Of a stretch of DNA of 64,000 bases, positions 1 to 64,000 are shown one piece after another (the first letter of the stretch is position 1; the number at the start of each line of letters is the position of its first letter). This stretch comes from Acetobacter cerevisiae. Lineage in GTDB: Bacteria > Pseudomonadota > Alphaproteobacteria > Acetobacterales > Acetobacteraceae. The notes beneath the pieces are model-generated. The model saw nothing but the letters and a program-made list of their open reading frames with translations. It had not been told where the DNA came from and did not search any database. The position numbers and the translations under genes were made by a program. The stretch is taken from assembly GCF_001580535.1 (NCBI RefSeq), contig NZ_LHZA01000152.1, positions 1-64,000 on the forward strand, in the 5' to 3' direction.

Positions 1-203
1 GGTGGCGGTGGTGGCAGAATTCTGGTCTTGATCGGCGGATGCGTAACCGGAACGCTCGCAGACGTTCCCATGCCGTACATAAGTCCCATAACCGCCAAGA
101 GATGCAGCAGAATCACAACCAGCAGAGCAACAACACCGACAACAGCTCCTGTTCCGATGACAAAGCGCACCGGACTCTGTTGCTGTTGCGCGTGGTCCTT
201 CAT
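1..203 (-). CDS. small single-TM membrane protein, 3' end cut by window edge
   Basis: The minus-strand frame reads from an ATG at 203 to the window edge (67 full codons). The product has a short polar start (KDHAQQQQ), one long hydrophobic segment at about residues 13-42, then a Ser/Thr/Pro stretch with a Pro run at the edge. This is consistent with an inner-membrane anchor and a periplasmic Pro-rich tail. An AGGAGG at 214-219 supports this start. The same frame stays open upstream to about position 445, so starts at 257 (ATG) or 260 (GTG) are possible. Family not recognised. Confidence 0.5.
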   Translation of the reverse strand, partial: MKDHAQQQQSPVRFVIGTGAVVGVVALLVVILLHLLAVMGLMYGMGTSASVPVTHPPIKTRILPPPP

Positions 204-605
204 ATTTCTACATCCTCCTTCTTCCACGCCAGCCAAAGAAACACTGGCCAGCGCCATCACCTGATCTATGGCATCAAAAACTGATGGCCCTGCACCAACA
301 TTTCGTGCCTCAGCACTGGAATAGACTGACAGAGCTGCATGGCTGCCATCTTCCTGACCCTGATTGGGCAATTTGACAGCAAATATGTCAAGAATGTTCT
401 TGATCGAAAATGAACGCTGCCTTGTTTGGGAGCAGAAGGCTCATAAAACAGGCACCGCGCACAAATCGGCAGAAAAAAGCCACTTTCTGTCAGGATGCCT
501 CGAAAACAGACGCCTCTCTGCCTGTTTTGAGCCCAGTCTTATTTAAAAAAAAATTCTTTGTAACGTTCATGAATCTGTCGTGGTTCCCCATATCCACGCA
601 ATATA
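204..605. other. intergenic stretch with no supported gene
   Basis: The region is AT-richer than its surroundings. Short open frames on both strands lack ribosome sites and recognisable protein sequence. It probably holds the promoter and leader of the minus-strand membrane protein gene. No RNA gene, repeat or operator was recognised. Confidence 0.4.
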
Positions 606-636
606 AAAAAACGGGCCCCGAAGAGGCCCGTTTTTT
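606..636 (-). terminator. prfB terminator (bidirectional form)
   Basis: A perfect 12-bp stem (AAAAAACGGGCC with GGCCCGTTTTTT) encloses a 7-nt loop and lies 22 nt beyond the prfB stop. T runs on both strands make it a strong intrinsic terminator for prfB; it could also work in the other direction. Confidence 0.85.
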
Positions 637-657
637 AACACTTCATAAACGTGCAGT

Positions 658-1789
658 TTATTGCGCGTTGGCACTCGCTTCAGAACGCGTTGCCCCAACC
701 CGGGCCGCAAGGGCCGCTGCCATGAACGCATCCAGATCCCCATCCAGCACAGCGCTGGGGTTCCCTGTTTCCACGTTGGTGCGCAGATCCTTCACCATCT
801 GGTACGGGGCCAGAACGTAAGAGCGGATCTGGTGCCCCCAACCAATGTCTGTCTTGGCGGCTTCTGTTGCCGCTGCCGCAGCTTCACGCTTCTGCAGTTC
901 CGCCTCATACAGACGGGCCCGCAGCATCTGCATAGCCGTTGCGCGGTTGCGATGCTGGGAACGGTCGGTCTGACACGCCACCACAATACCCGTGGGCATA
1001 TGGGTAATACGAATGGCCGAATCGGTCTTGTTAACGTGCTGACCACCCGCGCCAGAAGCGCGGAACGTATCGACCTTAAGGTCGGAATCGTTCACTTCGA
1101 TCTCGATCGAATCGTCAATCACCGGATAGACCCAGACGGATGCAAAGGACGTCTGGCGGCGTGCCGCGGCATCAAACGGGGAGATACGCACCAGACGATG
1201 CACCCCGGCCTCAGTTTTCAGCCAGCCGTAGGCATTCGGGCCGGAAACCAGAATGGTGGCGGACTTCAACCCGGCCTGTTCACCTTCCGAGCTTTCCATC
1301 AGCGTGACTTTGTACCCATGAGCTTCCGCCCAGCGGGTGTACATGCGCAGCATCATTTCTGCCCAGTCCTGCGCTTCCGTACCCCCGGCACCGGCGTTGA
1401 CTTCCAGATAGCAGTCGTTGCTATCCGCTTCGCCAGACAACAGGCTTTCGGTCTCACGGCGTTTGGCTTCTTCCGCCAGCGCCTTCAGGGCTGCTGTAGC
1501 TTCCGCCACAATCTCCGCATCCCCTTCAGCTTCCGCCAGTTCCACCAGTTCACAGGCGTCCTGCACGCTGGTTTCCAGCTTCTGCACGCCTTCCACCTGC
1601 CCGGCCAGCAGGGTGCGTTCACGCATCAGCTTCTGGGCGGCGTCGGAATCATTCCACAAATCCGGGTCTTCTGCCCGGTTGTTCAGTTCGGCAAGTCGAG
1701 CCTGGGCGACATCCCAGTTAAAGATGCCTCCTCAGCAGTGCAACCGACTGCTTGATCTGGTCATTAAGGGCTTCTGTCTCAGCCGACAT
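658..1789 (-). CDS. prfB: peptide chain release factor 2, expressed by programmed +1 frameshift
   Basis: RF2 releases the polypeptide at UGA and UAA codons. Frame 0 starts at ATG 1789 ([11 protein letters not shown]...) and stops after 23 codons at a TAA (1720-1718). Slipping one base forward at CTT continues as [12 protein letters not shown] and runs to 658, giving about 376 residues, the normal RF2 size. The SPF anticodon-mimic tripeptide (VRISPFDAA) and the catalytic GGQ loop ([13 protein letters not shown]) are both present, so this is RF2 and not RF1. A GGAGAG ribosome site precedes ATG 1789. It lies 50 nt downstream of mrcA, a common alphaproteobacterial pairing. The frame-0 stop is UAA, whereas the classic site uses UGA. 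Confidence 0.95.
1717..1732 (-). other. RF2 programmed +1 frameshift site with UAA stop
   Basis: Minus strand reads AGGAGG CAT CTT TAA C. This is an internal anti-SD match, a 3-nt spacer, the CUU slippery codon, the in-frame stop, then C. Spacing is identical to the classical E. coli prfB element (AGG GGG UAU CUU UGA C), but the stop is UAA. Confidence 0.9.
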
Positions 1790-1839
1790 CGGGCCGTCTC
1801 TCCATCAGGTCTTTATAAAATTCTTACGTGTGAACGGCC

Positions 1840-4608
1840 TCAATAAAGGCCGCCCATGCCAATGTCACCCCCGGACGCGGCAGGGGGCGCTTTTGCTGCA
1901 CCCGGTGTTGCAGTCTGACCGGGGCTGGCGGCGCCTGTGCCAGACTGACCGGCACCGGCCGCCATATCACTTTCCGAATCCGGCATGTTTTCCGCACCCG
2001 TATCCGCCGCCGTCAGCTCATGCGAGGCGCCGTTATCCGCCAGACTGACGCTCACACCCGGAATCTGGCCCGGTTTAAAGGCATCAATCGCCACACCCCG
2101 ACCCGTATCATACCGCACCAGCGTGACCCCCTCCGGCGCGGCAAAATCCAGCTTCGGCCGCCCTTCAAGTGCTGTTTTCATCACCTTGTTCCAGATCGGC
2201 CCGGCAATAGCCCCGCCGGTTTCGTTCTTACCCAGTGACTCCGGCGTATCAAATCCGATCCACACCACCGTCACCAGATCAGGCGAATAACCTGCAAACC
2301 ATGCGTCATTAAAGTTCTGGCTGGTGCCGGTTTTGCCAGCCACGGGGTTATCAATCCCCTTCCCGGCCTGCACGCCGGTTCCACGCCGGATGACGTCCTG
2401 CAGCATGGTCGTAATCTGGAATGCGCTCTGCTCCGAGGCCACACGCGGGCGATTATCCTGCACTTCCGGAATCTCATCCTGCCCCGGCATGATGATCTTG
2501 ACGGCATTATCCTGCACAGGCGCTGCGGCCGGTGCGGGAACCTTGCCTGCGTCCTGCCCCTTGGGCGCATCAGGGAAGATGGCATCGGCATCCGAAGGCT
2601 GGCCGGGTACGGGCGGCGTGGCCGCAGCATCCCCTGTCTGCGCAGACGCGGACACCAGAGAAATGCCCTCCGGCCGCCAGATCACATGGCCTTCACGGTC
2701 CTGCACATCATCAATCAGGGTAGGAGTGACTTTCCGGCCACCTGCCGCAAGGGAAGCGTAGGCTCCTGCTTCCTTCAGCACTGTGGTTTCCACGGCCCCC
2801 AGCGCTGCGGGCAGCACGTGCGGCATGGAATCCACCAGCCCGATTCGGGTCGCCAGATCCGCCACGTTCTTGATGCCGATATGGGCTGCCAGACGGATGG
2901 TCACCAGATTGCGGGATTCCCGCAGGGCGTCATGCAGAGAGGTCGGCCCCCAGAAATCTTTCTCGTAGTTGTTCGGGTGCCAGGTGCCATAAGACACCGG
3001 CGAATCATCAAACGACTGCGAGGGCGAAATGCCCTGTTCCATGGCCTGCAAATAGACAAACGGCTTGAAGGACGAACCGGGCTGACGCAGCGCCTGCGTG
3101 GCACGGTCAAACTGCGAGGTCTGGAACGACCAGCCGCCTACCAGCGCCATAACACGCCCGGTGCGGGCATTCAGCGTCACCACGGCACCTTCTACATGCG
3201 GCACCTGCATCAAGGCCACGCGGCTGCTTCCGGCCTGCGGTTCGATCATCACCAGATCGCCCGCTTTCAGTAGCCGGAAACGCCGGGTCCAGGACAGATC
3301 ACGATCCTGAATCGCACCCGTCTGCGGTGTGCCGCCCTGCATGGCGGCTCCACGGCGCACAACAGCACCTTCCAGCCAGCCAACACGACCATGCGCCGGG
3401 TCCAGCACGACGGCCAGACGCCACTGGTCCAGCATGCCCAGCGGCACAGCTTCCGCATTCAGGGCAGCAACCCATTCTGCCTCAGATGAAGAGGCACTGA
3501 CGGTTTGCAGATGCTTCACCGGACCACGCCAGCCACCATGCGCACGGTCATACGCCATCAGCCCCTGCCGCAGCACGGTCTGCGCTGTCAGCTGAAGGGC
3601 GGGGTCCAGACTGGTATGCACATCCAGTCCGCCCTGCATGGTCATGTCCTGACCGTATTTTTCCAGCAGCTGGCGGCGCACTTCCTCAGCAAACCACTCG
3701 GAGCCAGGAGCCGGACCGGGGCGCACAAACGTATGCGGGATCAGCGGTTCAGCCTCGGCAGCGCGCGCTGCTTCATGCGTCAGCGCGCCGGTTTCGGCCA
3801 TACGCTCCAGCACCCAGTTCCGCCGGCCACGGGCGGCCTCAGGGAAACGAACCGGATTGTAATTGGTGGGCGATTTGGGCAGCGCACCCAGGAAGGCCGC
3901 TTCCGCATCATCCAGCTGATCCAGCGGTTTATTGAAGTAGGTCTGCGCCGCAGCGCCAATCCCGTAAGCACCGCTGCCCAGATAGATTTCATTCAGATAG
4001 ATTTCGAGAATTTTTTCCTTGGGCAGAACCTGCTCAATCCGCATGGCGAGGAAGGCTTCCTTGGCCTTTCGCTTCATGGAGACTGCATTACTGCCCAGCA
4101 GCATGACGCGCGCCACCTGCTGCGTGATGGTGGACGCACCAATCGGCCTGCGTCCCTTGCCGCGCGTCAGATCCGTCAGACCAGCACGGGCAATCGCCAT
4201 GGGGTCCACGCCCTTGTGGGTCCAGAACTTCTGGTCTTCCGCAGCAATAAAGGCGTTTTTCACCCGGTCCGGGATGGCGCTGGAGGGCACAAACACGCGG
4301 CGCTCATCGGCCAGTTCGGCAATCAGCCGGTCATCCGACGCATAAAGGCGGCTCATCACCGGCGGCTGATAGGTGCGCAGCCCTTCAACCGTTGGCAGAT
4401 CGGCCACAATCCCTTCGTACTGGGTCCAGATGAGGACGACCGCCCCCGTGGTACCCACCAGCGCCAGAGCCGCGACGGTACCAAGCAGCCCTCGCCACTG
4501 GCGGAAACGCGGCCTGCGCCATGCGGGACCATGTCGGGAAGATGCGTCTCTTCCCTCATTTTTATTGGAAGAAGACCCGGGTTCACCAGAAGACGGAGTT
4601 CTTGTCAT
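1840..4608 (-). CDS. mrcA: penicillin-binding protein 1A, bifunctional peptidoglycan synthase
   Basis: Class A PBP that polymerises and cross-links peptidoglycan at the periplasmic face of the inner membrane. It has 922 residues: a basic cytoplasmic N-terminus, one membrane segment at about 40-62, and a GT51 glycosyltransferase domain with catalytic Glu124 (AAEDQKFW) plus GASTITQQ and KEKILEIYLN motifs. The transpeptidase domain carries Ser512 in PGSSFKP (SxxK), SRN, and KTGT in the last third. The C-terminal tail (about 60 residues) is rich in Ala, Gly and Ser and probably disordered. AAGGA precedes ATG 4608. It follows hrcA by 80 nt on the same strand and precedes prfB, so read-through is possible. 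Confidence 0.95.
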   Translation of the reverse strand: MTRTPSSGEPGSSSNKNEGRDASSRHGPAWRRPRFRQWRGLLGTVAALALVGTTGAVVLIWTQYEGIVADLPTVEGLRTYQPPVMSRLYASDDRLIAELADERRVFVPSSAIPDRVKNAFIAAEDQKFWTHKGVDPMAIARAGLTDLTRGKGRRPIGASTITQQVARVMLLGSNAVSMKRKAKEAFLAMRIEQVLPKEKILEIYLNEIYLGSGAYGIGAAAQTYFNKPLDQLDDAEAAFLGALPKSPTNYNPVRFPEAARGRRNWVLERMAETGALTHEAARAAEAEPLIPHTFVRPGPAPGSEWFAEEVRRQLLEKYGQDMTMQGGLDVHTSLDPALQLTAQTVLRQGLMAYDRAHGGWRGPVKHLQTVSASSSEAEWVAALNAEAVPLGMLDQWRLAVVLDPAHGRVGWLEGAVVRRGAAMQGGTPQTGAIQDRDLSWTRRFRLLKAGDLVMIEPQAGSSRVALMQVPHVEGAVVTLNARTGRVMALVGGWSFQTSQFDRATQALRQPGSSFKPFVYLQAMEQGISPSQSFDDSPVSYGTWHPNNYEKDFWGPTSLHDALRESRNLVTIRLAAHIGIKNVADLATRIGLVDSMPHVLPAALGAVETTVLKEAGAYASLAAGGRKVTPTLIDDVQDREGHVIWRPEGISLVSASAQTGDAAATPPVPGQPSDADAIFPDAPKGQDAGKVPAPAAAPVQDNAVKIIMPGQDEIPEVQDNRPRVASEQSAFQITTMLQDVIRRGTGVQAGKGIDNPVAGKTGTSQNFNDAWFAGYSPDLVTVVWIGFDTPESLGKNETGGAIAGPIWNKVMKTALEGRPKLDFAAPEGVTLVRYDTGRGVAIDAFKPGQIPGVSVSLADNGASHELTAADTGAENMPDSESDMAAGAGQSGTGAASPGQTATPGAAKAPPAASGGDIGMGGLY

Positions 4609-4687
4609 GCTGGTCCTTTACCATTCTCATGCGCTGCCGTCTTCAGTCTCGTCGCCCTTCCTGACCAGATGATGGCGAATTTTGCCC

Positions 4688-5761
4688 TTAACCGAGCATT
4701 TCACCCAAAAAACGCGCCGTATAATCCACAACCGGGACAATCCGACCGTAATTGATGCGTGTGGGGCCAATGACACCAATCGCGCCAACAATCCGATTGG
4801 CCTCATTCCGGGCCGGGGCCACGACCATCGACATGCCGGTGCCGCCAAACAGCCCGCTTTCCGCACCAATAAAGATACGCACGCCCTCTGAATGTTCCGC
4901 CAATTCCAAGAGACGCAGCATAGTTTCCTGCCGCTCCAGCCGGTCAAACAAGGCCTGAATGGCCAGCAGTCGCTCCTGCCCGTCTACATCCGACAGTAAT
5001 TTGCCCTGCCCGCGAATAATCAGGGTGCCGCCGCGTTCATCTCCGCCGCCCCCCCAGATCGCCAGACCGCTTTCCACCACGTCGGCTGTCAGTTGATCCA
5101 AAGCGCTGCGATTTTCGGCAATATCCGCCCCGACCCGCTCCCGCAGGTCCGGGAGGGTCGCCCCAATCGTGTGGGCATTCAGATAGTTTGCGGCCTCCAC
5201 CAGTGCAGAGGGCGGCATGCCAACGGGTGTTTCAATCACCCTGTTTTCCACATGCCCATCCGTGCCCACCAGCACAACCAGCGCCCGGTTTCCGCCCAAC
5301 GCCACAAATTCAATATGTTTGACGCCACCCTCACCTTTTGGCGCAATCACCAGCCCGGCCGCATCAGACATGCCGGACAACAGGGAGGATGCTTCCGTTA
5401 GCGTATCCTGCAAGGACCGCCCCCGCGCTTCCAGCGACTGCCCGATGGCGCGACATTCCTCTTCCGAGAGACTGCCAAACTGCAACAAACCATCCACGAA
5501 CAGGCGCAGCCCGGCTTCCGTCGGCAGGCGTCCGGCGGACGTATGGGGGGAGAACAGCAAGCCTGCTTCGGTCAGAGACGCCATGACATTGCGAATGGTG
5601 GCCGGAGACAACGGCAACCCGAGCCGACGGGACAGCGTGCGGGACCCCACAGGCTCCCCGCTGGCCACATATTCCTCCACAATTTCACGCAGAATGGTGG
5701 CGGACCGGGAATCCAGCCCCGGCGGCAGAACGGGTTTTGCAGGTCGCAGACCACGTTTCAT
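4688..5761 (-). CDS. hrcA: heat-inducible transcription repressor HrcA
   Basis: HrcA represses chaperone operons by binding CIRCE inverted repeats and is kept active by GroEL. The 357-residue product has the N-terminal winged helix (SATILREIVEEYVASGEPVGS, then LSPATIRNVMASL) and the conserved HTSAGRLPTEAGLRLFVD segment, followed by the GAF-like dimerisation region and the C-terminal RINYGRIVPVVDY motif. It is divergent from rph, as in many alphaproteobacteria. grpE does not follow; mrcA does. I found no CIRCE element in the hrcA-rph gap or elsewhere in the window. Confidence 0.93.
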   Translation of the reverse strand: MKRGLRPAKPVLPPGLDSRSATILREIVEEYVASGEPVGSRTLSRRLGLPLSPATIRNVMASLTEAGLLFSPHTSAGRLPTEAGLRLFVDGLLQFGSLSEEECRAIGQSLEARGRSLQDTLTEASSLLSGMSDAAGLVIAPKGEGGVKHIEFVALGGNRALVVLVGTDGHVENRVIETPVGMPPSALVEAANYLNAHTIGATLPDLRERVGADIAENRSALDQLTADVVESGLAIWGGGGDERGGTLIIRGQGKLLSDVDGQERLLAIQALFDRLERQETMLRLLELAEHSEGVRIFIGAESGLFGGTGMSMVVAPARNEANRIVGAIGVIGPTRINYGRIVPVVDYTARFLGEMLG

Positions 5762-5911
5762 GAGGGTCAGGCTCCTCCTTCACAACAGGACTCTTCTGCT
5801 TCTGCGCATCTCCGTCCTGCATGACAAGAAAAACAATGAAACGGCTCCATGGTTTCGCTCCCGCCAAAAGCACTTTATGTGCAGAGAATAATCTTTCTTA
5901 AGGAGCTTCCC

Positions 5912-6640
5912 ATGCGTCCCTCCGGCCGCCAGCCCAACCAGATGCGCCCCGTCACCATTGAAACCGGCTTTGCCCGCCACGCGGAAGGCTCGGCGCTGAT
6001 CCGCGTCGGGGGGACGGAAGTTCTCTGCGTCGCCAGTGTTGAAAGCCGGGTTCCGCCCTTCCTGCGCGGCAAAGGCACCGGCTGGGTCACGGCAGAATAC
6101 GGCATGCTGCCCCGCGCCACCCACACCCGTGGCAACCGTGAAGCCGCCAAGGGCAAGCAGTCTGGCCGCACGCAGGAAATCCAGCGCCTTATTGGCCGCT
6201 CCCTGCGCTCCGTAGTGGATCTGGCCGCTCTGGGTGAAATGAGCATCACGCTGGATTGTGACGTGCTGAACGCCGATGGCGGCACGCGCTGCGCCTCCAT
6301 TACCGGCGCATGGGTCGCCCTGCGTCTGGCCCTTGGCCAGCTGGTGGCCAAAAACGTGCTGAGCCACATGCCGCTGCGCGGACAGGTTGCCGCTGTGTCC
6401 TGCGGCCTGACCAAAGCCGGCCCGGTTCTGGATCTGGATTATGAAGAAGACAGCGCTGCCGCAGCCGACACCAATTTCGTGCTGACCGCCGACCGCCGCA
6501 TTGTGGAAATTCAGGGCACCGCAGAAGAGGCACCGTTCACGGAAGATGCCTTCAACGAGCTGTTTGCTCTGGCCCGCACCGGCGTGTCCGTTCTGTTTGA
6601 CGCCCAGACACTGGCCGTTGAAACGGCGGAGAACCGCTAA
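5912..6640 (+). CDS. rph: ribonuclease PH
   Basis: Phosphorolytic 3'-5' exoribonuclease that trims tRNA 3' ends. The 242-residue product matches the family size (E. coli 238). It shows the N-terminal [16 protein letters not shown], the [19 protein letters not shown] segment and [10 protein letters not shown], all typical of RNase PH. ATG 5912 is chosen because AAGGAG ends 6 nt upstream and the family-conserved sequence begins there; an upstream extension lacks similarity. rdgB follows after a single base, so the two are translationally coupled. Confidence 0.96.
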
Positions 6641-6641
6641 C

Positions 6642-7241
6642 ATGACGCACGGCAAACTGGAGGCTGGCAGCAAACTGGTTCTGGCCAGCCATAATACCGG
6701 CAAGCTGGCAGAATTTTCCACGCTGCTGGCGGATTTTGGAGTCACCGTGCTGTCTGCCGGGGACCTCAATCTGCCAGAACCGGAAGAAACCGCCACCACG
6801 TTTGCCGGCAATGCGGCGCTTAAGGCTCTGGCTGCGGCCAAAGCCACCGGCCTGCCCGCTCTGGCAGATGATTCCGGCCTGTGCGTCAGCGCACTCGGCG
6901 GCGCTCCGGGCATTTACTCCGCCCGCTGGGCTGGCCCGAACAAGGACTTCCCTGCCGCCATGGCGCGCATTGAAGAAGGCATTGGCTCGGACGAACGCGA
7001 TGCGTGGTTTATCTGCGTGCTGTGCCTTGCCTGGCCCGACGGCACCACCCACAGCTTTGAAGGCCGTGTGGATGGCAGCATCACCTGGCCACCGCGCGGT
7101 GAAAAAGGCCATGGCTATGACCCGATTTTTACCCCCACGGGGGAAAGCCGGACCTTTGCCGAAATGGAAGAAGCCGAGAAAAACGCCATCAGCCACCGTG
7201 CTCACGCGTTTAAGGCTTTCAAACAGGCCTGTCTGGATTAA
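6642..7241 (+). CDS. rdgB: XTP/dITP pyrophosphatase (non-canonical purine NTPase)
   Basis: Hydrolyses dITP, XTP and ITP to monophosphates, keeping deaminated purines out of DNA and RNA. The 199-residue product has the substrate-binding [10 protein letters not shown] near the N-terminus, the [22 protein letters not shown] block holding the catalytic Asp, and GYDPIF plus ISHRAHAF near the C-terminus. ATG 6642 lies one base after the rph stop; earlier in-frame starts would lie inside rph. The rph-rdgB order is conserved in alphaproteobacteria. Confidence 0.96.
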
Positions 7242-7250
7242 GGTGTTTTT

Positions 7251-7275
7251 CGGACAGGGTGACACGCCCTGTCCG
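7251..7275 (+). terminator. hairpin after rph-rdgB
   Basis: A perfect 9-bp stem CGGACAGGG/CCCTGTCCG with a 7-nt loop lies 10 nt after the rdgB stop. Only a weak T-rich tract follows (TGCATTTCCTTT), so it may terminate inefficiently or act as a 3'-end stabiliser. Confidence 0.55.
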
Positions 7276-7345
7276 TGCATTTCCTTTGCTGTGTGGGCAG
7301 CCTTCATCCACACGGCATGACTAAGCCCGGAAAAACAGAGTCATC

Positions 7346-8599
7346 ATGACGACGCCAGAATTGCAGCAGGCTTCTCCCTACACCACTCTGGACCTTGAAG
7401 GCGTCCGGACGGTTATTGCCTCCCTCCCCCCTCTTGCAGCGCGCCTTGGCGGCACACCAGCCGAATGGCGCGTGTGGGAAGTCAGTGATGGCAACCTCAA
7501 CATGGTGTTTGTGGCAGAAGGCCCGGAGGGCGGTGTCTGCCTCAAGCAGGCGTTGCCGCATGTGCGGGTTGACCCATCCTGGAAAATGCCGCTGGACCGT
7601 ACGTTTTTTGAAGCCGCCTATCTGCGCGCCGTCTTTCCACATGTGCCAGACCTGACCACAGAGTGTCTGCATTTTGACCCTGAGCAGTTCATTCTGATTG
7701 TCCCCAGCCTGTCCGGACACACGGTGATGCGGACCGCCATGATGGCCGGACATTATCACCCTGCTGTTGCGGCGCAGGTTGGTGATTTTGTCGCCCGCAG
7801 CACGTTCGCGACATCCCTGCTGGCGGAACCGTTTGAACGCATTATGGATCGGCGGATCTGTTTTGCCCGCAACCAGACCCTGACCCGCATTACGGTCGAT
7901 CTGGTTCTGACGGACCCATACCACGACCACCCGCGCAACCACTGGGCAGACCCGCAACTCACCCCGATTGTTGCCGCCCTGCGCACCAGTCCGGCAGTGC
8001 AAGCCCGTATTGATAGTCTCCGTCTGCGCTTTTTATGCACTCCGCAGGCTCTTCTGCATGGGGACCTGCATACAGGCTCCATCATGACGACGGGCACTGA
8101 CACCCGGATTATTGACGGGGAATTTGCCACCTATGGACCTATCGGGTTTGATGCGGGACTGTTTGTCGGCAATCTTATTCTCAGTCTTTTCGCCACATCC
8201 GATCGTGCCGGTCAGGCTTTGCATCTGGATATGATCCAGACATTCTGGACAAGTTTCAAAAAACGCTTCCTTGCCTTGTGGCAGGAGAGAGAATGGGCAG
8301 AGGATCGTTCAACCCTCTATTACGCAACCACAGACAAATCGACACAGAATTTTGAAAAGTCTCTTTTTATACAAAACATTTTTCAGGATATGGCAGGATT
8401 CTGTGCCGCTGAAATCATCCGCCGCAGCATTGGCTACGCGCATGTTGCAGATTTCTCTGTCCTGACAGACCAGCCAACCCGCACCACACGCCAGAAGGCA
8501 GCGCTTCTTTTTGCAAAAGACTGCCTTGAACAGAAAAAACCCCTGAAACCTCTGGCTGATTTTCTTGAGCTTCTCTACCTGCACATGTCCGCGCTGTAA
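7346..8599 (+). CDS. mtnK: S-methyl-5-thioribose kinase
   Basis: Phosphorylates methylthioribose to MTR-1-phosphate in the methionine salvage pathway. The 417-residue product has the aminoglycoside-phosphotransferase-like kinase fold. The N-lobe contains WEVSDGNLNMVF and the Lys in GGVCLKQALPH. The catalytic loop is LLHGDLHTGSIM and the metal site is IIDGEFATYGPIGFDAG, both characteristic of MtnK. The length matches the family (about 400). The usual partner mtnA (MTR-1-P isomerase) is not adjacent, so the rest of the pathway must lie elsewhere or be absent. A GCCGC/GCGGC hairpin without a T run follows the stop. Confidence 0.9.
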   Translation: MTTPELQQASPYTTLDLEGVRTVIASLPPLAARLGGTPAEWRVWEVSDGNLNMVFVAEGPEGGVCLKQALPHVRVDPSWKMPLDRTFFEAAYLRAVFPHVPDLTTECLHFDPEQFILIVPSLSGHTVMRTAMMAGHYHPAVAAQVGDFVARSTFATSLLAEPFERIMDRRICFARNQTLTRITVDLVLTDPYHDHPRNHWADPQLTPIVAALRTSPAVQARIDSLRLRFLCTPQALLHGDLHTGSIMTTGTDTRIIDGEFATYGPIGFDAGLFVGNLILSLFATSDRAGQALHLDMIQTFWTSFKKRFLALWQEREWAEDRSTLYYATTDKSTQNFEKSLFIQNIFQDMAGFCAAEIIRRSIGYAHVADFSVLTDQPTRTTRQKAALLFAKDCLEQKKPLKPLADFLELLYLHMSAL

Positions 8600-8682
8600 G
8601 CCGCACAACAAAGCGGCACGGGAATGGATTTCTGAAACCCGGCATAGTCAAAACCGCAAACAGATGAACTGATCGGAAGAAA

Positions 8683-9945
8683 TCAGATTTTCTGTTCTGT
8701 ATTATACGCAGGCACCGGCTCAATCGGGAAACGGATCAGGTGGTAGGGCGGCTTTCTTTTGTCCTGCCCACCGTTAAAGCTGGCCAGACGGTTCCATTGC
8801 CCCAAGGTGCAATAAACATGCGTTTTGGTGCAGAAAATCCCATCAGGCGAGAGAATACGCGGGTCATGCACCATCAGGTCAAATGAGCCATCCGTATTGC
8901 GCCGCAAGATACAATCCTGCTCAAAATTGGTTGTATAAATCCGCCCCTGCGCATCGGTCGCCAGCCCGTCAGCCGTGCCCTTCTCCCCTTCATCTTTGAC
9001 GGCTGCCGCCAGCGCGGCCTCACTCACAGTCGGATCGGCCAGCAAAGCGGTGGGCAGGCTATACAGCCGACGGCTGGTAAGAGGTGCGTAAAACAGGCGG
9101 TCACTGTTCGGGCTCAGCGTGACGCCATCCGCCCCGCCAACCACAAAGCGCAGCGGCTTGCCCGGGGTGTAGACCAGCGGCACTCCTTCCACGACCGCCA
9201 TGAACCCCGGCTCCGCCTGCGTGGAGGGATGCGTCGCTAACACACGGCGCTGACGCCCTGAGGCAATATCCACCACCACCAGAGCAGGACTGTGCCCAAA
9301 GGAGCTATCGGTCACAAAGGCTGTGCCCGCTGGCCCGTGCGTCATGTCCACGCGCAGATCATTCATATGGCTGTCCGGCAGCAGAGCCGGAGCCTTGAGA
9401 ACAATTTTATGGACCAGCCGGTTGGTTTGCGGGTCAAAGCAGACCAGTTTCGCCGCCCCCGGCTGCAAGGGCTGGCCAGCCAGTTTGCCATCATCAATCG
9501 CCCAGACCCGGCCTTGCGTATCCATGGTCATGCCATGGATCGACATCAGCCGGTCTGCCGGGGCCGCCGCTGAGGGGAGGCTGAGGTCAGCGCTTGGCCA
9601 GGGCACAACACGCCCCTGCACCAGCTCTCCCAGCGTTGCCCCTTTATGGTTCACCGCATGCCGCGGAAAGCCCACAAAAATGCGCCCGGAATCCGTGACC
9701 ACCACACCGGAGGGACCCGGCCCATAAAAATCCGCGACAATTTCAAAGGACCCGGCAGGTTCATAACCCTGATCACCATTCACGCCGGTTGTTGGCGTAC
9801 CGCCACCGCTCCCTGCCTCCTGCGCAGCCCGCGCCGCAGACGGCCGGAGCAGACCTGCCGCAACAGGAAGGGCACAGCCACCCAGCATCACGGACTGTAA
9901 AAGCCGCCTGCGTCTGAGAGGCCGCCCCTCACCCTGCCCTGCCAT
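8683..9945 (-). CDS. Tat-exported major royal jelly / Yellow-family beta-propeller protein
   Basis: 420 residues starting at ATG 9945, chosen because AGGAGG at 9953-9958 is ideally placed and the signal peptide begins there; upstream in-frame codons look non-coding. The leader has LRRRRLLQS followed by a hydrophobic stretch and ASAARA-type cleavage region, a twin-arginine signal. The mature part shows repeated propeller strands (GRIFVGFPRH, GRVWAIDDGK, GTAFVTDSSFG, GRIYTTNFEQD, DGIFCTKTHVY) as in the MRJP/Yellow family. Bacterial members are periplasmic and mostly of unknown substrate. It faces mtnK convergently and has a solitary promoter region upstream. Family is well supported; function unknown. 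Confidence 0.8.
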   Translation of the reverse strand: MAGQGEGRPLRRRRLLQSVMLGGCALPVAAGLLRPSAARAAQEAGSGGGTPTTGVNGDQGYEPAGSFEIVADFYGPGPSGVVVTDSGRIFVGFPRHAVNHKGATLGELVQGRVVPWPSADLSLPSAAAPADRLMSIHGMTMDTQGRVWAIDDGKLAGQPLQPGAAKLVCFDPQTNRLVHKIVLKAPALLPDSHMNDLRVDMTHGPAGTAFVTDSSFGHSPALVVVDIASGRQRRVLATHPSTQAEPGFMAVVEGVPLVYTPGKPLRFVVGGADGVTLSPNSDRLFYAPLTSRRLYSLPTALLADPTVSEAALAAAVKDEGEKGTADGLATDAQGRIYTTNFEQDCILRRNTDGSFDLMVHDPRILSPDGIFCTKTHVYCTLGQWNRLASFNGGQDKRKPPYHLIRFPIEPVPAYNTEQKI

Positions 9946-10217
9946 TTCAGAGCCTCCTGACCGCTCCAACCCAGAGTTCTTTCCGCCATCCAACTCTCTT
10001 CCCACAGCGCTTTGTGTGTCCCGCGTCGGACTCCGGGCCGAAAGCGCCAGGGAAGAAGAGGGAAGCGAAGGGCCAGAAAACGGGCGAGACGTCATGGAAG
10101 CATCACTCCTGCCTGAAGGGTGGTCCACGCTCTCACGCACGCCCCAACCAGACAACCCCGTCTTCTGTGCCTGCTAGTCACAAATCCGAGGATGAGCACT
10201 CCCCGGCAGCAGAACAC

Positions 10218-10252
10218 AAAAAAGGCGGCGTCGTTTCCGACACCGCCTTTTT
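10218..10252 (-). terminator. rpsA terminator; rest of 9946-10325 is non-coding
   Basis: AAAAGGCGGCGTCG and CGACACCGCCTTTT form a stem with one internal mismatch and a 4-nt loop, flanked by A and T runs, about 75 nt after the rpsA stop. The remainder of the 380-nt gap 9946-10325 shows only the 5' region of the Yellow-family gene and no gene or RNA that I can support. Confidence 0.85.
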
Positions 10253-10325
10253 CGAGGCTTGCTTTAACACTCTTCCATCAGGCGAGGCGGGCCAGAAGGC
10301 CGCTCCACCCTCAGGTCCGACTGTC

Positions 10326-12038
10326 TTAGCTATCCGTGTTACGACGACGAATTGCCGCACCCAGAATATCACCGAGAGACGCACCGCTGTCAGATGAGCC
10401 GTATTCGTTGATAGCCTGCTTGTCTTCTTCAACTTCGCGACCTTTGATGGTCAGCGCAAGCTTGCGAGCGGCACGGTCAACAGAGACCACCTTCGCATCA
10501 ACGCGTTCACCAACCGCAAAGCGTTCCGGACGCTGCTCAGCCTTGTCACGGGCCAGTTCAGCACGACGGATGAAGCCGGTCAGAACGTCGTCAACCTTCA
10601 CTTCAATCCCGTTGGACTGAACTGCGGTGACGGTGCAGGTCACGATGGCACCTTTCTGAACGCTCGTCAGAACGTCAGCTGCCGGATCTTCCTGAAGCTG
10701 CTTGATACCGAGAGAGATACGTTCTTTCTCGACATCCACGTCCAGAACCTTGGCTTTGACAACCTGGCCCTTTTCGTAGTGCTTCATGGCTTCTTCGCCG
10801 GTTTCGTCCCAGGACAGGTCGGACATGTGAACCATGCCGTCGATGTCTGCAGACAGACCAACAAACAGACCGAACTCGGTGATGTTGCGGATTTCGCCTT
10901 CTACGGTGGAGCCGATCTTGTGCTCTTCCGCGAACTGCTCCCACGGGTTGCGCTGAACCTGCTTGAGGCCCAGAGAGATGCGGCGCTTCGCGCTGTCCAC
11001 ATCCAGAACCATCACGTCGACTTCCTGAGAAGTCGCAACGATCTTGCCCGGATGGACGTTCTTCTTCGTCCAGGACATTTCGGAAACGTGCACCAGACCT
11101 TCAACGCCCGGCTCCAGCTCAACAAATGCGCCGTAATCGGTGATGTTGGTCACGCGGCCCGTGTAACGCGCACCCGGCGGGTACTTCAGGGCAACATTTT
11201 CCCACGGATCAGCTTCAAGCTGCTTCATGCCCAGGGAGATGCGCTGCGTATCCGGGTTGAAGCGGATAACCTGCACGCGTACCGGCTGGCCGATCTGCAG
11301 AGCTTCGGACGGGTGGTTGATGCGCTTCCATGCGATGTCGGTCACATGCAGCAGGCCGTCAACGCCGCCGAGGTCAACGAACGCACCGTAATCGGTGATG
11401 TTCTTCACAACGCCGTCCAGGATCATGCCTTCAGTCAGGCCCTGGATCAGTTCGCTGCGCTGTTCTGCGCGGGTTTCTTCCAGAACAGCACGACGGGAGA
11501 CAACGATGTTGCCTCGTGCACGATCCATTTTCAGGATCTGGAACGGCTGCGGAACACCCATCAGCGGGCTGACGTCACGCACGGGGCGGATATCAACCTG
11601 GCTGCCGGGCAGGAACGCCATGGCGCCACCCAGATCAACCGTGAAGCCACCTTTAACGCGGCCATAGATGGTGCCGTTGACGCGCTGGTTTGCTTCGAAC
11701 GCTTTTTCAAGGTTCGTCCAGGCTTCTTCACGGCGGGCTTTTTCACGAGAGAGCACGATGCTGCCGTCACGGTCTTCGTAACGCTCAACATACAGCTCAA
11801 CAACGTCACCCGGTTTGACATCGGGTGTAACACCCTGAGGAGCAAATTCGCGCAGGGAAACGCGGCCTTCGCTCTTCAGACCAACATCGACAATCGCGAA
11901 TTCGTCGGTCAGGCGGACAATGCGCCCACGCACAACGGACCCGTCAAAGCCGGTATCGCGGCCGAGGGTCTCGCCAAGAAGGGAAGCAAAATCTTCGCCA
12001 CGGAAATGATCCGTGGCCGGGGTTGCGGCTGAAGCCAT
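10326..12038 (-). CDS. rpsA: 30S ribosomal protein S1
   Basis: S1 binds mRNA leaders and delivers them to the 30S subunit. From ATG 12038 (MASAATPATDHF) it has 570 residues, normal for alphaproteobacteria, with six S1 OB-fold repeats. The last four show the ITDYGAFVDL / ITDYGAFVEL / ITEFGLFVGL type strand. Upstream in-frame codons to 12200 are rejected because they carry no S1 similarity. The ribosome site is weak, as is usual for rpsA, whose leader normally mediates autogenous control. It lies downstream of aroA-cmk with a 281-nt gap that contains a likely promoter. Confidence 0.96.
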   Translation of the reverse strand: MASAATPATDHFRGEDFASLLGETLGRDTGFDGSVVRGRIVRLTDEFAIVDVGLKSEGRVSLREFAPQGVTPDVKPGDVVELYVERYEDRDGSIVLSREKARREEAWTNLEKAFEANQRVNGTIYGRVKGGFTVDLGGAMAFLPGSQVDIRPVRDVSPLMGVPQPFQILKMDRARGNIVVSRRAVLEETRAEQRSELIQGLTEGMILDGVVKNITDYGAFVDLGGVDGLLHVTDIAWKRINHPSEALQIGQPVRVQVIRFNPDTQRISLGMKQLEADPWENVALKYPPGARYTGRVTNITDYGAFVELEPGVEGLVHVSEMSWTKKNVHPGKIVATSQEVDVMVLDVDSAKRRISLGLKQVQRNPWEQFAEEHKIGSTVEGEIRNITEFGLFVGLSADIDGMVHMSDLSWDETGEEAMKHYEKGQVVKAKVLDVDVEKERISLGIKQLQEDPAADVLTSVQKGAIVTCTVTAVQSNGIEVKVDDVLTGFIRRAELARDKAEQRPERFAVGERVDAKVVSVDRAARKLALTIKGREVEEDKQAINEYGSSDSGASLGDILGAAIRRRNTDS

Positions 12039-12207
12039 GTGTAACTGTAAATCCTGCGTCGGCCCGAAAAATGCAGCCGACACTTCCTGCGCACCGCCTG
12101 CCGGCAGCACGACTTGCCGCGGAAAAGGGAACGGACCCTCTGGCCCGTCTGGTTCCCGCGACCCTGACTGAAAAGGAAACCCGCTGCAAACAACAGGCAT
12201 CTGAGGG

Positions 12208-12237
12208 CAGAGACACCCACCACCGGCGGCTTGTCAA
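12208..12237 (-). promoter_or_regulatory. possible rpsA promoter in the cmk-rpsA gap
   Basis: A perfect -35 hexamer TTGACA (minus strand, 12237-12232) is followed 18 nt later by a poor -10 (TCTCTG). It lies about 200 nt upstream of the rpsA start and would leave a long structured leader for S1 autoregulation. The -10 match is weak, so this is tentative. Confidence 0.35.
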
Positions 12238-12319
12238 CACAATCCGGCGGATTTTGATGGAGGGTGGCGGTAAAATTATTGATTTCGCGAGAACTTCTTT
12301 TTGCAGCCCTCGCAAGACC

Positions 12320-12973
12320 TCAGCCTGCGTGGGTGCCGAGTCGCTCCCGCACAACCCGCAGCGCTTCGGCCAGAACGGCATCCGCGCTGAGTGTGTCGGT
12401 CTCAATTACCACCGCATCGGCAGCCACCTGCATGGGGGCCGCTTCGCGCCCGGCATCTGCCGCGTCCCGTGCTTTTAAAGCCGCTGCCATCTCGGCCAGA
12501 CGCGCCTCCGCACCCTCCACCTTCGGGTCTTCCCCCAACTGCAAAAAGCGGCGGAGCGCCCGCGTAGCCGGAGAGGCCGTGATGAACAGTTTGACGTCCG
12601 CATCCGGGAAAATGGCCGTGCCAATATCCCGGCCATCCAGCACCCCGCCACGCGCCTGCGCAAACCGACGCTGCGTTTCCACCAGTGCACTACGCACTGC
12701 GGGCTGGGATGCAACCTGACTGGCGGCACGCGCTACTTCCTGCGTGCGCAGGTCTTTACGCTGGGTATCTTCCGCCTTCAGCGTGCGGGCAAACTCTTCT
12801 GCCGGAGCTGCCGGGTCCTGCCCGGCATCCAGCACCAGACGCCCCACAGCCCGATAGAGCAGGCCTGTATCCAAATATGGCAGGTTCAGTTCTGCTGCCA
12901 GACGCTTGGCCAGCGTGCCTTTACCTGCCGCTGCCGGGCCATCAACCGCAAGAACCGGACCGCCGCGCATCAT
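12320..12973 (-). CDS. cmk: cytidylate kinase
   Basis: Phosphorylates CMP and dCMP. The 217-residue product has the P-loop GPAAAGKGTLAKRLA at about 12-26, LDTGLLYRAVG (nucleoside site), and GRDIGTAIFPDADVKLFITAS, all standard for Cmk. ATG 12973 overlaps the aroA stop by 4 nt (ATGA), indicating translational coupling. The aroA-cmk-rpsA order is widely conserved in proteobacteria. Confidence 0.96.
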   Translation of the reverse strand: MMRGGPVLAVDGPAAAGKGTLAKRLAAELNLPYLDTGLLYRAVGRLVLDAGQDPAAPAEEFARTLKAEDTQRKDLRTQEVARAASQVASQPAVRSALVETQRRFAQARGGVLDGRDIGTAIFPDADVKLFITASPATRALRRFLQLGEDPKVEGAEARLAEMAAALKARDAADAGREAAPMQVAADAVVIETDTLSADAVLAEALRVVRERLGTHAG

Positions 12974-14325
12974 GCTGAAAACCCTGCACCAAGGCTGTTC
13001 ATCAGCGTGAAATAGCCGGGGAAGCTGGTGTCAATAAACGCGGTATCATCAATATCCACCGGCTTTTCCGTCACCAGTCCCAGCACAGAGGCACTCATGG
13101 CCAGACGATGGTCCATATGGGTTTCCACCAGACCGCCGCCGGGAATATGGCCGCCAGTGCCATGGATAATCAGGTCATCCCCATCAATGCGGGTGCGCAC
13201 GCCGTTATTTTCCAGCAGCGCTACCGTGGACGCCAGACGGTCGCTTTCCTTCACCCGCAGTTCAGCCAGCCCGCGCAGGCGGGAAATGCCCGAGGCATAC
13301 GCCGCGGCCACGGCGAGAATGGGGTATTCATCAATCATGGACGGTGCGCGATCTGCCGGGACATCCACGGCCTGAAGCGAGGAGGCCCGCACATGCAGGT
13401 CACCCACCGGCTCGCCACCCTCGGTGCGCTCATCCAGAATATCCAGACGCCCGCCCATTTCCCGCAAGGTGGTGAACAGGCCGGTGCGGAGCAGGTTCAG
13501 CCCCACATTGGAAATCAACACATCAGACCCCGGCACCAGCAGGGCCGCCACCAGCACAAAAGCGGCAGAAGACGGGTCACCCGGCACAGTTACATCCCGC
13601 GCCACCAGACGCGGCTTGCCTTCCAGCCGGATAATGCGCCCACCGTCCGGCGTTTCGTCCACCGTGACGTGCGCGCCAAAGTGCCGCAGCATGTTTTCGG
13701 TATGATCACGGGTCGGCACAGGTTCTTCCACCTGCGTCACACCTTCCGCATTCAGGCCCGCCAGCAGAACTGCGGATTTCACCTGCGCGGACGCCACCGG
13801 CAGACGGTAGGACAGTGGTGCCGGCTGCGCGTTACCCTGAATGGCCAGCGGCAGACGCCCGCCTTCCCGCGCAAGGAACGTCGCCCCTGTGCCTGCCAGC
13901 GGGTCCATCACGCGCTTCATCGGGCGGCGGCGGAGACTGGCATCCCCGGTCATGACGGACATAATGCCGTGGCTGGCCAGCAGGCCGGACAGCAGACGCG
14001 CCGCCGTGCCGGAATTGCCCATGTCCAGCACATCTGCGGGTTCCTGCAACTCACCAAGCCCGCAGCCATGCACATGCCAGCGACCATCATCTTCCCGGGA
14101 AATTTTTGCGCCAAGCGCCCGCATGGCGGCGGCAGTGCGCAGCACATCCTCGCCTTCCAGCAGGCCCACAATGCGCGTCTCACCTTTGGCAAGCGCTGCA
14201 AACATCAGGGCGCGGTGGCTGATGGATTTGTCACCCGGCACGGCAATTTTGCCGCTGAGGGACGAAGCTGGGCGGGAAACACGCAGAGCGCTGGAGGGGG
14301 AAGCAGAAGGCTGTGTCATGGTCAT
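12970..14325 (-). CDS. aroA: 3-phosphoshikimate 1-carboxyvinyltransferase (EPSP synthase)
   Basis: Condenses shikimate-3-phosphate with PEP, sixth step of the shikimate pathway. From ATG 14325 it is 451 residues, with SGKIAVPGDKSISHRALMF near the N-terminus, ASAQVKSAVLLAGLN, VPGDPSSAAF, DRAPSMIDEYPILAVAAA and ELRVKESDR. The pattern follows class II EPSPS (Agrobacterium CP4 type). At the residue where CP4 has the tolerance-linked Ala100, this protein has Gly (GNSGTAARL). The 400-nt in-frame extension upstream to 14730 has no family similarity and overlaps the divergent FYDLN gene. ATG 14319 is an alternative start. Confidence 0.95.
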   Translation of the reverse strand: MTMTQPSASPSSALRVSRPASSLSGKIAVPGDKSISHRALMFAALAKGETRIVGLLEGEDVLRTAAAMRALGAKISREDDGRWHVHGCGLGELQEPADVLDMGNSGTAARLLSGLLASHGIMSVMTGDASLRRRPMKRVMDPLAGTGATFLAREGGRLPLAIQGNAQPAPLSYRLPVASAQVKSAVLLAGLNAEGVTQVEEPVPTRDHTENMLRHFGAHVTVDETPDGGRIIRLEGKPRLVARDVTVPGDPSSAAFVLVAALLVPGSDVLISNVGLNLLRTGLFTTLREMGGRLDILDERTEGGEPVGDLHVRASSLQAVDVPADRAPSMIDEYPILAVAAAYASGISRLRGLAELRVKESDRLASTVALLENNGVRTRIDGDDLIIHGTGGHIPGGGLVETHMDHRLAMSASVLGLVTEKPVDIDDTAFIDTSFPGYFTLMNSLGAGFSA

Positions 14326-14561
14326 TTCATTCCGGCTTGTCCTGCCGTAAGTCAATCCGGCACGCGGGAAAACGGCGTCTTTTTTGCGTAAAAATATGCG
14401 TAACCGGTGCTTCAGGGTTTGACAGGACACCTGTGCAATGGCATGTGGCCTCGCCTTAATACGTCTGGATCGTTTTCCTTCCGCGCCGCGGTTTGAAGGG
14501 AATCGTCCTTTTCCGGGACACGCTTTGTCCCAATGTCTGACCAGGATCGACAGGTAGCAAG

Positions 14562-14891
14562 ATGTCCCAGCCCGATCTCGGCACCAAACGCGTCTGCGTG
14601 TCCTGCGGTGCCCGCTTCTATGACCTGCACAGGTCTCCCGCCGTTTGCCCGAAATGTGGCACGGAACAGCCGGAACTCGTCTCCCGCCTGCGTCGCAGCA
14701 CGGACAGTCTGACACCGCATGCAGACACACCGGCTCCGGCCAAGAAAGAAGATGAAGATATCGATATCGACACAGATGCCGATACCGATGGCGATGATGT
14801 GATGGAAGACACGTCCGATCTGGACGATGATGATGATGACATCAGCTCTGACATCGACGTCAGCACGGATTCGGACGAACACGATTCCTGA
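14562..14891 (+). CDS. FYDLN acid (TIGR02300) family protein
   Basis: 109 residues. The N-terminal half is a small zinc-ribbon-like module with CVSCGARFYDL and CPKCGTEQ (two CxxC pairs) and the family-naming FYDL. The C-terminal half, from about residue 62, is an acidic low-complexity tail of alternating Asp/Glu with Ile, Val, Thr (DIDIDTDADTDGDD, DLDDDDDD). The family is restricted to alphaproteobacteria and typically sits beside aroA, as here (divergent). Function is unknown; the zinc ribbon plus acidic tail would suit a nucleic-acid- or ribosome-associated factor, which is inference. Confidence 0.85.
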   Translation: MSQPDLGTKRVCVSCGARFYDLHRSPAVCPKCGTEQPELVSRLRRSTDSLTPHADTPAPAKKEDEDIDIDTDADTDGDDVMEDTSDLDDDDDDISSDIDVSTDSDEHDS

Positions 14892-14960
14892 TTCGCCTCA
14901 GGGCGTCGGGCTTTCCCCGGCCCCTGCTCAGCCAGACATCACGCTATCGTGATGTGCCTT

Positions 14961-14989
14961 TAAAAGCCCGCTTCTGCCGGGCTTTTTTT
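14961..14989 (+). terminator. terminator between convergent FYDLN gene and folB
   Basis: AGCCCG/CGGGCT stem with 7-nt loop, A run before and seven T after. It serves the plus-strand FYDLN gene and can also stop minus-strand transcription leaving folB. Confidence 0.85.
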
Positions 14990-15000
14990 GTGCCCGGCTT

Positions 15001-15393
15001 TTACGCGCGGCGTTCTATTTCCACGCCCACGGCTTCAATTTCTTCAAACACATCCAGCTTTTCAATCAGCACACGCACAACGCGCACGCGGGTATCCGCC
15101 AGCACGCCTGCGGCAATACGCTCAGCCAGCGTTTCCACCAGCTGCACATGGCCTTCCTGCACAATACGACGCACCAGCAGCACGACGTCCTCGTAAGAAA
15201 CTGTGCGACTCAGGTCATCTGCGCCGACTTCCAGATCATTCCTGTCCACCACACCGAAGGAGACGGACACGCGAATACGCTGCGTGACCCCCTGCTCGTG
15301 CGGGAACACGCCGATATGGGCATCCAGCACCATGTTTTTCAAAAACAGATGGCGCAACGGCGGCTGGTCCGCCCAGGGAGCAAAAATTGTCAT
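15001..15393 (-). CDS. folB: dihydroneopterin aldolase
   Basis: Converts 7,8-dihydroneopterin to 6-hydroxymethyl-dihydropterin in folate synthesis. The 130-residue product starts at ATG 15393, with LKNMVLDAHIGVFPHEQGVTQRIRV near the N-terminus, SYEDVV, HVQLVETLAERIA (catalytic Glu/Lys-region helix) and VRVLIEKLDVF. The longer in-frame extension lies inside the upstream SDR gene and is rejected. It starts 5 nt after the SDR stop, so the two are co-translated. Confidence 0.93.
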   Translation of the reverse strand: MTIFAPWADQPPLRHLFLKNMVLDAHIGVFPHEQGVTQRIRVSVSFGVVDRNDLEVGADDLSRTVSYEDVVLLVRRIVQEGHVQLVETLAERIAAGVLADTRVRVVRVLIEKLDVFEEIEAVGVEIERRA

Positions 15394-15398
15394 GTGTC

Positions 15399-16226
15399 CT
15401 ATTCTTCCAGCACCGCACCGGGCGGGAGAGCCGGTGACCATTGCAGATGCTGCCCGCCATCCAGCGCCAGCATCTGGCCGGTGACAGACGGCAGGGCCAG
15501 CAGGGCCAGCGCCGCCCGCGCCACTTCCTCCGGTGAGGTCCCATGCCCCAGCGGCACCGAGGCGCATTGCTTTGCAAACTGCTCTTCGGTCTGGCGCGGG
15601 CTGGGCAACGCCGGGCCGGGGCCGACGGCATTCACCCGGATTTTTTTAGGTGCCAGCGCCAGCGCCATGGTTTGCGTCAACGTCCACAAGGCGCTTTTGG
15701 AGACGGTATAGCTGATGAAATGCGGCGTGAGAGACCACACGCGCTCATCCAGCATGTTCAGAATCATCCCCTCCGCCTGAGCCGGAAGGGCTTTGGCAAA
15801 AGCCTGCATCAGCACAAACGGCGCGCGCAGGTTGGGCTTCATATGCCCCACCCAGCTCTCCCGCGTGGTGTTGTCCCACTCATCACGCTCAAAAGTGGAG
15901 GCATTATTCACCAGCACACCCAGCGGGCCGCCCAGAGCCTCCATGGCACCGGGGATCAGCGGGGTCACCTCTTCCTCCCGCGCCAGATCGCCTTGCAGCA
16001 GGCAGCCTTTGCGCCCACGGGCCTCGACAGCTTTCAGCGTTTCTTCTGCCCCATCCCGGTCTCCCCGGTAATGGATAGCGACATCAAACCCGGCCTCAGC
16101 CAGAGCCAGCACAATAGCCCGCCCCAGACGCGCTTTGCCGCCCGTCACCAGAGCACGGCGCGGCATAGCGGGGGAAATGGGGAACACGCTCAGCGGCACA
16201 AAGGCATTGGTCTCGGGCGCGTTCAT
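15399..16226 (-). CDS. SDR oxidoreductase of pteridine-reductase (FolM/PTR1) type
   Basis: 275-residue short-chain dehydrogenase. It has the Rossmann glycine motif TGGKARLG, VNNASTFERD and the active-site stretch NMLDERV...SYTVSKSAL. The Asp-x12-Tyr-x3-Lys spacing equals that of the PTR1 catalytic Asp/Tyr/Lys set as I recall it, which sets this group apart from ordinary Ser-Tyr-Lys SDRs. It overlaps recR by 4 nt (ATGA) and is followed 5 nt later by folB. A role reducing dihydropterin or dihydrofolate (FolM-like) is inferred from residues and neighbour. The specific substrate is unproven. Confidence 0.75.
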   Translation of the reverse strand: MNAPETNAFVPLSVFPISPAMPRRALVTGGKARLGRAIVLALAEAGFDVAIHYRGDRDGAEETLKAVEARGRKGCLLQGDLAREEEVTPLIPGAMEALGGPLGVLVNNASTFERDEWDNTTRESWVGHMKPNLRAPFVLMQAFAKALPAQAEGMILNMLDERVWSLTPHFISYTVSKSALWTLTQTMALALAPKKIRVNAVGPGPALPSPRQTEEQFAKQCASVPLGHGTSPEEVARAALALLALPSVTGQMLALDGGQHLQWSPALPPGAVLEE

Positions 16227-16819
16227 GCTGGCCTCCGTGCGCCAAGGGCTGCGGCCAGCGTGCCATCATCCAGCACATCCAGCGCACCACCCACTGGCAT
16301 ACCCTGCGCCACGCGGCTTACAGTCACGCCCTCGTAAAAAGCCAGTTTGTCCATCAGCCAGTGCATGGTTGTCGCTCCCTCTACTGTCGCGCCAAGGGCG
16401 AGAATGACTTCCCGCACGCTGCCCTGCTCCAGCCGCTCCAGCAGCGGGCTGATATTCAGATCTTCCGGGCCGATCCCGGCCAGAGGGGAAAGCGTGCCCC
16501 CCAGCACCTGATACACGCCACGGTGCACTCCCGCGCGCTCCAGCGCCCAGAGGTCTCCCACCGTTTCCACCACACACACCACGCTCGGGTCCCGCAAGGG
16601 GTCCGTGCAGATATGGCAGGGGTCAACCGTGTCCAGATTGCCGCAGGTGGAACAGGTTTTTACGGCCTCTCCCGCACGCTCCAGCGCACGGGCCAGCGGC
16701 ACAAGGCGCGCCTGCGGGTCACGTAGCAGAAACAGGGCAATGCGGCGGGCAGAGCGCGGGCCAAAGCCCGGCAACCGCCCCAAAAGCCTGATCAGCTGCT
16801 CTATTTCATGCCCGCCCAT
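16223..16819 (-). CDS. recR: recombination mediator protein RecR
   Basis: With RecO/RecF it helps load RecA at gapped DNA. The 198-residue product has the HhH-type LGRLPGFGPRSARRIALFLL, the four-Cys zinc finger CSTCGNLDTVDPCHIC at about 55-70, a Toprim domain starting CVVETVGDLWALERAG, and a Walker-like C-terminal GMPVGGALDVLDDGTL. It lies 16 nt after ybaB in the conserved dnaX-ybaB-recR order. Confidence 0.96.
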   Translation of the reverse strand: MGGHEIEQLIRLLGRLPGFGPRSARRIALFLLRDPQARLVPLARALERAGEAVKTCSTCGNLDTVDPCHICTDPLRDPSVVCVVETVGDLWALERAGVHRGVYQVLGGTLSPLAGIGPEDLNISPLLERLEQGSVREVILALGATVEGATTMHWLMDKLAFYEGVTVSRVAQGMPVGGALDVLDDGTLAAALGARRPA

Positions 16820-16835
16820 GCCGCGCTACGTCTGG

Positions 16836-17159
16836 TCAGAACGGGAGTTTCATACCAGCAGGCAGGTTCAGGCCGCCGGTGACTTTCTGCATTTCTTCCG
16901 CTGCTGTTGCGTCCAGCTTGGTGCGGGCATCAGCGCAGGCCGCCATAATCAGGTCCTGCAGCATTTCCATTTCTGCCGGGTCAGCCAGCTTGGGATCGAT
17001 CTGGATGGAGCGCATGTCGCCCTTGCCGCTCAGCACAACTTTCACCATGCCCGCACCTGCGGAGCCTTCAATGTTCATGGCTTCCAGCGAGCTCTGCATG
17101 GCTTCCATTTTGGCCTGCATCTGAGTGGCCTGCTTCATCAGTCCGGCAAGATTTTTCAC
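16836..17159 (-). CDS. ybaB: YbaB/EbfC nucleoid-associated protein
   Basis: 107 residues from a GTG at 17159, preferred because AGGAGAG lies just upstream and the family start [17 protein letters not shown] begins there; the ATG at 17183 lacks such a site. Helical N-terminus, central [20 protein letters not shown] sheet and C-terminal Asn/Leu-rich tail are typical. DNA-binding homodimer, found between dnaX and recR in most proteobacteria. Confidence 0.93.
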
Positions 17160-17205
17160 AGCATCTCTCCTATCTGGCTGCACCAGTGCAGCCTGTTTGT
17201 TCGGT

Positions 17206-19227
17206 CTAGTCTATCGACAGCCCCGGGTCGGAAGGTCGTTCATCCTCGTCCAGCAGCTCAGCGTCAAGCGGAGCAAAGACAAGTTCCGGGGGCTCTTCCG
17301 GCGGCAGACCATACTCATCCAGAGCATGATCCTGCACGTCTCCCAGTTCAGCATCCGGGAAGACAGCCAGAATGGCCTTTACCAGCGGATGCGCCTGTGC
17401 GGTGCGCCGCTGGAACTGGATAATTTCCGCGCCCTGCTCATCCAGCGTCGGCTCGCCTTCCTCCTGAGAGAGGCGAATACGCCAGGGCATCTCAGACGCG
17501 CTTTCCAGCACTTTCTGAAACTGGCGCGGCAAATCCGCAGGCAGGCCGGGCTGCATCCGCATGGTAATGGCACCGGGCGCGAAGGACACCACATGCACGC
17601 CGTTGCGCAAATTCCCGTGGAGCAGAGCCTCGCGCCGGCCTTTGACCAAAGCAACTGCCTCACGCCATGTGCGCGGCACCACCGGCCCTTGCGGTTCGGG
17701 CGCGGCCACAACTTCCGGCTCGGGGGATGGCGTTGCGTCAGCCTCTGGCTCCTGCACGGCAACGGCAGACGCAACAGCGGGCGCGCTGGTCGTAACCGAC
17801 GTTCCTGCGACCATCCGCAGGGGTGGCGGGCCTTCCTGTCCGCCCGATCTGCCGCCGTCAGACCGGGCCTCACTCAGAGCGGAGGGCGCATTCCCCTCCG
17901 GCCCTGCAGCCCCGCCCTGGGCTCCAGAGGGAGCCGGAGCGCCCCCCTGCCCGGACAGCCGCCGCACCAGATCTTCCGGCGAGGGCAGATCCGCCACGTA
18001 ACACAACCGGATCAGCACCATATCCGCCGCAGCGCGGCGGTCTGATGCCATTTCCACTTCCTTCAGGCCCTTCACCAACATCTGCCAGGCGCGCATCAGC
18101 ACCGGCACGGGAAAAGCTTCGGCCATCTCGGTGCCGCGCACCCGCTCGGCTTCCGGCATTTCGGCCGAATCCCGCAGGGACGGCACGGCCCGCAGGCGGG
18201 AGATGGTGTGGATCAGATCCAGCATATCGCCCAGAACCAGCCCCAGATCAGCCCCGCGAGCATGCGCCGCATCGGCCAGCGCCAGAGCCTGATCGGGCTT
18301 GCCAGTCATGGCGGCGTCCAGCAGGTCAAACACTACCTGCCGGTCAGCCAGCCCCAGCATGTCACTGACGACGGAGGCACCGATTTCGGCTTCATCCTCA
18401 CCCTGCGCAATGGCCTGATCCAGCAGGGACAGTCCGTCACGCACGGAGCCATCCGCTGCACGGGCAATCAGCGCCAGTGCATCTTCGGACAGCCGGACAT
18501 GTTCTTTTTCAGCAATACGGGCAAAGAGTGCGGCCAGATCGGCCTGCGGCACGCGGCGCAGGTCAAACCGCTGGCAGCGGGACAGCACCGTAACCGGCAC
18601 TTTGCGCAGTTCCGTGGTGGCAAAAATGAAGGTGACCTGTGCCGGCGGCTCTTCCAGCGTCTTGAGCAACGCATTGAAGGCGTTGCGCGAGAGCATGTGC
18701 ACTTCATCAATGATGAAGACTTTCATGCGGCCCTGCATGGGGCGGAACCGCGTGGCCTCAATAATCTCGCGCACGTCATCTACGCCGGTGCGGGAGGCTG
18801 CGTCCATTTCCAGCACGTCGGGGTGCCGGTCATTCAGAATAGCCACACAGTTGGTGCACACGCCGCACGGGTCTGCCGTGGGACCACCGTTGCCATCCGG
18901 GCCAATACAGTTGAGCGCACGGGCAATAATACGGGCGGTGGTGGTTTTGCCGACCCCGCGCACGCCTGTCAGCATGAAGGCATGCGCCACGCGCCCAAGC
19001 GCGAAAGCGTTCCGCAAGGTGCGGACCATGGCTTCCTGACCAATCAGGTCATCAAACGTCGTGGGGCGATATTTGCGCGCCAGAACACGGTAGGGAGAGG
19101 TGTTCTGAGGCGGAGAGGCCGGGGCGGGGACTGCTGGAGCGGCGTCGCCAAACAGACCGGGGCCTTCCATCACAGGATCGGGCAGCCCGTCATCCCGGGA
19201 GTGGTGCGCATCGGTCTTATCGGTCAT
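17206..19227 (-). CDS. dnaX: DNA polymerase III subunit gamma/tau
   Basis: Clamp-loader ATPase and replisome organiser. It has 673 residues: a variable N-terminal extension of about 45 residues, [16 protein letters not shown], Walker [13 protein letters not shown], a four-Cys zinc module (CIGPDG...CGVCTNC), Walker [12 protein letters not shown], and sensor/SRC DLRRVP. From about residue 400 there is a Pro/Ala/Gly-rich linker and then a tau-like C-terminal domain ([19 protein letters not shown]). I did not see an obvious A-rich slippery site, so the gene may encode tau only. It lies directly downstream of ffs. Confidence 0.95.
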
Positions 19228-19285
19228 GACAGTTCCGAGGAAAAAAACTCACGCTCCTGTGGCCTGAGGCTCTGAGCGGAAAAAG

Positions 19286-19383
19286 GTGGAAAGCCGAACA
19301 ATGACCCGCTCGAAACTCACTAGGGCTGCTTCCTTCCGGACCTGACCAGGTTAGCAAGGCGCTCGTCCACTGCCGACTTTCCG
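19286..19383 (-). ncRNA. ffs: signal recognition particle RNA, small bacterial type
   Basis: The minus strand carries the conserved SRP domain IV core GGTCAGGTCCGGAAGGAAGC. The ends pair as GGAAAGTCG (19382-19374) with CGGCTTTCC (19296-19288, one G-U), giving an RNA of about 95-98 nt. A CCACCTTTTTCC T-run follows the 3' end as terminator. Position immediately upstream of dnaX is the standard bacterial arrangement. Confidence 0.95.
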
Positions 19384-19510
19384 AGGAGAGAGATAGCACC
19401 AAACCGCCACGCCTGCCAACCCTGCCCTTTTCCCTCTTTGCCTTGCGGGAAGGGCCGGGCTAGGAGGTATAAGGTCTGAGCCATTCCTTGCCCCTTCAGA
19501 GAGTCTGAGC

Positions 19511-19951
19511 GTGTCCAAATTCAGCCTGTTCCCCCATGCCGCCATGGTCCTGCTGGCTTCCGCCCTGACCGTCGCCCCTCTGTATGCTCATGCTGACGAG
19601 GAAGAGGACAAATCCTCCGTGCGCAGCACGGTGCCGAACGCACAGCTCCAGAAGGAACTGGCCGTTCTGCAATACAAGCCCGAGGCTGCCAGCCCCGCCT
19701 GTATCGACTCCCTGAAGGAACTGCATAAAACACAGGCCCAGCTGCAGGAAGAACAGACCCGCACGAATGATCAGGATCTGGCGATCGCGCAGGACGTGCT
19801 GGAATCCGATTTTGAAAATTCCATCGAACTCTGCTCGCCCGACGTCCGGCAGCTTTGTGAAACACCCAACCCGGAAAAAACGCTGGCACTGGCCTGTGAA
19901 CGGCTGGGCAGCATTCCGGATGGCCCTCAGTCCACCTCTGCGGCCGAGTGA
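19511..19951 (+). CDS. secreted four-Cys protein of unknown function
   Basis: 146 residues from a GTG at 19511; ATG 19544 is an alternative. A signal peptide is clear (FPHAAMVLLASALTVAPLYAHA), then an acidic patch EEEDK and a mostly helical Gln/Glu-rich region. Four Cys (SPACID, ELCSPD, QLCETP, LACERL) in the mature part could form two disulphides in the periplasm. No family recognised. It stands alone between ffs and nagK. A clear SD next to the GTG is lacking; an AGGAGG at 19462-19467 is too far upstream. Confidence 0.65.
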   Translation: MSKFSLFPHAAMVLLASALTVAPLYAHADEEEDKSSVRSTVPNAQLQKELAVLQYKPEAASPACIDSLKELHKTQAQLQEEQTRTNDQDLAIAQDVLESDFENSIELCSPDVRQLCETPNPEKTLALACERLGSIPDGPQSTSAAE

Positions 19952-19979
19952 CACACTGTAGAGTTTTGCCCATAGCGCA

Positions 19980-20044
19980 CGTTTTGAAAACGATATAATC
20001 TTGACGCTCTGCAACCAGCTTCCTTTTGCAAAGAGCGTCCTTTT
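19980..20044 (+). promoter_or_regulatory. nagK promoter region: palindrome, TATAAT, 5' hairpin
   Basis: Three adjacent elements precede nagK: a 13-nt palindrome CGTTTTGAAAACG (19980-19992), a perfect -10 TATAAT (19994-19999), and a hairpin GACGCTCT...AGAGCGTC (20003-20010 with 20032-20039) with an inner GCAA/TTGC extension and TTTT after it. No good -35 is visible. The palindrome may be a regulator operator. The hairpin would lie in the 5' leader, or could instead terminate the upstream gene. Confidence 0.45.
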
Positions 20045-20061
20045 GACCAAAGCCCGTGACC

Positions 20062-21036
20062 ATGCCTGAGCCTTTTGTGCCCCCTCACCTGCCGCAGGGC
20101 CCGGCTATTCTGGCAGTGGATGGTGGCGGCACAAAAACGCTGGCCGTGCGTGTTGGCCCGGATGCCACCGTTCAGGCAATGCAGATCACCAAAGGCTGCA
20201 ATCCGTTTGACCAGCCCGACTGGCAAAATAGTCTTACAAACCTCGTCACCCCTCTTGCGTCTGGCTTACAGGCCGCAGCCTTTGGGATTGCAGGCTATGG
20301 TGAAAACCGGGAGACGGGCCGCCTGCTCCGCACCCATATGCACCAGCTCTGCCCCGTCTCCCTGCTCAGCCTGACCAATGATGTTGATATGGCCTGCATC
20401 GGTGCCTTTGCGGGCGAGGCTGGTGTTCTCCTGCTCTCCGGCACGGGGTCCATGGCCTGGGCGTCAGACGGCGCAGGCCAGACAGCCCGCGTCGGGGGAT
20501 GGGGACCGGTTTTTGGTGATGAGGGCAGCGCCTACTGGATTGGCCGCAAAGCCCTGCAACGTGTGTGTCAGGCCATGGACGGTCGTGCCCCGGACGCAAA
20601 AGACTTTGCCCGGAAGATCTGCGCCACCATGAACTGGCCCGATGAAAACCCGGCAGCCCTCGACGCCCTGCTTGGCTGGTACAACCAGCAGGAACGCCCC
20701 CGCCCCGCCGTGGCCCACTGCGCCCGCCTGATTGATCAGATGGCGGAAGCCGGCTGCCCGGAGGCTCAGGCCCTCATCACACAGGCTGCGCAGCATCTTG
20801 CCACCCTTGTCCAGACAGCGCGTGCGCGCTTTTCTGAACACACTCTGCCCTGGAGTTATGCGGGGAGCGTTTTCAAAAGTCGCTTGCTGCGCGAGACTTT
20901 AACAGAATTATGCAGTGCCCCTCAGCCTCCGCGCCTGCCGCCTGTTGGTGGCGGGATTATACAAGCCGCCAGACTGGCCGGCTGGCCAATTGACGCCGCA
21001 TGGATTGCACGCCTTGCACATGCGCTGGATACTTAA
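20062..21036 (+). CDS. nagK: N-acetylglucosamine kinase, BadF/BcrA ATPase family
   Basis: 324 residues of the ASKHA fold. The N-terminal phosphate loop is ILAVDGGGTKTLAVRVG; then GIAGYGENRE, LLSGTGSMAWASD, the GGWGPVFGDEGSAYWIGR block diagnostic of GlcNAc kinases, and VGGGIIQAARLAGW at the end. It phosphorylates GlcNAc to GlcNAc-6-P in the cytosol, the substrate of the neighbouring NagA. ATG 20062 is given; a GTG at 20056 is equally possible because no clear SD is visible. nagB is not in the window. Confidence 0.85.
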   Translation: MPEPFVPPHLPQGPAILAVDGGGTKTLAVRVGPDATVQAMQITKGCNPFDQPDWQNSLTNLVTPLASGLQAAAFGIAGYGENRETGRLLRTHMHQLCPVSLLSLTNDVDMACIGAFAGEAGVLLLSGTGSMAWASDGAGQTARVGGWGPVFGDEGSAYWIGRKALQRVCQAMDGRAPDAKDFARKICATMNWPDENPAALDALLGWYNQQERPRPAVAHCARLIDQMAEAGCPEAQALITQAAQHLATLVQTARARFSEHTLPWSYAGSVFKSRLLRETLTELCSAPQPPRLPPVGGGIIQAARLAGWPIDAAWIARLAHALDT

Positions 21037-21046
21037 CAAATCCAGA

Positions 21047-21177
21047 AAAAATCACTGATTTTTCATAAAACACTATGGACACCATCCCTTTGGAAACAGG
21101 AGCACCGACACAACACGCTTTCTTCAAAGAATTTCCATAACATCCTGCCACCGTATAAAGCCTTTGCAAACAGGAGC
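21047..21177 (+). repeat. nagK-nagA intergenic palindrome and duplicated RBS-like block
   Basis: Contains the palindrome AAAAATCACTGATTTTT (21047-21063) and two copies of a 17-nt sequence CCTTTGSAAACAGGAGC at 21087-21103 and 21161-21177 (one mismatch). The second copy is the nagA ribosome site; the first is not followed by a start codon. Confidence 0.6.
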
Positions 21178-21184
21178 CTCACCC

Positions 21185-22288
21185 ATGTCAGACCTTGACG
21201 GACATCTTGTTCTTCCTGACCGGATCATGCCCGGACGCCTCTCTTTTTCCGGAAAGATTGAGAGCACTGAAGCCCGGAGCGCGGTGCCAGACCGTTATAT
21301 TCTGCCGGGCTTTATTGATGGCCATGTGCATGGCGGCAACGGGGCAGACACTATGGATGGTGTAGAGGCCATCCACACCCTTTCCCGCTTTCACGCGCAG
21401 CATGGCACCACCACCATTTTGCCCACCACCATTACACGCCCCTGGGCAGATGTAATGGAAGCCCTGCGTGCCGTTGCAGAAGTGGTACGCACACAAATCG
21501 CTGGCGGACCGGTTGTGCATGGCGCGCATCTGGAAGGCCCGTTTGTCAGCCCGCACAAGCTGGGTGCCCAACCGCCTTACTCCATTCCCCCTACAGCAGA
21601 CCGCGTGGCTGAAGCACTTGCCACTGAGTGCGTGCGTGTTGTGACACTTGCTCCCGAACTCCCCCACGCGCAAACGGCCATTCAGCAATTTGCAGATGCA
21701 GGCGTTCGCGTCAGCCTTGGTCATACCGTTGCAGACTATGAAGAGGCCAATGCTGCCATTTGCCATATCTGCGCAGCGGGTGGCGTTGCCGGGGGCACGC
21801 ATCTGTTCAACGCCATGGCTCCCATTACCAGCCGTAAGCCCGGTCCCGTCACGGCCCTGATGTGCAGTGATGCTTACGCCGAAATGATTTTTGACACCCA
21901 TCATGTTCACCCCGCCACCTTCCGGCTGGCGCATCGCGTGATGGGAGGCAGGCTGGTTTTTGTCACAGACGCCATGCGGGCCACCGGCCTGCCCGAAGGC
22001 CCCAGCCAGTTGGGTGGGCAGGAAGTTATGGTGAAAGACGGCACCGCCCGCCTGCCCGATGGCAGTCTGGCAGGCAGCGTGCTGACGCTGGATCAGGCCC
22101 TGCGCAACGCTCTTCAGGCTGGCACACCCTTGCAGGAAGCTGCTGCTCTACTCAGCACCAATCCGGCCCGCTATTTAGGCCTGACAGACCGGGGCGCACT
22201 GGAGTCAGGCAAGCGCGCTGATTTTGTCGTGCTGGATTCCGCCTTTATGGTTGAGGAAGTCTGGGTGGGCGGGGAACGCATTCACTAA
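21185..22288 (+). CDS. nagA: N-acetylglucosamine-6-phosphate deacetylase
   Basis: Removes the acetyl group from GlcNAc-6-P, feeding amino-sugar recycling. 367 residues from ATG 21185, chosen for CAGGAGC just upstream. The amidohydrolase fold shows DGHVHGG (the first metal pair), HLEGPF (Glu ligand), LGHTVAD, GGTHLFNAM and the catalytic Asp in FVTDAM. It follows nagK by 148 nt and likely shares its function, salvage of cell-wall or chitin-derived GlcNAc. Confidence 0.93.
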   Translation: MSDLDGHLVLPDRIMPGRLSFSGKIESTEARSAVPDRYILPGFIDGHVHGGNGADTMDGVEAIHTLSRFHAQHGTTTILPTTITRPWADVMEALRAVAEVVRTQIAGGPVVHGAHLEGPFVSPHKLGAQPPYSIPPTADRVAEALATECVRVVTLAPELPHAQTAIQQFADAGVRVSLGHTVADYEEANAAICHICAAGGVAGGTHLFNAMAPITSRKPGPVTALMCSDAYAEMIFDTHHVHPATFRLAHRVMGGRLVFVTDAMRATGLPEGPSQLGGQEVMVKDGTARLPDGSLAGSVLTLDQALRNALQAGTPLQEAAALLSTNPARYLGLTDRGALESGKRADFVVLDSAFMVEEVWVGGERIH

Positions 22289-22380
22289 AGCCACGCAGAC
22301 CTGCTCTCCGGGAACAGGCAGCGTGCGCGTTACGTTATGCAGATACCCAGACACCTGACACAAACAAAGAGAGATGAACT

Positions 22381-23334
22381 ATGGATTTTCGCCCCCTCGG
22401 CACCACCGGCTTCCAGATTGCCCCCATTGTTTTTGGTGGCAATGTGTTCGGCTGGACCCTTGATGAAAAAACCAGCTTCAGCATTCTGGATGCATTTGTT
22501 GACCACGGCTTTAACGCCATCGACACAGCTGATGTCTATTCCGTCTGGGCCCCGGGGAACGAGGGTGGCGAGTCTGAAACCATTATTGGCAACTGGCTCA
22601 AGGCCAATCCGGGCAAGCGGGATCAGGTTTTCATTTTCACAAAGGTCGGGTGGGATCTGGAAAAGCCGGGCGAGAAAGGGCTTTCCGAACGCTGGATTAT
22701 GGAAGCGGCCGAACGCTCACTCAAACGTCTGGGCGTTGAACGGATTGATCTCTATTTCTCCCACAGGGCTGACCCGGAAACGCCCTATGAAGAAACGCTC
22801 GGCGCTTTTGACAAACTGCTGAAAGCCGGAAAAATCCGCGCCATCGGGGCCTCTAATCTGGATGCCAGCCAGCTCAGTTCTGCACTGGATGTGGCCAAAA
22901 CCCACAACCTGCCGCGCTATGAAGTCATTCAGCCCGAATATAACCTGTATGACCGCAATTCCTATGATGGCGCACTGCGGGATCTGTGCATCAAAGAGAA
23001 GCTCGGCGTGGTGCCCTATTACAGCCTTGCATCGGGTTTCCTATCCGGAAAATACCGCACGCAGGATGATCTTTCCCAAAGCGCGCGCGGGTCTGGCATT
23101 GGCAAATATCTCAACCCACGTGGCCTGAAAATTCTGGCAGCCCTTGATGCCGTTGCTGCCCGGCATGATGCCAAACAGGCTGAAGTTGCTCTGGCCTGGC
23201 TGATTGGGCGGGAAGGGGTCACAGCCCCCATCGCCAGCGCAACCCGGCGTGAACATATCGAGAGTTTTGCAAAAGCCGTTCAGCTGAACCTCTCTGCAGA
23301 AGACCGTGCAGAGCTGGATGCCGCCAGCGCCTGA
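22381..23334 (+). CDS. aldo/keto reductase
   Basis: 317 residues, TIM-barrel NAD(P)H-dependent oxidoreductase. Family landmarks: MDFRPLGTTGFQIAPIVFGG start, catalytic Asp and Tyr in AIDTADVYSVW, Lys in IFTKVGWD, His in LYFSHRADPETP, then YNLYDR, VVPYYSLASGFLSGKY and the cofactor motif IASATRREHI. Resembles the YajO/IolS-like group of AKRs; substrate cannot be told. Preceded by nagA with a 92-nt gap and closed by a strong terminator. Confidence 0.9.
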   Translation: MDFRPLGTTGFQIAPIVFGGNVFGWTLDEKTSFSILDAFVDHGFNAIDTADVYSVWAPGNEGGESETIIGNWLKANPGKRDQVFIFTKVGWDLEKPGEKGLSERWIMEAAERSLKRLGVERIDLYFSHRADPETPYEETLGAFDKLLKAGKIRAIGASNLDASQLSSALDVAKTHNLPRYEVIQPEYNLYDRNSYDGALRDLCIKEKLGVVPYYSLASGFLSGKYRTQDDLSQSARGSGIGKYLNPRGLKILAALDAVAARHDAKQAEVALAWLIGREGVTAPIASATRREHIESFAKAVQLNLSAEDRAELDAASA

Positions 23335-23354
23335 CGCAACGGCATCAGCCCCAA

Positions 23355-23400
23355 CAAAAAAGGGAAGAAGATCGGAGTATCCGGCCTTCTTCCCTTTTTT
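23355..23400 (+). terminator. bidirectional terminator between aldo/keto reductase and opgH
   Basis: Perfect 15-bp stem AAAAAAGGGAAGAAG (23356-23370) with CTTCTTCCCTTTTTT (23386-23400) and a 15-nt loop. T runs on both strands suit convergent genes. Confidence 0.92.
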
Positions 23401-23445
23401 ATAAACACTCTCTTTTTCAGGGTATTTGAAAACCCCTGAAAAAAC

Positions 23446-25587
23446 TCAGGCTGGCAGGCGGCTTATGGCAGCAACACCTTCTGCACAACCCAGAACGGCA
23501 GCTTTTTCCTTGGGGGTCAGCTGCTTTTCCAGAACCGAGAGACTGGGTGCTTCCGAGACTTTCAGCAACCCGACCAATTGATCGGGGTTAATCGGATCGC
23601 CCGCTTTGCGAGGTGCCGGAAGCATGGCGGCATGGACCTGCAACAGACCGGCATCGGCGCGCAAAGCACGCAAGGCGTCATGAGGCAGGGAGGGACCGTG
23701 ATCCTCTTCCACAGCCTGCTCAGTCTTCAGCAGAACATCTGGCGGATGCGTTTCTTCCGGCACCAGAAGCAGACCAGCTTTTTTAAAGCTTTGGCCGACA
23801 TCCCGGCTGCTGGTCATGACAACCAGCGGAATGGAAAAGACCAACCCGAGCAGCACAGGCGTCATCCAGAAGAACAGGGACGGGGAGACAACCCACGCGC
23901 CAGCTCCCAGCAACAAACCAAAAATTGTAAATTTGGCGTACTGCCGAACAACTATCATAAACGGCACGCCGCCATCATCACGCTTTTGCGTGTTCCAGCC
24001 GGAATCATGCCCGGACAGAATGGACTGCACACCAGACGTCTGGATCAGCATGGCGATGGGGGCAATCAGGCCACCAATCAGCGTTTCCACCACCACAGAC
24101 GCCGCGGCCCGAATTGCACCGCCGCAGCCCTTGCAGGTCGCGCGGTCAAATATCAGGGCAATATAGGCCAGCAGCTTGGGTGCCAGCAGAATGGCCATGG
24201 TACCAATAAACACATACTTCGCCTGCACCGGGTCCACATGCGGCCAGTGCGGGTAAAGGAGTTTTGTATCCCCAAAATATTCGGGATGTTCAAAATGCGC
24301 CTGCAGGGAAATCAAAATCCCGGTCAGCAGGAACACCAGCCAGAGCGGAGAGGTGACGTAAGCACCAATCCCCACCACCATATGCATCCGGCTGATCCAG
24401 TGCAGCTTTTTGGTAGGCAGCACCTTCACATGCTGCAAGTTGCCCTGGCACCAGCGCCGGTCACGAATAGCCACATCCGTCAGAGACGGCGGGCTTTCTT
24501 CATACGATCCATCCAGCCCCGGCACCATGTGAATGGCCCAGCCACCGCGACGCATGAGGGCCGCTTCCACAAAGTCATGGCTCAGAATGTGGCCGCCAAA
24601 CGGCTTGCGTCCCGGCACATGCGGCAGGCCGGCCTGCCCGGCAAAGGCCTTGGTGCGGATAATGGCGTTATGGCCCCAGTAATTGCCTTCAGAGCCGTGC
24701 CACCAGGCAATGCCATGCGCAATCACCGGCCCATACACACGGCCCGCAAATTGCTGCAGGCGAGCAAACAGCGTGGTGCCGCCGACAATCACCGGAAGAG
24801 TCTGGATCAGCCCCACACCGGGGTTGCGCTCCATGGCCCCGGCCATGCGCACCAGTGTCTCACCAGACATGACGGAGTCCGCATCCAGCGTAACCATCTG
24901 GTCATAGGCCCCGCCAAAGCGACGCACCCATTCCCCGACATTCCCAGCCTTGCGTTCCACATTGTTATGGCGGCGGCGATAGAAGATCCGGTTTTCTCCA
25001 CCCGTCTGCGCACGCAGAGCGAGAAAAGCCGCTTCCTCTTCTACCCACACATCCGGGTTGGTTGTGTCGGAGAGGATGAATACATCAAACGCATCCACCT
25101 GACCCGTTTCACACAGGCTGGTATAAATGGCTTTCAGCCCCGCCATCACGCGGTGCGGGGGTTCATTATACGTGGGCAGCAACAAAGCTGTGCGGGAGCG
25201 CAGGGTAGGGAGCGGGCCTGACCGCGTAATCCCCAGCCCCAGACCGCCACGTGTGATCAGCGAGACAAACCCGGCCAGTGACGACGTAAAGGCCAGTGCA
25301 ATCCACAGGAACAGGGCAACAAACAGCACCAGCATCACCACCCCGAGGATGGAAGTGCCGTTGGCATCCAGCACCTTATGCGTGCGCCATGCGCCAAAGG
25401 CTGTCAGGGCCAGTGCGGACCCGATAACCAGAAACCGCCGCAGCCCGATGGTGGCCGGAGAAGTTGAAGGCGTTCTGGCTCGCCCTTCCATATCCGGCAC
25501 GGCATGCAGGTCCTGCACCGGCATGGCCAGCGGGGCTTCTGGCGGAAGAGCCTGAAACGGCACGGTCTGTTTTACAGGCTGCGTCAT
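23446..25587 (-). CDS. opgH: glucan biosynthesis glucosyltransferase OpgH (MdoH)
   Basis: GT2-family inner-membrane enzyme that makes the beta-1,2-linked backbone of osmoregulated periplasmic glucans. 713 residues from ATG 25587, which shares one base with the opgG stop (TAATG). Two membrane segments lie at about 48-115, the cytosolic GT2 domain has LLLPTYNEPP, FILSDTTNP, TLDADSVMSG (DxD) and RDRRWCQGNLQH (Q/RxxRW type), and five or so membrane segments follow. The C-terminal cytosolic tail ends with SVLEKQLTPKEKAAVLG. Confidence 0.93.
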   Translation of the reverse strand: MTQPVKQTVPFQALPPEAPLAMPVQDLHAVPDMEGRARTPSTSPATIGLRRFLVIGSALALTAFGAWRTHKVLDANGTSILGVVMLVLFVALFLWIALAFTSSLAGFVSLITRGGLGLGITRSGPLPTLRSRTALLLPTYNEPPHRVMAGLKAIYTSLCETGQVDAFDVFILSDTTNPDVWVEEEAAFLALRAQTGGENRIFYRRRHNNVERKAGNVGEWVRRFGGAYDQMVTLDADSVMSGETLVRMAGAMERNPGVGLIQTLPVIVGGTTLFARLQQFAGRVYGPVIAHGIAWWHGSEGNYWGHNAIIRTKAFAGQAGLPHVPGRKPFGGHILSHDFVEAALMRRGGWAIHMVPGLDGSYEESPPSLTDVAIRDRRWCQGNLQHVKVLPTKKLHWISRMHMVVGIGAYVTSPLWLVFLLTGILISLQAHFEHPEYFGDTKLLYPHWPHVDPVQAKYVFIGTMAILLAPKLLAYIALIFDRATCKGCGGAIRAAASVVVETLIGGLIAPIAMLIQTSGVQSILSGHDSGWNTQKRDDGGVPFMIVVRQYAKFTIFGLLLGAGAWVVSPSLFFWMTPVLLGLVFSIPLVVMTSSRDVGQSFKKAGLLLVPEETHPPDVLLKTEQAVEEDHGPSLPHDALRALRADAGLLQVHAAMLPAPRKAGDPINPDQLVGLLKVSEAPSLSVLEKQLTPKEKAAVLGCAEGVAAISRLPA

Positions 25588-27131
25588 TACGGCGTCCAAC
25601 GGTACACCCATTCTTCTGAAACCGGGCCACTATCCGCTGCCAGAACACAGCGGAGCTCCACAACCTTTTCATCACCGGGAACGAATTCAAAGGTTGTGCG
25701 CCAGCCATTGATATTCGGGTTTGGCTCGACCACCACGTTCCGGATCTTGCCACCAGAAGACTGCGGTTCCAGATGGAACTTCGTGTCCTTTGGCAGTCGT
25801 TCAAACGGCACACCCATGAAATCGATCGCAAAGAAGCGGGCGTTTTTATCATCCACCACCGCGCCAACGCGGGTGGCTCCTACGCGGGCCAGCGGTGTGG
25901 GGAAGGGGGCATCCCACCCCCAGTACATCCGGTAGGTAAAGCTGTATTCCTTCCCCGCTTCGAGCGGAGTCTTGGGCCGCCAGAAGGAAACAATGTTGTC
26001 ATTCACTTCATTCGGGGTCGGGATTTCCACCAGATCCACCCAGCCCTGACCCCAGTCCCCAATGGGTTCAATCCACAGGGACGGACGTTTTTCATAATTC
26101 AGGGCCAGATCTTCAAAATCATGGAAGTTTCGGCGGCGCTGCATCAGGCCGAAACCGCGCGGGGAATCATCTGAAAACGCCGAGAACTGCAAATCGAGCG
26201 GGTTACGCAGCGGGCGGAACAGTTCCTGCCCGGCCCCCGTCCACATCTGCAGCGCTTCACTATCATGCGCAGCCGGACGCCAGTCATCCACATGGGTGCG
26301 GTCATTGGCGTCGAAGTAGAACATGCCTGTCAACGGTGCGATGCCGGACTGGTCAATTTTGGTGCGCGGGTAAAGGGTGGACTGAACATCAAACACCGTC
26401 GCATCACCCGGGCGGATGGTAAAGCGGAAGGCCCCGGCAACGGAGGGGCTGTCCAGCAGGGCATGCACCACCACGGCCTTCACACCCGGCTGGGGTTTTT
26501 CCAGCCAGAAGGCGCGGAAGAGTGCAAACTCCTCCCCTTTGGGGTCACCAGTCCCGTCCGCAAAGCCGCGTGCGGAGAGGCCGTAGCTCTGCCCCTTGGC
26601 AACGGCACGGAAATAGGATGCGCCCAGAAAGACGCAGAATTCTTCCATCACGCCCGGCGTGTTGATGGGAGTGCGCAACCGCAGCCCCGCAAAGCCGAGA
26701 TTATCGTCCACCCTCAGAGACGGATCACCATAGGTGAAGAGGTCCGGGGAATAGGGAACGGCCTCAGACTTGCCGTCCGTAATTTCAAAAATATCGATCC
26801 GCGGGCGGTAGAGGAAACCACGTGGAAAAAACGCGACATCAAAAGCCAGATTGTCGTCATGCCACAGGGTTTTATCTTCCCGATAGGCAATGCTGCGGAA
26901 CTGGTCGAAATTGAGATTATCCAGCGCTTTGGGCAGAGTCTGAGACGGACCATGATACGGTGCACTGGCCAGACGCCGGGCAATCTGCCGGACCGTCATA
27001 TCGTCAAATGTACCCGTTGCCCCTTCAAGCCCTTCTGCTCTGGCCTTACGGGCAACGCCGCTGGCCAGAGTAGCGAGTGTCGCCCCCGCGCCAATCCGAA
27101 TTAAGTCTCGTCGCTGTACAGATGAAGACAC
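25587..27131 (-). CDS. opgG: periplasmic glucan biosynthesis protein, OpgG/OpgD family
   Basis: 514 residues from a GTG at 27131 (GGGAG upstream). The leader has VQRRDLIRIGAGATLATLASGVARKARA, a twin-arginine signal, so the protein is exported folded. Mature domain shows FDDMTVRQIARRLA, FFPRGFLYRPRIDIFEI, GFAGLRLRTPIN and EFCVFLGASYFRAV, the standard MdoG pattern, with an Ig-like C-terminal domain. It shapes or transfers the glucans made by OpgH. In E. coli the Tat-type member is OpgD while OpgG is Sec-exported, so this one resembles OpgD in export but occupies the opgG position. Confidence 0.9.
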   Translation of the reverse strand: MSSSVQRRDLIRIGAGATLATLASGVARKARAEGLEGATGTFDDMTVRQIARRLASAPYHGPSQTLPKALDNLNFDQFRSIAYREDKTLWHDDNLAFDVAFFPRGFLYRPRIDIFEITDGKSEAVPYSPDLFTYGDPSLRVDDNLGFAGLRLRTPINTPGVMEEFCVFLGASYFRAVAKGQSYGLSARGFADGTGDPKGEEFALFRAFWLEKPQPGVKAVVVHALLDSPSVAGAFRFTIRPGDATVFDVQSTLYPRTKIDQSGIAPLTGMFYFDANDRTHVDDWRPAAHDSEALQMWTGAGQELFRPLRNPLDLQFSAFSDDSPRGFGLMQRRRNFHDFEDLALNYEKRPSLWIEPIGDWGQGWVDLVEIPTPNEVNDNIVSFWRPKTPLEAGKEYSFTYRMYWGWDAPFPTPLARVGATRVGAVVDDKNARFFAIDFMGVPFERLPKDTKFHLEPQSSGGKIRNVVVEPNPNINGWRTTFEFVPGDEKVVELRCVLAADSGPVSEEWVYRWTP

Positions 27132-27184
27132 TCCAGACTCCCGAATTCCCTATAGAGTTAAGGGCTAAAAATTTCTTTAATGAC

Positions 27185-27210
27185 AAAATTGCCGTGCGAT
27201 ACGGCTTTTT
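27185..27210 (-). terminator. hairpin between the ModE-like gene and opgG
   Basis: GCCGT/ACGGC stem with 5-nt loop (27191-27205), flanked by AAAATT and TTTTT, just after the regulator stop on the minus strand. Short stem, so possibly a partial terminator before the opgG promoter. Confidence 0.55.
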
Positions 27211-27217
27211 AAGGGCA

Positions 27218-27568
27218 TTACCCCACTTGTGGTGTTAAGAGTTTTTCAAGTTTTGCCAGATTGGCTTCCGCAGCCTGTGCAGCCTCTTTTTCGATATCCC
27301 GATAGCAGCGGACCACGGCCTCGCCTTCGGCTGTCAGAAAAGCGCCTCCACCGCCGCCGGGGCGCGTAACCACCAGAGGCTCCCGGAACAGTTGGTTGAG
27401 GCTATCCACCAATAACCATGTCCGACGGTAGGACATGCCCATGGCGCGTCCTGCCGCAGAAATGGACCCTGTTTCTGCCAGTTGCTCAAGCAGGCGGATT
27501 TTCCCATGCCCAAGGGCGGGCTTTTTGTCCGCATCCACCCGCAAGGTCAGTCTTAGCCGCTCTGTCAT
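27218..27568 (-). CDS. ModE N-terminal-type winged-helix regulator (no ligand domain)
   Basis: 116 residues with a winged helix-turn-helix like the N-terminal domain of ModE: KIRLLEQLAETGSISAAGRAMGMSYRRTWLLVDSLN, then a glycine-rich wing (RPGGGGGAFLTAEGEAVV) and a helical tail. The C-terminal molybdate-binding TOBE/MOP domains are missing, so molybdate sensing is not supported. It lies 87 nt upstream of opgG on the same strand and could regulate it, though an intervening hairpin is present. Confidence 0.8.
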   Translation of the reverse strand: MTERLRLTLRVDADKKPALGHGKIRLLEQLAETGSISAAGRAMGMSYRRTWLLVDSLNQLFREPLVVTRPGGGGGAFLTAEGEAVVRCYRDIEKEAAQAAEANLAKLEKLLTPQVG

Positions 27569-27660
27569 TCGCCTGCCCGCGTTCGCGTTGTCATTTTATG
27601 CGTGATATCATGAAGCATCATGTCTCTTCTTACCAAGGGCCACGCCCCGGCGATGTTCTC

Positions 27661-28185
27661 ATGACATACTCCAACGCAGATACCATCTGGCGATCCATGA
27701 GGCCAGACGATCTTGCCGCCACCATTACACTGGCGGCGCGCATTCATCCCGATTACCCGGAAGATGACGATATTTTCAGAGAACGGCTGGCTTTAGCGCC
27801 GGAGGGCTGCTTTGTGCTGGCCAATGTGCTTGGGGTTCATGGCTATCTGATCAGCCACCCATGGGCGGGGCACCTCTCCCCACGCCTGAACTGCCTTCTG
27901 GGCAGCCTGCCAGCCCGGCCAGACAGTTGGTATCTGCATGATCTTGCGCTGGATGAAACGGTAAGGGGGCAGCGCAGGGCCAAAGACGCCATTGCACTGG
28001 CCGAAAAGGCCGCCCGCGCAGCACATCTGCCCGTGCTCAGCCTGACGGCAACCGGCCCGGCCCGCACCTTCTGGCTGCGGCAGGGCTTTATGCCGGAAGA
28101 GATTTCAGAGGCTGAAAAAGCTGTGCTGGCTTCGTACGATCCCGAAGCCAGCTTTCTCTCCCGGCCCGTATCAGGCCGGGAGTAG
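27661..28185 (+). CDS. GNAT-family N-acetyltransferase
   Basis: 174 residues from ATG 27661; in-frame ATGs at 27598 and 27610 are alternatives and none has a convincing SD. N-terminal IWRSMRPDDLAATITLAARIHPDY and the acetyl-CoA region around YLHDLALDETVRGQRRAKDAIALAEKAAR plus LSLTATGPARTFWLRQGF give a GNAT fold. Divergent from the ModE-like gene (starts overlap if the long form is used). Substrate unknown. Confidence 0.75.
   Translation: MTYSNADTIWRSMRPDDLAATITLAARIHPDYPEDDDIFRERLALAPEGCFVLANVLGVHGYLISHPWAGHLSPRLNCLLGSLPARPDSWYLHDLALDETVRGQRRAKDAIALAEKAARAAHLPVLSLTATGPARTFWLRQGFMPEEISEAEKAVLASYDPEASFLSRPVSGRE
28158..28182. terminator. hairpin shared by convergent GNAT gene and recA
   Basis: Perfect 9-bp stem CTCCCGGCC/GGCCGGGAG with 7-nt loop overlapping the last codons of the GNAT gene, 7 nt from the recA stop. 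There is no T run, so termination strength is uncertain. Confidence 0.45.
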
Positions 28186-28188
28186 GTC

Positions 28189-29217
28189 TTAGTCTTCTGT
28201 GTGGTGTTCGGGAGCCAGCATCATGGCTTCCGCCACAATCCCGGAATGCTCACGCACCTTGCGTTCAATCTCGGCGGCCATTTCCGGGTGGTCGCGCAGG
28301 AACTGCTTGGAGTTTTCACGCCCCTGACCAATCCGCTGGCTGTCGTAAGAGAACCATGCGCCGGATTTCTCCACCACACCGGCCTTCACGCCCAGATCGA
28401 TCAGCTCGCCGACCTTACTGATGCCTTCGCCGTACATGATGTCGAACTCAACCTGACGGAACGGCGGGGCCATCTTGTTCTTGACCACCTTCACGCGCGT
28501 TTGGTTGCCCACCACTTCATCCTTGTCCTTGATGGACCCGATGCGGCGGATATCAAGACGAACAGAAGCATAGAACTTCAGCGCGTTACCGCCGGTGGTC
28601 GTTTCGGGGTTCCCGAACATCACGCCGATCTTCAGACGGATCTGGTTGAGGAAGATCATCATGGTGTTGGAACGCGCAACGGAGCCGGTCAGCTTACGCA
28701 GCGCCTGGCTCATCAGGCGGGCATGCAGGCCGACATGGCTATCGCCCATATCGCCTTCCAGTTCCGCACGCGGCACCAGAGCGGCCACACTATCCACCAC
28801 CAGCACATCAATCGCGCCGGAGCGCACCAGTGTGTCAGCAATTTCCAGAGCCTGCTCACCCGCATCGGGCTGGCTGATCAGCAGGTTATCAATATCCACG
28901 CCCAGCTTCTTGGCGTAGCCGGGGTCCAGAGCATGCTCGGCGTCAATAAACGCGCAGGTGCCACCCCGCTTCTGGGCTTCTGCAATAGCATGCAGGGCCA
29001 GCGTGGTTTTACCGGAGCTTTCAGGCCCGTAAATTTCAACCACACGGCCACGCGGAAGGCCACCAATCCCCAGAGCAATATCCAGCCCCAGAGACCCGCT
29101 GGGAACCACATCCGCCTGTTCCTTCGGGCGCTGCCCCAGCCGCATGACAGAACCTTTCCCAAAAGCCCGTTCAATCTGCCCGAGCGCGCCTTCAAGAGCT
29201 TTTGCCTTATCCATCAT
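28189..29217 (-). CDS. recA: recombinase RecA
   Basis: Strand-exchange ATPase and SOS co-protease. 342 residues; Walker [27 protein letters not shown], the L2 loop region [25 protein letters not shown] and a short acidic C-terminus (EHHTED). ATG 29217 or the next codon 29214 can serve as start; GAAAGGTG lies upstream. It is convergent with the GNAT gene and has its own 225-nt upstream region after the GGT-like gene. No perfect alphaproteobacterial LexA box (GTTC-N7-GTTC) was found there. Confidence 0.97.
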
Positions 29218-29365
29218 TCACCTTTCCTGTGGCCCTCGACTGAGGCCGGGAGTGCTACACTGTTCTAAGACGTGCCATAAAAGCCGCGCACCGGGCAATG
29301 ACCGGCATCAAGCCCCAGAGTCCGCTCAGGCACCTTAAGAATTTGATTTCTATTTGTTCTTATAG

Positions 29366-29380
29366 AAACAAAACAAGAAC
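29366..29380 (-). promoter_or_regulatory. imperfect LexA-box-like site upstream of recA
   Basis: Minus strand reads GTTC TTGTTTT GTTT, one mismatch from the alphaproteobacterial SOS consensus GTTC-N7-GTTC. It is 149-163 nt upstream of the recA start, inside the only AT-rich patch of the gap. Distance and mismatch keep confidence low. Confidence 0.3.
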
Positions 29381-29442
29381 GCTTCAAGCCGGAAACAGGC
29401 GGCCCAAAGCCGCCTTGCCTCCTGCCGCCAACGCGACAGACC

Positions 29443-30873
29443 TTATTTGGTATGGCCGGACGAGACCGCAAGGCCCGACCCACGCGGATCGGTCCAGCCG
29501 AAGCATTTTCCGGAATCTCCCGGCAGCCCCGCCGGGCAGGAGACGAAGTTGGCACGCCCCACACCCTGTGTGACTGTCGGGCGCTGGCCAGCCACAGCAG
29601 CCCGCAGCGCGACCGCAGCTGTGTCCGCCGCCACGTTCTGGCCGGAAGCCGTAGCTGCCGCCCGGAACTGCGTAGTACCCTGATGCGCAATAGCCGCCGT
29701 CAGCAACGGCAAAGGACGCCGAACCGGAGATGCCGCCAGCACAATGCCAGTGGAACCCGCTACGCGGCCGGTGCCGAAAAGATTGTTCATGGTCAGACCA
29801 CAACTCACCGTCTCACCCGTGCGATCCGTCACCACAAAGGAGGTGGAGGCGGGCAGGGGCGGCAGAGCAGACCCGGACGGCAGATGCCCGCTCTTCAGCA
29901 GAGCCTCCGCATCCGCAACGCTCACAGCGGCTCCCTTGCCGGACTGCCGGTTCCGCCAGCCAGAGACAACAGCTTCCCCGCGTGCACTGGCATGGCCATG
30001 GTCATCCATAGAGAGATAGGCCGCAGCCGTGCCCAGACCACCATCCGCCGGCGGCGGCAGGAAGCTGATATCCAGCCCACCCGAACGCACCGTGAGAGGC
30101 TGTTCCGCCACAGCCAGACTGCCGCGCATGTCTGCTGTTGTCAGACCAGCACCCGCTGCCTGAGACGCCTGCGTGAAGCTCTGCGCCAGTGAACCGTTAT
30201 AAAGATCGCCCACACCAGCAATACGCAGACGCTCCAGCGCACCCGCCAGACGGGGCTGCACCATCAGGTCATTCGCGGCCATGACGGTGCCATTACTATT
30301 GGCAAAAATGGCACGGGTTTTTTCGTCCGCCAGCAGGGGAGCCTGCACAGCGGCCAGATCGGACGCCAGAAGACCACCCACCGGCACACCATCGGTCGCC
30401 AGATTGCGGGCCGGGACGATGACATCAGCAAAATCGACACTGCCGTAGCGCAGCTGCATCAGATACAGGCCACGGGCCAGCATGGGCACCGCGGCAGGGC
30501 GGTCAGTCTGCGCATCGGTCTGGCCTGCATGCGGCAGGAAGAGGAAAGCCTGCCCCTGCGCATCACCCGGACGCCAGGCCAGACAGGCCCCGCCAGCCCC
30601 GAGAGACGCACGGGAGGGCAGGGTGACAGAGAGCGCCAGACCGAGAGCCGCAGCAGCATCTGCCGCGTTGCCACCCTGTGCCAGCACATCCCGCGCCACC
30701 AGAGCCGCCTGCGGTTCGTCCGCCACAACCTCACCCACAAACCCAGTTACGGCAGGTTGGGCAGGGCCATTATGCTCGCTGCCACAGGCAGTCAGTGAAC
30801 AGGCCATCAGCAGAGCTGCCATCCGGGCAGGACCTGAAAATAACGGCGCAAGCCGGGCTGAACAGGTCTTCAT
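29443..30873 (-). CDS. diverged gamma-glutamyltransferase-like lipoprotein
   Basis: 476 residues from ATG 30873, shorter than typical GGT (about 580). Signal peptide with lipobox LTAC/G at about residue 30 predicts a lipoprotein. GGT-fold landmarks are present: LAQGGNAADAAAALGLALSVTLP, SLGAGGACLAW, LTMNNLFGTG and GSTGIVLAA. However, the DGRETAP segment that holds the glutamate-binding Arg is replaced by FLFLPHAG. The Thr nucleophile position appears to be Ser (ASTSFVV), and the substrate Asp after the GI/LL motif is absent. Canonical GGT activity is therefore doubtful. It precedes recA on the same strand. Confidence 0.75.
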   Translation of the reverse strand: MKTCSARLAPLFSGPARMAALLMACSLTACGSEHNGPAQPAVTGFVGEVVADEPQAALVARDVLAQGGNAADAAAALGLALSVTLPSRASLGAGGACLAWRPGDAQGQAFLFLPHAGQTDAQTDRPAAVPMLARGLYLMQLRYGSVDFADVIVPARNLATDGVPVGGLLASDLAAVQAPLLADEKTRAIFANSNGTVMAANDLMVQPRLAGALERLRIAGVGDLYNGSLAQSFTQASQAAGAGLTTADMRGSLAVAEQPLTVRSGGLDISFLPPPADGGLGTAAAYLSMDDHGHASARGEAVVSGWRNRQSGKGAAVSVADAEALLKSGHLPSGSALPPLPASTSFVVTDRTGETVSCGLTMNNLFGTGRVAGSTGIVLAASPVRRPLPLLTAAIAHQGTTQFRAAATASGQNVAADTAAVALRAAVAGQRPTVTQGVGRANFVSCPAGLPGDSGKCFGWTDPRGSGLAVSSGHTK

Positions 30874-31028
30874 GAAATGCTCGGGCACGCCTTGATGTCT
30901 CCATTTCGCTGGTCTGCCCGCATACCGGGCGTCTGAATATCTACTCTGAATTACCGCTCTTCCGGGCAGGCAGCAACACGCGCACGCCATTTCCATCCCA
31001 ACGGTTCTGCTTTAGACATAAAGGCACG

Positions 31029-31805
31029 ATGAAAAAGCTGATAACCTTTTCTTTCAGGCGCGCCGCTCTGGCCGGAGCCGCAAGCCTCCTCCTGCTCTGC
31101 GGCGGGGCGGTCTCCGCTCATGCTGCGGACGGCAGTTTCAGCCCCGCACAACGGGCAGAAATTGTTGAAATCGTGCGCAATGCGCTGAAGACAGACCCTA
31201 CCATTCTGTCTGATGCCATCTCCTCCCTGCAGGCGCAGGCCTCCGCCAGAAAAGCGTCCTCCGCGCTGGAGACGGTGCGCCGGAACAAGGCGCAGTATGG
31301 AGAAAGCACGACGGACGTTGTGCTGGGCAATAAGAACGGCAAGCTGGAAGTGGTCGAGTTTTATGATCCCCGCTGCCAGTATTGCCGCAAGGTGCTGGGC
31401 GATGTGGACCACCTGATCGGGTCAGAACCCGACCTCCGGCTGGTTGAAAAGATCATCCCGGTTCTGGGGCCGAACAGCGTGATTGACGCGGAAGCCATTA
31501 TGGCCGCTGGCCTTCAGGGCAAATACATCCCGTTCCAGAAAGCGCTGATGACCGATTCCTCAGCACCGTCGCTGGATCGCATTCGTCGTCTTGCACAGAA
31601 TGTCGGGCTGGATGCTGACCGCCTGCTGAAAGACATGAAGAGCCCGGCTGTCACCACAGCACTGAGCAAGAATCTTGAGCTGGCAAAGGCCATTGATCTG
31701 GAAGGCACGCCGACCTTCATTATTGGCGACCGTGAAATTATTCCCGGCGCTGCGTCGGAGAGTGACCTGAAAGCAGCCCTCGACCGGCTGCGCAAAGCGC
31801 GCTGA
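31029..31805 (+). CDS. periplasmic DsbA-family thiol oxidoreductase
   Basis: 258 residues with a signal peptide (RRAALAGAASLLLLCGGAVSAHA). A helical N-terminal segment of about 70 residues (AEIVEIVRNALKTDP, ISSLQAQASARK) precedes a thioredoxin domain with active site FYDPRCQYCRKV (CQYC) and cis-Pro loop GTPTFIIG. The helical extension before the CxxC resembles the trimerising/dimerising stalk of ScsC- and Com1-type proteins that isomerise or oxidise disulphides. It is divergent from the GGT-like gene. Confidence 0.88.
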   Translation: MKKLITFSFRRAALAGAASLLLLCGGAVSAHAADGSFSPAQRAEIVEIVRNALKTDPTILSDAISSLQAQASARKASSALETVRRNKAQYGESTTDVVLGNKNGKLEVVEFYDPRCQYCRKVLGDVDHLIGSEPDLRLVEKIIPVLGPNSVIDAEAIMAAGLQGKYIPFQKALMTDSSAPSLDRIRRLAQNVGLDADRLLKDMKSPAVTTALSKNLELAKAIDLEGTPTFIIGDREIIPGAASESDLKAALDRLRKAR

Positions 31806-31813
31806 CCCCTCCG

Positions 31814-31846
31814 GCCCGTCCCCGGTTCATACAACCGGGGACGGGC
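31814..31846. terminator. bidirectional hairpin between dsbA-like gene and hemA
   Basis: Perfect 14-bp stem GCCCGTCCCCGGTT (31814-31827) with AACCGGGGACGGGC (31833-31846), 5-nt loop, between two convergent stops 57 nt apart. The T run is displaced (31858-31863). Confidence 0.7.
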
Positions 31847-31862
31847 TGAGAGATCCGTTTTT

Positions 31863-33125
31863 TCAGGCCGAGTCTTCGGTCTGGCGGGCAGGCATCACAC
31901 CTTCTTCCCGCAGCAGATGCGCCAGAGCGCGCACCATTTCATCCATCATCTCATCCGTATGGAACGGCCCGGGCGTAAGCCGCAGGCGCTCCGTGCCCTG
32001 CGGCACCGTGGGATAGTTGATGGGCGTGGCATACTGCCCATATTCCACCAGCAGGCGGCGGCTGATGCGCTTGCAACGCTCCGCATCCCCCACCGGAATG
32101 GGCACGATGTGGCTGGGCGTCATGGTGAACGGCACCCCGGCAGCCCGCAGGCGGGCGCGGAAGGTATTCACCCGCTCAAACATCTTCTCACGACGCCAGT
32201 TTTCAGCCCGCACCTTGCGCACGCTGGTCAGCGCAGCACCCACAACCGGCGGCGGCAGAGCCGTGGTGAAGATAAAGCCGGACGCCGTGGAGCGCAGGAA
32301 ATCAACAATCTCGGCAGTCGCCGTGATGTAGCCGCCATGCACGCCAAAGCCCTTGGCGAGCGTGCCTTCAATAATATCGACCTGATCGGCCACGCCATCG
32401 CGCTGCGAAATCCCGCCGCCTTCCTCACCATAGAGGCCGACCGCATGCACCTCATCCAGATAGGTCAGGGCGTTATATTTGCGGGCCAGCGCGCAGGTCC
32501 CGGCGATGTCGGAAATATCGCCGTCCATGGAATAGACGCTCTCAAACGCGATCAGCTTGGGCGCATCAACTGGAGCAGCGGCCAGTTTAGCCTCAAGGTC
32601 CGCCAGATCATTATGCTCGAAAATAACCGTCTGAGATCCACGCGCGCCCTTGATGCCTGCAATCATGGAGGCATGGTTCAGGCGGTCTGAAAAACAGATC
32701 CAGCCGGGCATGGAGGTCAGAATGGTCTGCAGGCTGGCCTGATTGGACACATACCCGGAGACGAACAGAAGCCCCGCTTCCTTACCGTGCAACGCAGCGA
32801 CTTCAGCTTCGAGCGCTGTATGCAGCGGGCTGGTTCCGGCAATGTTGCGGGTGCCACCGGCACCAGCCCCATGCTCGCGGATGGCGGCAATCGCGGCTTC
32901 CTGCACTTCCGGCACAACACCCATGCCCAGATAGTCATTGGTGGACCAGACAATCACTTCCCGGCCTTCCGGCAGGGCAGGCAGTTCTTCCTCATATAGA
33001 GGGAAACGGTCTGCAAGACGTGCCAGCGGGGTAAATGTGCGGTAACGCCCCTGCTGCCTGATATCATTCAACGCCGTGTGACAGTGCTCATAAAACGGAT
33101 GCCGGGCGTTTTTGATTGATCCCAC
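31863..33125 (-). CDS. hemA: 5-aminolevulinate synthase
   Basis: PLP enzyme that condenses glycine and succinyl-CoA, the first step of haem synthesis in alphaproteobacteria (Shemin pathway). 420 residues from a GTG at 33125 preceded by GAGGAGAG. Landmarks: [44 protein letters not shown], and the PLP Lys in [14 protein letters not shown]. Length and motif order are standard. Haem demand for cytochrome and quinohaemoprotein dehydrogenases is high in acetic acid bacteria. Confidence 0.96.
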
Positions 33126-33216
33126 GCTTCTACTCTCCTCGCGTCGTCAGAAACGGTCGGGGCTCGGCACAGGGCCCGTCGGCCGTCTGGCCGGTCTTCA
33201 CATAAACTTGTTAGAG

Positions 33217-33693
33217 TTACTTCACATACACTCTGATGACTGAGTTCGTCACGGTCGAATCCGGCATAGCGGCCATTTCCACCTGTGCCGGGGAGGCCCC
33301 ATCCTTGATGATAGCCTGTGTCACGGCCTGCCCATCGCCCTGCACAAGCTGCACAAGAGCCTGCTGATCTGTTGCAGAATCCGTACCCGGCGGCACCAGA
33401 CACTGCACCACAAACAGAATGTCAGGCTTGCTGGCCAGCGCCTTATGCACAATCTGCGCAACCGGCCCGCTCCACTCAGCCGGGGAGGTACCCGCCACAA
33501 GCTCAATCAACGGCGGCACCGGCGGCGGGCCGGGCGGCGGCGGTGGAATATACGGCACAGGCGGTTTGCCTGCCCCGGCATTGAAGGTTTTCTGGTCAAC
33601 CAGCTTGCATCCACTCAGGCACAGCGCAACACTGGCCACAAACGCCACCCGGAAAAACGGCCCCTTTTCTATAAAACGGGAAACAGACAGCAT
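33217..33693 (-). CDS. Pro-rich lipoprotein of unknown function
   Basis: 158 residues. Signal peptide ends in lipobox LSGC (Cys at about 29). It is followed by KLVDQKTFN, a Pro stretch (PYIPPPPPGPPPVPP) that probably spans the periplasm or peptidoglycan, and a compact C-terminal domain with LIELVAGTSPAEWSGPVAQIVHKALASKP and TVTNSVIRVYVK. No family recognised. It lies 91 nt upstream of hemA on the same strand; a functional link is not evident. Confidence 0.75.
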   Translation of the reverse strand: MLSVSRFIEKGPFFRVAFVASVALCLSGCKLVDQKTFNAGAGKPPVPYIPPPPPGPPPVPPLIELVAGTSPAEWSGPVAQIVHKALASKPDILFVVQCLVPPGTDSATDQQALVQLVQGDGQAVTQAIIKDGASPAQVEMAAMPDSTVTNSVIRVYVK

Positions 33694-33841
33694 AACGGGC
33701 AGATCTCCGGGTCAAACAGGATGAGGCGACTCTTGCCATCCTCTTTCGCGCTCCTTTACGGCAGACGCAAGGTTAAGCTCCGCGCGAGGCCCTCAAAACT
33801 TGCTCTCACCTCTGGCCACCTTTATTGAGCGGGGCACGAAG

Positions 33842-35866
33842 ATGAAGACCTGCCGCAAGGGCAGGCCCATCACGGAAGGCAGGCGAATGGCAGCAGTCCC
33901 TTCGACAGACCCGACCGAACTGCGGGAAGAGGCTACCCTCTCCGCCCAGCAAAGTGCCGTGGCCAGAATGAGCCGCGCCGCACGCGTGCTGCTGAATGAT
34001 GAACCCCTCCCGCCCCACGCCCGCACCCTGCTGAACAGAATGTGCCTGCCGGTGACAGCACTCTGGTGCCGGGTGCTGCGGTTTGACCCCAGCGCCCCTA
34101 ACTGGCCGGACCGGGACCGGTTTGTGGTGCCCTCCACCACCATGCTGCCTCTTCTGCGCGCCATGCTGCGCCTGACGGGCTCCCCCACGGCAAACACCAT
34201 CCCCTTGGAATATGGTCGTCACCCGGCCGTAGAAGTCGCTCCGGGTCTGGCCGGGCAGGGGGTCGCCGCAGCCGTGGGCATGGCCTTTGCAGAACAGACT
34301 CTTGCCCGCCGCTTTGGCCGCTCACTGGTCAATCACCGCACGTGGGTGCTGGCACAGGATACGGACCTCGCAACCGGTGTCGCCATGGAAGCCGCGCAAC
34401 TGGCTGGCCGCTTTGGGCTGGACAGGCTGGCCGTTCTTGTCTCCCCGCCGGCAGGCCCGGATAACGGGGACTTTGCCGATTCGCTCGCCCGCTTCAGCGC
34501 CTCTGGCTGGACGGTGCGCCGGGTGGACGCTGGCAGTGCTGCGGCCATCAGTTCCGCCCTTGCTGCCACGCTCCGGGCCCGCAAACCGACCCTGATTGCC
34601 TGCCTCCCCTCCAGTGCCCCGGAGGTTCTGCCCGGCCCCCAGCTCCCACCGGAAGAAGAGCTGACCGGCCCGTGGAGTCCTACCGCCCGACGCGGGGCGA
34701 CCACCCGGCGCTCCTGGCTACGCCGCTTTGCCCGCCATCGCCTACGCAATGCGTTTGAGCGGGAGATGCAGGGCCAGCGTCCCGCCCTGTTTGATGAGGA
34801 CTGGCAGCGCGCCTGCCGCTGGCAACTGCGCGCTGCAACCGGACACGCCACGCAGGATGCCGGTTTTGCCGGACTCCGCGCCCTTTCCGAAATTCTGCCT
34901 GAGCTGGTCTGCCTGACGGCCTCCTCCGCCTATCGGCTGGATCTGGCAGCCCCGGTCGCCCTGCCTGCCACATTCCGGGCCCGCACGCGCCTGCTGCCGG
35001 CGGAGCAGTCCTGCGGTATTCAGGATCATGGCATGGCTGGTATGCTCAACGGTATTGCCTTGCATGGGGGGCTGCTTCCCATCTGTGCCGCGAGCATGAT
35101 GACGGTGGATCGCATGCGCTCCGCCCTGCGCATGGCCGCCCTCATGCGCCGCAAAGTGCTGTATCTGCTGACGGGTGACGGGCTGGCTCTGGGTGATGGC
35201 GGCGGGGGCTGGCAGCCGGTGGAACAGCTCGCCAGCCTGCGCGCCATGCCGCATCTGGCCGTTTTCCGCCCGTGTGACGCACGAGAGACCACAGCCTGCT
35301 GGGAGGCCGCTCTCAACTGGCAGGAAGGACCAGCCATGTTGCTGCTCTGCCCGTATGAAAACCAGTACGGTCCGCTCCCTCCGCCAGCGTTCGGCACCCC
35401 CTCCCGCGGGGGGTATGTGGTGAAGCAGGAAGACAACAGGCAGGTGACGCTGATTGCCTCTGGCCCAGAGGTTGCCATCGCGCTGAAAGCGTCGCACCAT
35501 CTGGCCCGACAGGATATTCGGGCCACCGTGGTCTCCATCCCCTGCTGGGAACTGTTTGCCGAACAGCCTGCCAGCTACCGTAAGACCGTGCTCGGCACGT
35601 CCGGGCTGCGCGTGGGGGTTGAGGCCGCTTCCAGCTTTGGCTGGGAACGCTGGCTTGGTGAAGAAGGAGTTTTTGTTGGCATGGATGATTTCGGCACGTC
35701 CGCCCCGGCCAACGCATTGTATGAGCGCTTCGGCATTACTGTTGAAGCGATCTGCGAGAAGGTGCGCGCGCGCCTTCTGACCTCAGGCGGTGAACGGGGG
35801 CCTTCCCTGCGCACGCCGGACCAGCCCCGGACCCGCGTTCGGGGACCGTTAACGACCAGACCATAG
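33842..35866 (+). CDS. transketolase homologue lacking active-site residues (pseudoenzyme)
   Basis: 674 residues from ATG 33842 (33887 is an alternative start). All three transketolase domains can be aligned: NWPDRDRF, GQGVAAAVGMAFAEQTLA, HGMAGMLNGIALHGG, RMAALMRRK, QPVEQLASLR and FRPCD are near-identical to E. coli TktA. But the GHGS loop is PSTT, the ThDP motif GDG...E is QDT...T, and the catalytic Glu of REFGM is Asp (QDHGM). HDS is GDG, the GPTHQP His is Trp (GGWQP), and the phosphate-binding Arg of LSRQN is lost. The gene is intact, lies 26 nt before gap and probably forms an operon with gap-pgk, the usual tkt place. Enzyme activity is unlikely. Confidence 0.85.
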   Translation: MKTCRKGRPITEGRRMAAVPSTDPTELREEATLSAQQSAVARMSRAARVLLNDEPLPPHARTLLNRMCLPVTALWCRVLRFDPSAPNWPDRDRFVVPSTTMLPLLRAMLRLTGSPTANTIPLEYGRHPAVEVAPGLAGQGVAAAVGMAFAEQTLARRFGRSLVNHRTWVLAQDTDLATGVAMEAAQLAGRFGLDRLAVLVSPPAGPDNGDFADSLARFSASGWTVRRVDAGSAAAISSALAATLRARKPTLIACLPSSAPEVLPGPQLPPEEELTGPWSPTARRGATTRRSWLRRFARHRLRNAFEREMQGQRPALFDEDWQRACRWQLRAATGHATQDAGFAGLRALSEILPELVCLTASSAYRLDLAAPVALPATFRARTRLLPAEQSCGIQDHGMAGMLNGIALHGGLLPICAASMMTVDRMRSALRMAALMRRKVLYLLTGDGLALGDGGGGWQPVEQLASLRAMPHLAVFRPCDARETTACWEAALNWQEGPAMLLLCPYENQYGPLPPPAFGTPSRGGYVVKQEDNRQVTLIASGPEVAIALKASHHLARQDIRATVVSIPCWELFAEQPASYRKTVLGTSGLRVGVEAASSFGWERWLGEEGVFVGMDDFGTSAPANALYERFGITVEAICEKVRARLLTSGGERGPSLRTPDQPRTRVRGPLTTRP

Positions 35867-35891
35867 AATAAAAAACGGAGCTTAAAAAACC

Positions 35892-36911
35892 ATGGCAGTC
35901 AAAATTGCAATCAACGGATTCGGGCGTATTGGCCGGCTTGTGCTGCGCGGTATTATTGAAAGCGGACGCACGGACGTTGTGCCGGTGGCCATTAACGATC
36001 TCGGCAGCGTTGAGGATAACGCCCACCTGCTGAGCTATGACAGTGTGCATGGTCGCCTGCCGGCTGACGTCAAAGTTGATGGCAACAAGCTGATCATCAC
36101 GGCGCATGGCCGCACATGGGACCCGATTACCGTTTCTGCCGAGCGTGACCCCTCCAAGGTGCCGTTCCAGGGCGTGGATGTGGCCATGGAATGCACCGGC
36201 CTGTTCACCTCCAAGGAAAAAGCTGGCCAGCTTCTGGCAGCCGGTGCCCGCAAGGTGATTATTTCCGCTCCGGGCACGGATGCTGATGCCACCATCGTTT
36301 ACGGTGTGAACCAGGATGTGCTGACGCCGGACATGACGGTGATTTCCAACGCCTCCTGCACCACCAACTGTCTGGCCCCGGTCGCCAAGGTGCTGGAAGA
36401 TACGTTTGGCATTGAACGCGGCTACATGGTCACCATCCACTCCTACACGGGTGACCAGCGCACGGTGGACACGCTGCATAAAGACCTGCGCCGCGCCCGC
36501 GCTGCCGGCCTGAACATGATCCCGACCTCCACAGGCGCTGCCCGCGCCGTTGGTCTGGTTCTGCCGCAGCTTAAAGGCAAGCTGGATGGCACGGCCATTC
36601 GTGTGCCGACGGCCAACGTCTCCCTCGTCTCGCTCGACTTCGTGCCGAAAAAGGTGCCGGGCTCCGTGGAAGAGGTGAACGCTGCCATCAAGGCCGCATC
36701 CGAAGGCGCGCTGAAAGGCGTTCTGGCATACTCCGACGCCCCGCTGGTCAGCTCCGACTTCAACCATGCGCTGGCATCCTCCACCTTTGACGCCACGCAG
36801 ACCTCTCTGGTCGATGGCGGCAAGCTGGTGCGCATCTGCTCCTGGTATGACAATGAGTGGGGCTTCTCCAACCGCATGTCCGACACTGCGGCGCTGTTCG
36901 GCTCACTCTGA
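35892..36911 (+). CDS. gap: glyceraldehyde-3-phosphate dehydrogenase, type I
   Basis: 339 residues. NAD-binding N-terminus [17 protein letters not shown], catalytic Cys in [13 protein letters not shown], the catalytic His in [10 protein letters not shown], and the C-terminal [13 protein letters not shown] are all intact. CGGAG lies upstream of ATG 35892. Follows the transketolase homologue by 25 nt and overlaps pgk by one base (TGATG). Confidence 0.97.
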
Positions 36912-38134
36912 TGGCCATTCTTCCCTTCAACACGCTGGATAAGCTTGACCCGAAGGGCAAGCGTATCCTGCTGAGAGCCGATCTGAACGTCCCCATGCAG
37001 GACGGAAAGATTTCGGACATGACGCGCATTGAGCGCATTGTGCCCACCATCCGGGAACTGGCGGACAAAGGCGGGCGCGTGATTGTGCTCAGCCATTTTG
37101 ACCGCCCGAAGGGCAAGGTTGTGCCCGGCCTGTCTCTGGAACCCATGGCCGAGGCTCTGGCCACGGCACTGGGTAAACCAGTCAGCTTCATGCATGACTG
37201 CATCGGCCCGCAGGCAGAAACGGCAGCCCGCTCCCTGAAGGACGGGGAAGTGCTGCTGCTGGAAAACACCCGCTTCTACCCCGGCGAGGAAGCCAACGCG
37301 CCGGATCTGGCCGCAGAACTGGCCAGACTGGGCGATGTGTATGTGAACGATGCGTTCTCCGCAGCGCACCGGGCACATGCCTCCACCGCCGGTGTGGCCG
37401 AGCATCTGCCAGCCTATGCCGGGCGTCTGATGGAAGCGGAACTGTCCGCTCTGGATGCCGCTCTTGAAAACCCTGAGCATCCGGTTGGCGCGATTGTGGG
37501 CGGGGCGAAAGTCTCCACCAAACTCGCCCTGCTGGAAAACATGCTGGAACGTGTCGACGTTCTGGTTGTGGGTGGTGCCATGGCCAACACCTTCCTTGCG
37601 GCCAAAGGGCTGAGCGTCGGCAAATCGCTCAAGGAAGAAGAGATGCTGGATACCGCCCGGCAGATCATCGCCAAGGCGAAGGAAAAGAACTGCGATCTGG
37701 TTCTGCCGGTGGATGTTGTTCTCTCTGAGGACTTCATGGCCGGTGCGCCCACGCTGGTCGCCCCGGTGACGGAAATTCCCGATGGCTGGATGGTGCTGGA
37801 TGTGGGCCCGGAAACGGTTGCACTGCTGAAAGCCAAACTAGCTGGCCTGAAAACGCTGGTATGGAACGGCCCTCTGGGCGTGTTCGAACTGCCGCCGTTT
37901 GATGAAGGCACCAATGCCGTCGCACAGGAAGCCGCTCGCCTGACCAAGGCTGGCAGCCTGAAAACCATTGCCGGAGGGGGGGACACTGTTTCCGCCCTGC
38001 GTCACGCCGGTGTGCTGCATGACATGACGTATGTCTCCACCGCAGGCGGCGCTTTCCTGGAGTGGCTGGAAGGCAAGGTTCTGCCGGGCCTGACGGCACT
38101 CAGCTCTACGCTGGAACGGACCATTCCCATCTGA
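36911..38134 (+). CDS. pgk: phosphoglycerate kinase
   Basis: 407 residues from ATG 36911, whose A is also the last base of the gap TGA. N-terminal [32 protein letters not shown], and the C-terminal nucleotide domain [10 protein letters not shown] and [12 protein letters not shown] are diagnostic. Produces ATP from 1,3-bisphosphoglycerate. Ends in a strong terminator. Confidence 0.97.
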
Positions 38135-38176
38135 AAAACACTCTGATTTCAGAGACTTTTTCTGAGAAGACAGAAT

Positions 38177-38208
38177 GCGCCGGGGGTCTCAGACCTCCGG
38201 CGTTTTTT
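38177..38208 (+). terminator. terminator of the tkt-gap-pgk operon
   Basis: Stem CGCCGGGGG/CCTCCGGCG (one G-U pair) with 7-nt loop followed by six T. It overlaps the last codons of the convergent EamA gene. Confidence 0.88.
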
Positions 38209-39136
38209 CTTGGATTGCCGGCGGCCTTACACGCCCCAGCGTATTCATCAGCCCGACACCGGCCAGAATAATGGCCCCGCCCACCAGCATACGCACGCTG
38301 GGCACCTCGGCGGTGATCAGAAACGCCAGCAACAAAGTCGCGGGGGAGAGCAGATAGATAAAGCCGGAAGACCGGGCCACACCAATCCTGCCCACAACAT
38401 GCGCCCATGCCGCGTAGCCCAGAATAGCCGGAAACACCGCAAGCTGCACAACCAGAATCCAGCCGGTAACAGGCGCAGTCTGCAAGCTCTGCACCGCCTG
38501 CGGAAGCCATGGGATGAGCAGCACAGCGCCAATAATCAGCACATACGCCGTCGTCGCCAAAGCCCCATACACCGCCACAAGTTTTTTCTGCACCGCATTA
38601 TAGACGGCGGCAGAAAAGGCTGCCCCCAGCACATCAGCCGCACCAGAGCCAAATGTCAGGCCGCCCGGTTGTCCCTGTGCCACCAGAACAACACCACAGA
38701 AGCTGACCAGTGACCCAATCCAGCCCCAGACAGACAGCAGCTCTCCCATCACCCCAACAGCAAGAAGTGCAGCGATTAGCGGCGAAAAGCTGATCAACAG
38801 GCTGGCCGCCCCGGCGGAAACCGTCTGCTCGCCCAGATTGAACAGGATATTATAAAGGGAAATGCCAATCGCCCCGCACACCACAAAGCGCGGCAGGTCC
38901 TGCACACGCGGCAACCGGGGGCGCGTCCAGCCAACCCAGACCAGCGCAATAACCGCCGCTAACGCATAACGCGCGGCTGCCAGCGGAATAGGGGGAAGGA
39001 CCTGCAACGCCAGACGCACAACAGGATAGGCGCTGGCCCACGATAAAATGGCCAGAGCCGCCGCAAAAACCGGCACAGGCGGGTGGGATGCAGGCAACGA
39101 ATGAACCGACGAGGCCGGAGCAGGCTGTGCATCCAT
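38189..39136 (-). CDS. EamA/DMT-family transporter (10 TM)
   Basis: 315 residues with about ten hydrophobic helices arranged as two EamA repeats (first PVFAAALAILSWASAYPVVRLAL, second beginning AADVLGAAFSAAVYNAVQKKL). RhaT/YdcZ-like drug/metabolite exporters have this layout; substrate cannot be predicted. The start at ATG 39136 follows the phosphatase stop by 7 nt, so the two form an operon. Confidence 0.88.
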   Translation of the reverse strand: MDAQPAPASSVHSLPASHPPVPVFAAALAILSWASAYPVVRLALQVLPPIPLAAARYALAAVIALVWVGWTRPRLPRVQDLPRFVVCGAIGISLYNILFNLGEQTVSAGAASLLISFSPLIAALLAVGVMGELLSVWGWIGSLVSFCGVVLVAQGQPGGLTFGSGAADVLGAAFSAAVYNAVQKKLVAVYGALATTAYVLIIGAVLLIPWLPQAVQSLQTAPVTGWILVVQLAVFPAILGYAAWAHVVGRIGVARSSGFIYLLSPATLLLAFLITAEVPSVRMLVGGAIILAGVGLMNTLGRVRPPAIQEKTPEV

Positions 39137-39143
39137 GGGTCTG

Positions 39144-39806
39144 TTACTCTCTGCGTAAAACCTGGTCTGTCATGAAAGAGGCAATTTTCCCGGCAACGAA
39201 GTCCCGCTTCAATGCGGCTTCGTCATACTCATCGCGCACCCAGTCCAGAAACGGAATGCGCCCTTCGGCCTCGGCCTGATAACGCAGGAAAAACGCATCC
39301 AGAATGCCGGTGCGGGACTGGCGAAAATGCCCATACCGCCAGGAGAGTTCCTTAAGCGCCCGCTCTGCCGTGCCGCCTTCAAACAGGATCACCAGCCCGG
39401 ATGCCAGACCAGCCCGGTCGGCGCCGGATTTGCAATGCATCAGCATTGGGAAAGCAATCTGCTGATACAGTCCGGCAAAACGCAGGATACGGTCCCGGTG
39501 CGGGGCCCCCCGGCTTTCAAACGCCATATCCACGTGCGCCAGCCCAAGGCGAGCGGCAGCATTGCGGGAGAGCGCATCCGACCCGCATTTCCGGTGCCCA
39601 CGCAGATTAACCAGCGTGCGCAGGTTAAAACGCCGCATGGCCCATTTCAGACGGGCCGGGGTTGGATGATTGCAGCGGTAAACCTTGCCCGGCACCACAG
39701 CATGAAAATTTGTCCAGACCAGCCGGAAAATAGCGTGGTCCACAAACAAACTGTCTGTCCATGCCCGCGTACGACCGGCAACGGAGGAAAGATGGCCGTC
39801 AAACAC
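39144..39806 (-). CDS. CX5R tyrosine/dual-specificity-type phosphatase
   Basis: 220 residues from a GTG at 39806 (GGGAG upstream). The P-loop is MHCKSGADRAG with Cys125 and Arg131 and a likely general-acid Asp93 (AHVDMAFESRGAP). N-terminal VVPGKVYRCNHPTPARLKW is typical of bacterial protein-tyrosine phosphatase families that include phosphoinositide-phosphatase-like members. No signal peptide, so probably cytosolic. In an operon with the EamA transporter. Substrate unknown. Confidence 0.82.
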   Translation of the reverse strand: MFDGHLSSVAGRTRAWTDSLFVDHAIFRLVWTNFHAVVPGKVYRCNHPTPARLKWAMRRFNLRTLVNLRGHRKCGSDALSRNAAARLGLAHVDMAFESRGAPHRDRILRFAGLYQQIAFPMLMHCKSGADRAGLASGLVILFEGGTAERALKELSWRYGHFRQSRTGILDAFFLRYQAEAEGRIPFLDWVRDEYDEAALKRDFVAGKIASFMTDQVLRRE

Positions 39807-39886
39807 GAACTGCTCCCGTTCTCATAGAAAGGACTGGTGTCTCACCCTGCTTCCTCAGCGTCAATCTTTTCAACAGAGGCCGACTG

Positions 39887-40399
39887 TTACGGCCCGGGCC
39901 GGGCATCCAGCTTCAGGCAGAAAAACGTCAGATCCAGCCAGCGCCCAAATTTGCAGCCAACCTCTTTCATCACACCTGTGGCTTCAAACCCAAGTTGCTG
40001 ATGCAGCGCAACAGATCCGGCATTCTCAGCATCAATCCCGGCCACCATCACATGCTTTCCCTGCGCACGGGCCTGCTCGATCAGCGCCTTCATCAGAGTC
40101 AGCCCCACGCCCTGCCGCTGCGCATCAGGGTGCACATACACTGAATGCTCCACCGTATGCCGGTAACCATCAAACGCCCGCCAGGGACCAAAGGTGGCAT
40201 AACCCGTAACTGCCCCGTCCTGCGAGACAGCCACCAGCACCGGATACCCGGCCTTCTGCCGCTCCTGTAACCACGCCAGACGATTGGCCTCATCAACGAC
40301 CGTCTCGTTCCAGATCGCCGTCGTATGCAGCACGGCGTGGTTATAAATACTGGTAATCCGGGGAATATCCGCCGGGCAGGCGTCGCGAAGCATCATCAT
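39887..40399 (-). CDS. phosphinothricin-acetyltransferase-like GNAT
   Basis: 170 residues. Three tandem ATGs (40399, 40396, 40393) follow an AAAGG; the last or middle has the best spacing. Motifs LRDACPADIPRITSIYNHAVLHTTAIWNE, YATFGPWRAFDGYRHTVEHSVYVHP and GFEATGVMKEVGCKFGRWLDLTFF are those of the Pat/MnaT subfamily, which acetylates amino groups of phosphinothricin, methionine sulfone/sulfoximine and related amino acids. Physiological substrate uncertain. Confidence 0.85.
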   Translation of the reverse strand: MMMLRDACPADIPRITSIYNHAVLHTTAIWNETVVDEANRLAWLQERQKAGYPVLVAVSQDGAVTGYATFGPWRAFDGYRHTVEHSVYVHPDAQRQGVGLTLMKALIEQARAQGKHVMVAGIDAENAGSVALHQQLGFEATGVMKEVGCKFGRWLDLTFFCLKLDARPGP

Positions 40400-40450
40400 C
40401 CGCCTTTTATGCGGGATGCTTCGTGCGCAAGGCAAACCGAAACGGTTATT

Positions 40451-41962
40451 TTACCGGCCGGGCAGAAGCTTCGGTGCGTCCGGTTCTGTCTGAGGCCGAA
40501 GCTTGTAGAGCGACAACGAAAACTTATTCGGCCTGTTCTTATGAATATGCCGAACATTCACCGCGTAAGTCTGGGTGTAATGGTCGTGCAGCCACTGGCA
40601 AACGGGAGCCTCAACCGCATGTCTTTCGCAGCCCATATAAGGGGCCACGACATATAACGGCTGCTGCCGGAGGTCCTGCATATAACGCTTCCAGGCATTC
40701 TGCCGGAAGAAAATATCGATATGGTCACTAAACAGATACACATCAAAGGGCTTTAAATCAGACAGGTAGAAAACAGCATGGAACGTTCTGATATCCAGAA
40801 CTTTGGCATGCCCAACCTGCCGGGCAATCTCTGCATAATCCACGCGCGACGTGTAGAGAGCGACCGTCACATTCCTCTTCACTGCTGTCCCCATAAAAAA
40901 CACGGAAGAGATCCAAAGAGGCAGAAGAGCAAGACGAGAAGGCAATGCGCCGTCCCGGAACAAAATCGCCAGCATGATGGTGGCAGGTGCAAAACAGAGA
41001 ATGAAATAATGCTGGTACGGATGCCCGGACAGCAGCGTTGCCGGAAAGGATGAGGCAAGCCAGACAGGCAAAATCATGCTGCGACGTGAGGCTTCATCCG
41101 CCAGATCAAATGGAAAACGCCTGATCCAACCAAGTATGATGGGCAACATCAGTCCCAGATAAAACGTCATCCAGAAGACGCACTGCAACCGGTCGGAAAG
41201 CGCGCCACCATACATATGCAGAAAACTTCTCTGCATGGAAAAATAGGTCTGCAACGCGCCATGCCCAACAATCAGATAGGGCAAAAACAGAATGATCAGA
41301 CCGACCACGCCTCCCAGCCCCATCACCACACAGCGGGAAAGACGGAACCAGCCCGGAGAAAACAGAAGCAGAGCCATAGGCCCCAGAAGACAGACGCCCG
41401 CCAGATAATTCACATTGACGGTCAAAGCTGCAAGACAGCCTGCCAGAAAAAACAGAGCCGTTTTGTGTGTCTCTATCCCTTTGAGCATCAACGCCAGAAT
41501 CAGCGCTTCACCCACCACCAGAACAAGTTCCGTATTGCCGGATAGCACGTCAAAAATCGCGCCGCCTACAGTCAGGATGACAAAGGCAACAGTGCGATTA
41601 AAGACTCCGAACGCCCGGCTGATGGTGACAAAAGCCCCACTTAACAGCACCGCCAGAAGCGTAAATTTTCCTGGCGTAAAAGGGCCGATCCTGTCCCAAA
41701 GCCCATAAAACAGATAAACGCCAAAGGGCTTGTGATCAAAAGCATAGTCGTAGGGCAGAAGGTGGTCTCGGAGCAGGCCTCGGCCAATCAGCACGTAATA
41801 CGCCGGATCCCCGTCCGAAAACGGAACGACGCAATAGCTCAGCGTATACACAACAACAAGGCCGATCAGGAAATATTTCAATCCTACGGCAAGCCTCGGA
41901 GAAACCATCCGGGGCATCATTTCTGAGAAAAACAGACTAATCCTGCTATCTCTCTCTTGCAC
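40451..41962 (-). CDS. GT-C-fold (GT39/ArnT-like) membrane glycosyltransferase, AT-richer than neighbours
   Basis: 503 residues from a GTG at 41962 preceded by AAGGA. About ten membrane helices, then a C-terminal periplasmic part of about 130 residues. After the first helix, PFSDGDPAYYVLIGRGLL gives the Asp50/Asp52 pair of GT-C enzymes, and DHKPFGVYLFYGLWDRI matches the DHKPP-type motif of ArnT-like proteins. Such enzymes use polyprenyl-phosphate sugars to modify lipid A or glycans in the periplasm. Base composition is visibly lower in GC than the flanking genes, which may reflect transfer. Stands alone. Confidence 0.7.
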   Translation of the reverse strand: MQERDSRISLFFSEMMPRMVSPRLAVGLKYFLIGLVVVYTLSYCVVPFSDGDPAYYVLIGRGLLRDHLLPYDYAFDHKPFGVYLFYGLWDRIGPFTPGKFTLLAVLLSGAFVTISRAFGVFNRTVAFVILTVGGAIFDVLSGNTELVLVVGEALILALMLKGIETHKTALFFLAGCLAALTVNVNYLAGVCLLGPMALLLFSPGWFRLSRCVVMGLGGVVGLIILFLPYLIVGHGALQTYFSMQRSFLHMYGGALSDRLQCVFWMTFYLGLMLPIILGWIRRFPFDLADEASRRSMILPVWLASSFPATLLSGHPYQHYFILCFAPATIMLAILFRDGALPSRLALLPLWISSVFFMGTAVKRNVTVALYTSRVDYAEIARQVGHAKVLDIRTFHAVFYLSDLKPFDVYLFSDHIDIFFRQNAWKRYMQDLRQQPLYVVAPYMGCERHAVEAPVCQWLHDHYTQTYAVNVRHIHKNRPNKFSLSLYKLRPQTEPDAPKLLPGR

Positions 41963-42041
41963 ACCGTTTTCCTTATGTTTTGAGACTATTTTTTAACTAT
42001 GATCTCAAGCATCAGTTTTGATGCATTTTTAATTTCAAAAC

Positions 42042-42077
42042 AAAAAACCCGGAACGTCTGAATGACGCACCGGGTTT
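42042..42077 (-). terminator. sdhCDAB operon terminator
   Basis: AAACCCGG (42045-42052) with CCGGGTTT (42070-42077), plus an inner CGTC/GACG stem closing a 5-nt loop. An A run at 42042-42047 gives the T tract on the minus strand. About 70 nt after the sdhB stop. Confidence 0.85.
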
Positions 42078-42143
42078 CTCTTGTCTTCTAAAAAACCCTT
42101 ACGGGCTGGAAGACCAATAACCGATCAGAGTAAAGAGCGGTTC

Positions 42144-42926
42144 TCAGACTTTCCGTTCAATCTGCAACTCTTTAATCCGGCCAATCGCCTTGGCAGGATT
42201 CAGACCTTTGGGACAAGTCTGCGTGCAGTTCATGATGGTACGGCAGGCATAGAGCTTGAAGGTATCTTCCAGCCCATCCAGCCGGTCACCCGTATGCTCA
42301 TCACGGCTGTCCGCAATCCAGCGATACGCCGCCAGCAGCACAGCTGGCCCCAGATACTTATCGCCATTCCACCAGTAAGACGGGCAGGATGTTGTGCAGC
42401 AGAAGCACAGAATGCACTCCCACATACCATCCAGCTTGGCGCGTTCTTCAATGCTCTGCTTGCGCTCGGCATCCGGCGGCGGCGCACTGTCTGACTGCAA
42501 CCACGGGTTAATGGCCCGCAGCTGCGCATAGGCGCCATCCAGATTGGAAACCAGATCTTTGACAATCGGCATGTGCGGCAGCGGATAGATGCGCACATCG
42601 CCCTTGATGTCTTTGATCGGCTTCAGGCACGCCAGCGTGTTTTCACCGTCAATGTTCATCGCGCAGGAGCCGCAAATCCCTTCACGGCAGGACCTGCGGA
42701 ATGTCAGCGTCGGGTCCATATCATTCTTGATGTGGATAATGGCGTCCAGCACCATCGGCCCGATGGTATCCAGATCCACTTCATAGGAATCCACTACCGG
42801 ATTTCTGTCATCATCCGGCGTCCAGCGATAAACCCTGAACGTCCTGACGTTTTTAGCCCCGGCTGGCGCGGGATAGGTTTTACCTTTCCCGATCTCGCTG
42901 TTGCGCGGCAGTCTGAGTTCGACCAT
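42144..42926 (-). CDS. sdhB: succinate dehydrogenase iron-sulfur subunit
   Basis: 260 residues. The [2Fe-2S] ligands lie in [15 protein letters not shown]...TLAC, the [4Fe-4S] ligands in [16 protein letters not shown], and the [3Fe-4S] region in [17 protein letters not shown]. Electrons pass from SdhA through these clusters to ubiquinone. Last gene of sdhCDAB, 36 nt after sdhA. Confidence 0.97.
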
Positions 42927-42962
42927 GTTCGCCTCCCTTTTTCGCCCGTTCTTCCCGTCGGC

Positions 42963-44774
42963 TCAGTAAACGCGCTCTTTGGGTGGGAAGACCTGAACGT
43001 CATCCGTCAGGGTCTTCAAATGCACCGGACGATAGGTCAGCTTGATGCCGCCCTTTTCATCCAGCCAGGAAACGGAGTGCTTCATCCACTCCTTGTCATC
43101 GCGTTTGGGGAAGTCATCCCGTGCATGCGCGCCGCGGCTTTCGTGCCGGGCAAGCCCGCTTTCCAGCGTAGCGGTTGCATTAGCCAGAAGGTTTTCAAAT
43201 TCCAGTGCTTCCATCAGGTCACTGTTCCAGATGAGTGACGAGTCAGAGACGGAAATATCTCCAAGGTCGTCCCAGATCTGGTGGATTTTATCCACGCCTT
43301 CCTGCAGGCTTTCCTCTGTGCGGAAAACAGCTGCATGCGTCTGCATGTCACGCTGCAAACGGTCCCGCATGGCGGAAACTTTCGTGCCACCCTTGGCGTA
43401 ACGCAGCTTGTCCAGACGGTCGAGCGCAGCATCCCCGGCACCCGGCGGCAGCGGTCTGATAAAGTCGCTCGGTTTAACAATTTCCGCAGCCCGTTTGGAC
43501 GCAGCGCGACCAAACACAATCAGATCCAGCAAGGAGTTTGTGCCAAGGCGGTTCGCGCCATGCACGGACACACAGGCGGCCTCACCCACAGCCATCAGGC
43601 CGGGAACAACGGCATCCGGGTTATCCGGCGTCGGGCGAATGACTTCACCATGAATATTGGTCGGAATCCCGCCCATATTGTAATGCACCGTCGGCAGAAC
43701 CGGCACCGGCTCCTTGGTGACATCCACACCGGCAAAAATACGCGCCGTTTCCAGAATGCCCGGCAGACGCTGGTGCAGAAGGTCAGACCCAAGATGCTCA
43801 AGATGCATCATGATATGGTCTTTCTTCGGTCCACAGCCACGACCTTCCTTGATCTCGATCGTCATGGCGCGGGAGACCACGTCACGCGATGCAAGATCCT
43901 TCGCCGTCGGCGCATAACGCTCCATGAAGCGTTCGCCTTCGGAGTTGGTCAGATACCCACCTTCACCACGGCACCCTTCAGTCAGCAGGCAGCCTGCGGG
44001 GTAAATACCTGTCGGGTGGAACTGCACAAATTCCATATCCTGCGTCGGCAGGCCGGCCCGCATGGCCATGGCATTGCCATCACCCGTGCAGGTATGGGCC
44101 GAGGTGCAGGACTGGTAAGCACGGCCATAACCGCCCGTTGCCAGCACCACCATCTTGGCGTTGAAGCGATGGATCGTGCCGTCATCCTGACACCAGGCCA
44201 TAACGCCACGACACTCGCCTTTATCGTCCATAATCAGGTCAATAGCGAAGTATTCGACAAAGAATTCGACGTTATGCTTCAGGCACTGCTGATACAGCGT
44301 GTGCAGAATGGCATGGCCTGTCCGGTCAGCCGCAGCGCAGGCACGGGGCACAGGGGCCTTGCCGTATTCGCTCATATGGCCGCCAAAGGGGCGCTGGTAG
44401 ATCTTGCCATCTTCCGTGCGGGAGAACGGCACACCGAAATGTTCCAGTTCCTGCACGGCGGGCACAGCCTCGCGGCACATGAATTCAATGGCGTCCTGAT
44501 CACCCAGCCAGTCTGACCCTTTTACGGTGTCATACATATGCCAGCGCCAGTTATCCTCGGCCATGTTCCCCAAAGAGGCCCCGATGCCGCCCTGAGCGGC
44601 CACCGTGTGGCTTCGTGTGGGAAAAACCTTGGTCACGCAGGCGGTTTTGAGGCCAGCAGCCCCCATGCCCAGCGTGGCGCGCAGGCCGGAACCGCCTGCT
44701 CCAACAACCACGACATCATAAGCGTGATCGACAATCCGGTAAGCTCCCCGGGACGGAGAGGTATTGGCATTCAT
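42963..44774 (-). CDS. sdhA: succinate dehydrogenase flavoprotein subunit
   Basis: 603 residues. FAD site [15 protein letters not shown], the FAD-linked His in [13 protein letters not shown], the active-site Arg/His regions ([23 protein letters not shown], and [15 protein letters not shown]), and a C-terminal YRPVHLKTL. Oxidises succinate in the TCA cycle at the cytoplasmic side of the membrane. A 98-nt gap separates it from sdhD, without a visible hairpin. Confidence 0.97.
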
Positions 44775-44872
44775 CGTGACGGCGCTCCCATGTGCGTTCG
44801 GCCTGTCATGTCTTCAGATTTCGTGCCGCCGCGACATGTGGCGCAAACAGGCGGCACAGCGTTCAGGTCTGG

Positions 44873-45286
44873 TCAGGACCGCCGGCTACCGGCAGCCACA
44901 AGCTTGATTACGGCAAACACGCCCAGAAGCCCCAGCAGGGAGGTAACGAGCTTGACCAGAATACGGGTTGGCAGATGCGCCTTGCCGTGAACATAGTCAT
45001 CCACAATCACCTGCAGGCCGAGCTGCGCGTGGTAGAAGGTCGTGATGATCAGCGCGGTCAGCATGGTGGCGTTCACCGGCTTGCCGCCCCACTTCACAAC
45101 TTCTGCATGGTCTGCGCCGCCAAGGCGGAACATCTGGATGATAAACCATGTTGAAAGCGGCAGAAGAGACGCCGCCGTCACGCGCTCGGCCCACCAGTGC
45201 CCTGTGCCGGAGCCACCGGCTCCAAGTCCGCGGGCACGGCTCAGCTGTGAGCGCATCACCTCAATATGAGGAGCGGAATCAGTCAT
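44873..45286 (-). CDS. sdhD: succinate dehydrogenase membrane anchor subunit
   Basis: 137 residues from ATG 45286, 1 nt after the sdhC stop. Three membrane helices; the second carries FYHAQLGLQVIVDDYVHG with the haem His and the Asp-Tyr pair near the quinone site. MRSQLSRARGLGAGGSGTGHWW before helix 1 is the alphaproteobacterial SdhD start. Confidence 0.93.
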   Translation of the reverse strand: MTDSAPHIEVMRSQLSRARGLGAGGSGTGHWWAERVTAASLLPLSTWFIIQMFRLGGADHAEVVKWGGKPVNATMLTALIITTFYHAQLGLQVIVDDYVHGKAHLPTRILVKLVTSLLGLLGVFAVIKLVAAGSRRS

Positions 45287-45287
45287 A

Positions 45288-45761
45288 TCAGGATGCCTTT
45301 CCTGCTTTGGCCAGAGCGCGCGCCCGTTTGGCGGCAACGCCCAGAAGGCCCGCAGCCAGCACAGTGCTGACACCGGCGGTCACACCCACGGCAACCGGGC
45401 CATCCTTGTTCAGCTCTTCCTTGTCATAGCGCTTGCCGCTATCCCAGATCAGATGCCGGATGCCACCCACCGTGTGATACACAACGGAAGCCAGCCACCC
45501 CACCAGCAGCAACTGCCCTGCGGGGTTGCCTGTCACCTTGCGCGCTGTAGCAAACGCTTTCGGTCCTTTGGCGGCAGCAGCCAGCCAGAACACGCCCAGA
45601 GCAGCGCCGCCGGTTGCGGCAACGCCCGTCAGGCGGTTCGAAATTGAAAGAACCATGGACAGGCGATAGCGGTAAATTTGCAGATGCGGCGACATGGGCC
45701 GCTGAATGAGTCTGCCGTCACTTCGGGTCCCTACGTAGAGGGCCTTGCGGATATCCTGCAT
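45288..45761 (-). CDS. sdhC: succinate dehydrogenase cytochrome b556 subunit
   Basis: 157 residues. RPMSPHLQIYRYRLSMVLSISNRLTG is the quinone-site signature of SdhC, and the haem-ligand His lies in YHTVGGIRHLIWD. The C-terminal helix is followed by a basic tail (AAKRARALAKAGK). First gene of the operon. Upstream on the minus strand a TTGACC at 45859-45854 with TAGGAC 18 nt later is a possible promoter. Confidence 0.95.
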   Translation of the reverse strand: MQDIRKALYVGTRSDGRLIQRPMSPHLQIYRYRLSMVLSISNRLTGVAATGGAALGVFWLAAAAKGPKAFATARKVTGNPAGQLLLVGWLASVVYHTVGGIRHLIWDSGKRYDKEELNKDGPVAVGVTAGVSTVLAAGLLGVAAKRARALAKAGKAS

Positions 45762-45901
45762 TGTCAGCCTCGTATCCTGTCCGTCTATCCCTTACACCGG
45801 CTCAGACCGGCGTTTCTGCATCGAAATTTGTCCTACGCCCCAACCCGCAGACCGGTCAATTCAGCCAGCCAACACGAGCCCGCGAGCCGGGGCGACCTCA
45901 C

Positions 45902-46924
45902 TCAGCCGTGTCTGGGCAGGAGGTCCAGGGCAATCATCGTCTCGGCAATCTGCACTGCGTTCAAAGCCGCACCTTTCCGCAGATTATCGGACACGCACCA
46001 GAACGCGAGGCCGTTGGGAACCGTCGGATCGACACGAAGGCGTGAGACATAGGTTGCATCTTCACCCACGCACTCAATCGGAGTCACATAGCCGCCATCT
46101 TCACGCTCATCGCGCAGAATCACGCCTTCTGCTTCACGCAGAACTTCACGCGCACGGGCCAGATCCACAGGCTCTGCAAATTCCGCCACAACGGCTTCAG
46201 AATGGCCGATAAACACCGGCACGCGGACGCAGGTGGCAATCACGGACACGTCGGGATCGAGAATTTTTCTCGTCTCCACGGCCATTTTCCATTCTTCCTT
46301 GGTCGCCCCATCATCCATGAAGCGGTCAATCTGCGGGATGCAGTTAAAGGCAATCTGCTTCTGAAACTGCTCGATCTTCGGCGGGTCAGTCACAAAGCTG
46401 CCGCGCGTCTGGGAAAACAGCTCGTCCATGCCGTCTTTGCCCGCACCGGACACCGCCTGATAGGTGGAGACCACAACGCGCTTGAGCGTGAACAGGTCAT
46501 GCAGCGGCTTGAGGGCCACAACCATCTGAATGGTCGAGCAATTCGGGTTCGCAATAATGTTGCGCTTCATGCGCTTGAGCGCATCCGGGTTTACTTCCGG
46601 CACCACCAGCGGCACATCCGGGTCCATGCGGAAGTGGGAGGTGTTATCAATCACCACACAGCCTGCTTTGGCAGCAATGGGAGCATATTTGGCCGAGACC
46701 TCACCCCCGGGGGAGAACAGACCAACATCCCAGCCTTTGAAATCAAAGGTTTCAAGATTCCGGACCTTGAGCGTACGATCCCCAAACGAGATTTCACGCC
46801 CGGCAGACCGTGGTGACGCCAGCGCAACAATATCGTCAACGGGGAACTCCCGCTCGGCCAGTGTCTTTAAAATTTCACGCCCTACTGCTCCGGTGGCGCC
46901 TACAACTGCAACCCGATACCCCAT
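45902..46924 (-). CDS. asd: aspartate-semialdehyde dehydrogenase
   Basis: 340 residues. NADP-binding VAVVGATGAVGREILKTL, catalytic Cys in NPNCSTIQMV, YQAVSGAGKDGM, and CVRVPVFIGHSEAV near the C-terminus. Reduces aspartyl phosphate in the lysine/threonine/methionine pathway. Lies 140 nt upstream of sdhC on the same strand and is divergent from zwf. Confidence 0.97.
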   Translation of the reverse strand: MGYRVAVVGATGAVGREILKTLAEREFPVDDIVALASPRSAGREISFGDRTLKVRNLETFDFKGWDVGLFSPGGEVSAKYAPIAAKAGCVVIDNTSHFRMDPDVPLVVPEVNPDALKRMKRNIIANPNCSTIQMVVALKPLHDLFTLKRVVVSTYQAVSGAGKDGMDELFSQTRGSFVTDPPKIEQFQKQIAFNCIPQIDRFMDDGATKEEWKMAVETRKILDPDVSVIATCVRVPVFIGHSEAVVAEFAEPVDLARAREVLREAEGVILRDEREDGGYVTPIECVGEDATYVSRLRVDPTVPNGLAFWCVSDNLRKGAALNAVQIAETMIALDLLPRHG

Positions 46925-46942
46925 AACTCTATCCCTTACTCA

Positions 46943-46970
46943 TTCCTGCCAAAGCCTGACCGGGCAGGAA
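46943..46970. promoter_or_regulatory. inverted repeat in the divergent asd/zwf promoter region
   Basis: TTCCTGCC (46943-46950) and GGCAGGAA (46963-46970), perfect 8-nt arms with a 12-nt spacer, 18 nt from the asd start. Spacing of one helical turn plus suits a dimeric regulator; a leader hairpin for asd is the alternative. Confidence 0.35.
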
Positions 46971-47039
46971 ACCTAGACCAAACCGGGTAAAAATGGAATT
47001 GCGGAGCATGCCCTTCCGTCGCGCAAGGAGAAATGAAAT

Positions 47040-48593
47040 ATGACTTCAGCCCCCGCATCTCCCGGCATTCCCACCCCGGTTGTCGCCCCTGCGGCCACCC
47101 ATCCGGCCCCGGCCGGGACACTGGTGATCCTCGGAGCGGCGGGAGACCTGACTCATCGGCTGCTGGTGCCCGCGCTGTATGACCTGACCTGCAACGGTTT
47201 TCTGCCAGATGATTTCCGGATTATCGGCGTCAGTCTTGAGAAGGAGACGACGGAAAGCTGGGTGGCCTCCCTACGCAGCAAGATGGAAAGCTTCACGCAG
47301 GACAGACATGCTGAATTTTATACTGTCAGCATCAATGAAGAAGCGTGGTCCTGGCTTGCCAGCCGGATGTCCTACCGTGCGCTGGATTTTACATCTGTTG
47401 AGGCGCTAAAGGAGCTGGCCCCAGATATCGGCGAGGGCAACGCCGTCTTCTACCTCGCCACACCGCCGCGCTTCTTCGGCACGGCTGCGGAAAGTCTGGC
47501 GCGCGCCGGATTAATGGAGGAAGCGCCCGACCGCTTCCGGCGGCTGGTGGTAGAAAAACCGTTCGGCACAGACCTGCATTCCGCACAGGCGTTGAATGCG
47601 CATCTGCTGTCTTTCCTCAAGGAAACGCAGATTTACCGGGTGGACCATTTTCTGGGGAAGGAGACCGTGCAGAACCTGCTGGCGCTCCGCTTCAGTAATC
47701 TGCTGTTCGACCCGCTCTGGCGGCGTGACTATATCGACCACATTCAGATTACCGCAGCAGAAACACTCTCCGTTGAAGGACGCGGCCTGTTTTACGATGC
47801 CACAGGCGCATTGCGGGATATGGTGCCCAACCACCTGTTCCAGTTACTCGCGCTGGTCGCTATGGAACCGCCCTCATCCCTGAAGGCTGAAGCCATCCGC
47901 AATGCCAAGCAGCAGGTATTTGACGCCATTCGGCCCATCACGCCGGAAAATGCCGTGCGCGGACAATATACCGCAGGAACAGTCGCCGGGCATGACATTG
48001 ACGCCTATCGCGCCAGCCCCGGCGTAAGCCCAACCAGCACAACAGAAACCTACGCGGCTTTGAAAATTGAAATTGATACCTGGCGCTGGGCCGGGGTGCC
48101 CTTCTATTTACGCACCGGCAAAGCCCTGAGTTCCAACGTGACGGAAATTGTGGTGCAGTTCAAACAGACACCGCACCCCCTGTTCCATACAGCCGACGGC
48201 ACGCCGCAAGCGCCTAATCGGTTTGTTTATAATATCCGGCCCGAAAAGGGAGCGGACCTGCATTTCAACGCCAAGCATCCCGGCCCGGAAACAGTGGTGG
48301 AAGAAGTGGTCTCCCAGTTCCGCTACCAGAATGCCTTCGGGGCCATCCCCAATGTAGGCTATGAAACCCTGTTGTATGACTGCCTGCAGGGCAACGCCAC
48401 GCTCTTCCAGCGCGCCGATAATATCGAGGCCGGCTGGCGGGCCGTGGATCCGGTTCTGCAAGCCTGGAGCAAAGCCACCACTGCGCCGGAATTTTATGAG
48501 GCAGGCAGCACCGGCCCCGCTGGAGCAGATGCTCTTCTGGCCCGCGATGGCCGCTGCTGGGCACCGTTTGGCCAGCTTAAAAAAGATAGCTGA
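47040..48593 (+). CDS. zwf: glucose-6-phosphate 1-dehydrogenase
   Basis: 517 residues with AAGGAG upstream of ATG 47040. NADP motif LGAAGDLTHRLLVPALYDL, substrate site RVDHFLGKETVQN, VEKPFGTDL and the C-terminal GYETLLYDCLQGNATLFQRADNIEAGWR are diagnostic. The first about 20 residues are a Pro/Ala-rich extension. Entry step of the pentose phosphate pathway, the main sugar route in acetic acid bacteria, which generally lack phosphofructokinase. Confidence 0.96.
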   Translation: MTSAPASPGIPTPVVAPAATHPAPAGTLVILGAAGDLTHRLLVPALYDLTCNGFLPDDFRIIGVSLEKETTESWVASLRSKMESFTQDRHAEFYTVSINEEAWSWLASRMSYRALDFTSVEALKELAPDIGEGNAVFYLATPPRFFGTAAESLARAGLMEEAPDRFRRLVVEKPFGTDLHSAQALNAHLLSFLKETQIYRVDHFLGKETVQNLLALRFSNLLFDPLWRRDYIDHIQITAAETLSVEGRGLFYDATGALRDMVPNHLFQLLALVAMEPPSSLKAEAIRNAKQQVFDAIRPITPENAVRGQYTAGTVAGHDIDAYRASPGVSPTSTTETYAALKIEIDTWRWAGVPFYLRTGKALSSNVTEIVVQFKQTPHPLFHTADGTPQAPNRFVYNIRPEKGADLHFNAKHPGPETVVEEVVSQFRYQNAFGAIPNVGYETLLYDCLQGNATLFQRADNIEAGWRAVDPVLQAWSKATTAPEFYEAGSTGPAGADALLARDGRCWAPFGQLKKDS

Positions 48594-48628
48594 CCTCAGG
48601 ACAGTCTTTAAAAATTCCCATTCCCGCG

Positions 48629-48665
48629 TCCTGTCATGGAAACCCTGCCGTGACAGGATTTTTTT
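48629..48665 (+). terminator. zwf terminator
   Basis: TCCTGTCA (48629-48636) and TGACAGGA (48651-48658) form a perfect 8-bp stem with a 14-nt loop, followed by seven T. Confidence 0.85.
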
Positions 48666-48677
48666 GATGCATGTCAA
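48664..48677 (+). promoter_or_regulatory. FNR/CRP-family box upstream of the alcohol dehydrogenase operon
   Basis: TTGAT GCAT GTCAA is a one-mismatch version of the FNR consensus TTGAT-N4-ATCAA, located 131 nt before the adh start and directly after the zwf terminator. FNR-type regulators are known in acetic acid bacteria. Its distance from an actual promoter was not determined. Confidence 0.5.
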
Positions 48678-48808
48678 TGCAGTTTTTCATCACACTCTGC
48701 CTAGTGAGAGGAGGAAATTCCTGATAACAGAGCCGCGCCACGCATATAAAAAAGACGGGGCTCTCTGGAATGTATTTCCAGCAACGAAAACAAAAAGGGA
48801 CTGAGACA

Positions 48809-49837
48809 ATGTCAGGAAAAATGAAAGCGGCAGTGGTGCGCGAATTCGGCAAACCTCTGAGCATTGAAGAACTGGATATTCCTGATATCCGTCCGAACGA
48901 AATTCTGGTCAAAATGATTGCCTGCGGTGTCTGCCATACAGACCTGCATGCCGCTGATGGGGACTGGCCGAAAAAACCGACCCTTCCGTTTATTCCCGGC
49001 CATGAAGGCGTTGGCACTGTTGTAAAAACAGGCAGTGCTGTCACGCATGTGAAGGTAGGGGATGAAGTGGGTGTGCCCTGGCTGTATTCCGCCTGCGGCC
49101 ATTGTGAACACTGCCTTGGCGGCTGGGAAACTCTGTGCGCCAAACAGGAAGATACCGGCTATTCCGTCAATGGGTGTTTTGCAGAATATGTGGTGGCAGA
49201 CCCCAACTACGTCGCCCTCCTCCCCAAAAGCATAGACCCTGTGCAGGTCGCCCCCGTGCTGTGCGCCGGCCTGACGGTCTATAAAGGTCTGAAAATGACC
49301 GACACAAAGGCCGGGAACTGGGTGGCCATTTCCGGCGTTGGCGGACTGGGACAAATGGCTGTGCAATATGGCGTCGCCATGGGCCTGAATGTGGTGGCTG
49401 TTGATATTGACGATGAAAAACTTGCCATCGCCCGGAAACTCGGCGCGGCTCTGACCGTTAATGCCAGAGAGACAGACCCGGCGGCTTTTATGCAAAAGGA
49501 AGTTGGTGGTGTTCATGGCGGCCTGATTACGGCTGTTTCCACCAAGGCTTTTTCGCAGGCCATGGGGTATGTCCGGGCTGGGGGAACACTTGTTCTGAAT
49601 GGCCTGCCACCGGGCGATTTTCCTATTTCGATCTTCGATATGGTGATGAATGGCACCACCATCCGCGGATCCATTGTCGGGACACGCCTTGATATGATTG
49701 AGGCTCTGTCCTTCTTTGCCGATGGGAAAGTGAAATCGGTAACGCAGACAGACCGGCTGGAGAATATAAACTCTATTTTTGAACGCCTCGAGGAAGGTAA
49801 GGTGGAAGGCCGGATCGTAATCGACTTTCGGGCCTGA
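48809..49837 (+). CDS. adhP: zinc-dependent NAD(P) alcohol dehydrogenase, AdhP type
   Basis: 342 residues from ATG 48809 (AAAGGGA upstream). Catalytic zinc ligands lie in CGVCHTDLHAADGDW, GHEGVG and VLCAGLTVYKG. The structural zinc Cys quartet lies in ACGHCEHCLGGWETLC, and the coenzyme loop in ISGVGGLGQMAVQYG. This is the cytosolic ethanol dehydrogenase group, distinct from the periplasmic PQQ-ADH of vinegar making. It is 32 nt before the aldehyde dehydrogenase, so the pair converts ethanol to acetate or consumes acetaldehyde in reverse. Confidence 0.93.
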   Translation: MSGKMKAAVVREFGKPLSIEELDIPDIRPNEILVKMIACGVCHTDLHAADGDWPKKPTLPFIPGHEGVGTVVKTGSAVTHVKVGDEVGVPWLYSACGHCEHCLGGWETLCAKQEDTGYSVNGCFAEYVVADPNYVALLPKSIDPVQVAPVLCAGLTVYKGLKMTDTKAGNWVAISGVGGLGQMAVQYGVAMGLNVVAVDIDDEKLAIARKLGAALTVNARETDPAAFMQKEVGGVHGGLITAVSTKAFSQAMGYVRAGGTLVLNGLPPGDFPISIFDMVMNGTTIRGSIVGTRLDMIEALSFFADGKVKSVTQTDRLENINSIFERLEEGKVEGRIVIDFRA

Positions 49838-49869
49838 TACTTCCGAGGCATTCGGAAAGGCTCACGAAT

Positions 49870-51261
49870 ATGGCTTACAAGACTGTCAATCCGTACACCA
49901 ACGAGACGATCGCCACTTTTCCTGACCTGAAAGATGCCGAACTGGATTCTCTGCTGTCACAGGCAGAGAAAACCTATAAAAGCTGGCGTGGAAAACCCTT
50001 TGCTGACCGCGCCAGCATCCTGCATAAAGCTGCCAGCCTGCTGCGCGAGCAAAGCGAAGAGTATGCAAAGCTGCTGACGCTGGAGATGGGCAAACTCAAG
50101 CGTGAAGCATTAGGAGAAGTTGCTCTTTCTGCTGATATTCTTGATTATTATGCCGACAACGCTGAAAAATTTCTGGCACCACAGAAAGTGCCCGGCGGCA
50201 GCGAGCGCGGTGATGACGCCATGCTCATCAGCCAGCCGCTCGGTATCCTGCTGGCCATTGAGCCGTGGAACTTCCCCTACTACCAGCTGGCCCGCGTCGC
50301 CGGGCCGCATCTGATGGCAGGGAACGTGGTTGTGGTGAAACACGCCTCCATTGTTCCGCAATGCGCCGCTGCTTTTGAAAAACTCTTCCATGACGCAGGC
50401 GCTCCCGCAGGGCTTTACACAAACCTGTTCGCCACACGTCAGCAGTTGGAAAAGCTGATTGATGACCCACGCATTCAGGGCATCGCCCTGACGGGGAGCG
50501 AAGGGGCAGGGGCCACTGTTGCGGCACAGGCTGGCAAGAACCTGAAAAAAACCACCATGGAACTGGGCGGCAGTGATGCCTTCATTGTTCTGGATGATGC
50601 AGATCTTGAAAAGTCCGTTAAATGGGCTGTCTGGGGCCGCATGAATAATGGTGGCCAATGCTGTGTGGCGTCCAAGCGCATTATTGTGCAGGAGAGCCTT
50701 GCTGACCAGTTTTTCAAACGCTTTAGTGAAGAACTTGCAAAACTTGCGCCCGGAGATCCGTCTGATGACGCAACCGGCGTACCGCCCATGTCCTCCCAGT
50801 CTGCAGCAGATCAGCTGAATCAGCAGGTTGAAGACGCGGTGAAAAATGGGGCCAAAGCGCACCGGGTCGGCCCGACCCCACCCAACAAGGGCGCCTTTGT
50901 TCAGACCACGATCCTGACCAACCTGACGCGCGATAATCCTGCTTTCCATCAGGAATTTTTTGGACCCGTGGCACTCTTCTTTACCGTTAAGGACGAGCAG
51001 GAAGCCATTGAACTGGCCAATGACACACCTTACGGGCTAGGTGGCTCCGTGTTTACAGAAGATACCAAACGCGGTGTTGAGGTTGCCAAGCAGATTTACA
51101 CCGGCATGGTCTATATCAACCACCCGACATGGACCCGGCCAGATCTGCCCTTTGGCGGCGTCAAACGCTCCGGCTATGGGCGTGAACTCGCCATGCTGGG
51201 GATTGAAGAGTTCGTTAACAAGAAGCTCATCAACGTCGTGCCTATTGATGCTCCAGCCTGA
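49870..51261 (+). CDS. NAD(P)-dependent aldehyde dehydrogenase (GabD/Sad-like)
   Basis: 463 residues. Cofactor region IEPWNFPYYQLARV, Glu in MELGGSDAFIVL, catalytic Cys in NNGGQCCVASKR, EFFGPVALFF and FGGVKRSGYGREL. The short length and GGQC motif match the subfamily often labelled succinate-semialdehyde dehydrogenase (YneI-like), which also accepts acetaldehyde and other aldehydes. Operon partner of the upstream alcohol dehydrogenase, so acetaldehyde is the likeliest physiological substrate (inference). Confidence 0.9.
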   Translation: MAYKTVNPYTNETIATFPDLKDAELDSLLSQAEKTYKSWRGKPFADRASILHKAASLLREQSEEYAKLLTLEMGKLKREALGEVALSADILDYYADNAEKFLAPQKVPGGSERGDDAMLISQPLGILLAIEPWNFPYYQLARVAGPHLMAGNVVVVKHASIVPQCAAAFEKLFHDAGAPAGLYTNLFATRQQLEKLIDDPRIQGIALTGSEGAGATVAAQAGKNLKKTTMELGGSDAFIVLDDADLEKSVKWAVWGRMNNGGQCCVASKRIIVQESLADQFFKRFSEELAKLAPGDPSDDATGVPPMSSQSAADQLNQQVEDAVKNGAKAHRVGPTPPNKGAFVQTTILTNLTRDNPAFHQEFFGPVALFFTVKDEQEAIELANDTPYGLGGSVFTEDTKRGVEVAKQIYTGMVYINHPTWTRPDLPFGGVKRSGYGRELAMLGIEEFVNKKLINVVPIDAPA

Positions 51262-51283
51262 GCCCGCATTTTTCTAAAGACAC

Positions 51284-51317
51284 AAAAGGCGACAGAGTTC
51301 TCTCTGTCGCCTTTTTT
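51284..51317 (+). terminator. terminator of the adh-aldehyde dehydrogenase operon
   Basis: AAAAGGCGACAGAG with CTCTGTCGCCTTTT, perfect stem, 4-nt loop and six T; 22 nt after the stop. Confidence 0.93.
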
Positions 51318-51363
51318 ATAAGCTCCTTACAGAGCAAAATACTTTTCTATCCGTAAAAGACTT

Positions 51364-52194
51364 TCAGTCTTCTTTGTTGGAGACCTCTTGCACGTCCTGC
51401 TTCACCACATGCTCAACCAGTTTCACGCCTGTTTCCACCAGCTTTTCTGTCAGGAGCGCACCCGTTTCTACGGAGCAGAGACGCGGGTCTCTGCGTCCAA
51501 CCCCATTCGATGCTGTGCAATCCCCCTCCAGCGGCACAGAAATCAGAGCGCCATCCAGATCGAGCGTGCCAAAATCTGAAACATTCAGACCCCATGCTGT
51601 TTTATCTGCATGCTTTTGAGGAATACGATCCTCCCGAACCAGATCAGGCAGCACATGCATCCCGATGCTTGTCAACGGGTTTGCACCATGGCCGCCGGAC
51701 TGTGCGGCCTGCTCTGCGCCAACAATCTGGGGCAAGAAACTGGCAGCAACACGCCACAGATAAAAGCTGGGGACCACAACATTATCCCGCAGCCAGATGC
51801 TGCGCGTGACATCATGAATCATGGTGCAGTTTCCACCATGCCCGTTCAGAATAATAAGTCGGGTAAGACCATGCCGAAGCAGACTGTCCAGCATATCCCG
51901 CAAGACAGCCTGCAAAGTACTTTGGGAAAGCGCAATCCCACCCGGCATGTATCCAAAAAAATCAGCGCCACCAAAAGGCAGAACAGGCGCAACATACACC
52001 TCATGCCCGGCAGCAGAGGCCTTTCTGGCGATTTTCTCCGCCATGTCATCTGCCAGAAGGTAGTCCCCCATCGGCATATGCGGCCCCTGATCTTCAAAAC
52101 TGCCGAATGGCAAAAGAATAACAGGGGAGCGCGCTACGGCCTCCCGCATTTCAGATGCGGTTAAATGCGCCATCTGGAATTTGGTCTGAACCAT
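51364..52194 (-). CDS. creatininase-family amidohydrolase with altered metal motif
   Basis: 276 residues. The fold is recognised from VILLPFGSFEDQGPHMPMGDYLLADDMAEKIA, FGYMPGGIALS, LIILNGHGGN and QSGGHGANPLTS. In the canonical first motif (E-Q-H-G-P-H-L-P-L-x-x-D) the metal-binding His is Gln here (EDQGPH) and the Asp is displaced by one residue, so metal occupancy may differ. The aehA stop is only 9 nt upstream and its stop codon overlaps this gene's GAGG ribosome site, so the two are co-translated. Relatives hydrolyse creatinine or formamide-like cyclic amides; substrate here unknown. Confidence 0.8.
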   Translation of the reverse strand: MVQTKFQMAHLTASEMREAVARSPVILLPFGSFEDQGPHMPMGDYLLADDMAEKIARKASAAGHEVYVAPVLPFGGADFFGYMPGGIALSQSTLQAVLRDMLDSLLRHGLTRLIILNGHGGNCTMIHDVTRSIWLRDNVVVPSFYLWRVAASFLPQIVGAEQAAQSGGHGANPLTSIGMHVLPDLVREDRIPQKHADKTAWGLNVSDFGTLDLDGALISVPLEGDCTASNGVGRRDPRLCSVETGALLTEKLVETGVKLVEHVVKQDVQEVSNKED

Positions 52195-52203
52195 ACCGGC
52201 CTC

Positions 52204-54207
52204 TTACTGTTTCACAACCGGGAGCAGAATGGAGGTCGCCTCCTTGCCACCATGATGGATACTCTGCGTCGCCACGGTATAATCTACCGGTTTTGCATCA
52301 AAAATGTTCGGCACGAACTTCTGCGGATTCCGGTCATAAAGCGGGAACCAGGACGACTGGATCTGCACCATAATCCGATGCCCTTTTGCAAACACATGGT
52401 TCACAGCAGGAAGCGTGAAGTGATAATGCAGCGTTGCATCCGGCTGGAGTGCTTCCGGTTTGGCAAAGTCCTTGCGGTAACGGCCGCGGAAGACATCCAT
52501 GGAAACAGGCAGCTCATACCCGCCCATTTTGGGATCATCCGGCGTCATGGCAGGCTGTACGTCAATCAGCTTCACCACCCAGTCTGAATCCGTGCCACTT
52601 GTCGCGGCAAACAGGTCCGCTACCGGCACACCGCTCACCCGCACAGGTTCGTCCAGCACCTCCGTTTCATAGGTCACCACATCCGGGCGGGATTCTGCTT
52701 CCCGCTGGTCCTGCACCAGCCAGGGCTTCCACCGGCTGCTCTGCGCAAAGGCAAAGGGACGCGAGATAAACGGAACCGGATGCGCCGGGTCAGACACATA
52801 GCTGTCCGCCCCATCTGCTGCCGGGTGTGTAAAGCTCAGCCCGTGCCCGTCTGCCAGATAAAGCGGGGTCAGACCGCCGGTGCAGTTGCTTTCACACACA
52901 GACGGCCAGGAACGGTAATAATCCCATTTCTGGTCCCCTGTATTGTAGATGATGGCGTCAGGCAGATGCACAGACGCGCTGCCCGGTTTCAGATATTCAT
53001 CAAAGAAGGGCCGGAAGACATCCCGCCGATACTGGTGGGCTGTATCCCCTTCAAATTCCAGCGGGCCAAGTGTGGAGCCGTTATAGTTCACCCCACTATG
53101 CCGCCATGGGCCCATCACCAGCGTATTGGGCGCTTTAACATCCGCATCCTTCAGCGCCTGCCAGGCATGAATGGCCCCCCACATATCTTCCTGATCCCAC
53201 AAGCCCTGTTCCCACAGCATCGGAACTGTCGGCTTGCGCTGAGCCAGAATTTTATCCAGCGCCTGCCCCTGCCAGAACGCATCATACGCCGGGTGTGCGT
53301 GCATACGCTGCCAGAATGGATACTGGTCCAGACCGGCCTGTGTCGCAAAACTCCCGGCAGATCCGGCTTTCAGAAAATTGGTGTAGTCATCAGCATCTCT
53401 GCGGGGAATATCATTCCCTCCGCCGCGCGCTGTCATCTGGCTGACAAAATAGTCAAACGCCCCCTGACGAAACGCGCCATAATGGAACCAGTCATCTCCC
53501 ATCCAGCCATCCACCATCGGGCTTTCCGGTGCGGCGACTTTCAGGGCAGGGTGCGGATCCAGCAACGCCATGACAACAGTAAAGCCCTCATAGGACGAAC
53601 CTGTCATACCCACACGGCCATTGGACTCCGGCACATTATGCACCAGCCAGTCCACCGTATCCCACGCGTCGGTGGTTTCATCCGTTTTGGTGGGGTTCAG
53701 CGGGCCGTGCGGGGGTCGCGTCATCACATAATCGCCCTGAGAGCCATATTTCCCGCGAATATCCTGAAACACGCGGATATAGCCGCCCTCTACAAACACA
53801 TCATCCCCCTGCGGCAGAACCTCCCGCATGGTCAGGGCATTGGGCACACGGTTAGCCCGGCCTTTGGCGTTATAGGGGGTACGTGTCAAAAGAATTGGAG
53901 CATTACGGGCGTTTTTCGGAATAACAATAACCGTATAAAGCTTCACGCCGTCCCGCATGGGGACCATAACCTCGCGCTTGATGTAATCACGCTGCTGGTC
54001 TGTTGGCATATGCACACTGGCCGGAATATCGCTACCGGTTTGCACGCTTAGCGGATCATGCGCCTGAGCAGCATCCGCTGCCGGAGCTGCGGCCTGCGCG
54101 ACCGGAAGGGTTGCCGCCAGCAACACCCCGGACAGAGCAACGCTCGCCCACAGGCTCTTTTTTTGCAAAACGGATTTCTGTTTTGAAAGGGTAATCTGTC
54201 CCACCAT
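52204..54207 (-). CDS. aehA: alpha-amino acid ester hydrolase (CocE/NonD family)
   Basis: 667 residues, alpha/beta-hydrolase that hydrolyses alpha-amino acid esters and transfers the acyl group to amines, including beta-lactam nuclei. About 40 residues of signal peptide (LWASVALSGVLLAATLPVAQA). Ser205 lies in GMTGSSYEG, Asp338 in EQGLWDQED and His370 in MGPWRHSG. These numbers and the length equal those I recall for the characterised A. turbidans enzyme (Ser205-Asp338-His370, 667 aa). A CocE-type jelly-roll domain fills the C-terminal third. Periplasmic, first gene of a two-gene operon with the creatininase homologue. Confidence 0.93.
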   Translation of the reverse strand: MVGQITLSKQKSVLQKKSLWASVALSGVLLAATLPVAQAAAPAADAAQAHDPLSVQTGSDIPASVHMPTDQQRDYIKREVMVPMRDGVKLYTVIVIPKNARNAPILLTRTPYNAKGRANRVPNALTMREVLPQGDDVFVEGGYIRVFQDIRGKYGSQGDYVMTRPPHGPLNPTKTDETTDAWDTVDWLVHNVPESNGRVGMTGSSYEGFTVVMALLDPHPALKVAAPESPMVDGWMGDDWFHYGAFRQGAFDYFVSQMTARGGGNDIPRRDADDYTNFLKAGSAGSFATQAGLDQYPFWQRMHAHPAYDAFWQGQALDKILAQRKPTVPMLWEQGLWDQEDMWGAIHAWQALKDADVKAPNTLVMGPWRHSGVNYNGSTLGPLEFEGDTAHQYRRDVFRPFFDEYLKPGSASVHLPDAIIYNTGDQKWDYYRSWPSVCESNCTGGLTPLYLADGHGLSFTHPAADGADSYVSDPAHPVPFISRPFAFAQSSRWKPWLVQDQREAESRPDVVTYETEVLDEPVRVSGVPVADLFAATSGTDSDWVVKLIDVQPAMTPDDPKMGGYELPVSMDVFRGRYRKDFAKPEALQPDATLHYHFTLPAVNHVFAKGHRIMVQIQSSWFPLYDRNPQKFVPNIFDAKPVDYTVATQSIHHGGKEATSILLPVVKQ

Positions 54208-54426
54208 GATCCTGCACTTCTGTCTGGTTTTTGCTTTTTAAGCTGGTGCTCAGACGATGCGTTGGATCAGGCGGTTCGTCCACCCTGTTTTTCGTAGAAA
54301 ACGATTCTCAGGCGATACAGTCCGGGCGGCACGAACCGTGTGAAAATCACCGGGGGAAAGACAGCGCTTTCCCGGCGCCTCTGGCTTCGCTCCCTACCAC
54401 CGAAGCCCTCTTGAAACGCGATGCAC

Positions 54427-55614
54427 TCAGGCCGGGCAGGCTACCGGCGCAACCTGTGCAAAAGCCCAGTCCAGCCAGGGCAGAAGCGCGCTGACGTCGG
54501 AGGCTTCCACCGTCGCGCCACCCCAGATCCGCAGACCCGGCGGGGCATCACGATAGCTGGCAATGTCAAACGCCACGCCTTCCTTATCCAGCAGAGCGAC
54601 CATCTGTTTGACAGTCTTCATCTGCTCGGAGCGCTCCAGTGCCAAAAACCACGGGGCCACAATGCGCAGGCAGATCGCGGTGGAGGAACGCTCTGCCTCG
54701 TTACGAGCCAGAAATTCCACCCAGTCCGTTTTGGCTTCCCAAGCCGTCACTGCTGCCAGATTGGCCTGACTGCGCGCCTTCAACCCGCCAAGACCACCAA
54801 CGGACTCAGCCCATTTCAGGCTATCCAGCGCATCTTCCACACACAGCATGGAGGGCGTGTTGATGGTGTCACCCCGGAAGATGCCTTCAATCAGCTTGCC
54901 TTTGCCCATCAGACGGAAAATCTTGGGCAGGGGCCGCGGCGCTTCAAAACTTTCCAGCCGCTCCACAGCACGAGGGGAAAGCGCGAGCATGCCGTGCGCA
55001 GCCTCACCTCCCAGCGCTTTCTGCCAGGACCATGTGACCACATCCAGTCGGTCCCACGGCAAGTCCATCGCAAAGGCGGCGGACGTCGCATCGCAAATGA
55101 CCAGCCCCTCATGCTTCGCCGGAATGGCGTTAGCAGACGGCAGGCGCACACCGGACGTGGTGCCGTTCCACGCCAGAACCACATCATGCGTCCAGTCCAC
55201 CTGAGCAAGATCAGGCAGTTGACCGTAATCGGCTTTCAGAACGCGTGCATGGTCCAGCTTGAGCTGAGAGACAATGTCCTGCGCCCAGAGCGAGGAGAAA
55301 CTTTCAAACGCCAGCACATCCACAGGCCGGGCCCCCAGCAGGGACCACAGAGCCATTTCCACAGCGCCGGTATCAGACGCCGGGACAATCCCTACACGCC
55401 AGCCTTCAGGAATACCCAGAATGGCTGCGGAGCGGTCAATCACCTCCGCCAGTCGGGCCCGACCTTCCGCAGAGCGGTGGGAACGGCCCGTCAGCGCATT
55501 GCTCAGCGCAGAAACATCCCACCCCGGGCGCTTGGCGCAGGGGCCGGAGGAAAAACACGGATTGGCAGGACGGCAAGCCGGACGGGAGGAATTTTCGGAA
55601 TGTGTGGAGGTCAT
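54427..55614 (-). CDS. serC: phosphoserine aminotransferase, alphaproteobacterial type
   Basis: 395 residues from ATG 55614. PLP aminotransferase making phosphoserine in serine synthesis. [17 protein letters not shown] start, the [14 protein letters not shown] helix, [27 protein letters not shown] (PLP Asp) and the PLP Lys in [15 protein letters not shown] identify the SerC subgroup common in alphaproteobacteria. In-frame upstream sequence runs through the tRNA-Leu gene and is rejected. serA is not adjacent. The 220-nt gap to aehA (54208-54426) holds a hairpin CCGGGGGAAAG/CTTTCCCGG at 54350-54375 without a T run. Confidence 0.93.
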
Positions 55615-55649
55615 CACCCTGTCCGGTTTCAAGGAAGTGAGACAAATTG

Positions 55650-55734
55650 TGGTGCGAGAGAGGGGACTCGAACCCCTATGCCTTGCGGCGGTCGATTTTG
55701 AGCCGACTACGTCTACCGATTCCGTCACTCTCGC
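55650..55734 (-). tRNA. tRNA-Leu (anticodon CAA)
   Basis: 85 nt including an encoded CCA end. Acceptor GCGAGAG pairs with CTCTCGC. The anticodon stem GTCGG/TCGAC closes the loop CTCAAAA, giving anticodon CAA (reads UUG). A long class II variable arm (CGCCGCAAGGCAT) is followed by a T arm AGGGG TTCGAGT CCCCT. It lies 35 nt upstream of serC on the same strand, so it may be cut from a shared transcript. Confidence 0.97.
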
Positions 55735-55785
55735 GGCAGGGCCCTCACTACCAGCAAAAAGGCTGGCAGAAAAGGCCACTCAGGA

Positions 55786-56133
55786 TTAGCGGCAGACGCG
55801 GGCAGACCCATCTGCAGCAATATAGGTGCCCGTCTGGGTATTAAAGCAGGCATTCTGCACACAACTGTTCCCGCTGGTGAGCGGCTGCGGATAGTTCTGC
55901 GTCGCCATGGCCTGACTTTCCCGCGCGGCTGTGCCGCACAGCGGCGTGTTGGCCGGGGCGGAGGGATCGTTCGTCAGATGGCTTTCATCCACAGGGTTCC
56001 CCTGCTGGATGGCCATGTTTGGCGGGAAGGTCTGTAACGGCACCTTCTGCTGTGCGGCGGGCTGGGCAGCACAGCCCGCAAGAAGCCCCAGAGCAAGGCA
56101 ATAACCCAGCGGGCGAAGAAAACGCGTAGACAT
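55786..56133 (-). CDS. small Cys-containing lipoprotein
   Basis: 115 residues. Signal peptide GYCLALGLLAGC with lipobox LAGC (Cys21). The mature part is polar with four Cys (PLCGTA, NSCVQNACFN, ARVCR) and a C-terminal GTYIAADGSARVCR that looks like a small beta hairpin. Probably envelope-anchored; family not recognised. It lies 52 nt upstream of tRNA-Leu on the same strand. Confidence 0.75.
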   Translation of the reverse strand: MSTRFLRPLGYCLALGLLAGCAAQPAAQQKVPLQTFPPNMAIQQGNPVDESHLTNDPSAPANTPLCGTAARESQAMATQNYPQPLTSGNSCVQNACFNTQTGTYIAADGSARVCR

Positions 56134-56253
56134 GCGGACAGTCCCCTAAAAGCAGGTTGGGCCTCACAGCCCCCGTTTCTCTGTGTGCATTCTGCACTGC
56201 CTGACACCATAGACAGGATCAGAATTCAACCTCAACCGGGCTTCTATAGCCCC

Positions 56254-57714
56254 TTACAGTTCCAAAGTCGTCTGCTCAGCTTTTGCTGGCTTTTTACGGG
56301 CAATCACGGCGTCACGCTGGCCATCACCAAAGGTCAGCACAACATCTTCCCCCACCTTCAGCTTGCGCGCAGAGGTTACAGGCTGGCCACCGACCGTCAC
56401 CAATGCATAGCCCCGCGCCAGCACCGCCTGTGGAGACACTGCTTCCAGTTGCCCACCAACACCCACCAGTGCTGCGCGCCGTTCCCGCACCAGCGCCGCC
56501 AGCGGAGCCGGAGAAATCCGCAACCGCCCCAGCCGGGCTTCCCGCGTTTGCAAACCATGCCGCAGACCTGTCTGCAACGCACTCCCCAGTAAGGCCATAC
56601 GGGTACGGCGGCCCGAGAGCAGCGTTTCCACTGCGGGCATATGCCGCTCCACCGCCACCAGTGCCACGCGTCGCCCCTGCACAAAGCCGGGCAGGGCGAC
56701 GTCCAGCCTGCGGCCCCGGTCATCCAGCATCATCCGCGCCGTGCCCAGCAGGCCGGGCAGATCGGGCAGGGCCGCCGCAGCCCGGTCCAGCCGCAGCCGG
56801 GCCGTCTGCAATAGGCGGGACAGCGCCCCAAGCGCGCGTGCCCCCCGATGCTCAAGCTCCGCCAGCATTTCCGTACGGACCGGCACGGCCAGTTCTGCCG
56901 CGGCAGTCGGTGTCGGCGCACGCCGGTCCGAGGCAAAATCAATCAGGGTGGTATCGGTCTCATGCCCCACGGCGGAAATCAGCGGGATGCTGGACGCAGC
57001 AGCGGCACGCACCACGGCTTCATCATTAAACGCCATCAGGTCTTCCAGAGACCCGCCACCACGCGCCACAATCAGCACATCCGGGCGCGGCACGTTGCCG
57101 CTGCCATCCAGCGCAGAAAACCCGTTAATAGCCGCCGTAATCTGCGCGGCAGCGCCTTCCCCCTGCACAGCCACAGGCCACACCAGCACCGGGCGCGGGA
57201 AGCGACGCAGAAGGGTCGTGCAAATATCATGGAGCACCGCGCCCTGCGCCGAGGTCACCACCCCGATCACACGCGGCAGCAGGGGCAGGCGGCGTTTGCG
57301 CTCAGCGTCAAACAGGCCTTCTTCCGCCAGTTTCAGCCGCAGGCGTTCAATGCGGGCCAGCAGGGCACCTTCCCCCGCATACTCCATCCGCTCCACCACA
57401 AGCTGATAGCTTGAGCGTTCGCCGTAAGCGGAGATCTTGCCGGTTGCGATGATTTCCAGCCCGTTTTCCGGCACCAGCCCAAGGCGAGAGACCGAGCCGC
57501 GCCACACGACGCCGGAAATTTTGCCGCGCTCATCTTTGAGGGAAAAATAGAGGTGGCCGGAGGGGTAGCGCTTGAATTCGGTAATCTCACCGCGCACCCG
57601 CACACGGCCAAACGTGCCCTCAAGCGTGCGCCTGATAGCCCCGGAAATTTCGGAGACACTATATTCCGGCACATTCCCACCGGGAGGTGCCCCTGCTGCA
57701 AGCCCTTCGATCAT
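56254..57714 (-). CDS. xseA: exodeoxyribonuclease VII large subunit
   Basis: 486 residues. N-terminal OB fold (EISGAIRRTLEGTFGRVRVRGEITEFKRYPSGHLYFSLKDE), catalytic core with VIGVVTSAQGAVLHDI, ARGGGSLEDLMAFNDE and SAVGHETDTTLIDFASDRRAPTPTAAAEL, then a coiled region and a C-terminal ARGYALVTVGGQPVTSA with a Lys-rich end. Degrades single-stranded DNA with XseB (not in the window). Divergent from purD with 66 nt between starts. Confidence 0.96.
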   Translation of the reverse strand: MIEGLAAGAPPGGNVPEYSVSEISGAIRRTLEGTFGRVRVRGEITEFKRYPSGHLYFSLKDERGKISGVVWRGSVSRLGLVPENGLEIIATGKISAYGERSSYQLVVERMEYAGEGALLARIERLRLKLAEEGLFDAERKRRLPLLPRVIGVVTSAQGAVLHDICTTLLRRFPRPVLVWPVAVQGEGAAAQITAAINGFSALDGSGNVPRPDVLIVARGGGSLEDLMAFNDEAVVRAAAASSIPLISAVGHETDTTLIDFASDRRAPTPTAAAELAVPVRTEMLAELEHRGARALGALSRLLQTARLRLDRAAAALPDLPGLLGTARMMLDDRGRRLDVALPGFVQGRRVALVAVERHMPAVETLLSGRRTRMALLGSALQTGLRHGLQTREARLGRLRISPAPLAALVRERRAALVGVGGQLEAVSPQAVLARGYALVTVGGQPVTSARKLKVGEDVVLTFGDGQRDAVIARKKPAKAEQTTLEL

Positions 57715-57780
57715 TTGCCCAACCTATGCTACAGACGCTCGCCCTGAAAGAGCAGAGCTGACAGAGTGAGAGAGAAAAAT

Positions 57781-59049
57781 ATGCGGGTACTTCTGGTTGG
57801 ATCCGGCGGCCGTGAACATGCACTGGCCGCAACACTTGCACGTTCCCCCAAACTGACGGCTTTGTTCATTGCCCCCGGCAACCCCGGCACGGCAGAGCTG
57901 GGCACCAACGTGGCCATTGGTGCAAGCGATGTGCCGGCCCTGATTACCTTTGCCAAAGAACAGCAGGTTGACCTGATTGTTCCCGGCCCGGAAGCCCCAC
58001 TGGTGGCTGGTCTGGCCGATGCCTGCGCCGCTGCCGGTCTGGCCTGTGCCGGCCCCACGCAGGCCGCTGCCCGTCTGGAAGGCAGCAAGAGCTTCAGCAA
58101 GGAAGTCTGCTACGCCGCAGGCGTACCCACCGCCCGTGGCGAACGCTTTACCAGTGCAGACGCCGCCATCACTTACATTGCAGAACGCGGCGCCCCGATT
58201 GTGGTGAAGGCCGACGGTCTGGCGGCAGGCAAAGGCGTGGTGGTCGCGCAGACAGTGGCCGAAGCGCAGGATGCCGTGCGGGAGATGATGACGCAGGGCA
58301 GCATGGGTGAGGCTGGCCGCAGCGTGGTGATTGAAGATTGCCTTGTGGGTGAAGAAGTTTCTCTCTTTGCCTTCTGCTCGGGTGAGACCGCCATGCTGAT
58401 TGGCGCCGCACAGGACCACAAACGCATTGGCGATAATGACACCGGCCCCAACACCGGCGGCATGGGCGCTGTCTCCCCGCCGCGTGGGTTTGATCGCGCC
58501 GCGCAGGAAGCGGCACTCGATCTGGTTGTGCGCCCCATGCTGAAAGAAATGGTCCGGCGGGGCACCCCATTCCGAGGCGTGATTTTTGCAGGCCTGATGC
58601 TGACAGAAACCGGCCCGCAACTGATTGAATACAATGTTCGCTTTGGGGACCCGGAAGCACAGGCTCTGCTGCTCCGCCTGACCTCCGACCTGCTGCCTGC
58701 ACTGGCCGCCCTTGCGGAAGATAGACTGGACACAACCCCTGTCACGTTCTCGGATCAGGCCGCCATCAGCGTTGTTATGGCCGCACGGGGCTATCCGGCA
58801 AAACCTGAAACGGGTGCGGTTATTTCCGGCATTGCCGATGCCGAAGCGCTGGAAGGCGTGCGCGTCTTTCAGGCTGGCACCAAAGAAAATGCGTCCCGCG
58901 AACTGGTTGTGGCCGGCGGTCGCGTCCTGTCCGTCTGTGCGCTTGGAGACACCGTGCAGGAAGCACGGGACCGGGCCTATGCCGGTGTGAAAGCGATTTC
59001 GTGGGAGGGTGCTGCCTGGCGCACGGATATTGGGGCGCGGGCTCTTTAA
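57781..59049 (+). CDS. purD: phosphoribosylamine-glycine ligase
   Basis: 422 residues from ATG 57781 (MRVLLVGSGGREHALA). ATP-grasp enzyme of purine synthesis: KADGLAAGKGVVVAQ, DHKRIGDNDTGPNTGGMGAVSPP and EYNVRFGDPEAQ motifs are all present. Ends before a strong terminator. A 15-nt upstream extension (57766) is in frame but less likely. Divergent xseA neighbour as in many alphaproteobacteria. Confidence 0.97.
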   Translation: MRVLLVGSGGREHALAATLARSPKLTALFIAPGNPGTAELGTNVAIGASDVPALITFAKEQQVDLIVPGPEAPLVAGLADACAAAGLACAGPTQAAARLEGSKSFSKEVCYAAGVPTARGERFTSADAAITYIAERGAPIVVKADGLAAGKGVVVAQTVAEAQDAVREMMTQGSMGEAGRSVVIEDCLVGEEVSLFAFCSGETAMLIGAAQDHKRIGDNDTGPNTGGMGAVSPPRGFDRAAQEAALDLVVRPMLKEMVRRGTPFRGVIFAGLMLTETGPQLIEYNVRFGDPEAQALLLRLTSDLLPALAALAEDRLDTTPVTFSDQAAISVVMAARGYPAKPETGAVISGIADAEALEGVRVFQAGTKENASRELVVAGGRVLSVCALGDTVQEARDRAYAGVKAISWEGAAWRTDIGARAL

Positions 59050-59139
59050 GACGCTCGGTTCTCCAACCCCTGAACGCACCGGCATCAGTCTTTGTCATCT
59101 GAATTGATAACGGATTTTCAGAACAGTTTTTATGGCGCT

Positions 59140-59178
59140 ATGTGATGCTGGATTTTTACTCAGCATCACATGCTTTTT
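59140..59178 (+). terminator. purD terminator
   Basis: ATGTGATGCTG (59140-59150) and CAGCATCACAT (59161-59171), perfect 11-bp stem with 10-nt loop, then GCTTTTT. The rest of the 195-nt gap 59050-59244 shows nothing else except a 12-nt palindrome AGCCTATAGGCT. Confidence 0.88.
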
Positions 59179-59244
59179 CTCAGCCTATAGGCTCCGAGAG
59201 CTGATCTATTTCACGCGAAAGAAGATCCCAGACGAGCCCGCGGC

Positions 59245-59718
59245 TTACGCGCCCCAGCTGTGCATCAGCACCAAAGCATCCGAGCCATCCGGGTAATAAG
59301 CCCGCCGTTTTCCAGCCTGCACAAACCCTGCACCAGCATAAAGCGCCTGTGCCGCTGCATTATGGACGGAGACCTCAAGGAACATGTGGTCTGCGCCCCG
59401 GTCCTGCGCTTCCATCACACCCCATGTCAAAAGCTGTCTGGCGATGCCCTGCTGGCGGAAGGCCTTCGCGACACAGAGTGTCAAAACCTCAGCCTCATCT
59501 GCCACACACCGGATCATCAAAAACCCTGCGGGCTGGTCGCCCTGCATGGCAAGAGCTGTCACTACGCCGGGCATGGGCAAAAGCTGTTTTAAAGCCGCCT
59601 CATCCCACAAATCGTCTACAGAAAAGCTTTGAGCATGGAGGGCAGCCAGCACCGCGCCATGCGCCTGACTGGCCTCAATAATGTCCACGGCCACGGCCTG
59701 AGAGAGTGTCTGGCTCAA
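59245..59718 (-). CDS. rimI: ribosomal protein S18 alanine N-acetyltransferase-like GNAT
   Basis: 157 residues from a TTG at 59718 that overlaps the tsaB stop by 4 nt (TTGA); GTGs at codons 9 or 11 are alternatives. GNAT signatures: EVLTLCVAKAFRQQGIARQLL (acetyl-CoA loop) and MFLEVSVHNAAAQALYAGAGFVQAGKRRAYY, the RimI-type EVxxxNxxAxxLYxxxGF. The tsaB-rimI pairing is widespread and links it to RimI. Confidence 0.85.
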   Translation of the reverse strand: MSQTLSQAVAVDIIEASQAHGAVLAALHAQSFSVDDLWDEAALKQLLPMPGVVTALAMQGDQPAGFLMIRCVADEAEVLTLCVAKAFRQQGIARQLLTWGVMEAQDRGADHMFLEVSVHNAAAQALYAGAGFVQAGKRRAYYPDGSDALVLMHSWGA

Positions 59719-60410
59719 ACGGGTGCAGACCGTAAACCAGCAGCCGGGAGCTTGGCTTCTGGCGGATCGACATACAAAGGCAAAGCATCCCGCGGCGCGA
59801 GCTGGCCTGTTAACCGGGCAAGAGCAGCTTCCGCAATCTGGCTGGCCGTGGGTTGTGTCAGGTCAGAGAAGACGGGCTCTGCCACCGGGAGCGACGCCGC
59901 AGCATCCCCCGCCACCAGCCAGCGACCGGGCAGGGCAGACCAGCTTGCCAGAGCCACAGCCTGCACCCCGTCGGCCCGTTCCACAAACACGCGCCCACGC
60001 CGCGCTGCCGTGACAAGCAGCCAGCCGTCCAGATCCCCATAGCGAGCACACTCGGCATCAAGCTGCGGACGCAGCGCTTCGCCTCGCGTCACCCCAACCA
60101 GCGGGCACCCAGCCCCAAGCGCATAGCCTGCCGCCATAGCGCAGGAAGCCCGCAGACCGGTAAAGGAACCGGGACCAGTGACCACGGCCACCAGATCAGG
60201 CTGCACAGGCTGGCCAGCCCCCCAGCCTACCTGTTGCAAAGCCTCAGCAGCCAGAAGACCAATGCCTTCCGCCGCCTGTTTCCCCGCAGCAGAGACGTGG
60301 GAGAGAACCGTATAGCCGCCCTCGGGAGAAGGCGTGACACAGGCCGCAGTACCACAGGCGGCCTCTCCGGCCGGGCTGCCATCCAGCACTAAAAGACGTT
60401 CAGGTTTCAT
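59715..60410 (-). CDS. tsaB: tRNA threonylcarbamoyladenosine synthesis protein TsaB
   Basis: 231 residues from ATG 60410, sharing one base with the nitroreductase stop (TGATG). ASKHA fold without its own catalysis; bridges TsaD and TsaE for t6A37 modification. Start LLVLDGSPAGEAACG, DLVAVVTGPGSFTGLRAS (family signature), and the RRGRVFVER strand. The Asp in LVLDGS replaces the usual D-T-S. Overlaps rimI downstream. Confidence 0.9.
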   Translation of the reverse strand: MKPERLLVLDGSPAGEAACGTAACVTPSPEGGYTVLSHVSAAGKQAAEGIGLLAAEALQQVGWGAGQPVQPDLVAVVTGPGSFTGLRASCAMAAGYALGAGCPLVGVTRGEALRPQLDAECARYGDLDGWLLVTAARRGRVFVERADGVQAVALASWSALPGRWLVAGDAAASLPVAEPVFSDLTQPTASQIAEAALARLTGQLAPRDALPLYVDPPEAKLPAAGLRSAPV

Positions 60411-60991
60411 CACAGGAAGCGGCATGCTTCATCAAAGCCTAAGCGCGGCGCACGAGGCGGCAGTTGCTCAATGTCCCCATACCCGAGACAGAGCAGGAAG
60501 TTCGCCCGCCAGCCATCTTCGGCCAGAAAGGTATCTTCCACCATGTTCTGATCAAAGCCGGAAATCGGCAACGCATCCAGCCCCAGCGCCCGGGCCGCCA
60601 TAATCATATAGGCGCCTTCCAGCGTGCCATTACGGAAAGCGGTTTCTTCCGCCAGCCCGACATCCGCAGCAAACCAGGAGCGCAGCTCCTCATTGGGGGC
60701 CAGACGTGGCAGTTCATCAAAAAACAGGGGATCATACGCCACAATGGCGATAACGGGGGCCCCCATCACGCGGTTCACATTACCTGCGGAAAGGGCGGGG
60801 CGCAGGCGCTCCCGGCCTTCGGACGCGGTAATAAACACAAACCGCGCCGGGCTACAGTTGCCGGAGGTTGGCCCGAGGCTCACCAGACTATACAGGCGGC
60901 GCAACAGGGCAGGCTCCACCGGGCGGGCCATCCAGCGCCGCGGCGTGCGCGCCTTTTGGAAAAGAAGATCCAGCCCGCTATCATCCAGCAT
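60410..60991 (-). CDS. nitroreductase-family FMN protein (RutE/HadB-like)
   Basis: 193 residues. The product starts LDLLFQKARTPRRWMARPVE, followed by SLGPTSGNCSPARFVFI (FMN phosphate site), SWFAADVGLAEETAFRNGTLEGAYMIMAARALGLDALPISGFD and LCLGYGD. This is the malonic-semialdehyde-reductase / RutE subgroup pattern, in which NAD(P)H-dependent reduction of 3-oxopropanoate or nitro/quinone compounds is known. No pyrimidine-catabolism genes are nearby. Coupled to tsaB. Confidence 0.85.
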   Translation of the reverse strand: MLDDSGLDLLFQKARTPRRWMARPVEPALLRRLYSLVSLGPTSGNCSPARFVFITASEGRERLRPALSAGNVNRVMGAPVIAIVAYDPLFFDELPRLAPNEELRSWFAADVGLAEETAFRNGTLEGAYMIMAARALGLDALPISGFDQNMVEDTFLAEDGWRANFLLCLGYGDIEQLPPRAPRLGFDEACRFL

Positions 60992-61093
60992 TTCTGTCCT
61001 GCCTCCGCTGCCCCGCTGTTGCGGGGGCTTACCTAGTGTCTGCTCCCCCTTTTAGGTCACAGACCCGGAGACGGGAAGATGCTGAGAGCTGCC

Positions 61094-61657
61094 TTAGTCT
61101 TCAACCTGCTCCACGGACACAACTTCCGGCACATAATGCCGCAGCATGTTTTCCACACCGTGCTTCAGAGTAGCGCGGGAAGAGGGGCAGCCAGAGCAGG
61201 CACCCTGCATGGTCAGACGGACAATGCCGTCCTTGTAGCCACGGAACACAATGTCCCCACCATCACCCGCCACAGCCGGGCGCACGCGCGTGTCCAGCAG
61301 TTCCTTGATCTGGGTGACGATCTCCTGATCTTCCGGCGCGATGGGTTCTTCCATAATGCCAACGCCTTCCGCCACAACCGGCGCACCAGCCACGAAGTGG
61401 TCCATCAGGGCTGTCAGTACCAACGGGCGCAGTTCTGCCCAGTCTTCCTGATCGGACTTGGTGACGGACACAAAGTCATTCCCCAGAAACACGCGGGACA
61501 CGCCGGGCAGCCCAAACAGCGCTTCCGCCAGCGGGGAACGTCCGGAGACGGCATCGGCATCAATAAAATCAATCGTCCCGGCATCGCCCATCACGGCACG
61601 GCCCGGGAGGAATTTCAGCGTGGCGGGGTTAGGGGTGTCTTCAGTTTCAATAAACAT
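61094..61657 (-). CDS. NFU1-type iron-sulfur cluster scaffold
   Basis: 187 residues from ATG 61657; ATG 61711 is an alternative. N-terminal Nfu_N domain (MFIETEDTPNPATLKFLPGRAV, GVSRVFLGNDFVSVTKSD), linker, and C-terminal NifU domain with VAGDGGDIVF and the cluster-binding CxxC in MQGACSGCPSS. Delivers [4Fe-4S] clusters to client enzymes. First gene of the run nfu-nitroreductase-tsaB-rimI; the gap to the next gene is 102 nt, so they may be separate units. Confidence 0.93.
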   Translation of the reverse strand: MFIETEDTPNPATLKFLPGRAVMGDAGTIDFIDADAVSGRSPLAEALFGLPGVSRVFLGNDFVSVTKSDQEDWAELRPLVLTALMDHFVAGAPVVAEGVGIMEEPIAPEDQEIVTQIKELLDTRVRPAVAGDGGDIVFRGYKDGIVRLTMQGACSGCPSSRATLKHGVENMLRHYVPEVVSVEQVED

Positions 61658-61721
61658 GGCAACCTGATCCTGATCGTCTGCTACGTGTCTTTCTGTGTCC
61701 TCAGGTGGCATCACAATGCGG

Positions 61722-61743
61722 ACAGGACAAGTCCTGTATTGTA
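61722..61743 (-). promoter_or_regulatory. nfu promoter -10 abutting a perfect operator-like palindrome
   Basis: Minus strand: TACAAT (61743-61738) immediately followed by ACAGGAC TT GTCCTGT (61737-61722), 7-nt arms with a 2-nt centre. The palindrome would cover the transcription start. The -35 is not clear. Confidence 0.5.
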
Positions 61744-61895
61744 AGAAACCCCCGGTTTGCAGAGAATTCACTCAGGTTTTTCTGCCACGCATAAGAAAAC
61801 TGACCTGCATGACGCGGAAAAACCCTTTGCAAAGCCGCTCTGCCCGGATGCGCCGAGCTGCCATGCATACTGCCAGCTTCCGCCTTCCAGCCTTT

Positions 61896-63134
61896 TTACG
61901 CAGCGTCCCGGCTCGCCTGCATCTGCAGGAGCCGTTTTCTCAGGGCAGGATCGCTCGCATAAATAAACAGCCCATGCACGGCCCGCGTCATCAGCACATT
62001 GATGGCATTCAGCATGATGCGCTCTTTTGTACCTTCCGGGTCCTGAAGCCCGTCTCGCCCGGCAAAGGCCGCGCCATCTTCATACCGGCTGGTATCAATG
62101 CGGATGCCGTCCGTTGCCGGGTCATACAGCACGGAGGGGCCTAAAATCAGCCCGACATAATTCAGGTCGAACCCCTGCACGGTGTAAACGGACCCGACTT
62201 CATCAATCGTGTCGGGCCGTTCTGCCCATGGCAGCTTTTCATCCGGTTTGGAGCGGTCCCAACGGAGGGTAAAGCGGCCCTCGTGGATGAAGTGGTCTTC
62301 CCCATCCAGCCGATAGGGATAGTCATATGTCGCAATCATGCGGGACAGCCCGTAACGGGCATTTTCCTTTTTGATGGCGTCATAGAGATCCTGCGCATCC
62401 GCAAAAAACCGGAAATCGAACGCCTGTTTTTGCGGCATCGGGAGGATTTTTTTCTGATAAAACCCCTCAATCCAGTCGAGCACATCCTGATTGGCATGAA
62501 CGCGAAACTGCGTCTTGAGATGATATGTCTGGCAGGGGAGTCCTTTCACCAGAGATTCCAGAAGCCCCTGACTCCAGCAGCTCTTGAATTTCAAAACCTG
62601 TTTTTCATCAAACACCAGAACCGTAATTCTGGAGAGTTTAATTAGTTCTTCCAGATGGTTGTTCTGCTTAAAATGGTTGTATTTATCGCTTTTTGTCAGA
62701 AGAAGATGGGCTTCATCCACAAAGATAATATCGGCCCGTTTTCCAGACTTATGCATTCTATTGATAAATGTTGTCGGACGCTCAAAATCTTTCTTTTTTA
62801 GCACCGGATAGGATTCTGAAATATTTTTATAAAGCTTCATCATTTCCGGATGATTGACAACAAGGTAGTTGTCCGTCTTCCAGAATGGACTGCTTTTATC
62901 AGATGAGCGTGAAAGAGACTGTATCTCGTTAAAAATCGAATTGATAACGATACTTTTTCCGGTTCCTGCGTCACCTTCAATCAGAAAAACGGCATGCTCA
63001 TCATGCTGATGCGCAACACAGAACGCCTTGATGGCGTTTTTCAGGTCCTGCTGTTCCGGAGAAAGCTGTTTTTCAGGAGATAATTTCTCCGCTGCATCGT
63101 TTTCATAACGATCAGGCAAACCAGACTCTTTCAC
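61896..63134 (-). CDS. DUF2075 (Schlafen-group-3-like) DNA/RNA helicase-type ATPase
   Basis: 412 residues. Walker A EGDAGTGKS at 54-61, Walker B DIIFVDEAHLLL at about 135-146, LVFDEKQVL (motif III region), LKTQFRVHAN and YTVQGFDLNYVGLILGPS plus NVLMTRAVHGLFIY, the superfamily 1 end motifs used by DUF2075 proteins. No N-terminal GIY-YIG nuclease is attached, unlike some relatives. The middle of the gene is clearly AT-richer than the neighbours. It stands alone downstream of the M61 peptidase gene (66-nt gap). Role unknown; relatives occur in defence and toxin-antitoxin contexts. Confidence 0.85.
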   Translation of the reverse strand: MKESGLPDRYENDAAEKLSPEKQLSPEQQDLKNAIKAFCVAHQHDEHAVFLIEGDAGTGKSIVINSIFNEIQSLSRSSDKSSPFWKTDNYLVVNHPEMMKLYKNISESYPVLKKKDFERPTTFINRMHKSGKRADIIFVDEAHLLLTKSDKYNHFKQNNHLEELIKLSRITVLVFDEKQVLKFKSCWSQGLLESLVKGLPCQTYHLKTQFRVHANQDVLDWIEGFYQKKILPMPQKQAFDFRFFADAQDLYDAIKKENARYGLSRMIATYDYPYRLDGEDHFIHEGRFTLRWDRSKPDEKLPWAERPDTIDEVGSVYTVQGFDLNYVGLILGPSVLYDPATDGIRIDTSRYEDGAAFAGRDGLQDPEGTKERIMLNAINVLMTRAVHGLFIYASDPALRKRLLQMQASRDAA

Positions 63135-63200
63135 ACGTCCCCCTTGCAGCGGACCAGAAGAGGCTTTTTCTGAAACCTCTTCCGGTCCTTATGCATCAGA

Positions 63201-64000
63201 TTATTTTCCCGCGGCAGACCCCGCGGCATCGTTCTGCGCACCCAACGGTGCAAGCACCGTATCCAGAAGCTGCGTATTGCCGTCCAGATGCGGGTAACGC
63301 AGGCCACCATGATAGGTGACAGACACTGTATGATAGCGCTCACCATCCCGCAGCAGCAACTCTATCGGGGCTGCATCCTTGTTTTTTGCATTGGTGATCT
63401 CATCCTGCAGCGCATCAGGATCATATGATACACCATTCACAGCCACCAGGTCCTGATCCCGCGTGACCCCGGCCTGCCAGGCCGGGCTACCCCACAGCAC
63501 TTCACTCACGGAGCCTTTCTTGCTCACAGTCAGGCCGAGAGAGAACATGAAGTCTGAAACATGCCGCAGATCAGAATAGGATTTCACATAGTCTGACGGT
63601 TTTTCAGTATAGACAACGTTTGCACCGCCACGCGTAAACCCATCCAGCGGGGCATGTGTGCTGGTGTTGTACAGACGCTCATGCAGGAACTTCGCCCAGT
63701 CATAAGGCTGGACAGCATTCAGCGTTTTTACAATCTCATCAAAATTATAGGTGCTGGTGACAACGCTGCCATTGTTGGTCCCAAAAAACGCCTTGGCAAA
63801 ATCGTTCAGGCTCTTTGTATTGCCAGAGAGTTTGCGAATGAGTGTATCCGCGTCCAGCCAGACCAGCTGACCTTCAGAATAGTAATCCTCGCTCCGCTGC
63901 CAGCTTCTCCAGGACTCAGGGGAGCGCTGGGCAATAATCGGGTCATTCGTCGTATCAATCAGCGGACGCCACTGCCGGCCCTGCCGGTTATCATACACAG
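63201..64000 (-). CDS. M61-family metallopeptidase with PDZ domain, N-terminal part outside window
   Basis: 266 C-terminal residues are visible; the gluzincin HEXXH domain must lie beyond 64000. The visible part has RPLIDTTNDP, SEDYYSEGQLVWLDADTLIR (the M61 YYxEG motif), LNDFAKAFFG and YDWAKFLHERLY, followed by a PDZ domain (FSLGLTVSKKG, AWQAGVTRDQDLVAVNG). M61 enzymes cleave N-terminal Gly or Ala. Cellular location cannot be told without the N-terminus. Confidence 0.88.
   Translation of the reverse strand, partial: VYDNRQGRQWRPLIDTTNDPIIAQRSPESWRSWQRSEDYYSEGQLVWLDADTLIRKLSGNTKSLNDFAKAFFGTNNGSVVTSTYNFDEIVKTLNAVQPYDWAKFLHERLYNTSTHAPLDGFTRGGANVVYTEKPSDYVKSYSDLRHVSDFMFSLGLTVSKKGSVSEVLWGSPAWQAGVTRDQDLVAVNGVSYDPDALQDEITNAKNKDAAPIELLLRDGERYHTVSVTYHGGLRYPHLDGNTQLLDTVLAPLGAQNDAAGSAAGK

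What the first reader, a model, noticed from the sequence alone, without database searches (positions are those of the whole stretch)
33842..35866. Intact transketolase pseudoenzyme fixed in front of gap-pgk
The ORF aligns with transketolase along its whole length and keeps structural motifs. It has lost the GHGS His, the ThDP/Mg GDG-E motif, the catalytic Glu (now Asp), the HDS His, the GPTHQP His (now Trp) and the substrate-phosphate Arg. The frame has no stops, so it is under selection for something other than catalysis, for example binding a true Tkt, a sugar phosphate, or regulating gap-pgk. It occupies the ancestral tkt position.
Basis: partly seen in the sequence, partly recalled or inferred. 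Interest (0 to 1): 0.68.

Follow-up and report, generated by a model that had tools for sequence, protein, structure and literature searches.

The report
Dead transketolase kept beside gap-pgk
An acetic-acid bacterium keeps, directly in front of two glycolysis genes, an intact copy of the enzyme transketolase that has lost almost its whole active site yet is still strongly preserved by evolution, and related bacteria have made the same kind of dead copy several times independently, which points to an unknown second job for this protein.

Summary
The ORF (most likely 33887-35866, 659 aa; the given start 33842 is 15 codons too early) is a full-length transketolase homologue with a confidently modelled transketolase fold, but only 2 of 18 catalytic/cofactor positions survive. 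The genome holds a second, canonical transketolase (18/18). Orthologues lie immediately upstream of gap. 44 of 49 genomes of the genus carry the ORF intact, and pairwise dN/dS is 0.04-0.13 (active tkt in the same pairs 0.007-0.09), so it is a selected protein, not a relic. In other Acetobacteraceae the gap-linked gene is the ordinary transketolase. Across the family the gap-linked copy lost its active site several times (about 6 changes on a GAPDH tree; single origin rejected, AU p about 1e-44), always in genomes that own another complete tkt. Decayed lineages keep the C-terminal domain, the fold core and a basic linker helix that the replacement transketolases lack. I infer an ancestral non-catalytic role, most plausibly tied to the constant neighbours Gap/Pgk; partner and mechanism are unproven. 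The gene was lost outright in many small-genome acetic acid bacteria, so the role is dispensable. A published metabolic reconstruction appears to list it as an ordinary transketolase.

The parts
33887..35866 (+). pseudo-transketolase gene (659 aa, start Met16 of the listed ORF); 33842-33886 is probably untranslated
   Evidence: open frame, transketolase domains; in-frame stops upstream of Met16 in relatives L037/L038
34133..34144 (+). former GHGS substrate/ThDP motif, now STTM
34355..34378 (+). former ThDP/Mg motif GDGxxxEG, now QDTDLATG (Asp kept, Gly and Glu lost)
34667..34768 (+). basic linker helix (RRGATTRRSWLRRFARHRLRNAFER) kept in decayed lineages and in canonical gap-linked Tkts, absent from the replacement Tkt
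   Evidence: AF2 helix 280-298, block pLDDT 95-97
35024..35026 (+). catalytic Glu position (E. coli E411), Asp here, Glu in most genus relatives
35174..35218 (+). former HDSIGVGEDGPTHQP, now GDGLALGDGGGGWQP; part of it unstructured in the model (449-456)
35408..35776 (+). C-terminal transketolase domain, best kept part (82-87% of conserved positions in ten decayed clades)
35825..35844 (+). possible 8-bp RNA hairpin overlapping the end of the gene, conserved in the window's subclade only
   Evidence: fold energy not better than shuffled
35892..36911 (+). gap (glyceraldehyde-3-phosphate dehydrogenase), 25 nt downstream
36911..38134 (+). pgk (phosphoglycerate kinase); start overlaps the gap stop codon
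38177..38203 (+). terminator-like hairpin after pgk, the strongest one in the stretch; probable end of the operon
   Evidence: consensus match only

Best explanation
The gene is the ancestral transketolase of an alphaproteobacterial tkt-gap-pgk operon. After another, complete transketolase was present in the genome, the gap-linked copy lost its ThDP, metal and substrate sites and cannot act as a transketolase (shown by sequence, not by assay). It is kept as a folded protein under strong purifying selection (shown). The same loss of the active site happened several times in Acetobacteraceae, while the C-terminal domain, the fold core and a basic linker helix were kept each time (shown). Inferred: the gap-linked transketolase already had a non-catalytic, protein-level role using these surfaces, and a second enzyme freed it from catalysis. 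Inferred and weaker: because gap(-pgk) is the only partner constant across these lineages, the protein most likely acts as a dimeric scaffold or regulator that binds Gap and/or Pgk at the triose-phosphate step (my estimate for this last step alone about 0.35).
For: Second canonical tkt in the same genome and in all 49 genus genomes. All 32 sampled genomes with a decayed gap-linked copy carry another high-scoring Transketolase_N gene; in the genomes with a single tkt the gap-linked one is canonical. Gap follows within about 200 nt, mostly 5-90 nt, in the decayed and canonical loci where it is on the contig. Pairwise ML dN/dS 0.04-0.13 against 0.007-0.09 for active tkt and up to 0.08 for gap, w=1 rejected with likelihood ratios 39-405; other decayed clades 0.06-0.25. 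Neutral simulation gives 6-14 in-frame stops, never zero. GAPDH tree: 6 changes between canonical and decayed, bootstrap 6-8; one origin rejected, p-AU 1.9e-44; contrasts inside one genus (g97: L212, L217 at 18/18 against L218 at 4/18; g99: L210, L211 at 18/18 against L221 at 9/18). Retention by region: C-terminal 0.82-0.87, linker-specific positions W278, R289, L293, R295, F305, R307 at least 0.9, universal linker/active-site positions 0.34. AF2 model pLDDT 82, pTM 0.84, best PDB match 5vrb Z 37, rmsd 2.8 over 585 residues.
Against: No experiment, expression or interaction data were found. The gene is cleanly absent upstream of gap in many small-genome acetic acid bacteria that keep gap, so whatever it does is dispensable and gap works without it. 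The C-terminal domain lies away from the active site, so its retention partly reflects folding rather than a specific partner. Overall, positions specific to gap-linked Tkts are not retained significantly better than universal ones (p 0.08; AAB only p 0.26); the contrast is regional. The tie to Gap/Pgk rests on gene order alone.
Confidence: 0.55

Rival explanations
1. Inactive subunit of the true transketolase: the pseudoenzyme forms heterodimers with the canonical Tkt and tunes or blocks its activity, since transketolase active sites lie at the dimer interface.
For: Fold and the conserved PP and Pyr core are kept; a canonical Tkt is always co-present when the copy is decayed.
Against: The co-resident active Tkts are only about 35% identical to it and belong to different lineages in different genomes, which makes a conserved heterodimer interface unlikely; several genomes hold two canonical Tkts without decay.
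Confidence: 0.17
2. Cis role: translation of the long ORF is kept because it is coupled to, or carries the promoter or leader of, gap-pgk; the protein itself is unimportant.
For: Spacing of 20-90 nt to gap; synonymous divergence falls to 0.10-0.14 at both ends of the gene against 0.27-0.53 in the middle; the DNA of the C-terminal tail stays conserved even where a stop codon precedes it; a hairpin overlaps the 3' end in the window's subclade.
Against: A leader needs an open frame, not particular residues: dN/dS is lowest (0.02-0.07) in the PP domain, far from gap, and specific residues are kept across genera. Gap functions without the ORF in many relatives. It may well be true of the last 60 codons in addition to the protein role.
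Confidence: 0.12
3. New catalytic or ligand-sensing function in the remodelled pocket (Tyr440->Arg in all acetic-acid-bacterial copies and His473->Trp in nearly all).
For: Arg424 is invariant and Trp457 nearly so in the acetic-acid-bacterial clade, which suggests a rebuilt pocket in that clade.
Against: These residues are not shared by the independently decayed clades, and pocket loops 362-392 and 449-456 are predicted disordered.
Confidence: 0.1
4. Decaying relic on its way to loss, kept by chance.
For: Lost in many related genera and evolving faster than active Tkt.
Against: dN/dS 0.04-0.13, 44 of 49 genus genomes intact, zero stops where 6-14 are expected under neutrality.
Confidence: 0.02

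Closest known systems
Bacterial transketolase (TktA type, TIGR00232; PDB 5vrb, 4xeu, 2r8o)
   Same: Full-length homology, same three-domain fold (Z 36-37), gene position of the ordinary transketolase of related Acetobacteraceae.
   Different: 16 of 18 catalytic, cofactor and substrate positions lost; below the equivalog cut-off; a second canonical Tkt is present to carry out the reaction.
Gap-linked canonical transketolases of other Acetobacteraceae (e.g. L017, L022, L025, L212)
   Same: Orthologues by gene order; share the basic linker helix and C-terminal signature.
   Different: They keep 17-18 of 18 active-site positions.
Transketolase-like paralogues of animals such as TKTL1 (from general knowledge, not tested here)
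   Same: Paralogue of transketolase with altered cofactor region and debated activity.
   Different: Different lineage; loss here is far more extensive, is in an operon with gap-pgk, and arose repeatedly.

Membership tests
Transketolase superfamily (homology) | Pfam domain matches over curated cut-offs | tested here: met
   PF00456 101 bits (cut-off 22), PF02779 84 (27), PF02780 50 (25.9), PF22613 128 (27)
Transketolase superfamily (homology) | transketolase fold over the whole chain | tested here: met
   pTM 0.84; Z 37.0, rmsd 2.8, 585 residues to 5vrb
Active transketolase (EC 2.2.1.1) | score above the equivalog cut-off of TIGR00232 | tested here: not met
   361.9 bits, cut-off 682.25
Active transketolase (EC 2.2.1.1) | ThDP/Mg motif (D155, E160, N185, I187) and ThDP-ring contacts | tested here: not met
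   only the Asp kept
Active transketolase (EC 2.2.1.1) | substrate and catalytic residues H26, H66, H100, H261, R358, E411, H461, D469, H473, R520 | tested here: not met
   none kept in the window protein (E411 is Asp)
Active transketolase (EC 2.2.1.1) | measured ketol transfer or ThDP binding | not testable with these tools
   needs purified protein
Pseudoenzyme | loss of catalytic residues together with purifying selection on the protein | tested here: met
Pseudoenzyme | a demonstrated non-catalytic function | not testable with these tools
   no expression, interaction or knock-out data found

The most novel reading that the evidence does not exclude
Gap-linked transketolase of Acetobacteraceae has an ancestral non-catalytic function, carried by its linker helix and C-terminal domain, that was repeatedly isolated as a stand-alone function each time another transketolase took over catalysis: a recurrent, natural separation-of-function series of a central-metabolism enzyme.
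Probability: 0.5. Interest if true: 0.78.

Novelty: new variant of a known kind. Interest (0 to 1): 0.64.

Why it matters
A housekeeping enzyme turned into a selected non-enzyme several times, at the same operon position, with partly decayed stages alive in present genomes (15, 12 and 4 of 18 sites within one genus), is an unusually clean natural experiment for finding a hidden role of transketolase. It also corrects annotation: at least one published reconstruction of an industrial acetic acid bacterium appears to count this gene as an active transketolase.

Tried and rejected
Neutral relic: rejected by dN/dS and stop-codon simulation. Loss of the catalytic Glu as the key lesion: rejected, Glu is still present in most genus relatives. 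Frameshifted copies as evidence of decay: rejected, the same assemblies also break the canonical tkt. Reading the ladder-like Tkt protein tree as one gradual decay: set aside, since fast-evolving decayed rows attract each other; the linked GAPDH tree was used instead. Phylogenetic profile with pyruvate phosphate dikinase (gluconeogenesis): the copy and PPDK co-occur (20/24 with, 7/32 without, p 8e-6), but this fades at genus level with matched genome size (p 0.15), so it is only a hint. SD-sequestering pairing before gap: seen in some subclades only and not better than shuffled sequence. Rfam: no match. Papers: no description of this pseudoenzyme found in the held library. One alignment call was malformed and not used.

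Full report
What is there. The + strand ORF at 33842-35866 is open. Start codon: relatives in the same genus carry in-frame stops directly upstream of the residue that aligns with Met16, so the gene most likely runs 33887-35866 (659 aa). gap begins 25 nt downstream (35892), pgk overlaps the gap stop at 36911, and the strongest terminator-like hairpin of the stretch follows pgk at 38177. These look like one operon; transcription was not measured.

It is a transketolase by descent and fold but not by active site. Four Pfam transketolase domain models match above their cut-offs, while the TIGR00232 equivalog score is 362 against a cut-off of 682. An AlphaFold2 model from 35 sequences has pLDDT 82 and pTM 0.84; poorly modelled internal stretches are 264-266, 362-392 and 449-456, in or next to former cofactor/substrate loops. 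The best solved match is a bacterial transketolase, Z 37.0, rmsd 2.8 over 585 residues. Of 18 positions that bind ThDP, metal or substrate or catalyse, the window protein keeps two.

The genome has another transketolase. A Transketolase_N search of the window's assembly finds the window gene (97 bits) and a 452-bit gene on contig C57 that keeps all 18 positions. All 49 genomes of the genus have that canonical gene. 44 of the 49 have the pseudo-copy in one open frame; two small genomes (1.5 and 1.7 Mb) lack it; one is split over contig ends; two are frameshifted, and those two assemblies break the canonical tkt too.

Selection. Pairwise maximum-likelihood dN/dS (own GY94-type code, F3x4) for 19 pairs within the genus is 0.04-0.13 for the pseudo-copy, 0.007-0.09 for the canonical tkt and 0.001-0.08 for gap; w=1 is rejected with likelihood ratios of 39-405 for the pseudo-copy. 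Other genera and independently decayed clades give 0.06-0.25 where synonymous divergence is usable. Within the gene the PP domain is the most constrained (0.02-0.07), and the N-terminal 66 residues and the last 30 the least. Neutral simulation at the observed divergence gives 6-14 stops and never zero.

Origin. Gap-linked homologues occur across Acetobacteraceae, normally tens of nucleotides from gap. In many lineages the gap-linked gene is the complete, sometimes the only, transketolase (e.g. G003, G038, G059, G097). In 32 of 32 sampled genomes with a decayed copy there is another high-scoring Transketolase_N gene. Replacement Tkts fall in more than one part of the Tkt tree; the window's own is closest among solved structures to Tkt of Geobacillus and Bacillus, which suggests but does not show lateral transfer.

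Repeated decay. On a tree of the linked GAPDH proteins the canonical and decayed states need 6 changes (bootstrap 6-8; at least 3 forced by starred branches). Forcing the decayed loci into one clade costs 152 log-likelihood units, p-AU 1.9e-44. Contrasts inside single genera make the point without deep trees: g99 has 18/18 (L210, L211) and 9/18 (L221), g97 has 18/18 (L212, L217) and 4/18 (L218), g92 has 15, 12 and 4 of 18 (L215, L219, L220). L210 and L221 are sisters with 100/97 support; monophyly of g97 is not rejected on GAPDH (p 0.40). Operon transfer between lineages could change the count but not remove the pattern.

What the decayed copies keep. Over ten decayed clades, columns conserved in canonical gap-linked Tkts are retained at 0.82-0.87 in the C-terminal domain and at 0.54-0.66 in the PP and Pyr domains. 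In the linker, positions specific to gap-linked Tkts are retained at 0.69 (W278, R289, L293, R295, F305 and R307 at 0.9 or more), but universal linker/active-site positions only at 0.34. The basic helix ARRxWLKRLARHxxRxEFER is present in the canonical gap-linked enzymes and in nearly all decayed ones, and absent from the replacement Tkts. Over the whole protein the specific-versus-universal contrast is not significant (p 0.08), so this is a regional statement.

Mechanism. Shown: homology, fold, loss of the active site, purifying selection, repeated origin, presence of another tkt, constant neighbour gap. Inferred: catalytic inactivity, dimerisation, an ancestral non-catalytic role, and that role's link to Gap/Pgk. 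A heterodimer with the true Tkt is less likely because the true Tkts differ between lineages. A pure cis role is contradicted by residue-level selection in the PP domain, though low synonymous divergence in the last 60 codons (0.10 against 0.27-0.53), and conservation of the tail's DNA beyond premature stops, suggest that a nucleotide element for gap overlaps the 3' end. The gene is missing upstream of gap in many small-genome acetic acid bacteria with no remnant found in the 1.5 kb searched, so its role is conditional.

Known or not. The A. pasteurianus 386B genome paper lists transketolase as APA386B_1152 and APA386B_1521, with gap 1520 and pgk 1519 (PMC3751514): by position 1521 should be this gene, filed as an active enzyme. 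The Gluconobacter oxydans 621H paper names only GOX1703 (PMC6191907). No paper in the held library describes the pseudoenzyme; subscription journals are mostly not held. I rate it a new variant of a known kind (pseudoenzyme of a known family), with the repeated origin as the surprising part.

Noticed in passing
35690-35890: Fourfold-site divergence among close relatives drops to 0.10 over the last 58 codons of the pseudo-tkt (and 0.14 over its first 56), and the tail's DNA stays conserved past premature stop codons in L004, L040 and L042: probably a nucleotide-level element for gap expression.
   Followed up: partly
35825-35844: 8-bp hairpin CCCCGGAC-CCGC-GUUCGGGG overlapping the 3' end, with one A-U to G-C compensatory pair in the window's subclade; not found in the other subclades and not more stable than shuffles.
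   Followed up: partly
L001:1432-3534: The canonical Tkt of this Acetobacter-like genome resembles Geobacillus/Bacillus transketolases (790 bits to 8cip) more than the E. coli enzyme (638 bits): possible lateral acquisition before decay of the native gap-linked gene.
   Followed up: no
L226-L247 upstream of gap: Many small-genome acetic acid bacteria have lost the gap-linked tkt cleanly, with no recognisable remnant in 1.5 kb upstream of gap.
   Followed up: partly
L215, L219, L220 (one genus, g92): Living series of decay: 15, 12 and 4 of 18 active-site positions kept in three species of one genus.
   Followed up: partly
33842-35866: By gene order, APA386B_1521 in the A. pasteurianus 386B reconstruction (PMC3751514) should be this pseudoenzyme, listed there as transketolase: an annotation error that affects pathway models.
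   Followed up: partly
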